Source of the DNA: an uncultured bacterium
GTDB lineage: Bacteria > Bacillota_I > Bacilli_A > RF39 > UBA660
Direction: 5' to 3'
Assembly (NCBI GenBank): GCA_900314465.1
Contig: OMVK01000025.1
Location: forward strand, 1 to 33,163
DNA: 33,163 nt
The translations under genes and the position numbers were made by a program. This document shows positions 1 to 33,163 of this stretch, in pieces. Every line of letters starts with the position of its first letter. Position 1 is the first letter of the stretch. The notes below the pieces were generated by a model. That model was not told the origin of the DNA, made no database searches, and saw nothing but the letters and a program-made list of their open reading frames with translations.

Positions 1-20
1 ATGATATTTATAAAAATATA

Positions 21-49
21 TTCAAATAATATACCAATTTGTGTATAAT
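21..49 (+). promoter_or_regulatory. Promoter of the first gene
   Basis: A perfect -10 box TATAAT (44-49) lies 17 bases after TTCAAA (21-26, four of six matches to TTGACA). Transcription would start near 56, about 18 bases before the ATG at 74. Confidence 0.5.
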
Positions 50-73
50 ACAAGTGAAAGACTGGTGATATGA

Positions 74-694
74 ATGTATTGTAAAAAATGCCATCACATA
101 TTAGAAATGGGTAGCAGTATTTGTCCAAATTGTCACTATGATAATAGTATAAATGAAAATGATAATTTAAATAATTTTAATGATGATTATAAAAAGAATA
201 ATAAGAAAAGTGAAATTATTAAAATTACATTAACAATTGCTTTAATATTTATACTTGCTTTACTACTTAATTATGTATTAACACTTACTAAAGCAAACGA
301 TAATAATGAGACTATTACTACTCAATCATATACATCAATTGAAGAATTACATAAATATTCATTTGAAAGTCTATCGGTGTATTATCCGGACAGCTTTGGA
401 TCTACTAATTCAACAATTTTTTATAAAGATAATTCTAATATTAATATTACATTTTCTATTATTACAGATGATGAATATAGTGCAATTATTAATTCTAATG
501 AAGTATTAGATGCTACACTTAATTCTAATATTAATGTTAAAACATACGCTAATAATAATTCATATGGTTATTTATTAGATTATAATAATAGTAAATATAA
601 TATTGTTATTAATTATGTAAATGACAAAACTATTTATACAGAAGAAGTTCAAACAAGTATAGGTAAAATATTAAATTCAATTGAACTAAAATAA
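74..694 (+). CDS. Zinc-ribbon membrane protein, unknown function
   Basis: The protein has 206 residues. It opens with a zinc-ribbon motif (Cys3, Cys6, Cys17, Cys20; CxxC...CPNC), then an Asn/Lys-rich linker and one transmembrane helix at about residues 49-69. The remaining 135 residues are predicted to lie outside the cell and are rich in Asn, Ser and Tyr. The N-terminal zinc ribbon plus one membrane helix repeats the architecture of the large VWA protein at 16146-18983, but no enzymatic motif is visible in the outer part. The gene stands alone, transcribed toward mraY, with its own promoter and a shared terminator. The start is the ATG directly before YCKKC; a weak GGTGAT ribosome site precedes it. 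Function is unknown; sensing or envelope maintenance is only a guess. Confidence 0.75.
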   Translation: MYCKKCHHILEMGSSICPNCHYDNSINENDNLNNFNDDYKKNNKKSEIIKITLTIALIFILALLLNYVLTLTKANDNNETITTQSYTSIEELHKYSFESLSVYYPDSFGSTNSTIFYKDNSNINITFSIITDDEYSAIINSNEVLDATLNSNINVKTYANNNSYGYLLDYNNSKYNIVINYVNDKTIYTEEVQTSIGKILNSIELK

Positions 695-695
695 A

Positions 696-727
696 AAGAT
701 ATATTGATTTATATTTCAATATATCTT
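696..727. terminator. Bidirectional terminator between convergent genes
   Basis: A perfect 12-bp stem (696-707 with 716-727) closes an 8-base loop. It has a T-rich stretch on the + side (CTTTGTTTT) and TTTTATTTT on the - side, so it can serve both the zinc-ribbon gene and mraY. Confidence 0.8.
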
Positions 728-734
728 CTTTGTT

Positions 735-1727
735 TTATAACCATACACCATAGATTACACCAAACATGGCAAGTAAGAAACCAGCTACTAAAAACACTTT
801 TACGATATCTGTTTCAGACCAACCAAGTTCTTCAAAGTGATGATGTAATGGTGCTTTTAAGAATACTTTTTTATGAAATTTTTTAATTGCGATTATTTGT
901 ATTAAACTAGATAAAGTTTCAATTACAAATACACCACCAATTAAAGCTAAACTCACTTCATGATGTGTAAGTATTGCAACTGATGCAAGTGCTCCACCTA
1001 AAGCAAGCGAACCAGTATCTCCCATAAATACTTTAGCAGGATATGAATTAAATAATAAGAATCCTAGTAATGAACCAACTAATACAAAACAGAAGATAGC
1101 AATTGACTCATAACCACTTATCCATGTACTACCATAAGAAATAACACCATAAGCTAAGAAAGCAACAGCAGATAAACTTCCCGCTAAACCATCAAGCCCA
1201 TCAGTAATATTTACAGCATTTGTTGTCGCAACAAGTAGGAATAATACAAATAATGTATAGCCCCAACCCATCTCCCAATGTATTCCAAGTAATGATACAT
1301 CAAGAGCAGTTATCCCATCATCATTTGTATATATAATATAAAATATAATTGCAATTAATAATTGAGCAAGGAATTTAACTTTTATAGATAAACCTTTATT
1401 ATTATGATAATGTATTTTTAAAAAATCATCTATAAATCCAAGTAATCCATATGCTACAAATACAAATAATATTATTATTAAATTAGTATTCATTTCAATA
1501 GAACCACGTAATGCAAGTAATGGAATTATTATTAAAGGCGGAATAATAAATATTAGTCCACCAATTGTAGGTGTTCCCTCTTTTTTTAAATGTCTTTCAT
1601 TTAGAAAATGACTAACACTTTGTCCTGCATGTAGTTTTTTTAATAAAGGTATTAATATAAAACCAGCTATAATAGCAACTACTAATCCAAGCGTTATACT
1701 TAAAATACATTTTGCTAATATAAGCAT
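735..1727 (-). CDS. mraY: Phospho-N-acetylmuramoyl-pentapeptide-transferase MraY
   Basis: MraY transfers phospho-MurNAc-pentapeptide from UDP to undecaprenyl phosphate, making lipid I at the inner face of the membrane. About ten hydrophobic helices are present, with the family motifs NITDGLDGLAGS, FMGDTGSLALGG and APLHHHFEELGW, which carry the conserved Asp and His residues. The length (330 residues) is normal. The longest frame begins at a GTG (1736) that directly abuts the Shine-Dalgarno sequence; the ATG at 1727 has GGAAGTGAG about eight bases upstream and is preferred. It stands apart from any other murein-synthesis gene and is flanked by a zinc-ribbon gene and the sortase locus, so the usual mra/mur cluster is broken up here. 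Confidence 0.95.
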   Translation of the reverse strand: MLILAKCILSITLGLVVAIIAGFILIPLLKKLHAGQSVSHFLNERHLKKEGTPTIGGLIFIIPPLIIIPLLALRGSIEMNTNLIIILFVFVAYGLLGFIDDFLKIHYHNNKGLSIKVKFLAQLLIAIIFYIIYTNDDGITALDVSLLGIHWEMGWGYTLFVLFLLVATTNAVNITDGLDGLAGSLSAVAFLAYGVISYGSTWISGYESIAIFCFVLVGSLLGFLLFNSYPAKVFMGDTGSLALGGALASVAILTHHEVSLALIGGVFVIETLSSLIQIIAIKKFHKKVFLKAPLHHHFEELGWSETDIVKVFLVAGFLLAMFGVIYGVWL

Positions 1728-1747
1728 AAAACTCACTTCCTAACGTT

Positions 1748-1756
1748 ATTTTATCA
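1748..1756 (-). promoter_or_regulatory. Extended -10 promoter of mraY
   Basis: TGATAAAAT on the minus strand (TG, one base, TAAAAT) lies about 20 bases before the chosen mraY start. No convincing -35 box is seen. Confidence 0.45.
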
Positions 1757-1803
1757 TATGTAAAGTAAATGCATATTCAATATTTGATTTTATATTGTAT
1801 ATT

Positions 1804-1836
1804 TTACAAAAAAAGTGGCTTAATAAAGTCACTTTT
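1804..1836 (-). terminator. Terminator of the sortase operon
   Basis: An 11-bp stem with one G-U pair (1811-1821 with 1826-1836) has a 4-base loop and is followed on the minus strand by a T run. It lies just past the stop codon of the exported Pro/Thr-rich gene. Confidence 0.85.
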
Positions 1837-1839
1837 CTA

Positions 1840-2910
1840 TTACTTTCTTACTAATTTATTAACATCCACTAAATCTTTTTCGTCTTCTAAGCAAATGTTT
1901 GAAATTTCTTCATATTCTTTATATGCTGTAGATTTTTTAGCACTTATAATTTTTAAAGCTTTACGTCTTTTTTGTAATTTATATGCTTCTAATAGAGCTC
2001 CAGCTAATGCTCCTGCACCAACTAGTCCAAGTATCTTACCAGTTACATCATCTGCACCAGTCTTTGCTGTTGGGGTTGTTTTTGGTGTTGGTTCTGGTGT
2101 TGGTTCTGGTGTTGGTGTTGGAGTTGAATTATCTGGTGTAGTTGTTTGAGTTGAATTATCTGGTGTTGGTGTTGGTGTCGAATTATCTGGTGTTGGTGTT
2201 GGTGTTGGATTATCTGGTGTAGTATCTTTTCCCTTTCTTGTTACTTCATCTTCAATTGAGCTATCAATTGTTGGATTATTATAATCATAGTTAGGATCTT
2301 GACTTGGATCATAATTATCAGCATCAATATATTGATCAGAACTTGGATTACTCATCTTTTTTTGATTATCTATATCACTTACTTCTTTTTCATGGTCCGC
2401 TTCTTGTTTTTCAACTTCTTCTTTTTGTTGTTCTTGGATGACATCTTGTGCTTTTTCTTCAGATGTTTCAGTTACAGCATTTTCAGTTGAAGCAACATTA
2501 GATCTATCAGTATTAGGTGCAGTTGTTGTTCCAGCATTACTAATATCTATATTAGATTGAGTTGTAGAACTTGTATCTGTATTTTGATTTGTTGTTTGGT
2601 CTGTATAACCATTTGCTTCTTCTTGAACTTCTTTTTGTGTTTCAGAAGATGCAGTATTACCAGCTTGTTCTGCAGCTGCTTGTGCACTTGCTTGTGATGC
2701 AGCATTTTCTTCATCATGTTTTGCTTGTTCATCAGCAGTTATATCATCTGTTTTAACATTAGTTTCTTCAGTTTGTTCCCAAAGTACTTCATCATCTGCA
2801 TGTACTTTAACAGGACTAACTAAAGATAAACCTATTGCCATACATAAACCTGCCATAATTGTAGCAAATTTACCTCTTTTTCTATAATTTTTACTTTCTA
2901 CTATTTTCAT
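1840..2910 (-). CDS. Exported Pro/Thr-rich protein, likely sortase substrate
   Basis: The 356-residue protein starts with a basic N-terminus and a signal peptide ending near VHA-DD (about residue 38). A long acidic Gln/Glu/Ser/Thr-rich stalk follows (40-225), then Pro-Thr repeats built on PTPTPDNST (about 230-280). Next come TAKTG, a hydrophobic stretch (about ILGLVGAGALAGALL) and KRRK, the order of a sortase sorting signal, with TAKTG in place of LPxTG. Unusually, about 36 charged residues follow the basic cluster, where sortase substrates normally end. The gene begins 21 bases after the sortase stop codon and has a good ribosome site (GGGAGAGTG), so it is co-transcribed with the sortase. 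Low-complexity composition gives no enzymatic function; a cell-surface stalk or adhesin is the simplest reading. It could instead be a plain membrane-anchored protein that is not cleaved. Confidence 0.7.
   Translation of the reverse strand: MKIVESKNYRKRGKFATIMAGLCMAIGLSLVSPVKVHADDEVLWEQTEETNVKTDDITADEQAKHDEENAASQASAQAAAEQAGNTASSETQKEVQEEANGYTDQTTNQNTDTSSTTQSNIDISNAGTTTAPNTDRSNVASTENAVTETSEEKAQDVIQEQQKEEVEKQEADHEKEVSDIDNQKKMSNPSSDQYIDADNYDPSQDPNYDYNNPTIDSSIEDEVTRKGKDTTPDNPTPTPTPDNSTPTPTPDNSTQTTTPDNSTPTPTPEPTPEPTPKTTPTAKTGADDVTGKILGLVGAGALAGALLEAYKLQKRRKALKIISAKKSTAYKEYEEISNICLEDEKDLVDVNKLVRK
2123..2220. repeat. 27-bp tandem repeat in coding sequence
   Basis: Three full 27-base units (2123-2149, 2150-2176, 2177-2203) and a partial fourth encode the nonapeptide PTPTPDNST and variants. 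Shorter Pro-Thr/Pro-Glu repeats continue to about 2080. Length variation by slippage is plausible. Confidence 0.85.
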
Positions 2911-2931
2911 ATATCAACACTCTCCCTTGTT

Positions 2932-4086
2932 TTATCTACTATGCACAGAAGAATTTTCTAAATTTTCTTCTATGTAATATTCATTTAAATTATTTTGGTT
3001 ATCTCTAACCTTTATCTTATGAATCTTTCCTAAAAGAACAAATCTTTCATTATTAGTTTCATAAGAACATGTTACTAATGTTATAAATTTATCATCTTGA
3101 TTAAATTCATAATCATCATTAACAAATCTTCCTTGATTTTTAGCATCTGTAATAAACTCATTTACAAATGTCTCTTTATCCTCTTGTGAATCGAAGTTAC
3201 CAACATTTAATAAGCTTCTATCAGAACCAGAAATAGTTCTGCCAGCAATGAATTCTATCTCATAGCCATAGCCATCATCTGTATAAATTATTCCTTGTTT
3301 ATTTGCTTCGCCATATTCATCAGACTTCCAATTTGAAAGTTTTCCAAACATTGCTCCACTTTTCATATTATGACCATATATTATAGTATTATCACTGATT
3401 TTTGAAAATGGCTCATCAAGATCTTTATTATCAGGTGCAATAAATATTGAACCTTCTGTACTCTTATTACCATTGAAATCATTATGTAAGCAATAATTCT
3501 CGGCTGCTGTTAATATTTTTGTCTCAATATCATCACCAGTACCATAATTTGCAATAACTTCTTTATCAGAAAATTTCTCACTATTCATATCCGGATGAAC
3601 AACTGCATAATTGATATCAGTATTTGGTATTGTGATCCATGCTGTTTCACTTGAATAATCTATAGTTAAATTTTTTAAATACTCTGGTGTAATATCACTA
3701 TTAAATTCATATCCTTCATCATATAATGATGTATCAATTACTTCGTGTTTTTCTTCAACAGTAGGTTCTTCTTGCTTTTCAGTATTTTCACTATTACTTG
3801 CATCTTCGTAATAACTTGCCTCATTTGTTGGTTCTTCACTTGCAATTTTTGATGCTTCACTTGCATCTTTCATTGCTTCTTGTTGTTCAAATTTAGATTT
3901 TAAATCATCAACTAGGCCATAATCATAAGCACCCTTTGATGCAACTACCAATATAGCAATCAACGCAGCAATTTTTTTCCCGGCTTTTAATCTTTTAGCA
4001 CGTACAATCTTATGTTGATTTTTTAAAAATATTTGCTTGCATCTTTCATCAGGGTCTTGAATATTGTTACTTGAATATCTACTCAT
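2932..4086 (-). CDS. Class B sortase
   Basis: Sortases cut surface proteins at a C-terminal signal and join them to the cell wall. The catalytic residues are visible: His239 in YGHNM, Cys340 in TLVTCSY and Arg348 in ERFVLLGKI. The spacing and the TCSY.....R pattern are those of class B (SrtB). A cytoplasmic basic N-terminus is followed by a membrane helix at about 37-52, then an acidic linker of about 80 residues before the catalytic domain (about 130-360), so the enzyme is longer than typical SrtB. The longest frame starts at 4128 without a ribosome site; the ATG at 4086 follows a GGG-rich stretch and gives 384 residues. The gene heads a two-gene operon with its probable substrate. Subclass within B is not resolved. 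Confidence 0.88.
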   Translation of the reverse strand: MSRYSSNNIQDPDERCKQIFLKNQHKIVRAKRLKAGKKIAALIAILVVASKGAYDYGLVDDLKSKFEQQEAMKDASEASKIASEEPTNEASYYEDASNSENTEKQEEPTVEEKHEVIDTSLYDEGYEFNSDITPEYLKNLTIDYSSETAWITIPNTDINYAVVHPDMNSEKFSDKEVIANYGTGDDIETKILTAAENYCLHNDFNGNKSTEGSIFIAPDNKDLDEPFSKISDNTIIYGHNMKSGAMFGKLSNWKSDEYGEANKQGIIYTDDGYGYEIEFIAGRTISGSDRSLLNVGNFDSQEDKETFVNEFITDAKNQGRFVNDDYEFNQDDKFITLVTCSYETNNERFVLLGKIHKIKVRDNQNNLNEYYIEENLENSSVHSR

Positions 4087-4196
4087 AATATCAACCCATT
4101 CCCTTTTATTCTTCTTCAAACAAATCATACATATTTGCTTAGTAATTAACTAAACATATACTAACACAAACCATTAATTCCTTTGAATTGCCTAAT

Positions 4197-4225
4197 ATAC
4201 TACTACTTTTACCCTCAATTGTCAA
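4197..4225 (-). promoter_or_regulatory. Promoter of the sortase operon
   Basis: On the minus strand a perfect TTGACA (4220-4225) is followed after 17 bases by TAGTAT (4197-4202). The resulting leader of about 100 bases holds a TTAGT...ACTAA inverted repeat near 4139-4153 that could be an operator. The intergenic stretch 4129-4267 has no other visible feature. Confidence 0.55.
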
Positions 4226-4267
4226 ATTTATAGCCCGTTTTAAAGGAAATATCTTTAACATAACATA

Positions 4268-5752
4268 CTAAATATTTTTTATTTCTTTTTTATTAAATAT
4301 TATTGAACTTAATATAATCATTATTAAGAAATATACTATACAAACTGTTAAAGAAAAACTAAATGATATTGGTTCAAATTGAGATATTCTACCAAATAAG
4401 AATATATTTAAATTCCAATTAGGTGTTACAAAAAATTTTAAAAATTCAGCTTGATCATAATTATATGCAATTTGATTAATAATATTTGAAAACATATAAC
4501 CTAATAATGGTAATGCTATTGCTAATTGAGAATTAGTAAATAATGTGCTTAATGTGAAAGATAAAGTCATAAGTAATATGTATAATGGTGATATACCAGC
4601 CCCTATTAATAACATATATTTTATTGCATTGATATTTTGAATTGAATTAGTATTAAAATCATATGTAATTATATTAAAGCTATAATTACTAAATCCGTAA
4701 GTTATTCCTCCTAGTATAAACTGTATTATAAATACTAATAGATACATAAATAATAAGATTATTAAACATGTTATAAATTTAGATAATAATATTTTTATTC
4801 TTTTATATGGTCTTACTAATAGTAATTTTATTGTACCTTTATTAAATTCTTCACTTACTATAGTTCCTGATATAACAATTATTACTATTATTATAAATAA
4901 ACCATATTGGGATAATGATAATGATGTTGCAAGATCAGAATCTATTGTTTTTGAAAGATAATAATTATTTCCATCATCACTTGTAACTTTGGCATCTTTA
5001 ATTTCATTTTCTATTTGATATTTATATAATTCACTCGATTGAATAAGTATCTGTTTTTGATATTTATCAGAATATTCTAATGTGTTAGTCTTTTCTTTGC
5101 TTTCTAGATCTCTTAATTGTGATTTTTGCATCTTCCATGATTCTAAAGCATCATTTAAATTGTTATTTCCATATTCAATATTTTTTTCGATTCTCCAAGT
5201 TAAGACTTGTTTATTGTCTTCAAGACTTTCTAAAGTATCTTTATCATATTCATTTGTACTTTTTAATTCATCTATTTGTTTATTTATTTCATCTAATTCT
5301 TGATTAACAAATGACTTCCAATCATCATTTTTTAATCTTTCAATAAATTTATCATACTTATCTTTATTTTCTATATATTCACTTGTTCCTTCAGATATAT
5401 TCTTTTGATAAATTATATCTCGTGCATAATTATTAATAATATATGCTTGCCACGAATTACTATCATATTCTTTCAATAAATTTATTGCCTCTAATTCAGA
5501 ATAATAATAAGTTAATTGTTCTTTATTGTCAGGATCATTTTTATCCAAAGTATCTATATCATCTTGTATTAAATCTATACTTTCACTACTAAGTGAATTA
5601 TCATAATCATAATATTTATTACTATTACCTTCTTCTAAAGACTTATTAAAGAAACTAATTATTGTTACTAATATTATCATTACTAGTAATAGTATATATA
5701 AAGTCTTTTTATGAAATATTTTTATTAATTCATTTTTTATTAAATTATTCAA
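4268..5752 (-). CDS. ABC-2 type transporter permease
   Basis: The 494-residue membrane subunit partners the ATPase encoded just upstream; the two frames overlap by eight bases, which suggests coupled translation. One membrane helix at about residues 17-37 is followed by a large, charged, largely helical extracytoplasmic region (about 40-270). Five or so helices follow in the C-terminal half. The sequence SEEFNKGTIKLLLVRPYKR after the second helix is the cytoplasmic coupling segment seen in ABC-2 permeases such as those of bacitracin/lantibiotic resistance and NatAB-type exporters. The substrate cannot be read from the sequence; peptide antibiotic resistance or envelope stress are family-based possibilities. 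No clear terminator follows, although the sortase promoter lies immediately downstream. Confidence 0.85.
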   Translation of the reverse strand: MNNLIKNELIKIFHKKTLYILLLVMIILVTIISFFNKSLEEGNSNKYYDYDNSLSSESIDLIQDDIDTLDKNDPDNKEQLTYYYSELEAINLLKEYDSNSWQAYIINNYARDIIYQKNISEGTSEYIENKDKYDKFIERLKNDDWKSFVNQELDEINKQIDELKSTNEYDKDTLESLEDNKQVLTWRIEKNIEYGNNNLNDALESWKMQKSQLRDLESKEKTNTLEYSDKYQKQILIQSSELYKYQIENEIKDAKVTSDDGNNYYLSKTIDSDLATSLSLSQYGLFIIIVIIVISGTIVSEEFNKGTIKLLLVRPYKRIKILLSKFITCLIILLFMYLLVFIIQFILGGITYGFSNYSFNIITYDFNTNSIQNINAIKYMLLIGAGISPLYILLMTLSFTLSTLFTNSQLAIALPLLGYMFSNIINQIAYNYDQAEFLKFFVTPNWNLNIFLFGRISQFEPISFSFSLTVCIVYFLIMIILSSIIFNKKEIKNI

Positions 5753-6662
5753 TTATATTACCTCCGGTCTTTTTAAGAAAGGCATCTTCTAGACTTGTAT
5801 TGTCTTCACATACTTGATATATTTTTATATTTTCTTTAACTAATGTTTCTATTAACTTTGGTATTTCTTCTTTAGAAGCATGAATTTTTATAATATTATT
5901 ATTAATAGAATCAATCTTATCTTTTAATAACTTTTGAGCTTTTTTTACTGAATTAACTTCGATATCATATAAAGATTTACCTTTTACTTTTTTAGCTTCT
6001 TCAATTGTAGAATAATCTATTATTTCTCCTTTTTGAATTATGGCTATTTTAGTACAAAAGTTTTCTAGTTCTGATAAATTATGACTTGATATTACTATTG
6101 CCATCTTATCTTTTTTAGCAAGATTAACTAATAAGTCTCTTAATTGTTTTATTCCTTCAGGATCTAAACCATTTGTAGGTTCATCTAGTATTAATAAATT
6201 AGGGTTATTTAATATTGCTTGAGCTATACCTAATCTTTGTCTCATACCTAAAGAATATTTTGACACTTTATCATTTATTCTATTTTGTAATCCTACTAAT
6301 TTTATTACTTCTTGTATTCTATTTTCATCGACATTTCTATATAAATTACCTATTATTTTAAGATTTTCATATCCTGACATATACATATATAAATCAGGAT
6401 TTTCAACAATAGTTCCTACTTTTTCAATTGCTTTTTCAAATTGAGTTTGTATATTATATCCATTAATATATACTTCCCCAGATGTTATACTTTGTAAACC
6501 TAATATTAATTTAATTGTCGTAGTTTTACCTGCACCATTTGGGCCAATAAAACCTAATATATCACCAGAATCAACTTCTAGTGATACATCTTTTAATATT
6601 TGTTTTTTACCTATCTTTTTATTTAAGTTTCTACACTCTAATACTTTATTTTGCACTTTCAC
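5745..6662 (-). CDS. ABC transporter ATP-binding subunit
   Basis: This 305-residue ATPase energises the ABC-2 permease encoded next. Walker A is GPNGAGKTTT, the signature is YSLGMRQRL, Walker B is LLILDEPTNGLDP and the switch His lies in SSHNLSEL. A C-terminal region of about 90 residues follows the nucleotide-binding domain, as in the BcrA/NatA-type subfamily. The start is GTG (6662), chosen because GAAGGG lies seven bases upstream. It follows the small 101-residue gene by 18 bases, so the three form one unit. Confidence 0.92.
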   Translation of the reverse strand: MKVQNKVLECRNLNKKIGKKQILKDVSLEVDSGDILGFIGPNGAGKTTTIKLILGLQSITSGEVYINGYNIQTQFEKAIEKVGTIVENPDLYMYMSGYENLKIIGNLYRNVDENRIQEVIKLVGLQNRINDKVSKYSLGMRQRLGIAQAILNNPNLLILDEPTNGLDPEGIKQLRDLLVNLAKKDKMAIVISSHNLSELENFCTKIAIIQKGEIIDYSTIEEAKKVKGKSLYDIEVNSVKKAQKLLKDKIDSINNNIIKIHASKEEIPKLIETLVKENIKIYQVCEDNTSLEDAFLKKTGGNIIE

Positions 6663-6680
6663 TTTTTATCCCTTCATATA

Positions 6681-6986
6681 TTATTTCTTTTTTGCAAGTT
6701 TCATTTCTGCTAATTTTTGCATAATAGTTATTGATACATCGTTATAACCTTGCATATCTTTTAATAGTAATAAGGCATCATGCAACTTATGTTCTAATGA
6801 CGTATTATTCTTAATATCTTCATTTAATTCATCATAATTAATACCGGTTACTTTATTATCTTTTAAATAATTATTTATATATATTTTTATATCATTAAGT
6901 AAATATATTTTATTATCATATTCATCTAAAGATTCTATACCATAGTATCCTGATATCATATATTTATATGGGTCATCATATTTCAT
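6681..6986 (-). CDS. Small protein heading the ABC operon, unknown
   Basis: I do not recognise this 101-residue protein. It is soluble, rich in Tyr, Asp, Asn and Lys, and predicted to be largely helical, with a lysine-rich C-terminus (KLAEMKLAKKK). The longest frame (to 7049) would add a hydrophobic N-terminus, but that stretch covers a promoter and has no ribosome site. The ATG at 6986 has GGAAGTGAT just upstream and is the better start. Its position as first gene of an ABC exporter operon suggests an accessory or regulatory role, but it lacks a recognisable GntR or other helix-turn-helix motif of the sort usually found there. Confidence 0.65.
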   Translation of the reverse strand: MKYDDPYKYMISGYYGIESLDEYDNKIYLLNDIKIYINNYLKDNKVTGINYDELNEDIKNNTSLEHKLHDALLLLKDMQGYNDVSITIMQKLAEMKLAKKK

Positions 6987-7005
6987 ACAATCACTTCCAA
7001 TATTT

Positions 7006-7014
7006 ATAATATCA
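7006..7014 (-). promoter_or_regulatory. Extended -10 promoter of the ABC operon
   Basis: TGATATTAT on the minus strand lies between the clpB terminator and the first gene of the ABC operon, about 20 bases before its start. The preceding strong terminator makes a new promoter here necessary. Confidence 0.45.
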
Positions 7015-7024
7015 TAAATAATAT

Positions 7025-7056
7025 AAAAAAAGAGTACTGATATTATCAATACTCTT
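7025..7056 (-). terminator. Terminator of the hsp20-clpB operon
   Basis: A long stem (7030-7042 with 7044-7056, one G-U pair) is followed on the minus strand by seven T residues. It lies six bases past the clpB stop codon. Confidence 0.9.
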
Positions 7057-7061
7057 ATATG

Positions 7062-9176
7062 TTATTTAACTTTAATAATAAATTTATTATCTTTAGTATC
7101 TATTATTAAATTATCTTTTTCATGTATTTTTTCTTCTAGTAATTCTTGTGCTATTAATGTTTCTATATTTTTAGTTACATACCTCTTTATTGGTCTTGCA
7201 CCAAATTCAGGAGAATATGAATCTTCTACTACTTTATTTTTAGCACTATTAGTTAACTCAATATGTAATTTATCATTTTGTAAATGTTCATTAACAACTT
7301 CTATTATTCTGTCTAGTACGGAATATATAGTAGCTTTATTTAATGAATTAAATATTACTATTTCATCTATTCTATTTATTAATTCAGGTCTAAATTTACT
7401 CTTTAAGATATTCATAACTAGTTCATCACGATTATCATCATTATTATGATTTAGTATGATATCTGAACCTAAATTAGAAGTCATTATTATAATAGTATTT
7501 TTAAAATCTACTGTTCTTCCTTCGGAATCAGTAATTCTACCATCATCTAGTATTTGAAGTAAGATATTAAATACATCTGGATGAGCTTTTTCTATCTCAT
7601 CAAATAATACTATTGAATATGGGTTTCTTCTAACTGCTTCGGTTAACTCTCCACCTTGTTCATAACCAACATATCCAGGTGGTGCACCAATTAAACGAGA
7701 GACATTGAAAGCTTCCATATATTCAGAACAATCAATTCTTATCATATGTGATTCATCATCAAATAATTCATACGCAAGTGATTTTGCAAGTTCAGTTTTA
7801 CCAACACCGGTAGGCCCCATAAAGATAAATGAACCAATTGGTCTGTTAGGATCTTTAATACCTGAACGAGCTCTAATAATAGCATCTGATACTAAATCAA
7901 TGGCTTCATCTTGACCTTTAATTCTCTTCTTTAAATTTTCTTTTAAATTTAATAATTTTTCTTTTTCTCCACCTACTAATTTAGTTATAGGTATATGAGT
8001 CCATTTAGATACGATACTTGCTATACTATCTTCATCTACTACATCAGATAATATTTGATTTTGCATAGTAAGTTTTAATTGTGATATTTCTTCTTGCACT
8101 TGTGGTATTTCGCCGTGTTTAATCTTAGCTGCAGTATTTAAATCGTATTCGTTTTCAGCTTTTTCTAATTTGAATTTTAAATCTTCAAGTTTTTGTTTCT
8201 TACTATTTATTAAATCTTTTAATTTCTTTTCTTCTTCCCAAGTCTTACGCATTGAATCTTGTTTAGATTTTAATACTTCCATCTTACTATCTATTTCTTT
8301 TACACGATTAACTGATACTTCATCTTTTTCATTTTTAAGAGATTGTCTTTCAATTTCAAGATTCATTATTTCACGATTTATTTTATCTAAGTCTACTGGT
8401 ACAGAATTCATTTGCATTTTAATAGTAGCACAGGCTTCATCTACTAGATCGATTGCTTTATCAGGTAAATATCTATCTGTTATATATCTATTTGATAAAT
8501 TAACAGCAGCAATTAATGCTGAATCACGAATAGTTACTCCATGATATACTTCAAATCTTTCTTTTAATCCTCTTAAGATTGTTAAAGTGTCTGCTGGAGT
8601 TGGTTCATGAATAATTATTTTTTGAAGTCTTCTTTCAAGTGCTCCATCTTTTTCAATATATTCACGATATTCATTTAAAGTAGTTGCACCAATTAGTCTT
8701 ATTTCACCACGAGCAAGCATTGGTTTTAACATATTGCCAACATTCATAGAAGAATTTGATCCTGCGCCTGTTATCATATGTATTTCATCAATAAACATGA
8801 TGATATCCCCATTAGATTCACTTACTTCTTTTAGTACAGCTTTAAATCTTTCCTCAAATTCACCTTGGTATTTAGCACCTGCTACTAGAGCACTTAAATC
8901 AAGTTCCCAAATTCTTTTGCCTTTTAAATCGTCAGGTACATCACCCTTGATAATACGCTCTGCAAGTCCTTCAACAATAGCAGTCTTACCAACACCAGGT
9001 TCACCAATTAAGCATGGATTATTCTTGGTTTTTCTAGATAATATACGAATAAGATCACGAATTTCTTCATCTCTACCTATGACAGGATCTATTTTATTAT
9101 TTCTTGCCATATCAGTAATATCTCTTCCATATTTCTCTAACGGATTTTTTGTATCATCTTCCATTTTTGGATACAT
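7062..9176 (-). CDS. clpB: ClpB-type disaggregase lacking the N-domain
   Basis: This AAA+ chaperone extracts polypeptides from aggregates, normally with DnaK. Two ATPase modules are complete: Walker A GEPGVGKTA and Walker B IMFIDEIHM in the first, GPTGVGKTE and IVLFDEIEKAHPD in the second. Between them (about residues 250-375) lies a long coiled-coil middle domain, which distinguishes ClpB from ClpC. The pore loops (for example AGAKYQGEFEER nearby, and GYVGYEQGG in the second module) are present. The protein has 704 residues against about 860 for full-length ClpB because the N-terminal substrate-binding repeat domain is absent; only a short leader precedes NPLEKYGRDIT. The ATG at 9176 follows GGAGGTG; the frame's first ATG overlaps that ribosome site and is rejected. 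No P-loop (IGF) motif for ClpP binding was found. It is second in a CIRCE-controlled operon behind hsp20. Confidence 0.93.
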   Translation of the reverse strand: MYPKMEDDTKNPLEKYGRDITDMARNNKIDPVIGRDEEIRDLIRILSRKTKNNPCLIGEPGVGKTAIVEGLAERIIKGDVPDDLKGKRIWELDLSALVAGAKYQGEFEERFKAVLKEVSESNGDIIMFIDEIHMITGAGSNSSMNVGNMLKPMLARGEIRLIGATTLNEYREYIEKDGALERRLQKIIIHEPTPADTLTILRGLKERFEVYHGVTIRDSALIAAVNLSNRYITDRYLPDKAIDLVDEACATIKMQMNSVPVDLDKINREIMNLEIERQSLKNEKDEVSVNRVKEIDSKMEVLKSKQDSMRKTWEEEKKLKDLINSKKQKLEDLKFKLEKAENEYDLNTAAKIKHGEIPQVQEEISQLKLTMQNQILSDVVDEDSIASIVSKWTHIPITKLVGGEKEKLLNLKENLKKRIKGQDEAIDLVSDAIIRARSGIKDPNRPIGSFIFMGPTGVGKTELAKSLAYELFDDESHMIRIDCSEYMEAFNVSRLIGAPPGYVGYEQGGELTEAVRRNPYSIVLFDEIEKAHPDVFNILLQILDDGRITDSEGRTVDFKNTIIIMTSNLGSDIILNHNNDDNRDELVMNILKSKFRPELINRIDEIVIFNSLNKATIYSVLDRIIEVVNEHLQNDKLHIELTNSAKNKVVEDSYSPEFGARPIKRYVTKNIETLIAQELLEEKIHEKDNLIIDTKDNKFIIKVK

Positions 9177-9197
9177 AATTAACACCTCCATCTATAT

Positions 9198-9223
9198 AAA
9201 AAACTAGTGAGATAACTCACCAG
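9198..9223 (-). terminator. Terminator or attenuator between hsp20 and clpB
   Basis: An 8-bp stem with one G-U pair (9204-9211 with 9216-9223) and a 4-base loop is followed on the minus strand by six T residues. It ends about ten bases before the clpB ribosome site, so clpB probably depends on read-through. Confidence 0.75.
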
Positions 9224-9236
9224 CTTTAATATCTAT

Positions 9237-9635
9237 TTAATTAATTGAAATATATTTCTTATTTTCCTTATTTTCTTCTTGTTTAGGAACAGTTATAAAT
9301 AAGGTACCATTTTTGAATTCAGCTTTGATTTGATTTGAATCAACGTCTCCGACATAAATTTGTCTTTCACATTTTTCATCAAATCTTCTTTCACGATGAA
9401 TATATTTTCTATCTTTCTTATCTTCATCTTTTGAATGTCTTTCAGCCTTAACTGTTAGATATCCATTTTCTAAATCCATTTTAATATCTTCTTTTTTATA
9501 ACCAGGAACATCTATTTCAATTGTATACTTGTTATCTTTCTCATAGATATCCATTTTCATCAATTTGTCAAAATTATCATTATGGAATAAAGGTTCATCC
9601 ATAAAATCATCAAATAATATTCTACTAGGTAACAT
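9237..9635 (-). CDS. Small heat-shock protein, Hsp20/alpha-crystallin family
   Basis: Small heat-shock proteins hold unfolding proteins in a refoldable state without ATP and pass them to ClpB/DnaK. The 132-residue protein has an alpha-crystallin core with the hallmarks VPGYKKEDIKM, ENGYLTV and the conserved FKNGTLFITVP ending, preceded by a short N-terminal arm containing FDDFMDE. The longest frame runs to 9692, but the promoter and CIRCE element occupy that extension. The ATG at 9635 has GGGAAGTGA upstream and is the real start. It is the first gene of the hsp20-clpB unit. Confidence 0.95.
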   Translation of the reverse strand: MLPSRILFDDFMDEPLFHNDNFDKLMKMDIYEKDNKYTIEIDVPGYKKEDIKMDLENGYLTVKAERHSKDEDKKDRKYIHRERRFDEKCERQIYVGDVDSNQIKAEFKNGTLFITVPKQEENKENKKYISIN

Positions 9636-9663
9636 ATTATTCACTTCCCTTCTTACAACTACC

Positions 9664-9692
9664 ATATTAGTATAATTATTAGCACTTGTCAA
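9664..9692 (-). promoter_or_regulatory. Sigma-A promoter of hsp20-clpB
   Basis: Minus-strand TTGACA (9687-9692), a 17-base spacer and TAATAT (9664-9669) form a near-consensus promoter. The -35 box sits in the spacer and right arm of the CIRCE operator, so repressor binding would block polymerase. Confidence 0.85.
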
Positions 9693-9705
9693 TAGTAAGT
9701 GCTAA
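9679..9705. promoter_or_regulatory. CIRCE operator (HrcA binding site)
   Basis: TTAGCACTT, nine bases, AAGTGCTAA is a perfect 9-bp inverted repeat with the CIRCE layout; the consensus arm is TTAGCACTC. Known role: HrcA repressor binding upstream of heat-shock genes. Confidence 0.95.
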
Positions 9706-9736
9706 TTTTTTTAAAAAAATATATAAATTATTAAAT

Positions 9737-10396
9737 TTATACATATTCTTTATTATTTTCATCAAGTATTGTTACATTCTTTTTCTTTAGGTTCTTTATT
9801 ATGTCTTCGTTTTTATTATATTGTTTATTATCTACTCTTAATACTTTTAAGTTTTTCATATACTTTGTAAATTCTAAATCAATTATATTAGAGTTATCTA
9901 TATATAATGTATTTATATTTGAAAGATTAAGACTTTCATTTCTTATTATCTTAGAATATGAAATATCTAATATTAATAAGTTCTTTGCTATATCATATAA
10001 GATACTAGTTCTTATACTTATATTAATAAGACTTAATTTTATTTTATTTTGCATATGTTCGATAAAATTATAATTATCTATTCGATTATTTATTAAATTT
10101 AAACTGATAACTTTTAAATTATTTAAATAAGATTCATCTTCAAAATTACATCTTTCAAAAGTTATTTCTTTTAATTTTGGTAAAGTATTAAATAAATTAA
10201 TATTTATGTTAAATATAAATCCATCATTTAAAGTAAGACTTTCAAGATTAGGAAGTTTTTTTAATTCGTCTAAGAATATAAAACTACTTAACTTTTCTTC
10301 TTTATAATTTATAGTTATATCTTTTACACTTTCTAGTTCATAAGTAGTATATAGATCATCATTTCTATTAAATTTTTTTCTTAAGTAATTTATCAA
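9737..10396 (-). CDS. Leucine-rich-repeat protein, unknown function
   Basis: The 219-residue protein has no signal peptide or membrane helix. After a short charged N-terminus it consists of irregular leucine-rich repeats of about 22-24 residues, such as LPNLESLTLNDG, LPKLKEITFERCNF, LKVISLNLINNRI, NLLILDISYSKI, INTLYIDNSNI and LKVLRVDNKQ. Such solenoids bind proteins. The start is TTG (10396) with GGATGAT five bases upstream; no ATG is suitably placed. It follows the Rel-family gene by 32 bases and is probably co-transcribed with it, ending ahead of the heat-shock promoter. Its partner and role are unknown; a link to Rel is only suggested by position. Confidence 0.7.
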   Translation of the reverse strand: MINYLRKKFNRNDDLYTTYELESVKDITINYKEEKLSSFIFLDELKKLPNLESLTLNDGFIFNININLFNTLPKLKEITFERCNFEDESYLNNLKVISLNLINNRIDNYNFIEHMQNKIKLSLINISIRTSILYDIAKNLLILDISYSKIIRNESLNLSNINTLYIDNSNIIDLEFTKYMKNLKVLRVDNKQYNKNEDIIKNLKKKNVTILDENNKEYV

Positions 10397-10428
10397 TTTA
10401 GATCATCCATTCTGAACAATTAAAATAA

Positions 10429-11844
10429 TTATTTTTTTCTAATAATTATTTTTGCATATTCTGTTGTAATATTTTCTTCGTTTTCCTCATGTATTTTATC
10501 ATCTAATATCAAATCTACAACATCTTTTTTACCTAATTTGTAATATTTTGATACTCTTGCACCATTTACTTTAGCTCCTATGCATTTATCTCCAATGTTT
10601 TTTCCATGATAATAGGCATAATCTAAGATATTTGAACCATCTGGTAATTCTGTATAATTACCATTATTATCTCTTGGATAAATACTTCCTTGAAGAAATG
10701 TCTGGTTAACTTTATCTTCAAAACTTATTGGGTCTTTATAATCATCTATCATTGATTTTAACACTTTATACATTTGACTATTTTCAAAGTCTTCTTGTAT
10801 CTTTTTATCAACATTATTACAATTGCCCCAGTATGCTGTGATACCATAAGCATTAACATCATACATTGGTTGTGTCTTTAATTGATATTGAAAATAATCA
10901 CCAGTAGATTTTTCAATTGTCGTATGTAATCCTTGATATCTATTAGTTTTAGGATGTTTTATGTAATCTTTACTTTTATCATATAAGATTTTACTAGTAT
11001 GATCATGTTTTATTAAGTCATTAACAAAATAACAATCATTGGAACTATCTAATATTATTTTTATCATTAATAAATCTGTGATATCTGAAAAATTATGATA
11101 TTTTTTTAATCTTTTATATACCTCATATATACTTTTAACATTTAGTTTTAAATCATAATTTATATTATTGCTATTTAACATTTGACATGTTTCTACTAAT
11201 ACTTTATCTATTTCATCTCTTTTTAAATCTTTTACACTACCTAAATATTCTTTTAATCTAAGATATTCTTTATTATTTAAATATTTAAACGCTAAATCTT
11301 CTAATTCTAGTTTAAAATGATATTCACCTAAATAGTCAGCAAATGGTACATATAAATCTAGTGTTTCTTGTGATTTTGATTGTTGTTTTTCTTTTGTTTG
11401 GTATTCCATGGTTCTCATGTTATGTAGTCTATCTGCAAGTTTAATTATAAATATTCTTACATCTTTAGTCATACTATTAAGTATTTTATAGGTATTTAGT
11501 GCTCTTAATTCATCTTTATTTTTACTTTCTTCTTTTTTTATCTTAGTTACTCCATCTACAAGTTCTGCGATCGTATCATTAAAAGAGTATGCTAAATCAG
11601 ATTTAGTAACTTTTGTATCTTCGACTACATCATGAAGTAAACCTGCTGCGATGGTATTAACATCAGCATGCATTTCTGCAAGTATACAAGCAACTGCTAC
11701 AGGATGAATAATATATGGTTCTCCACTTTTTCTAAACTGTCCTTCATGTGATAATTTAGCAAACTCATAAGCTCTTAATATCAAAGCTTTTTCATCATCA
11801 GTATAACCATTTTTTAATCTTTCTATTAAATCTTCGATATTCAT
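10429..11844 (-). CDS. Rel/SpoT-family protein, probably hydrolase-only
   Basis: RelA/SpoT enzymes make and degrade the alarmone (p)ppGpp. The HD hydrolase domain (residues 1-190) looks intact: HEGQFRKSGEPYIIHP, His71-Asp72...Glu75-Asp76 in HDVVEDT, and Asp138/Asn142 in KLADRLHNM. The synthetase domain (about 200-340) keeps Asp257 in DITDLL and NRYQGLHT. However, the GRPKH motif reads LNVKS and the catalytic Glu of ExQIRT is Gln319 (QYQLKT). A TGS domain follows (about 375-450; LPDGSNILDYAY, IGAKVNGARVSKYYKL), and the protein then ends at 471 residues, without the helical, zinc-finger and ACT domains of full-length (about 730-residue) Rel. The prediction is an alarmone hydrolase without synthetase activity. 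The start is ATG 11844 with GAGGTG six bases upstream; the longer GTG frame overlaps that ribosome site. Confidence 0.88.
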   Translation of the reverse strand: MNIEDLIERLKNGYTDDEKALILRAYEFAKLSHEGQFRKSGEPYIIHPVAVACILAEMHADVNTIAAGLLHDVVEDTKVTKSDLAYSFNDTIAELVDGVTKIKKEESKNKDELRALNTYKILNSMTKDVRIFIIKLADRLHNMRTMEYQTKEKQQSKSQETLDLYVPFADYLGEYHFKLELEDLAFKYLNNKEYLRLKEYLGSVKDLKRDEIDKVLVETCQMLNSNNINYDLKLNVKSIYEVYKRLKKYHNFSDITDLLMIKIILDSSNDCYFVNDLIKHDHTSKILYDKSKDYIKHPKTNRYQGLHTTIEKSTGDYFQYQLKTQPMYDVNAYGITAYWGNCNNVDKKIQEDFENSQMYKVLKSMIDDYKDPISFEDKVNQTFLQGSIYPRDNNGNYTELPDGSNILDYAYYHGKNIGDKCIGAKVNGARVSKYYKLGKKDVVDLILDDKIHEENEENITTEYAKIIIRKK

Positions 11845-11867
11845 ATTATTCACCTCACTTATAAATA

Positions 11868-11894
11868 AAAAAACAATAGTTGTGGTATACTATT
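11868..11894 (-). terminator. Terminator after trpS, in the rel leader
   Basis: Minus strand CAATAGT, an 8-base loop and ACTATTG, followed by a T run. It lies between the TTGACA promoter overlapping the trpS stop and the rel start, so it may also attenuate rel. Confidence 0.75.
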
Positions 11895-11939
11895 GCTTAA
11901 TATTATCATGTAAACACAAATACCCACCGTGTAAGTTAA

Positions 11940-11968
11940 TTATTAAACACATTTAGGTAATTTGTCAA
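11940..11968 (-). promoter_or_regulatory. Promoter overlapping the trpS stop codon
   Basis: Minus-strand TTGACA (11963-11968), a 17-base spacer and TAATAA (11940-11945). The -35 box contains the trpS stop codon. It would give a leader of about 90 bases ahead of the rel-like gene. Confidence 0.6.
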
Positions 11969-13053
11969 TTGTTCTTATATTTATTAATCTGTTCATTTAA
12001 AAATTTATTATCATCAAAATAATTAATCTTCATAGATTTTTCTACTCTTTTAACTATTTCATTACAATCTTTATTTGCAACTTCAGTTCCTTTTTTTAAC
12101 ATATCATATACCTCAGGTATATGAGCTTCATAATAATGTCTTTTTTCTCTGATTGGTTCTAATTCTTCATTTAGAATTTTAGCTAGGAATTTTTTAATCT
12201 TAACATCACCAATGCCGCCATGTTCATAAGCACTCTTAAGTTCATCAAGATTATTAAATTCAGGATAGTATTTACTAAATGAATCTTCTTTTACAAAAGC
12301 GTCTAAGTAAGTAAATACAGTATTACCTTCGACTTTACCTGGATCACTTACTTTGATATGATTTGGATCTGTATACATACTCATGACTTTTTTATTAACT
12401 GTTTCTTCATCATCAGATAAATATATACAATTACCTAAACTCTTAGACATCTTAGCATTACCATCTATACCTGGTAAACGATTACATGCTTCATTTTCAG
12501 GTAAGACTGCAACTGGCTCTTCAAGAGTTTTTCCATATAAGTTATTAAATGATCTAACTATTTCTCTTGCTTGTTCAAGCATTGGCTCTTGATCTTCACC
12601 AACTGGTACGATTGTAGCATCAAAACCAGTGATATCTGCAGCTTGACTTACTGGATATGTAAGAAAACCTACAGGTATAGTTCCTTCAAAATTACGCATT
12701 TTAAGTTCTGATTTAACAGTTGGATTTCTTTGAAGTCTAGATAAAGTAACTAAATCTAAATAATAACAAGTAAGTTCAAATAAACCTTTAACTTGTGATT
12801 GAATAAAAATAGTAACTTTACTAGGATCTATTCCAATAGATAAATAATCTAGAGCAACTTCGATAATATTTTCTCTTACTTTATCTGGATTATCCCAATT
12901 ATCTGTTAGAGCTTGTACATCTGCTATTTCGATATAGAACTTATCATAATCACCTTTATCTTGTAATTCTTTTCTTCTTCTTAGAGAGCCAACATAATGA
13001 CCTATATGTAATCTTCCAGTTGGTCTATCTGCAGTTAATATTATTTTTCCCAT
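11965..13053 (-). CDS. trpS: Tryptophanyl-tRNA synthetase
   Basis: TrpRS charges tRNA-Trp with tryptophan. It is a class I synthetase with both ATP-binding signatures: RLHIGHYVGSL (HIGH) near the N-terminus and AKMSKSLGN (KMSKS) near residue 210. The tryptophan-pocket stretch YPVSQAADI and the VGEDQ motif are also present. The 362-residue length is slightly above the usual 330-340. The ATG start follows GAGGTG. No T-box leader is visible; only about 50 bases separate it from the cysteine desulfurase gene upstream. It occupies the place where thiI would be expected after an ezrA-nifZ pair in Bacillus-type genomes. Confidence 0.97.
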   Translation of the reverse strand: MGKIILTADRPTGRLHIGHYVGSLRRRKELQDKGDYDKFYIEIADVQALTDNWDNPDKVRENIIEVALDYLSIGIDPSKVTIFIQSQVKGLFELTCYYLDLVTLSRLQRNPTVKSELKMRNFEGTIPVGFLTYPVSQAADITGFDATIVPVGEDQEPMLEQAREIVRSFNNLYGKTLEEPVAVLPENEACNRLPGIDGNAKMSKSLGNCIYLSDDEETVNKKVMSMYTDPNHIKVSDPGKVEGNTVFTYLDAFVKEDSFSKYYPEFNNLDELKSAYEHGGIGDVKIKKFLAKILNEELEPIREKRHYYEAHIPEVYDMLKKGTEVANKDCNEIVKRVEKSMKINYFDDNKFLNEQINKYKNN

Positions 13054-13075
13054 AAGTGCACCTCTTTAATTAAAA

Positions 13076-13084
13076 ATTATAACA
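13076..13084 (-). promoter_or_regulatory. Extended -10 promoter of trpS
   Basis: TGTTATAAT on the minus strand lies about 23 bases before the trpS ATG and starts within the T-rich tail of the preceding terminator. No good -35 box is seen. Confidence 0.5.
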
Positions 13085-13109
13085 TAAAAAGTGATGGTTA
13101 ACATCACTT
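13084..13109 (-). terminator. Terminator of the ezrA-nifS operon
   Basis: An 8-bp stem (AAGTGATG with CATCACTT, 5-base loop) is followed by TTT and mixed bases on the minus strand. The left arm contains the TGA stop codon of the cysteine desulfurase gene. Confidence 0.65.
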
Positions 13110-14231
13110 ATTTAGTTTTATTAATTCATTATAATGTTTATCAAAACTTTCTAGAAAAGCATTTATTTCACTAGGTAGTGTTAGATAAGATAAACTTATT
13201 CTAATACTTGTTTTAGATCTTTCAGTATCATGATACATTGCCATTACAGCTGGACTTGGACGTCCTGAATAGCATGCTGTGTTACTAGATATATATATGC
13301 CATCGCTTTCAAGTGCATGTATAAATGTTTCTGGTTTTATTCCTAGGATACTTACATTTAAAATATTAGGTATACAATATCTTGAGGTATTTATTTTAAC
13401 GTCAGGATAAAAACTTAAATGATCTATTATTTTATCATAGTATTTTCTTACTATTTCTTCTTTTTCTTTTAAGTCTTTTGTAGCAAGTCTTAATGCTTTT
13501 GCAAAACTTACTATTAATGGAAGTGGTGGTGTTCCTGGTTTTAATTCGCCTTCATGTGGTCCATACATTATTGGTGTTAATGTAAGCCCTTTTACATGAT
13601 ATAAAATACCAATTCCACCTGGTCCATATATTTTTTCACCAGAGATAGAAGCTAAATCAACATCTTTAATATTAACTTTAACTTTACCAATAGCTTGTGT
13701 CATATCTGAATGAAATATAACATTAGGATTTTGTTTTCTAATTATTTGTCTAATTGCACGTAATGGTTGTCTTGCACCTGTTTCTGAATTAACTGCAGAA
13801 ATACATACAATTATAGTATCTTTACTTACTTTCTTTTTTAAATCTTCAAAATCTACTAAACCTTCTTCAGTAACATTAACATAATCTATGATAAATCCAT
13901 GTTTTTCTAAATATCTGCATATACCATATATAGATGGGTGTTCCATAGTTGAAACACATATATGCATCCCATATCTTCGATAACTTAATGCAGCTCCGAT
14001 TAAAGCCATATTATTTGCTTCAGTTGCACCAGATACATAAGTGAATTCTTCAGGACTTATTTCGAGTAAATCAGCTACTTGTTTAGTTGCACTTTCAAGT
14101 AATTGTTTAGATCTTATTCCAAGTCTATGTAAACTATTAGGATTAGCAAAATAATCTTCAGTTACTTTATTATAACTATCTAGTACTTCAGGTAAAACTG
14201 GAGTTGTTGCAGAATAATCCAAATAAACCAT
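13104..14231 (-). CDS. NifS/IscS-like cysteine desulfurase
   Basis: This PLP enzyme family takes sulfur from cysteine onto an active-site Cys for transfer to Fe-S or tRNA-thiolation partners. The typical start VYLDYSATTPV, TMEHPSIYG (His stacking on PLP), HSDMTQAIGKV (Asp/Gln contacting PLP) and the mobile cysteine loop SSNTACYSG are present. The PLP lysine motif reads SGEKIYGPGGIG, whereas IscS/NifS enzymes normally have S-x-HK...GPKG, so the His before the Lys is Glu and the GPKG Lys is Gly. Length is normal (375). The ATG at 14231 has GGAGG nine bases upstream and matches the family N-terminus; the frame's TTG start is too close to it. It overlaps the end of the ezrA gene region, matching the ezrA-nifZ neighbourhood of Bacillus. 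There NifZ feeds ThiI for 4-thiouridine, but no thiI follows here. Confidence 0.88.
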   Translation of the reverse strand: MVYLDYSATTPVLPEVLDSYNKVTEDYFANPNSLHRLGIRSKQLLESATKQVADLLEISPEEFTYVSGATEANNMALIGAALSYRRYGMHICVSTMEHPSIYGICRYLEKHGFIIDYVNVTEEGLVDFEDLKKKVSKDTIIVCISAVNSETGARQPLRAIRQIIRKQNPNVIFHSDMTQAIGKVKVNIKDVDLASISGEKIYGPGGIGILYHVKGLTLTPIMYGPHEGELKPGTPPLPLIVSFAKALRLATKDLKEKEEIVRKYYDKIIDHLSFYPDVKINTSRYCIPNILNVSILGIKPETFIHALESDGIYISSNTACYSGRPSPAVMAMYHDTERSKTSIRISLSYLTLPSEINAFLESFDKHYNELIKLNK

Positions 14232-14233
14232 AA

Positions 14234-15988
14234 TCAATTACCTCCTTCATTACTAGATATGCCATATTCATTTTTATATGCTTCAAGTAATTTTTCTCTA
14301 ATACCTGGTTCGATAACATTAATAGATTTAATAGCTTCTGCTAAAGACTCATTAAAATCACCTTTAAAGAAATCTCTTTCAGCTTTCATTAAGCCATAAT
14401 TTATTTCTTTATTTAAGGCACGATATCTATTACCATAAACAATAGCATTTTCTGCCATAGAAGCTGTTTTAACTATATTTAATGATGTATTATGTACTTT
14501 TAATGCTAAATCTCTTGCTGTATCTACTCTTGTATTTAAAGTTTTAATAGAAATAGGTTTTTTATTAAGTTCAATAGTCATTTCATGTATAGCATCTATT
14601 GCTTCATTATATTGAACATAAAACTCTTTAGGAATTACTGGTAATTTATAAGAAGTTATATGTTCTCTTGTCTGTCTCATGATAGATTTAATAAGTGTTT
14701 GTTGTTCTCTTGCACGTATTTCATCTTCTTTTAGTGAACCTAGAGAATTCAATGTATAATACAACTTATCTTCCGCCTTAGCAAGTCTTGAACTTGTTTT
14801 TTCCATTTCTTTACTAAGAACTGAATAAGCTGTATTCTTAGCACGAAATTCATCCATAGTCTTATTATAAGCTTCTTCACATGAAGAAACTTCTTCAGAT
14901 AACTCACCAATAATATGTACATCATCATCAGTTAAATCATAAGAATATTTAATATCTGCTATTCTATTATTTAAACCATTAATTATCTTAGTTAATTTTT
15001 TGCATTTCAAAATAACTGATCTAATATATTCATCAAACATTTTTTTAGCAATACGTTCATTTTCAAAATCATTATATAGATTATCAAAATAATCTAACAT
15101 AGTTTTAAGTTCAAACATAGAATCTTCAAGATTTAATACTTTTAATCTATCAAATATATCTGCAATTTTCTTTTCTGATTCTGTAGTATTATAATCTATT
15201 TTTAAATAATCTAGATTATAACCTTCTTCTTCCATACGTTCAGATACTTTTCTTATATCAGCTATTCTGTTAGGTATTAGTTTAGTTCCCATTAATATTA
15301 TAGATGGTGCTTCATCAATTACTATTTTTAAATTACCTATAATATCATCAAGAGCTTTAACTATTTTACCTACTTCTGAATAAACATTATTATCCATAGC
15401 TATTTCAAAAGCACTAAATAGTTTATCAACATTTTCAAATTGTAAATCTAAAGTGTTTGCTATAACACTATAATCTTCTTTGTTACTATTATTATATTGT
15501 AAATATATTTCTCTATATTCAGTCTTTAATTTAGTTACTATTTCTCTATTACGTTCTTCTGATAGAGTTATTTCTTTTATTTCATTTAATAAGTGTTCTG
15601 ATTTAGAAGCTGCTACATATATATCATATTCAATACTTGCAAGTTCTTCATTAACTTCTTTAGTCTTTTTGCCTTTTATTGATTCTTCTGCTTCGACAAG
15701 TTCATCAGTAATATGAGGTACTGTTTGTTCTTTTAATACTTTAAACTCATTTTTCCAAGTATTATATTTTTCTTCTAATTCTTTATTATTAATAAGTGAT
15801 TCTACTTTTTTAAGTTCACTTAATATCGAACCAGATATTATTAAATTTTTATCTCTTTCTAATTTAACTAAAGTGTCACTATAACTCTTTTTTCTTTTAT
15901 TAATTGTTATAATAATAATTACAAATACAATAATTAGTGTCACAATAAAATATAAAATAGTTATCATATTCATAAGATTACTACTCAT
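14234..15988 (-). CDS. ezrA: Septation ring regulator EzrA
   Basis: EzrA is a membrane-anchored, curved spectrin-like protein that modulates FtsZ ring formation and coordinates division in Firmicutes. One N-terminal membrane helix (about residues 8-29) is followed by KRKK and then almost entirely alpha-helical coiled-coil to the end. The length (584) matches the family's 560-580. Recognisable family traits are the C-terminal YGNRYRALNKEINYGLMKAE and the EAIKSINVIEPG segment. The ATG follows AGAGGGTG. Its last bases carry the ribosome site of the downstream cysteine desulfurase gene, so the two are translationally linked. Confidence 0.88.
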   Translation of the reverse strand: MSSNLMNMITILYFIVTLIIVFVIIIITINKRKKSYSDTLVKLERDKNLIISGSILSELKKVESLINNKELEEKYNTWKNEFKVLKEQTVPHITDELVEAEESIKGKKTKEVNEELASIEYDIYVAASKSEHLLNEIKEITLSEERNREIVTKLKTEYREIYLQYNNSNKEDYSVIANTLDLQFENVDKLFSAFEIAMDNNVYSEVGKIVKALDDIIGNLKIVIDEAPSIILMGTKLIPNRIADIRKVSERMEEEGYNLDYLKIDYNTTESEKKIADIFDRLKVLNLEDSMFELKTMLDYFDNLYNDFENERIAKKMFDEYIRSVILKCKKLTKIINGLNNRIADIKYSYDLTDDDVHIIGELSEEVSSCEEAYNKTMDEFRAKNTAYSVLSKEMEKTSSRLAKAEDKLYYTLNSLGSLKEDEIRAREQQTLIKSIMRQTREHITSYKLPVIPKEFYVQYNEAIDAIHEMTIELNKKPISIKTLNTRVDTARDLALKVHNTSLNIVKTASMAENAIVYGNRYRALNKEINYGLMKAERDFFKGDFNESLAEAIKSINVIEPGIREKLLEAYKNEYGISSNEGGN

Positions 15989-16012
15989 ATAAGCACCCTC
16001 TAGTCTTTATTC

Positions 16013-16021
16013 ATTATATCA
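16013..16021 (-). promoter_or_regulatory. Extended -10 promoter of ezrA
   Basis: TGATATAAT, a perfect extended -10 on the minus strand, lies 24 bases before the ezrA ATG. The rest of the 15989-16130 gap is AT-rich without a gene. Confidence 0.6.
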
Positions 16022-16124
16022 TATGGTTATATAAAAATACATTGATTTATGTCTTATTAAAATCAAAAATCAAAATAATACATATATACATTTTAATACT
16101 ATATTTTAAATATTTCACTAATAA

Positions 16125-16157
16125 ATAAAAGAAGAATCTTTTTTATTAAGACTCTTC
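16125..16157 (-). terminator. Terminator of the VWA-protein gene
   Basis: A 10-bp stem with one G-U pair (16131-16140 with 16148-16157) is followed on the minus strand by TTTTATTTATT. The right arm contains the end of the reading frame. Confidence 0.8.
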
Positions 16158-18983
16158 AAAATATTTAATATCATCTTGTAAAGATAGAGTTATTCTTATT
16201 GGTTCATTTGATTTAGAATAATAATTATTTGCTTTTGTTACACAATTCATTTTATTACATATCATATCAACATATCTTTTTTCACCTGGATAATTATTAT
16301 CATATACACCAATATAATAATGATTAGCATCACTATTATCTTGTACTAAGCTTATTGCGTTGATAGCATGAAGACCATCGCCATCAAATTTAGCAGATAA
16401 AACTGGTACATCTCCTGCTTCGATTCTTGTTTTTAATAAATACAAGAATGTTTTTGGTTTTGTAACATCAGTGTCTTCAGAATTATGTCTTTGTCTAATC
16501 CATAATGAAAAATTTAATGATGAAGCAAGTGATTCTGTCACATCTTGTTTAATAAATCCAGTATAAATAGCGTTTAATATTTGTTTTTCTGAATTTTGGA
16601 TTAAACTACTATCTTGCATCTTATCTTCATTTAATAAAGCATCTTCAGCATTATCATAATTAACTCCCCATCTTTTTATTTGTTCTTTCTTATCTAAAGT
16701 ACTTTTATATGTAGTAAAATCATAGATACCAGAATCTTCCATTTCTTTTCTATATTTATCACTATATTTAAGAGTATCATCTACTACTGTACGATAATTT
16801 TTTGGGATATCTTCATTAAAAGTTTCAAAACCAAAAGTGTTTTTTAAAACATTAGTTTGTAATTTATAATCATATAAATTAGCAAAAGAACTAAAATAAG
16901 TATTATTTAAATTATAGTCATAAGAGTGTTGTTTTCTCGTAAATCCACTACGACCTGTAATCGTTCTTTCAACATCCTTTCCACTTGCACTCATAGGTAA
17001 CTTTTTCGTGTAATATAATTCAGCGATTGTTGCCATACCATAGCATTGTCCACCATCAGATAAATTACTAACAAAATTAGAAAATGAGAAGCCATTTTTA
17101 GTTACAATAAAACCACTATCAGCTATAACTGTTCCATCTACTTTTCCATCGGCATTAGTATCAACTAAGTTATAGTTAATATCAGCACCAACTAGTGAAT
17201 ATATTTCATCTAGGGCAGATGCATCACTTGCATTATAATAATCACATCCTGTACCTTCAGCTATTTCATTTAAATCATCTGTATCAAGATTAGAACCTAA
17301 ACCTATAACACACACTTTAACATCTTTTTTGTTTGCTTTATCAATAATATCTTTTTTGTTTGATGATAATGGATAATAATCAGATGTATCTTTACCATCA
17401 GTCAATAATATTAAATAGTGACCATTATCGTCTTTTGTAAATTCATCAATTCCTTCTTCTAGGGCATTAGTAATATTAGTACCATCATCTACTCTTTCAA
17501 AATCATTTTTAATTGAATCTACAGCTTTTTTAGCATCATCATGATTATCAGTAAATTCTTGTAAGTTTACATAATCTCCACCAAATTCGCTAATACCAAA
17601 ATAATAACTACCTGTAAACATATCAATTAAATTATTAGTTAATGATATTCTTTTAAAATTACTATCATTACCATCAGCACCTGTACTAGTAAAACCTAAA
17701 TCACTTAATTGTTTAGATGTATACATAGAAACAGAATTATCTATAACCATCATAATTTGATTATTAGTAGTCGTTAATACAACATTACTATCACCTAATA
17801 CATATTTAGAGAAATGACTTAAAGTAACTGTTATTACTTTATTTACTTTATCTACAGTAGTTGGTATAGCTTCAAGTTTTTTACTATCTTCATTAAAATA
17901 ATATAATGTTAAATTATCTTCATTTAATTTTTTATTATTAATATCTTCAATATTATATGGAATAGTTACTTTAGCGCTATCTAATTTACCTTCAGTATAG
18001 AAATTATATACTGTATCAAGTAAACCATCCATATTTGAAAAAGTACTATTTTTAAAAGTATTAATAGTTGTATCTACGATATTACCTGTACCTGTTATTT
18101 CAAGTGTAATACCTAAATCTTCATTATTTATATTATATGTTAATTTACGGTCTCCATCTTTTACTCCATCACCAAGTGAATCTTCTTTTAATGGGTCTAG
18201 TCCAAGCCCAATTTCATTAGAATCATTTAAACCATCTGAATCTGTATCAGCTTTTAATGGGTCCGTTTTACTAGTATTTATTTCATAATAATCATCTAGG
18301 CCATCCATATCTGTATCAGATAATTCGAGATTAGTTCCATATGATTTTTCTTCTTTGTTAGTAAGGGAATCATAATCTAAGTCTTCATCTGAATCTTCAT
18401 CTATATTATATTCAAGTGATAACGAATGTGACTTAGAATCAATATCTTTACTAATAACAGTATAAGTTTTACTTATCTTTTGTAATTTATAACTTATATC
18501 AACTCTACATTCACCAAGTGCACTAGTTAAATCCCAGTTTAACTCAGAATCACTAAGTTCACCATTACCACATGTTGTCTTAACTTTTAACTTATCAAGT
18601 TTATCTTCATCAGAGAAATCTATTCCAAGTAAAATATTATTTTGTGTTACATAAGTTAAATTATAATCTTCATAATCTTGATTCCATTTTAAAGTTTCAA
18701 AACCATATAGACTACTATAGGCAATAACAAATACAAGTAATATAACTATACAAGATGTAACTATTATAATTGGTTTCTTATATTTGATTAATATTGGTTT
18801 TATTTTATCAGAAACATCTTTAAATGTAATAGATTTTATATCATCAACTGGTGCTCCTTGATTACTAGTATTTAAATTGGTATTACTAGTATTATTATTT
18901 TCAAACTCTTTTAAATTGGCTCCACAATTGGAACAAAAACCTGACCCCTCTGGTAATTTAGTACCACACTTTGGACAAAACAT
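16146..18983 (-). CDS. Zinc ribbon-TSP3-VWA-papain-like membrane protein
   Basis: A 945-residue mosaic. An N-terminal zinc ribbon (CPKCG...CSNCG, residues 3-21) and a linker precede one membrane helix (about 71-88); the remainder is predicted extracytoplasmic. Asp-rich repeats of thrombospondin type 3 kind (about 205-280; DTDMDGLDD, DTDSDGLND) should bind calcium. A VWA domain (about 405-600) has an intact metal site, Asp-x-Ser-x-Ser in DNSVS and LLTDGKD. A further Ca-loop-like DTNADGKVDG links to a C-terminal region of about 320 residues. There GGQCYGMA (Cys647), GLHAINA (His872) and VYDNNYPG (Asp895) are spaced like a papain-type Cys-His-Asp/Asn triad. That protease or transglutaminase-like assignment is inference. 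The ATG at 18983 gives the usual MFCPKCG opening; a TTG three codons upstream sits too close to the GAAGG site. The gene is monocistronic. Its target is unknown. Confidence 0.78.
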   Translation of the reverse strand: MFCPKCGTKLPEGSGFCSNCGANLKEFENNNTSNTNLNTSNQGAPVDDIKSITFKDVSDKIKPILIKYKKPIIIVTSCIVILLVFVIAYSSLYGFETLKWNQDYEDYNLTYVTQNNILLGIDFSDEDKLDKLKVKTTCGNGELSDSELNWDLTSALGECRVDISYKLQKISKTYTVISKDIDSKSHSLSLEYNIDEDSDEDLDYDSLTNKEEKSYGTNLELSDTDMDGLDDYYEINTSKTDPLKADTDSDGLNDSNEIGLGLDPLKEDSLGDGVKDGDRKLTYNINNEDLGITLEITGTGNIVDTTINTFKNSTFSNMDGLLDTVYNFYTEGKLDSAKVTIPYNIEDINNKKLNEDNLTLYYFNEDSKKLEAIPTTVDKVNKVITVTLSHFSKYVLGDSNVVLTTTNNQIMMVIDNSVSMYTSKQLSDLGFTSTGADGNDSNFKRISLTNNLIDMFTGSYYFGISEFGGDYVNLQEFTDNHDDAKKAVDSIKNDFERVDDGTNITNALEEGIDEFTKDDNGHYLILLTDGKDTSDYYPLSSNKKDIIDKANKKDVKVCVIGLGSNLDTDDLNEIAEGTGCDYYNASDASALDEIYSLVGADINYNLVDTNADGKVDGTVIADSGFIVTKNGFSFSNFVSNLSDGGQCYGMATIAELYYTKKLPMSASGKDVERTITGRSGFTRKQHSYDYNLNNTYFSSFANLYDYKLQTNVLKNTFGFETFNEDIPKNYRTVVDDTLKYSDKYRKEMEDSGIYDFTTYKSTLDKKEQIKRWGVNYDNAEDALLNEDKMQDSSLIQNSEKQILNAIYTGFIKQDVTESLASSLNFSLWIRQRHNSEDTDVTKPKTFLYLLKTRIEAGDVPVLSAKFDGDGLHAINAISLVQDNSDANHYYIGVYDNNYPGEKRYVDMICNKMNCVTKANNYYSKSNEPIRITLSLQDDIKYFEES

Positions 18984-19009
18984 AACTCTCAAACCTTCTC
19001 TATATTGTT

Positions 19010-19018
19010 ATTATATCA
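19010..19018 (-). promoter_or_regulatory. Extended -10 promoter of the VWA-protein gene
   Basis: TGATATAAT on the minus strand, identical to the ezrA element, lies 26 bases before the chosen start and just past the mutM terminator. Confidence 0.6.
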
Positions 19019-19028
19019 TATATAGTAA

Positions 19029-19061
19029 TATAAAAAAACTAATTAACATGTAATTAGTTTT
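19029..19061 (-). terminator. Terminator of polA-mutM
   Basis: A perfect 11-bp stem (19035-19045 with 19051-19061) is followed on the minus strand by seven T residues in a row with the stem end. The mutM stop codon lies inside the stem. Confidence 0.88.
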
Positions 19062-19872
19062 GACAATTAGGACAATAGTATGTACCACGTCCACCTACTT
19101 TTATTTTTTTAATCATAGTTCCACATAATGGACATTTTTCGCCATCTTTAGTATGTACTCTTAATTTAGTTTGATATCTTCCTTTAACACCAAGTGATGA
19201 TGTATAACTTCTTATTGTTGTTCCACCATATTTCGTAGCTTCTTTTATTATGCTTGAACCACTTTCTTTTATTCTTTCACATTCATCTAAAGTAATATCC
19301 TTACCTAATTTTCTTGGATCTATCTTAGATGTAAATAATACTTCATCTACATATATATTACCAAATCCATTTATAATAGTTTGATCTAGTAATAACTCTT
19401 TGATAGGTTTATTACTTTCATGTATTTTATTATATATATATTCTTTAGTTAAAGAAGGTGAATCTGGTTCAATACCTAATTTTTTTATTTCTTCTAGAGA
19501 ATTAATATCACTTGTTTTAACTAGCTTCATAACACCAAATTTACGTACATCATGATATCTTAAGTCAGTATTATCATCTAAATGAAAGATAATATGTTCA
19601 TGTTTAACAATTGGATCATCACTACTTTTTTCAAAATATTTACCTTCCATACGTAAATGAGATATAAAAGAATATTCACCTAAATTAAATATTAACCATT
19701 TACCATTAGAAGTTACACTTTTAAATGTTTGATTTTTTAATTTATTTTTAAATTCATCTAAATCAGTTTTTATTATCTTAGGATATGGAGTATCAATACT
19801 TATTATCTTTTTACCTACGATATGTTTATTTAATATATTAGCTACCGTTCTAACTTCTGCTATTTCAGGCAT
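19054..19872 (-). CDS. mutM: Formamidopyrimidine-DNA glycosylase MutM (Fpg)
   Basis: Fpg removes 8-oxoguanine and other oxidised purines and nicks the abasic site. Pro2 and Glu3 (MPE), which form the Schiff base and protonate the sugar, are present once the Met is removed. The helix-two-turn-helix reads LLLDQTIINGFGNIYVDEVLF. The C-terminal zinc finger has CPLCG...CPNC with GRGTYYC, where the Arg contacts the lesion-side phosphate. Length (272) is normal. The N-terminus is MPEIAEVRTV rather than the common MPELPEVETV, a mild variant. It follows polA by 15 bases, the usual polA-mutM pairing for excision repair and gap filling. Confidence 0.95.
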   Translation of the reverse strand: MPEIAEVRTVANILNKHIVGKKIISIDTPYPKIIKTDLDEFKNKLKNQTFKSVTSNGKWLIFNLGEYSFISHLRMEGKYFEKSSDDPIVKHEHIIFHLDDNTDLRYHDVRKFGVMKLVKTSDINSLEEIKKLGIEPDSPSLTKEYIYNKIHESNKPIKELLLDQTIINGFGNIYVDEVLFTSKIDPRKLGKDITLDECERIKESGSSIIKEATKYGGTTIRSYTSSLGVKGRYQTKLRVHTKDGEKCPLCGTMIKKIKVGGRGTYYCPNCQN

Positions 19873-19887
19873 ATTATCACTTCCTAT

Positions 19888-22449
19888 TTATTTTGTTTCG
19901 TAAAGATCACTACCTGTATCACATGAGACTTTTAATGGTACACGTAATTTAACTATATTAGTCATCGTATTAGTAACTATCTTTTCTACTTCTTTTTCTT
20001 CATCTTTTACTAAATCAAATACAAGTTCATCATGTATCTGTAGTAACATTTTAGATTTAATATTATTCTTAGTAAATTCTTCATCTATTTTAACCATAGC
20101 CATTTTTAGTATATCAGCTGCACTACCTTGAATTGGTGTATTCATAGCCATACGTTCACCTGATTGTCTTACCATATAATTAGATGAGAATAATTCATCA
20201 ATATTTCTTTTTCGATTAAATAATGTTTTTACTGAACCTGTTTCATATGCCGATTTAACAGTCATATTCATGTATTCTTTAACACCAGGATATAATTTAT
20301 AATATTTGTCAATAAATTCTTTAGCTTCTTTTGGTGATATACCTATATTTTCACCTAGTCCATAACCAGATATTCCATATACGATACCAAAGATAACAGC
20401 TTTTGCTGATCTTCTTTCTTCTTTAGTTACATCTTTGATATTTTTATCATAGATATCTGCTGCTACTCTTGTATGTATATCTTCATCTTTATTAAAAGCA
20501 TCTATTAAACCTTGAGATTTAGAAATGTGTGCAAGTACTCTTAATTCTATTTGTGAATAATCACATGATAAGAATTCATAGTTTTCCGGGATAAAAGATT
20601 TTCTTATTAATTTACCTAAATCATCACGTGTTGGTATGTTTTGTAAATTAGGGTCTACACTTGAAAGTCTTCCGGTTCTTGTTAGTGTTTGTTTATATAT
20701 TGTATGTATTTTACCATCAGGCATAATATATTTTTCTAAACCATCAATATAAGTATTAATTAATTTAGTATATTTACGATATTCAACTATATTGTTGATA
20801 ATTGGATGCTTATCAACTAGTTTTTCAAGTACTTCTTCACCTGTTTGGTAAGAACCTGTCTTAGTCTTTTTTGCACCAGGTAAGCCTAATTTTTCAAATA
20901 ATATTTCACCTAATTGTTTAGGACTAGATATATTAAATTCTTCACCGGCAAGTTCATATATTTTACTTTCAATATCATGTTGTTCTTTAGTAAAATCAAC
21001 ACGTAATTTTTCAAGTACACTCTTATCACATTTAATACCATTAAGTTCCATTTTAGCAAGTACTGATTCAAGTGGTATCTCTGTTTTAATATATAAATCA
21101 TACATATCTTCTGCTTTTAAATCATCTATATATTTATCATGTGTTAAATAAATATATTTAGCTTTTAAAGTTACTATATAATCAATATTAGTTTTACTTT
21201 TAATAATATCATCATATAAAGAAATAGATACTTTATCATTATTCATAATAATACCTATATCATCTTTACAATTCTTATTTAATAAATAACTAGCTAAATT
21301 TAAATCATATATAGTATTAGTATTGAAATTATTAGTTAAACAGATATTCTTTTTTAAATCAAAAGTATATTTCTTATTATCTTTAGTATAAGTAAAGACA
21401 TCATTTATCATATCTTTATTAATATAATAAGTATTATAACCATCATATAAACCCATACCTAATATATTTGCATTATGATAGTTTTCATTATCACATTCGA
21501 TATAATAAGATATATTTTTATCTAGTTTTATGTCTTTTATATTAGTTAATATTTTAAATTTATTATCTATTTCATTATAATCCGGTATTGTTTTACTGTT
21601 TTTCATTAGTGAATAAAATTCTAACTCATAATAAAAATCATCTAATTCATTTGTTGGTCCTGAATATTTAAAGTCTTCGAATGTATATGGTATATCAACA
21701 TATTTATATATTGTAGCTAATTTTTTACTAAAGTATGCTTGTTCTTTATTGTCTCTGATTTTTTCGCCAAGTTTACCAGGTATTTTATCTTCATTTTGAT
21801 ATATTCCATCTAAGTCACCATAGGTGGTTAATAATTTTAAAGCTGTTTTTTCACCTACCCCAGGAACACCAGGTATATTATCTGATGAATCACCCATTAA
21901 ACCTTTTAAATCAGTTACTTTTTCTGGTTCAATACCATAATGTTCTTTAAAGTTTTCAGGATTATATTTGATATATCCTTTAGGCTCTAGTAGTTTAATA
22001 GATACTTCATTACTTATAAGTTGTAAGTAATCATGATCTGATGTTACAAGTAATGCATCCCAGTTATCATCTTCATCTGCCCATCTACAGATTGTACCTA
22101 CGATATCATCTGCTTCATAATCATCTATTTCAAAGTGTTTAATACCCATTTTATCAAGCAAAGTACGAGCAATTGGCATTTGACTTATAAGTTCATCAGG
22201 TGTTTTTTGTCTTCCAGCTTTATAATCTTTATATTCACGATGCCTAAAACTTTTACCCTTATCAAAAGCTACTAACATATATTCAGGGTTCTCTTCACTA
22301 ATAATTTTATTAATCATATTAGTAAAACCATATAAAGCATTAGTAACTTGTCCCTTAGAATTTTTCATTAATTTACCTGTATAAGCTGTCGCATAATAAG
22401 CTCTAAACATTAAATTATTACCATCAATAAGTACTATTTTACGTTTCAT
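19888..22449 (-). CDS. polA: DNA polymerase I
   Basis: PolA fills gaps and removes Okazaki primers. The 853-residue protein has the 5'-3' exonuclease (about 1-290; LIDGNNLMFRAYYA, GLMGDSSDNIPGVPGVGEKTA), then a middle region that does not show the DxE metal ligands of an active 3'-5' proofreading site, as is usual in Firmicutes. The family A polymerase domain follows, with motif A DYSQIELR, motif B starting RRSAK and motif C LLQIHDELVFD. In motif B the residue before the conserved Phe is Ile (KAVIFGIVYG) where KAxNFG is standard. The ATG start follows GGTGG. It heads the polA-mutM operon with its own extended -10 promoter. Confidence 0.96.
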   Translation of the reverse strand: MKRKIVLIDGNNLMFRAYYATAYTGKLMKNSKGQVTNALYGFTNMINKIISEENPEYMLVAFDKGKSFRHREYKDYKAGRQKTPDELISQMPIARTLLDKMGIKHFEIDDYEADDIVGTICRWADEDDNWDALLVTSDHDYLQLISNEVSIKLLEPKGYIKYNPENFKEHYGIEPEKVTDLKGLMGDSSDNIPGVPGVGEKTALKLLTTYGDLDGIYQNEDKIPGKLGEKIRDNKEQAYFSKKLATIYKYVDIPYTFEDFKYSGPTNELDDFYYELEFYSLMKNSKTIPDYNEIDNKFKILTNIKDIKLDKNISYYIECDNENYHNANILGMGLYDGYNTYYINKDMINDVFTYTKDNKKYTFDLKKNICLTNNFNTNTIYDLNLASYLLNKNCKDDIGIIMNNDKVSISLYDDIIKSKTNIDYIVTLKAKYIYLTHDKYIDDLKAEDMYDLYIKTEIPLESVLAKMELNGIKCDKSVLEKLRVDFTKEQHDIESKIYELAGEEFNISSPKQLGEILFEKLGLPGAKKTKTGSYQTGEEVLEKLVDKHPIINNIVEYRKYTKLINTYIDGLEKYIMPDGKIHTIYKQTLTRTGRLSSVDPNLQNIPTRDDLGKLIRKSFIPENYEFLSCDYSQIELRVLAHISKSQGLIDAFNKDEDIHTRVAADIYDKNIKDVTKEERRSAKAVIFGIVYGISGYGLGENIGISPKEAKEFIDKYYKLYPGVKEYMNMTVKSAYETGSVKTLFNRKRNIDELFSSNYMVRQSGERMAMNTPIQGSAADILKMAMVKIDEEFTKNNIKSKMLLQIHDELVFDLVKDEEKEVEKIVTNTMTNIVKLRVPLKVSCDTGSDLYETK

Positions 22450-22464
22450 AAAACCACCATGTTT

Positions 22465-22473
22465 ATTATAACA
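22465..22473 (-). promoter_or_regulatory. Extended -10 promoter of polA-mutM
   Basis: TGTTATAAT on the minus strand lies about 16 bases ahead of the polA ATG; the -35 position reads CTTAAA, a poor match. Confidence 0.5.
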
Positions 22474-22490
22474 CGTATATTATTATTTTT

Positions 22491-22523
22491 AAGAAAAAGA
22501 AAAAGTAATATTAAATTACTTTT
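22491..22523 (-). terminator. Terminator of the dockerin-cohesin operon
   Basis: A perfect 9-bp stem (22501-22509 with 22515-22523, 5-base loop) is followed on the minus strand by TCTTTTTCTT. The stop codon of the cohesin gene is inside the stem. Confidence 0.85.
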
Positions 22524-23958
22524 CATCATCAATATTAATATCATCATCTAAATAAGAACTTATATCTAAAGTATCATCTTTAACTTTATCTTTCTTTTTA
22601 GAATCTTTTTTATCTTCTTGTTTAGTATCTTTATTATCGTCTATAACATTATCTTTTTTACTACTCTTTTTATTAACTTTTTTATTACCTTTTTTAGCTA
22701 TAAATAATACAAAGAATAATATTACTAATGCTATTAATATATATATTATATACATATATTTTTTAATAGTATTTTTATAAATATTTTCAATATCACCTGT
22801 ATATAAAATAATACTATTAGATATTTTATTTATTAAATAATAATTATCTTCATTAGTTAAGATATTCTTAGCATATATAATACTTAAATTATCATTAATA
22901 TTATATGAATCTATTATTTTATCTTTAAATGTAACAGTACCTTTATTATATATTTTATATATATCATTATTAGGTAATTCTAATGGTAATAAATCTAGGA
23001 TATCTGATGTTATTTCATAATATTCATCTTTGATAGTATCAGAATCATCATCATATATAAATGTTTTAATATTACCATCACTATCTTTTAAACCTATGAT
23101 AGTTAGATTAAGACTATCTGAATGTAATGCAGGTATTTCTGTATCTTGATATGTAACTGTAGTATTTGTAAATGTTTGATAATTAGTTGGTAATTGTGTG
23201 TCTTTTCTTACAAGAGTATAATCTTTGTCTTTAACTGTTACAGTTATTGGATTTAATTCTTTTCTATTAACATTAATAGTATATGTTTTAGTATTACCTT
23301 TTTGTGCTGTTACTACTATTTCAAATTTATTATTACCTTCTTCAAGTGTTTTATCACCAGCACCATCTACTGAAGCATTTGCATTACTTTTACTAGCAAT
23401 AATTTTAATACTAGTTATATCATTTTCTACTTCTAAATTATATTCTAGTGTATCTTTATTAAATTCTGGTGTTAATGTATAACCTTCGATAGATAAACTT
23501 TTTAAATTAGCATCATCTGAATAAGTAGATTCTAATTCTTCTTGAGTCATTATTTTAATATTTTTAGTACTTCCAGTCATTGAAAGTTCTTTAGTATCCC
23601 AATCATATGCGATATATGAATCTATTGATACTTTAGTAGAACCTGATTTTAATGCTTTAAAAGTAAATTTATATGTTTTTGATTTAGTAGAACCATTAGT
23701 TGAATTACCTGCCATTGCTGTTCCACCAGATTCACTATTAGTACTAGTTAATTTCAAATAATTACGATCATAGTTTAAATCAGCTTGCCATGAACCAAGT
23801 GTTGTTGAACTTGAAATAGTTACATTAATAGTTACAGTATTACCAACTACTGCTGATGATGAACCAGATAATGATATCGAACCAGATGCTGCATTTATAA
23901 ATAGAGGAAAAATTAATAGTAATATGCTAAATATTAAATATCTTATTTTTTTGTTCAT
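22516..23958 (-). CDS. Membrane-anchored cohesin/cadherin-like domain protein
   Basis: The 480-residue protein has a signal peptide (about 1-23, ending INAASG). A cohesin-like beta-sandwich follows (about 25-137): GSISLSGSSSAVVGNTVTI... opening, LGSWQADLNYDRNYLKL, then TYKFTFKALKSGSTKVSI. A cadherin-like beta-sandwich module comes next (about 148-233; ANLKSLSIEGYTLTPEF, YNLEVENDITSIKI, TYTINVNRK), then a region of no recognised fold, one membrane helix (about 401-421) and a Lys/Asp-rich cytoplasmic tail of 60 residues. Cohesins bind dockerins, and the gene immediately upstream encodes a dockerin-bearing wall hydrolase, with only 16 bases between them. AAGGAG precedes the ATG. The likely job is to hold dockerin proteins at the membrane surface. 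The cohesin call rests on pattern recognition, so other Ig-like adhesion folds remain possible. Confidence 0.78.
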   Translation of the reverse strand: MNKKIRYLIFSILLLIFPLFINAASGSISLSGSSSAVVGNTVTINVTISSSTTLGSWQADLNYDRNYLKLTSTNSESGGTAMAGNSTNGSTKSKTYKFTFKALKSGSTKVSIDSYIAYDWDTKELSMTGSTKNIKIMTQEELESTYSDDANLKSLSIEGYTLTPEFNKDTLEYNLEVENDITSIKIIASKSNANASVDGAGDKTLEEGNNKFEIVVTAQKGNTKTYTINVNRKELNPITVTVKDKDYTLVRKDTQLPTNYQTFTNTTVTYQDTEIPALHSDSLNLTIIGLKDSDGNIKTFIYDDDSDTIKDEYYEITSDILDLLPLELPNNDIYKIYNKGTVTFKDKIIDSYNINDNLSIIYAKNILTNEDNYYLINKISNSIILYTGDIENIYKNTIKKYMYIIYILIALVILFFVLFIAKKGNKKVNKKSSKKDNVIDDNKDTKQEDKKDSKKKDKVKDDTLDISSYLDDDINIDDEK

Positions 23959-23974
23959 AATTTATATACTCCTT

Positions 23975-25759
23975 TTATTGATTAATTATATATAGTTTTA
24001 AAATACTCTTTTGTACTTGTAGTAAGTCAAGAGCATTTATTTTACCATCTCCTGACGTATCACCAGCTAACATAGCTGAATCGTTTAAACTATTTAAATT
24101 TAATATATTTTTTTGTATTTGTAATAAATCAAGGGCATTTATAATACCATCTCCTGATGTATCACCTTTGATTACTACTTTATACTCTTTAGAACCAGCA
24201 TTACTTGTAACAACTACTTTCATGTTAGTACCAATATTACCAGATGTAACTTCATTATTACCATTATAAACTTTAGTAGTTCCGCCTACTGAATTAATTG
24301 AAGCGATAACATCATTAACTTGTGTTCCTGGATTAATACCATACATATAATCATTTGATAAACGATAACCTGCACCAACTACTAAAGTACTTGGATCAAC
24401 TTTAACTTCTTCAGGCTTATCTTCTTGTTTAGTATTATCATCTTTCTTATCTTCTTGTGCACCATTAGTTTCATTTTTGACATTATTAGTTGTATTACCA
24501 TTATATATAGGTATATAGAATACAAATCCTAAATTTAATAAATTACTATTAGCATATGTTTGATATAAAATCTTACCTTCAGATAATGCTGCTTGTACAT
24601 TAGTCATATATTGATTTACATATAATTGTGATGAGTTGGTTGGATGAACATTAAATTTTTGAAAATAGATTGTATCTTGTCCGCGACTTATAAATCTTTC
24701 ATAAATCCATGAAGCACCACCAGTAACTGCTGTGCCGCGATCTTTATATTGATCTCCTGTTCCACCCCAACCATGAGTTACCGCGTAATTTAGAGCTTTT
24801 TGTGTTATACCACTTCCATCAGAGGCACCAATATTATAAAAGTTATAATAATTATCATAAGATTTACCATTATAAGTATAACCAAATCTAGAAGTATAAT
24901 TGCCGGATACACATGAGTAAAGTTGTCCAGCATAATTACCTGATGTTAGTTTACCATTTCCAAGTTCTTGCTTAATACGAGTAGCAATTGATGTTGGTGA
25001 TAAACCACATGTACCTGCATTATATATTAATTCAGGTAAATAATTTATTTGTTGAACTAAGAAATTATTATTAAATATTTTATTTATTAAAGTTAAATAA
25101 TCAGATTGACTAATATTATTATTGGCTCTTGCTGATTCAAACATAAATATAGCATCTTCGCTTAAGAAATTTAAGGGATTCATATAATAAGCTACTGCTT
25201 CATTAGAGGCACCAGTATAACCTGAATCATAAGATGTACCCGAGCATGATGTATCTTGATAATTAGTCTGTGAAGTTTTTACAATTGAGTTTTTACCACA
25301 AGCTGATTCACGATTAACTGATGTTTGGAAATCAAGGCCAGTATTTACTGCAACAAAAGTCCAACTTGGATGAATATTTTTTAAATTACATAAAGAACTC
25401 CAGTAACTTTCTGGAAAACCAGCGGCACTTAATTCTTTTTCACAAGCACTTTTTGCTTCTTCACTCATATTACTATCATTAATAATAGTTCTTGAATATT
25501 CAGAACAAACATAGGCATCTTGTCCATTATAATCTATCTTATACCAACCAGCACTACATCCACCTTGATCACTTACTAAACTTGTATCTTTTAAAGTATA
25601 ACGAGTTCCACTATTAGATGATGTTAAAATTGAACTATTAGTTGATGGCGATGTTCTTACTCTTACAATATCGCCAGTTATTTCTACATAATTTGTTGCA
25701 AAGACAAAAGAAGGCATTATCAAGACTAATAAAGCAAATATAATATATATCTTTTTCAC
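23975..25759 (-). CDS. Secreted glucosaminidase with SH3b and type I dockerin
   Basis: A signal peptide (KKIYIIFALLVLIMPSFVFA) precedes a bacterial SH3 domain (about 25-90; VRVRTSPSTNSSIL, GWYKIDYNGQDAYV). A LytD-like N-acetylglucosaminidase region follows (about 115-420): LKNIHPSWTFVAVNTGLDF, YYMNPLNFLSEDAIFMFE, and Glu265 in IKQELG as candidate catalytic acid. Then come an acidic linker, a small beta domain (about 455-530) and a C-terminal type I dockerin (about 532-594). The dockerin has two nearly identical F-hand calcium loops, GDTSGDGIINALDLLQ and GDTSGDGKINALDLLQ. The enzyme should cut glycan strands of peptidoglycan. GTG 25759 is preferred because GGGATG lies six bases upstream; the ATG at 25768 abuts that site. 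It is the first gene of the operon with the cohesin protein. Confidence 0.85.
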   Translation of the reverse strand: MKKIYIIFALLVLIMPSFVFATNYVEITGDIVRVRTSPSTNSSILTSSNSGTRYTLKDTSLVSDQGGCSAGWYKIDYNGQDAYVCSEYSRTIINDSNMSEEAKSACEKELSAAGFPESYWSSLCNLKNIHPSWTFVAVNTGLDFQTSVNRESACGKNSIVKTSQTNYQDTSCSGTSYDSGYTGASNEAVAYYMNPLNFLSEDAIFMFESARANNNISQSDYLTLINKIFNNNFLVQQINYLPELIYNAGTCGLSPTSIATRIKQELGNGKLTSGNYAGQLYSCVSGNYTSRFGYTYNGKSYDNYYNFYNIGASDGSGITQKALNYAVTHGWGGTGDQYKDRGTAVTGGASWIYERFISRGQDTIYFQKFNVHPTNSSQLYVNQYMTNVQAALSEGKILYQTYANSNLLNLGFVFYIPIYNGNTTNNVKNETNGAQEDKKDDNTKQEDKPEEVKVDPSTLVVGAGYRLSNDYMYGINPGTQVNDVIASINSVGGTTKVYNGNNEVTSGNIGTNMKVVVTSNAGSKEYKVVIKGDTSGDGIINALDLLQIQKNILNLNSLNDSAMLAGDTSGDGKINALDLLQVQKSILKLYIINQ

Positions 25760-25836
25760 TTGAATCATCCCAATCGTACATATATATTATATTATTATAA
25801 TATATAATCTTCCCGTTTTTTTTACATATTTTACAT

Positions 25837-25868
25837 AAAAAAATAAATATATACTTTCATATATATTT
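25837..25868 (-). terminator. Terminator of the coiled-coil gene
   Basis: A 9-bp AT stem (25845-25853 with 25860-25868, 6-base loop) is followed on the minus strand by a seven-T run. The stop codon overlaps the stem. The rest of 25769-25836 is AT-rich with several TATAAT-like hexamers that may drive the dockerin gene. Confidence 0.65.
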
Positions 25869-27678
25869 ATAATTTATCTATTACAGCAACATTCTTATTA
25901 ATACATCTTATTAAATCTTCAGTATCATACTTATCTAATATTTCAAAAAATTTATCAGGATTCATAATAAAACGATGTGGATGTTCTGTTATACATTTAT
26001 TTAAATCATTTATTTTTAGATTCTTTAATACATCATAATTAGCTTTAACTATCTCTTTAAATTTACACATAGTTGTATAGTCATTTTTAGCATTGGCTTT
26101 TAATATTTCTTGTTCATTTTTATTAAGTCCTAAATATGAACCTATATCATCACTGGTATTAACATCTATACATCTATTTAAAATAGATGCAATAGAATCA
26201 GTTTTATTTTTTATAGATATTTCAAATTCATTAATATTTATCTTATCTAAATATTTAAATATGTATTTAATAGTATCTTTTGAAGTGCCTGCAAGATCTA
26301 ATAAATCTAATATATGATCTAAGTTTTCAGGACTAATAGTTACTATTAAGTCAGGATATGCTTTTAAGTTATTTAAATCTATCATATGTTTATCAAGTAT
26401 ATCTATTATCTTTTTAGCATTATTATAATTAAATTTATCTTTGATATTTTGACTATTAAAATAATTAATATCTAATCCTAATTTTTTAATATTATCTTCA
26501 AATGTATTTGTATCTTTTTCAAATGATTTTTCTGTTACGATATTATCATCTTGTTTTATATTATTTGTATATTGTGGTGTTGTTTCCTCATATTTTTCTT
26601 GCTCACCAACATTACTTTTTGTTAATGAATTAATGAAATTATCAGCGATTGAATCTACTACTGGATCTTCCTCTGGTGTATTTTCTTCAACAGGTTTTTC
26701 TTGTTCTACTTGTGTTGTTTCTTGAACTTGCATTTGTTCTTCACTTGGTGTTTCAGTATTAATATTATCTGGTTCTAAACTTATTTCTTCAGGTTTTGAA
26801 GTAATTGTTTCTTCAGTATTATTATCATCTAATGTTTTATTATCAACATTATTAGTATTATCTATAATATCTGATACATCATAATCTTTTAATATATTAT
26901 TAGTTTCGTTAATAACATCATCTACAGTTTCTTGAGTAGTAGTTACATTTTGTTGTTTGGTTTCATCAGTCTTTTGTGTATCAGTTACACTTTCACCCTT
27001 GATAACATTTTGAAAATCAGCTTCAGTAGGTTCAACTTTAGAATTTGATAAAGCTGCGATTTCTTCAAACACCTTACCATCAACAATATTATTAACATCT
27101 ATATTAGAATAATCTTCAGTATTATCTAATAATTCATCAGTATCATCAGTATTTACATAATTACCTAAATTATCTGCATTTTCAACAGCATATACAAGCA
27201 TTTCATCAGTTCTCTTGTTATAATAAGCAAAACATTTATTATAATTATCTAAATTCTTAGTTAATTTATCTTTTCTATTTTTTAATTCAATTAATTGACT
27301 TTTTAATAATTGAGCTTTGTTTTGTAATTCTCTAATATTTCTACTTTCATTCATAATAAGTGAATTTTTCTCAATTATTTTAGAATTTATTTCTTTATTT
27401 GCTGCTGCGATAGTTTCTTTAAAACCAGTAGAGCCAAATTTATCTTCTAAATCTTGTAAGTCTTGTTTTAACTTAGTAATATCTTGTTCAAGTGAGGATA
27501 TGGTATTTCTTGAGTTTTCTACACTATTGCGATATTCTGAGGCAATATTAGCTTTTGAATCAATCTCATTATTAACGCTTTCTAACTCTTTTTCTTCTTC
27601 GATTATCTTAGAATGCATTTTATCTAATAAAGCACGAAATTCTTCATTAACGCTTTCGATAACTTCTTTCATACTCAT
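25867..27678 (-). CDS. Coiled-coil protein with helical C-terminal repeats
   Basis: The 603-residue protein has no signal peptide or membrane helix. Residues 1-160 are a continuous charged coiled coil. Residues 165-390 are acidic low complexity rich in Asp, Glu, Thr and Asn. Residues 395-603 form a compact all-helical region of about 30-40-residue repeats, such as YPDLIVTISPENLDHILDLLDLAG followed by TSKDTIKYIFKYL. The spacing recalls mTERF- or HEAT-like solenoids, but the similarity is weak and I do not assign a family. The ATG follows GAAGG. It has its own promoter and terminator. A cytoplasmic scaffold or cytoskeletal role would fit the architecture but is speculation. Confidence 0.7.
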   Translation of the reverse strand: MSMKEVIESVNEEFRALLDKMHSKIIEEEKELESVNNEIDSKANIASEYRNSVENSRNTISSLEQDITKLKQDLQDLEDKFGSTGFKETIAAANKEINSKIIEKNSLIMNESRNIRELQNKAQLLKSQLIELKNRKDKLTKNLDNYNKCFAYYNKRTDEMLVYAVENADNLGNYVNTDDTDELLDNTEDYSNIDVNNIVDGKVFEEIAALSNSKVEPTEADFQNVIKGESVTDTQKTDETKQQNVTTTQETVDDVINETNNILKDYDVSDIIDNTNNVDNKTLDDNNTEETITSKPEEISLEPDNINTETPSEEQMQVQETTQVEQEKPVEENTPEEDPVVDSIADNFINSLTKSNVGEQEKYEETTPQYTNNIKQDDNIVTEKSFEKDTNTFEDNIKKLGLDINYFNSQNIKDKFNYNNAKKIIDILDKHMIDLNNLKAYPDLIVTISPENLDHILDLLDLAGTSKDTIKYIFKYLDKININEFEISIKNKTDSIASILNRCIDVNTSDDIGSYLGLNKNEQEILKANAKNDYTTMCKFKEIVKANYDVLKNLKINDLNKCITEHPHRFIMNPDKFFEILDKYDTEDLIRCINKNVAVIDKL

Positions 27679-27704
27679 AACATCTACCTTCTTATTCTAG
27701 AAAA

Positions 27705-27713
27705 ATTATAACA
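27705..27713 (-). promoter_or_regulatory. Extended -10 promoter of the coiled-coil gene
   Basis: TGTTATAAT on the minus strand lies 27 bases before the ATG; TTTACT sits 17 bases upstream as a partial -35 box. Confidence 0.55.
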
Positions 27714-27741
27714 AAATTAATAATTATAGTAAATAACAAAT

Positions 27742-27764
27742 AAAAAAATCGCTTATTTGCGATT
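27742..27764 (-). terminator. Terminator of the XRE regulator gene
   Basis: A 6-bp GC-containing stem (AATCGC with GCGATT, 6-base loop) is followed by a T run on the minus strand. The stop codon TAA is in the loop. Confidence 0.8.
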
Positions 27765-28925
27765 ATTTACTAATATATTACTTATATATTTTGTATAAGC
27801 AACATAATTTCTTGTGATAGTACAATCTTCTTTTTCACAATCTTTTGATTCTTTTATATCTTCTGAAGTAATTTTAGTACTACCATTTCTATCAGTATAC
27901 GTATATTCATATCTAGAAGAACCTACTGTTCTTTCAACATACACAGATTTTTCTTTATCTTTAACATATAAGTGAATTACTCCATCATAATATTCAACAC
28001 GTATACCTTTAGTAGATTTTACATACTTATTACTTGTATAACTAAAACCATAATTTAATAAAATTGATGGGTCTACTTCACCATTAATAGATTTATTTTT
28101 ATTATCATCGTTATATATTATTTTTTGTTTATTAGTAGTTTTATTAGGATTAATAATTTTACTTTTATCTGTTATTGAATAATTATAGTCAGATGAGAAT
28201 GTTATTTTACTTACTTCACTACTTCCGTCAGTATAGGTTACTTTTATAAAAGTATCATTATTAAGCATATTTTTAACATTTTCGTTTTCATCATCTTCAA
28301 TAATATAATCTTTATTTTCTCCATTAACAATTGTTATATCATTATAATATAATGTAATATTATCAATTTTTTTATCAGAACTAGTATCTATTTCATATAA
28401 ATATAGATAATCAATATTATCTTCTACTTTTATATAAGATTGGTTATTGATAAAACTATCTGAATCAAAATATAAATATTTATAACTGGCATTACTTGCT
28501 GTCTTACCAGTAAAAGCAGTGATTAGTGCGATAATTGCAATTAATATTGCAAGTACAACAATTAAGATATTTTCTGATTTTTCACTTAATACACGGTCAT
28601 TCTTCTTGTATTTGCCGTGAGCCTCAGTAACTTTTAATTTATCTTTATTTCCAGTAGTATTATCTTCTGATATTTTACCATCACTATTTTCATCATTATC
28701 ACTGTCATCAATAAAATGTCCTTTATTAAGTTCATCAACAGTTACGTCTAATGTACTAGCAAGTTTATTTAAAGTGTCTTCATCATCAGGAAATTTTATA
28801 CCTGTTTCCCATACTAAAACATCACTTTGAGAAACTCCTATTTTTTGAGCAAGTTCATCTTGTGTTAAATTATGAGCTTCACGTAAGCTTTTTAAAAATT
28901 TTCCTTTCTCAATATTATCTTTCAT
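27753..28925 (-). CDS. Membrane-anchored XRE-family regulator
   Basis: The 390-residue protein begins with a lambda-repressor-type helix-turn-helix (residues 8-62; LKSLREAHNLTQDELAQKIGVSQSDVLVWE, given in parts: LREAHNLTQ, ELAQKIGVSQ). An acidic and then a lysine-rich linker precedes one membrane helix (about 119-139). About 250 residues of Tyr/Asp/Ser-rich, probably beta-sheet, sequence lie outside the cell, ending in a region with two paired Cys (KDCEKEDC). A cytoplasmic DNA-binding domain fused through the membrane to an outer domain suggests signal-responsive regulation without a kinase. Targets and ligand are unknown. ATG 28925 follows AGGTGG; the longer GTG start overlaps that site. Confidence 0.8.
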   Translation of the reverse strand: MKDNIEKGKFLKSLREAHNLTQDELAQKIGVSQSDVLVWETGIKFPDDEDTLNKLASTLDVTVDELNKGHFIDDSDNDENSDGKISEDNTTGNKDKLKVTEAHGKYKKNDRVLSEKSENILIVVLAILIAIIALITAFTGKTASNASYKYLYFDSDSFINNQSYIKVEDNIDYLYLYEIDTSSDKKIDNITLYYNDITIVNGENKDYIIEDDENENVKNMLNNDTFIKVTYTDGSSEVSKITFSSDYNYSITDKSKIINPNKTTNKQKIIYNDDNKNKSINGEVDPSILLNYGFSYTSNKYVKSTKGIRVEYYDGVIHLYVKDKEKSVYVERTVGSSRYEYTYTDRNGSTKITSEDIKESKDCEKEDCTITRNYVAYTKYISNILVNNRK

Positions 28926-28981
28926 ACAAACCACCTAAATAAACTATAAAATAATCCCATTTGTAGAATTTATTTTACTAA

Positions 28982-29011
28982 AAAAGAGAGTAAAATGCAA
29001 ATTACTCCTCT
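28982..29011 (-). terminator. Terminator of rpoZ
   Basis: Minus-strand GAGTAA...TTACTC hairpin, extendable with one bulged G to nine pairs, is followed by six T residues. The rpoZ stop codon lies in the left arm. Confidence 0.7.
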
Positions 29012-29217
29012 GTTTTATCATTCTTCTTAATTTTAATTAATCCAGCTTCTATTTCTTCAAGAGCTCTACCTATTCCTCTTTTTGAATGATATTCGCTTTC
29101 TTTCATTTGGTAATGTCCTGTTTCACTCATTTGTTTTGAGCGTTCAGCAGCAACATGTACTAATATGTACTTTGAATCAACAATATTTAATATTTTATCA
29201 ATTGATGGAAAAATCAC
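29002..29217 (-). CDS. rpoZ: RNA polymerase omega subunit
   Basis: Omega helps assemble and stabilise RNA polymerase by clamping the beta' C-terminus, and in some bacteria forms part of a ppGpp site. The 71-residue protein shows PSIDKIL near the start, DSKYILVHVAAERSKQ (the conserved core helix) and GIGRALEEIEAGLI at the end. The GTG at 29217 gives the family-typical start x-I-x-PSID and has AAAGGG at proper distance; an upstream GTG overlaps that ribosome site. In Bacillus rpoZ lies next to gmk and coaBC/priA; neither is present here. Confidence 0.85.
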   Translation of the reverse strand: MIFPSIDKILNIVDSKYILVHVAAERSKQMSETGHYQMKESEYHSKRGIGRALEEIEAGLIKIKKNDKTEE

Positions 29218-29270
29218 TTTAAAACACACCCTTTCAATACTCTTATTTTAATATTTATCATAAATATTAA

Positions 29271-29292
29271 AAATATTTGTTGACAAATATTT
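29271..29292 (-). terminator. Weak terminator after the DUF3592-like gene
   Basis: A perfect 9-bp AT-rich stem with a 4-base loop sits three bases past the stop codon. It is followed by only TTAATATTT on the minus strand, so termination may be leaky toward rpoZ. Confidence 0.5.
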
Positions 29293-29295
29293 ACG

Positions 29296-29961
29296 TTACT
29301 TATCTAATTTTTCTAAGTCGTATAAATCTATATAATACTTTTTATAATTCTTTCCGTCAATATAAACGGGTACAGTTTTTATATTTTTATCATTTACAAC
29401 ATCTTTTATATCAAACAATACTGAATTATTAACAAACCTATAAGTCTTTTTACCTACAGTATAACTACATTCAAGTTTATATGGACATCTAAATACCGAT
29501 CTATTAACAATTATTTTATCAATATTAGCATCTATTTTATTACCATGTTTTTTTAATTTATTATCTCTATGCATTTTCTTAATAGTAATTATCAATATTA
29601 TTAAAAATATTAATATAAATAATGAACCTAATGATACATATACAATCATATAAATTGCTTGTGCTCTTATTATTACATCATATGGGTTATTATAATCATA
29701 ATAAATTATTATCTTATCTCCAACTACTAGTGATGTATCTATTACTTTAAGTTCATTTAAGTATGTTTGTTCACCTATTGTATATTTTACAATAGTGGTA
29801 TTTGTTCTTAAATTTATACTTTCAACAGTAGCATAGGTACCTGCACGTGATTTAATAATATTTCTTGAACGATATATATCTATTGATGAGAATCCTAAAA
29901 GTATTAAACCAAATATTAAAAATATAATAGAAAATATTAAATTGTTACGATATCTTTTCAT
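29296..29961 (-). CDS. DUF3592-like membrane protein
   Basis: The 221-residue protein has a first membrane helix (about 9-28), an outer domain (about 35-95) with the pattern ATVESINLRTN...VKYTIGEQTYLNE and VGDKIIIYYDYNNPYDV, a second helix (about 103-128) and a C-terminal cytoplasmic-side domain. The outer domain's GD-x-V/I-x-I-x-YDxxNP pattern is typical of DUF3592 proteins, whose function is unknown. The C-terminal part (about 140-215) is a similar beta-rich module, so the protein may hold two copies of the domain. AGAGGA precedes the ATG. No terminator separates it from the tRNA gene just upstream, so it may be read from the tRNA promoter. Confidence 0.7.
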   Translation of the reverse strand: MKRYRNNLIFSIIFLIFGLILLGFSSIDIYRSRNIIKSRAGTYATVESINLRTNTTIVKYTIGEQTYLNELKVIDTSLVVGDKIIIYYDYNNPYDVIIRAQAIYMIVYVSLGSLFILIFLIILIITIKKMHRDNKLKKHGNKIDANIDKIIVNRSVFRCPYKLECSYTVGKKTYRFVNNSVLFDIKDVVNDKNIKTVPVYIDGKNYKKYYIDLYDLEKLDK

Positions 29962-29982
29962 AAATCCTCTTTATAACATTAA

Positions 29983-30058
29983 TGGTGCTAACTGAGTGAT
30001 TCGAACACTCGACCTACGCGTTACGAGGGCGTTGCACTACCAGCTGTGCTAAGTTAGC
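29983..30058 (-). tRNA. tRNA-Thr (anticodon CGT)
   Basis: A full cloverleaf folds on the minus strand with CCA encoded. Acceptor GCTAACT/AGTTAGC, D stem GCAC/GTGC, loop AGCTGGTA, anticodon loop CTCGTAA, T arm GAGTG-TTCGAAT-CACTC. The anticodon CGT (30023-30025) reads ACG. The closing pair of the anticodon stem (31-39) is C-C, a mismatch. Confidence 0.95.
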
Positions 30059-30061
30059 AGA

Positions 30062-30082
30062 TAATTAGCTAAAAGCTAATTA
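30062..30082. repeat. Inverted repeat ahead of tRNA-Thr
   Basis: A perfect 9-bp inverted repeat (TAATTAGCT, AAA, AGCTAATTA) lies just 5' of the tRNA. It falls in the predicted pre-tRNA leader; it has no T run and is not an obvious terminator. Confidence 0.6.
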
Positions 30083-30089
30083 ATAATAT

Positions 30090-30118
30090 ATCATAAAATG
30101 ATTTAAAATGCTATACAA
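30090..30118 (-). promoter_or_regulatory. Possible tRNA-Thr promoter
   Basis: Minus-strand TTGTAT (30113-30118), 17 bases, TATGAT (30090-30095) lies about 30 bases before the tRNA. The rest of 30119-30222 shows no clear feature. Confidence 0.4.
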
Positions 30119-30222
30119 TGAAAAACAAAGATAAATAAAGTCTTTTGATGTTATATGATGTTACAAAAAGCACAACTATTCCAACTTTTTAGTAACTATT
30201 TAGTACCTAGAAAGGTGTTAAA

Positions 30223-30546
30223 ATGAAAACTAAAAGAAGTAAAGCTACTGATATATCAATGTCAGTAAAAAAGAAAGTCTGGGAAAGAGATAACGGTTGC
30301 TGTGTAATTTGTGGTAACTCATATAATGTTATGCCAAACGCCCATTATATTCCACGTTCCAAAGGAGGTTTGGGAATAGAAGAAAACATTTTTACAGCTT
30401 GTACTAGGTTGACAAAAAACGACTGTCATTATAGATTTGATAATGGTACAAAAGAAGAAAAAAGAAAATTAAAAGAAATTGTAAAAACTTATTTTCAAAA
30501 CATATATCCCGACTGGGACGAAGAAAAACTTTATTATAAAAAGTAA
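30223..30546 (+). CDS. HNH endonuclease, phage-type
   Basis: The 107-residue protein has a zinc-coordinating HNH core: CCVICG, NAHYIPRSKGGLGIEEN and C-x-K-NDCHYRFDNG, giving the catalytic His pattern (AH...N...H) and paired Cys ligands. Stand-alone HNH proteins of this size occur beside the terminase genes of tailed phages, where they assist packaging cleavage. The gene is on its own here, reading opposite to its neighbours, and is visibly less AT-rich than the chromosome around it, which suggests transfer. AAAGGTG precedes the ATG. It probably survives from a prophage; whether it is still expressed is unknown. Confidence 0.8.
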   Translation: MKTKRSKATDISMSVKKKVWERDNGCCVICGNSYNVMPNAHYIPRSKGGLGIEENIFTACTRLTKNDCHYRFDNGTKEEKRKLKEIVKTYFQNIYPDWDEEKLYYKK

Positions 30547-30548
30547 TT

Positions 30549-30586
30549 TTTATAGAACGAAAAAATGGAAAAATTCGTTCTATAAA
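30549..30586. repeat. Perfect 13-bp inverted repeat after HNH gene
   Basis: TTTATAGAACGAA (30549-30561) pairs with TTCGTTCTATAAA (30574-30586) around a 12-base A-rich centre, three bases after the stop codon. It lacks a T run, so it is a weak terminator candidate or a protein site. Confidence 0.7.
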
Positions 30587-30599
30587 ATGTAGACATAAA

Positions 30600-30629
30600 A
30601 AAAGAGGTAAGGACATTAATATCCTTACC
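30600..30629 (-). terminator. Terminator of the endolysin remnant
   Basis: A perfect 8-bp stem GGTAAGGA/TCCTTACC (30606-30613 with 30622-30629) is followed on the minus strand by T-C-T7. It sits a few bases past the LysM stop codon. Confidence 0.85.
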
Positions 30630-30633
30630 AATT

Positions 30634-30843
30634 TTATTTATATATTTTCAATGTTTGCCCCGCGTAAATTAAATTTGGGTTAGCTATTCCATTATCTTTA
30701 GCTATTTTTTGATATGTAGTTCCATAACGATTAGCGATACCACTTAAAGTATCGCCCTTTTTGACTGGATAAGTTCGATAACTTGGTTTATTTGAGGTAC
30801 CTAGTTTTTGATTTACTATTCCTTGTATAATATCATATTTTAA
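30634..30843 (-). pseudogene. LysM tail of a phage endolysin (remnant)
   Basis: The minus strand holds an open frame of about 69 codons closed on its 5' side by a stop codon (30844-30846) and without a start codon or ribosome site. It translates to a linker ([22 protein letters not shown]) and one complete LysM domain, [15 protein letters not shown]...IAKDNGI...IYAGQTLKI, ending in TAA before a strong terminator. LysM binds peptidoglycan N-acetylglucosamine. This is the C-terminal end of a phage amidase or lysozyme whose catalytic part is gone. The break falls at the stop codon of the adjacent HExxH gene, marking a deletion junction. It is less AT-rich than its surroundings. Confidence 0.8.
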
Positions 30844-30851
30844 TTAAAATA

Positions 30852-31790
30852 TTAACTATTAATATTATATCGTATATTATAGTCTCTTAGTTCTTCTAAT
30901 TTATCTTTAATATTATTATTAATAGTTTGTAATTCTTTTTTTGTAATAGGTAAACCTAAATTAACTCTTTCATCAAATGACATATTTTTACTATTTATTA
31001 TTTCATCTTTTAAATTTAAGTTATCATCTACTACATATTTATTACGATATTTAATAAAATTTTTGACTGGATAGTCTATGGAAAATAATTTTTGTTTATA
31101 TGAAGATACTATCATTAAATTAATAGTCATCTGATAAAAATCAATATATTTATAAGTTTCTCCTGAACTCATTTTTTCACATACCCATTTAACTTGTTTT
31201 GTTGCTTCCATTTCAGCATCTATTTCACTTGGTAGTGTTTTATAAATATTCATGTTATTTTGAGATACTTTAGCAAATTCCGTTAATTCTTTACTTATTT
31301 TTGTTTCTCCCCTAGGTATACCTAGATTATCTTCAATTTCATAACTTAAATGAAGTGAGTATGAACTTAATGATTTAGTAAATAAAGTGCTTTTTAAATC
31401 ATTACCTACTTCTTTGATATGTTTATATTGTTTAGCGTGATTAACTTCATGTAATATCGAATGTAAAATATCTAAATTAGTAGCCATTAATTTATCTTGT
31501 ATTCTAAATAAATTAAGCATTTGTTCAGATGATCTATATATACTCTTAATAAAATTAGGTGATACATATATACATTTTTCAAAATAATTATATGCCATAC
31601 TAGCATCTTTATTTTCTATTTCTTCACATTTAACTTCTTTAATATAATTTTCTAATTTATATGCTTTTATTAAAGATATAATTATTTCATTAATAGCATT
31701 ATAATCTAATATCTTATTTAATTTATGATACATAAATATTTTACTAGCAATAAATATACGTGAGTTATTGTCTAAGATATCATTATTCAT
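30852..31790 (-). CDS. Putative zincin-like protein with HExxH motif
   Basis: I do not recognise a named family. The 312-residue protein is predicted mainly helical, with no signal peptide or membrane helix. Residues 114-118 read HEVNH in the hydrophobic helix context ILHSILHEVNHAKQY, a zinc-metallopeptidase active-site pattern (two His ligands, catalytic Glu). About 70 residues on, LPSEIDAEMEATK (Glu189, Glu193) could supply the third, glutamate ligand of a gluzincin. The C-terminal 100 residues are Lys/Asn-rich helices. AGGTAAG precedes the ATG. Its 3' end directly abuts phage endolysin debris, so it may itself be a chromosomal gene next to a former insertion. Peptidase activity is inference. 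Confidence 0.65.
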   Translation of the reverse strand: MNNDILDNNSRIFIASKIFMYHKLNKILDYNAINEIIISLIKAYKLENYIKEVKCEEIENKDASMAYNYFEKCIYVSPNFIKSIYRSSEQMLNLFRIQDKLMATNLDILHSILHEVNHAKQYKHIKEVGNDLKSTLFTKSLSSYSLHLSYEIEDNLGIPRGETKISKELTEFAKVSQNNMNIYKTLPSEIDAEMEATKQVKWVCEKMSSGETYKYIDFYQMTINLMIVSSYKQKLFSIDYPVKNFIKYRNKYVVDDNLNLKDEIINSKNMSFDERVNLGLPITKKELQTINNNIKDKLEELRDYNIRYNINS

Positions 31791-31888
31791 AAACTTACCT
31801 ACTTTATACTAATAAGTATAACATAAATAACTATGATAAACTATTTTAATAATTAGAATATTATTTTAAAATATTAATGGTGTTAAAT

Positions 31889-32464
31889 ATGGAAATAGTT
31901 AATAATATAAATAATTATTTTAGTTATAATTCAGTAGTTATTATATCTTATTTTATTATATGTTTGATTATATTAATACTTAATTATCTAAGTAAAGGAA
32001 AAATAAATAGATTCTTAATGTTACAAAGAGGTTCTATTATTAATCCAATGACCTATCTTAGATTATTTACTTCTTCTTGTTGTCATGATGGTTGGTCTCA
32101 TTTTAAAAATAATTTTCTTATTATATTAATTGTTGGACCCATGCTTGAAGAAAAATATGGTAGTATTACTCTTTTAAAGATGATGCTAATTATTTGTATA
32201 TTTACAGGTATAATTCATTTAATTATATCTAAAAGACCAGCAATTGGGGCATCAAATATTACATTCATGTTTATTGCACTTTCATCCGTAGTCAATATAA
32301 GTGAAGGTAAAGTACCTATAACATTATTATTAGTATTTTTATTTTATGTAGTAGATGAAATTATTAAAGCAATAACTAGAAGAAAAGATAATATTGGTCA
32401 TGATGCACATATTATTGGTGCTATATGTGGTTTTATATTTGGTTATTTTGGAATAAATTTCTAA
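31889..32464 (+). CDS. Rhomboid-family intramembrane protease
   Basis: Rhomboids cleave transmembrane segments inside the membrane. This 191-residue protein has six hydrophobic helices. The first loop carries WSHFKNNFLIILIVGPMLEEKYG, matching the rhomboid H-x-x-x-N...GP-x-x-E pattern. The catalytic Ser122 lies in GASN (usual GxSG, so the last Gly is Asn), and His174 in HDAHIIGA completes the dyad. ATG 31889 is preferred over 31877 because GGTG lies seven bases upstream. It is a single gene convergent with the DUF5684-like gene. Substrates are unknown; the variant GASN leaves activity slightly uncertain. Confidence 0.85.
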   Translation: MEIVNNINNYFSYNSVVIISYFIICLIILILNYLSKGKINRFLMLQRGSIINPMTYLRLFTSSCCHDGWSHFKNNFLIILIVGPMLEEKYGSITLLKMMLIICIFTGIIHLIISKRPAIGASNITFMFIALSSVVNISEGKVPITLLLVFLFYVVDEIIKAITRRKDNIGHDAHIIGAICGFIFGYFGINF

Positions 32465-32495
32465 AAAAAATACACCGTATTAGTGTATTTTATTT
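32463..32495. terminator. Bidirectional terminator between convergent genes
   Basis: A perfect 9-bp stem (AAAATACAC 32467-32475 with GTGTATTTT 32483-32491) with a 7-base loop has A runs on the left and T-rich sequence on the right. The stop codon of the minus-strand gene overlaps its right arm. Confidence 0.82.
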
Positions 32496-33143
32496 TGTAT
32501 AATTATTATTTGATTTAATAGTTATAGTACCAATATTCATATTATTATCATCATATTTTTCTACTTTATTACTATCTGTATTATTATCTTCACTTTTTAA
32601 TAAATCAACAACACTTATAGTATTATTTGTATTTTTTATTGGTTCATTTACAAGTGAATTATCAAATGTTAATTTTACATGAGTATTAGTATCAGTATTT
32701 TGTGTATTAATATTATTATTTATATTACTACTAGTTTCTTTTATATTATTGTCATCTATCTTTGTCTCATCAAATTTTGAACTATCTAGTCCTAATACAA
32801 GAAAACCTATTGTTGGAAGAAAGCATAATAAAAATGTACCAAAAAATTTTTTACCAAAACATCTTGCAAGTCTTACATATACTCTTAAAAGCATAAAACC
32901 TGCAAATAAAGCTGCAATTTTTCCAATAAATGATAATCCATTTGTAATAATATTTATTATTAAAAGTATTAAATATGCTGTGAAATTTACTTTAACTTTA
33001 GTAAATAATAAATAATCACTATATATAGGTACTAAAGAAAATATTGGATTAATATTTAATTTTTTAAAAACAAGTATTCTTGGTAAAGCAATAAGAATTA
33101 CAAGAATAGCTATTACTATAAATAATCTTTGTATTGAATCCAT
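32490..33143 (-). CDS. DUF5684-like membrane protein
   Basis: The 217-residue protein has four hydrophobic helices in its first 125 residues, with features seen in DUF5684-type proteins: INPIFSLVPIYSDYLLF (a buried Pro-x-Tyr loop) and RLARCFGKKFFGTFLLCFLPTIGFLVLGLDSSKF. A 90-residue Asn/Asp/Thr-rich cytoplasmic or surface tail of low complexity follows. Function of this family is not known; it is often seen beside signal peptidases or sortases, which is not the case here. The ATG has AGGTAG only three bases upstream, a tight spacing. The gene begins 20 bases from the window's end. Confidence 0.65.
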   Translation of the reverse strand: MDSIQRLFIVIAILVILIALPRILVFKKLNINPIFSLVPIYSDYLLFTKVKVNFTAYLILLIINIITNGLSFIGKIAALFAGFMLLRVYVRLARCFGKKFFGTFLLCFLPTIGFLVLGLDSSKFDETKIDDNNIKETSSNINNNINTQNTDTNTHVKLTFDNSLVNEPIKNTNNTISVVDLLKSEDNNTDSNKVEKYDDNNMNIGTITIKSNNNYTK

Positions 33144-33163
33144 ACTACCTATTTATAAATAAC

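Follow-up and report, generated by a model that had tools for sequence, protein, structure and literature searches.

Does a cohesin-dockerin pair hold a cell-wall hydrolase at the membrane of an uncultured gut bacterium? The window, which is the whole 33,163-nucleotide stretch of DNA analyzed here, comes from an RF39 bacterium and raises this question through two neighboring genes. One encodes an autolysin that ends in a dockerin, and the other encodes a membrane-anchored protein (the anchor) with a cohesin domain. To our knowledge, cohesin-dockerin pairs have been studied almost wholly as cellulosome parts. At this locus, the pair is very probably a dedicated one-to-one, non-cellulosomal tether for the hydrolase.

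Layout of the locus

The autolysin and anchor genes are adjacent and co-directional on the minus strand, where an earlier note on this DNA had located them, and both open reading frames were found. The 16-base spacing given in that note is exact when counted from the autolysin stop codon to the anchor ATG. Its end for the autolysin gene, 25759, is an in-frame GTG; the reading frame from ATG reaches 25768, and the gene is the same.

23975 to 25768, minus strand: dockerin-bearing autolysin gene, 597 aa from ATG (reading frame, domains, and orthologues)
23959 to 23974, minus strand: 16-base intergenic gap, with the Shine-Dalgarno sequence AAGGAG at 23969-23974
22516 to 23958, minus strand: membrane-anchored cohesin protein gene, an open reading frame of 480 aa

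The autolysin and its dockerin

The autolysin is a predicted secreted SH3-glucosaminidase with a type I dockerin at its C terminus, and profile searches bear out this description from the earlier note.

25697 to 25768, minus strand: signal peptide, about aa 1-24 (sequence; hydrophobic N terminus in relatives)
25496 to 25666, minus strand: bacterial SH3 domain, aa 35-91 (Pfam SH3_3, 33.6 bits)
24509 to 25456, minus strand: N-acetylglucosaminidase-like catalytic domain of SagB/AtlA type, about aa 105-420 (profile against PDB)
24965 to 24967, minus strand: Glu268, predicted catalytic acid (alignment with AtlA-GL and SagB)
23999 to 24169, minus strand: type I dockerin, aa 534-590 (Pfam Dockerin_1; PDB 2ccl/1ohz)
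24128 to 24163, minus strand: dockerin calcium loop 1, aa 536-547, DTSGDGIINALD (sequence)
24026 to 24061, minus strand: dockerin calcium loop 2, aa 570-581, DTSGDGKINALD (sequence)

In profile searches against the PDB, the catalytic domain matches the Staphylococcus aureus glucosaminidases AtlA-GL and SagB (6fxo, 7.1e-14; 6u0o, 1.1e-13). Glu268 aligns with the Glu of the "ETG" motif in both enzymes, and all 68 relatives carry Glu at this position, so that the autolysin combines the catalytic homology with the conserved Glu of a SagB/AtlA-type glucosaminidase. It is not SagB itself, because its NCBIfam SagB score of 36.5 (3.1e-9) lies far under the model cut-off of 425.

The dockerin scores 43.3 bits by hmmscan and 47.5 bits in the genome search against a Pfam Dockerin_1 cut-off of 22.9 bits, and it consists of two F-hand repeats of about 22 residues. 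Its 12-residue calcium loops are near-identical, as had been noticed from the sequence. Ligand positions 1, 3, 5, 9, and 12 are D536, S538, D540, N544, and D547 in loop 1 and D570, S572, D574, N578, and D581 in loop 2, which gives both loops the canonical D-S-D-N-D pattern of a type I dockerin.

The membrane anchor

The anchor contains an N-terminal cohesin domain, a cadherin-like domain, a juxtamembrane domain, and a single transmembrane helix followed by a charged tail.

23890 to 23958, minus strand: signal peptide, about aa 1-23 (sequence; Ala23 conserved)
23548 to 23886, minus strand: cohesin domain, aa 25-137 (Pfam; PDB profile matches; AF2 and Foldseek)
23260 to 23505, minus strand: cadherin-like beta sandwich, aa 152-233 (Pfam PF12733, 52.2 bits)
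22774 to 23253, minus strand: juxtamembrane beta domain, about aa 236-395, unnamed in Pfam (AF2 strands, conservation)
22696 to 22758, minus strand: transmembrane helix, about aa 401-421 (hydropathy)
22519 to 22695, minus strand: charged cytoplasmic tail, aa 422-480, 59 aa (sequence)

The earlier note had proposed that residues 25-137 are cohesin-like, and three kinds of evidence agree with this assignment. In the genome search, Pfam Cohesin PF00963 matches positions 23614-23865 with 32.7 bits, above its cut-off of 24.1 bits, although hmmscan of the anchor protein did not list this family; 27 of 59 relatives match it at E<=0.01. The best PDB matches of the anchor profile are cohesins (3l8q, 2.5e-7; 2y3n; 5g5d). 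The AF2 model of the anchor (pLDDT 92) gives the domain a cohesin fold, for which Foldseek returns TMt values of 0.70-0.73 to the Clostridium perfringens cohesins 2jh2 and 2vo8.

The cadherin-like domain expected in the membrane-anchored partner is likewise present, and 58 of the 59 relatives share it. The juxtamembrane domain is built of high-pLDDT AF2 strands and is conserved among relatives; no Pfam family was found for it, and fold searches returned no recognizable match. The transmembrane helix starts at residue 389-417 in most relatives (median 397), which fixes its position along the protein.

Conservation and co-evolution of the pair

The two genes stay together in relatives, as a functional pair was expected to do. 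When the autolysin alone was used as the query, 63 of the relatives recovered had an unambiguous dockerin and sequence for the next gene downstream, and in 62 that gene is the anchor; in the remaining one (L160), a divergent cohesin gene lies upstream of the autolysin instead. A survey of 117 genomes of the order gave 85 full-length anchors in 84 genomes, and a dockerin ends 14-120 bases upstream on the same strand of 83 of them, which excludes chance as the source of the gene pair. The pair appears to be retained through most of a family of uncultured small-genome, walled gut bacteria, being present in the majority of the genomes sampled from it. Two isolates, Pseudoflavonifractor sp. An85 and An44 (L142 and L158), are also listed with the pair. 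Three Lachnospiraceae autolysins (L132, L137, L159) lack a dockerin and still lie beside a gene with cohesin-like and cadherin-like domains; the neighbor may therefore act beyond dockerin docking, or may have done so first.

Dockerin and cohesin distances correlate at 0.76 across relatives (partial rho 0.67; 0 of 2000 permutations), and the correlation persists in subsets at 0.47-0.55. Controls within each protein are much lower: 0.11 between the dockerin and its own catalytic domain, 0.16 between the cohesin and its own cadherin-like domain, and 0 to 0.17 overall for either against other domains of its own protein. Dockerin recognition positions 10, 11, 17, 18, and 22 take 24 of the top 50 covarying pairs where 8.5 are expected, and controls take 6, 7, and 9. 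These positions lie at the known cohesin interface of type I dockerins (PMC4728124), and alignment covariation thus supports co-evolution at a predicted interface of the same kind. A natural read-through dockerin-cohesin chain is modeled by AF2 with pLDDT 90 and pTM 0.78, from a program whose training included cohesin-dockerin complexes.

Proposed tether and alternative explanations

The signal peptide would export the autolysin and release it outside the membrane, where the type I dockerin at its C terminus, probably loaded with calcium, would plug into the single distal cohesin of the anchor. Co-evolution and the AF2 model of the joined chain point indirectly to this predicted, calcium-dependent binding. 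The anchor ectodomain of cohesin, cadherin-like, and juxtamembrane domains has a near-constant length and would stand off the membrane, held by one transmembrane helix. A non-covalent link of this kind would hold the glucosaminidase at a defined distance from the membrane, where nascent peptidoglycan lies, in a manner comparable to the retention of SagB by SpdC in S. aureus. The topology and the SagB likeness suggest that the enzyme acts close to the membrane; its presumed target is newly synthesized glycan strands in that zone, and positioning is the presumed purpose. The earlier proposal that a minimal pair docks a peptidoglycan hydrolase at the membrane face is supported, as a prediction, by the assigned domains, the cohesin fold, the gene pairing, the fixed transmembrane position, and the interface co-evolution.

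An unlikely but serious alternative is that the two proteins do bind, with the anchor serving mainly as a regulator or chaperone that inhibits or orients the active site, its tail perhaps reporting inside. PMC10581084 describes SpdC as a scaffold for SagB that orients the active site of that enzyme, and the conserved juxtamembrane domain of the anchor could touch the autolysin. However, the partial correlation between the juxtamembrane and catalytic domains is 0.2, much below that of dockerin and cohesin. The tail, first put at 60 residues and thought capable of signaling inside, varies in length between 2 and 166 aa across relatives and is not conserved, which rules it out as a conserved signaling feature.

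It is quite improbable that the anchor is instead a general scaffoldin on which several dockerin proteins dock as in a miniature cellulosome. Some relatives have up to nine dockerin proteins, and L062 has three large ones around one anchor gene. However, each anchor has a single cohesin, and most genomes that carry a full-length anchor have one dockerin. The window's own genome has two dockerins over the Pfam cut-off, that of the autolysin and that of a giant SH3 protein on contig C16; a third match, on contig C75, is weak (E 0.045) and is taken as chance. The earlier suggestion of an anchor shared with other dockerin proteins finds no support in this genome, because the giant protein has its own membrane-anchored SP-TM protein neighbor, encoded 13 bases downstream. 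This second pairing is positional only, since the neighbor matches neither Pfam nor a purpose-built cohesin profile. Recognition positions 10/11 also differ between the two pairs (AL vs LT/VT). The genome search gave a single cohesin match, so that one cohesin and two dockerins stand in place of the multi-cohesin scaffoldin and dockerin-bearing plant-polysaccharide enzymes of a cellulosome.

Borderline Pfam scores with the hmmscan miss, the three dockerin-less relatives that keep the neighbor, and a domain in some anchors (L117, L123, G006) that is shorter and scarcely cohesin-like would fit residues 25-137 being another Ig-like adhesion module, with the dockerin binding elsewhere and the adjacency a mere old operon, but cohesins head both the PDB profile and fold searches and dockerin-cohesin covariation at known contact positions far exceeds that of other operon domain pairs, which makes this reading highly improbable.

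Relation to known systems

The proposed tether resembles the cellulosomal type I pairs of Clostridium thermocellum and Ruminococcus flavefaciens in its two F-hand repeats with canonical calcium positions, its cohesin fold, and covariation at recognition positions of the known interface (PMC4728124). It differs from them in having one cohesin and one dockerin encoded by adjacent genes, with no CBM or SLH match found, in its cargo, which is the cell's own wall hydrolase, and in its anchor, which is a transmembrane helix. Among solved structures, the folds closest to the anchor's N-terminal domain are cohesins from outside cellulosomes, in C. perfringens glycoside hydrolases (2jh2, 2vo8, 2w1n) and in Archaeoglobus fulgidus (2xdh). 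The C. perfringens cohesins are modules within hydrolases, whereas the cohesin of this locus belongs to a distinct membrane protein that is dedicated to a single enzyme.

The "nonSLH-anchoring scaffoldins" have the same layout of one cohesin and a C-terminal transmembrane helix, and the partners of such proteins are reported as unclear in some species (PMC11557425). In contrast, the anchor of this locus has a predicted partner, the autolysin encoded next to it, and the pairing is maintained across the family. According to work cited in PMC6403190, Ruminococcus cellulosomes include cell-wall hydrolases that carry a dockerin, as the autolysin does; in that account they share a scaffoldin with enzymes that act on plant walls, whereas the autolysin has a membrane anchor of its own, outside any cellulosome. 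The S. aureus SagB-SpdC peptidoglycan release complex likewise joins a related glucosaminidase to a membrane-protein partner (PMC10581084). However, SagB lacks a dockerin and associates with the membrane itself, and SpdC, a homologue of CAAX proteases, bears no relation to the single-TM cohesin protein. Literature searches found no paper joining dockerin with RF39, and none joining cohesin-dockerin with non-cellulosomal, membrane-anchored, and cell wall hydrolase.

Significance

The tether would explain how a freely secreted wall hydrolase stays near the membrane, and in these walled gut bacteria the plug apparently works in the growth of the cell's own wall. More tentatively, private cohesin-dockerin pairs may be a general means by which this reduced-genome family of gut Bacilli places individual surface enzymes at a set height over the membrane, with several mutually specific plugs per cell and the constant-length ectodomain as a ruler for the autolysin. 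If so, the cohesin-dockerin fold would in these bacteria have surface and wall display, not cellulose digestion, as a main function. With more than 80 matched pairs, the family would offer a large natural data set from which dockerin-cohesin specificity could be learned, and display engineering could draw orthogonal plugs from it. For some orphan single-cohesin membrane proteins in the literature, the gene pair also points to the type of partner that is likely.

Two other accounts of the host are ruled out by its genome. Lack of a sortase does not explain the transmembrane tether, as there are six sortase matches, one of them in the window, and the host is not wall-less, as it encodes PBP transpeptidase domains.

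Domain composition of the autolysin and its anchor

The window is one entire contig of a 1.15-Mb genome (87 contigs, 94% complete). Two adjacent genes encode a secreted autolysin and a membrane-anchored partner, here called the anchor.

Features of the autolysin-anchor pair
23975-25768, minus strand: autolysin, 597 aa, secreted; signal peptide, SH3_3 domain, glucosaminidase-like catalytic domain, spacer, and type I dockerin, in that order
Autolysin aa 35-91, minus strand: SH3_3 domain (domain search)
Autolysin aa 534-590, minus strand: C-terminal type I dockerin (domain search)
22516-23958, minus strand: anchor, 480 aa, starting with a signal peptide
Anchor aa 25-137, minus strand: cohesin (Pfam, PDB profile, AF2 with Foldseek)
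Anchor aa 152-233, minus strand: cadherin-like domain
Anchor ~aa 236-395 (window 22774-23253), minus strand: juxtamembrane beta domain, conserved across the family
Anchor aa 401-421, minus strand: single transmembrane (TM) helix
Anchor C-terminal 59 aa, minus strand: charged tail

The autolysin profile, built from nine orthologues, matches the PDB entries for AtlA-GL (6fxo, 7.1e-14) and SagB (6u0o, 1.1e-13). Glu268 aligns with the catalytic "ETG" glutamate of both enzymes, and its equivalent is Glu in 68/68 aligned relatives. Both dockerin loops read DTSGDGxINALD, with predicted calcium ligands at positions 1, 3, 5, 9, and 12. A 16-b gap containing the Shine-Dalgarno sequence AAGGAG separates the autolysin from the anchor gene.

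Anchor residues 25-137, described as cohesin-like in the earlier note, are a cohesin by profile and by fold. The profile search of the genome scores them at 32.7 bits to Pfam Cohesin (cut-off 24.1), unlike hmmscan with its filters, which leaves them unreported. Pfam Cohesin is matched individually by 27 of 59 anchors, and a profile of all 59 ranks cohesins top among PDB sequences (3l8q at 2.5e-7, then 2y3n, 5g5d, 1tyj, and NagJ). The AF2 model of the three-domain ectodomain has a mean pLDDT of 92 and a pTM of 0.62; its best Foldseek matches include three cohesins of C. perfringens (2w1n, plus 2jh2 and 2vo8 with TMt 0.70-0.73) and one of A. fulgidus (2xdh). The juxtamembrane domain has no Pfam name and no recognisable match in fold searches.

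Conservation of the pair

Conservation was assessed by two independent tests: one fetched relatives by the autolysin alone, and the other screened genomes across the order for the anchor and, in a separate search, for Dockerin_1. Both bear out the proposal that the pair is kept together. The autolysin retrieved 79 loci, 66 with a clear dockerin; three of these lie at a contig edge, leaving 63 with sequenced downstream DNA. A co-directional anchor follows at -17 to +20 b in 62/63, and its TM helix is visible in 61 of the 62, the L083 anchor being cut by the contig end. The order-wide survey (117 genomes, 67 genera) found 85 full-length anchors in 84 genomes, and 83/85 have a same-strand dockerin domain upstream, its end 14-120 b away (median 38).

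The lone exception, L160, carries a divergently upstream cohesin-type gene (36.6 bits to Pfam Cohesin). BLAST homologues of this gene are likewise divergently upstream at L128, L133, and L154, whose dockerins are weaker; all four loci are from Ruminococcus/Oscillospiraceae. In L133 and L154 the product carries a C-terminal sortase-like signal of the NPQT type; in L160 it ends in LSDTGG. The autolysin-locus survey found no cohesin-type gene at L155. In three Lachnospiraceae loci (L132, L137, L159), the autolysin lacks a dockerin and has a cadherin-like domain at its C terminus, yet adjoins a gene with cohesin-like and cadherin-like domains; this is a weak point of the docking reading, as the neighbour may serve for more than docking or may have come first.

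Co-evolution of dockerin and cohesin

Co-evolution is the best available test of the predicted autolysin-anchor binding. In a set of 64 non-redundant pairs, the correlation between dockerin and cohesin distances is 0.76, and 0.67 remains once the other three domains (catalytic, cadherin-like, juxtamembrane) are controlled for. None of 2000 permutations reaches 0.67 (maximum 0.28 to 0.33), and the correlation is 0.55, 0.52, and 0.47 in three subsets. Within one protein, the same measure gives 0.11 (dockerin against catalytic domain, autolysin) and 0.16 (cohesin against cadherin-like domain, anchor).

The dockerin recognition positions 10, 11, 17, 18, and 22 occur in 24 of the 50 strongest dockerin-cohesin column pairs (8.5 expected), against 6, 7, and 9 of the top 50 when the partner is the cadherin-like, juxtamembrane, or catalytic domain. 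In a solved C. thermocellum complex, the contact sites are Ser-Thr at positions 10/11 and Lys-Arg at 17/18 (PMC4728124, where numbering starts from the preceding Gly).

At L083, from a relative placed in the same genus by its contig (a match to G004:C91), the dockerin and cohesin genes share one frame. If the TAG there is read as Gln, they form a natural dockerin-linker-cohesin chain, which AF2 (17 read-through and 18 cohesin rows) models with global scores of pLDDT 90 and pTM 0.78 despite a low-confidence linker of ~30 residues; the pTM of the three-domain ectodomain, 0.62, serves as comparison.

Proposed tethering mechanism

In most anchors the TM helix starts between residues 389 and 417 (median 397), so the ectodomain is nearly fixed in length; the cytoplasmic tail ranges from 2 to 166 residues. 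A constant length outside with a variable one inside would suit a spacer more than a signalling receptor, against the earlier suggestion that the tail could signal inside. The host genome encodes PBP transpeptidase domains and sortases, so the cell is walled and the TM tether does not stand in for a missing sortase.

A tether, with binding predicted, is the most likely mechanism. The exported autolysin would be caught on the anchor by its dockerin and then held at a set height above the membrane, in the region from which new glycan strands emerge. S. aureus SagB held by SpdC (PMC10581084) is the nearest functional precedent; because the partner proteins are unrelated, the pair would act in a similar way without belonging to that complex. 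Nor is it a cellulosome, since the genome search gave one cohesin match and no multi-cohesin scaffoldin. Dockerin-bearing cell-wall hydrolases have been reported in Ruminococcus cellulosomes (PMC6403190). Single-cohesin TM proteins whose partners are unclear have been reported elsewhere (PMC11557425). A literature search of open-licence papers found no adjacent, dedicated, family-wide autolysin-anchor pair outside a cellulosome.

Other dockerin proteins

The genome's only other dockerin above the Pfam cut-off lies at the C-terminal end of a giant SH3 protein.

222-9232, contig C16 (locus L005): 2332-aa SH3 protein; 176-aa protein with signal peptide and TM helix (SP-TM), 13 b downstream; 493-aa SP/cadherin-like/TM protein

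This dockerin has its own SP-TM neighbour, which lends no support in this genome to the idea that other dockerins could share the anchor. The same three-gene order occurs in a relative (G006, L065). Further dockerin proteins of the genus (639-1301 aa) are each followed 1-14 b later by an SP-TM protein. In sequence, these partners resemble cohesins little or not at all, so a cohesin role is proposed for them from position. Dockerin positions 10/11 are AL in the autolysin and LT/VT in the giant SH3 protein. These residues differ from pair to pair in this genome and stay similar across both repeats of a dockerin, a pattern suggestive of private plugs that can bind in two modes.

Another relative, G007, has a single 333-aa SP-cadherin-like-TM protein flanked by three giant proteins with dockerins (1301, 1312, and 1272 aa; L062, 5684-18381), and the cluster adjoins a two-component system. 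At L067, L069, and L080 (G007 and G002), large proteins carry the dockerin close to the N terminus instead of the C terminus, and no anchor was seen beside them. Two further genes of the window were noted.

2932-4128, minus strand: sortase-domain protein, 398 aa
16146-18992, minus strand: zinc-ribbon and VWA-domain protein, 948 aa
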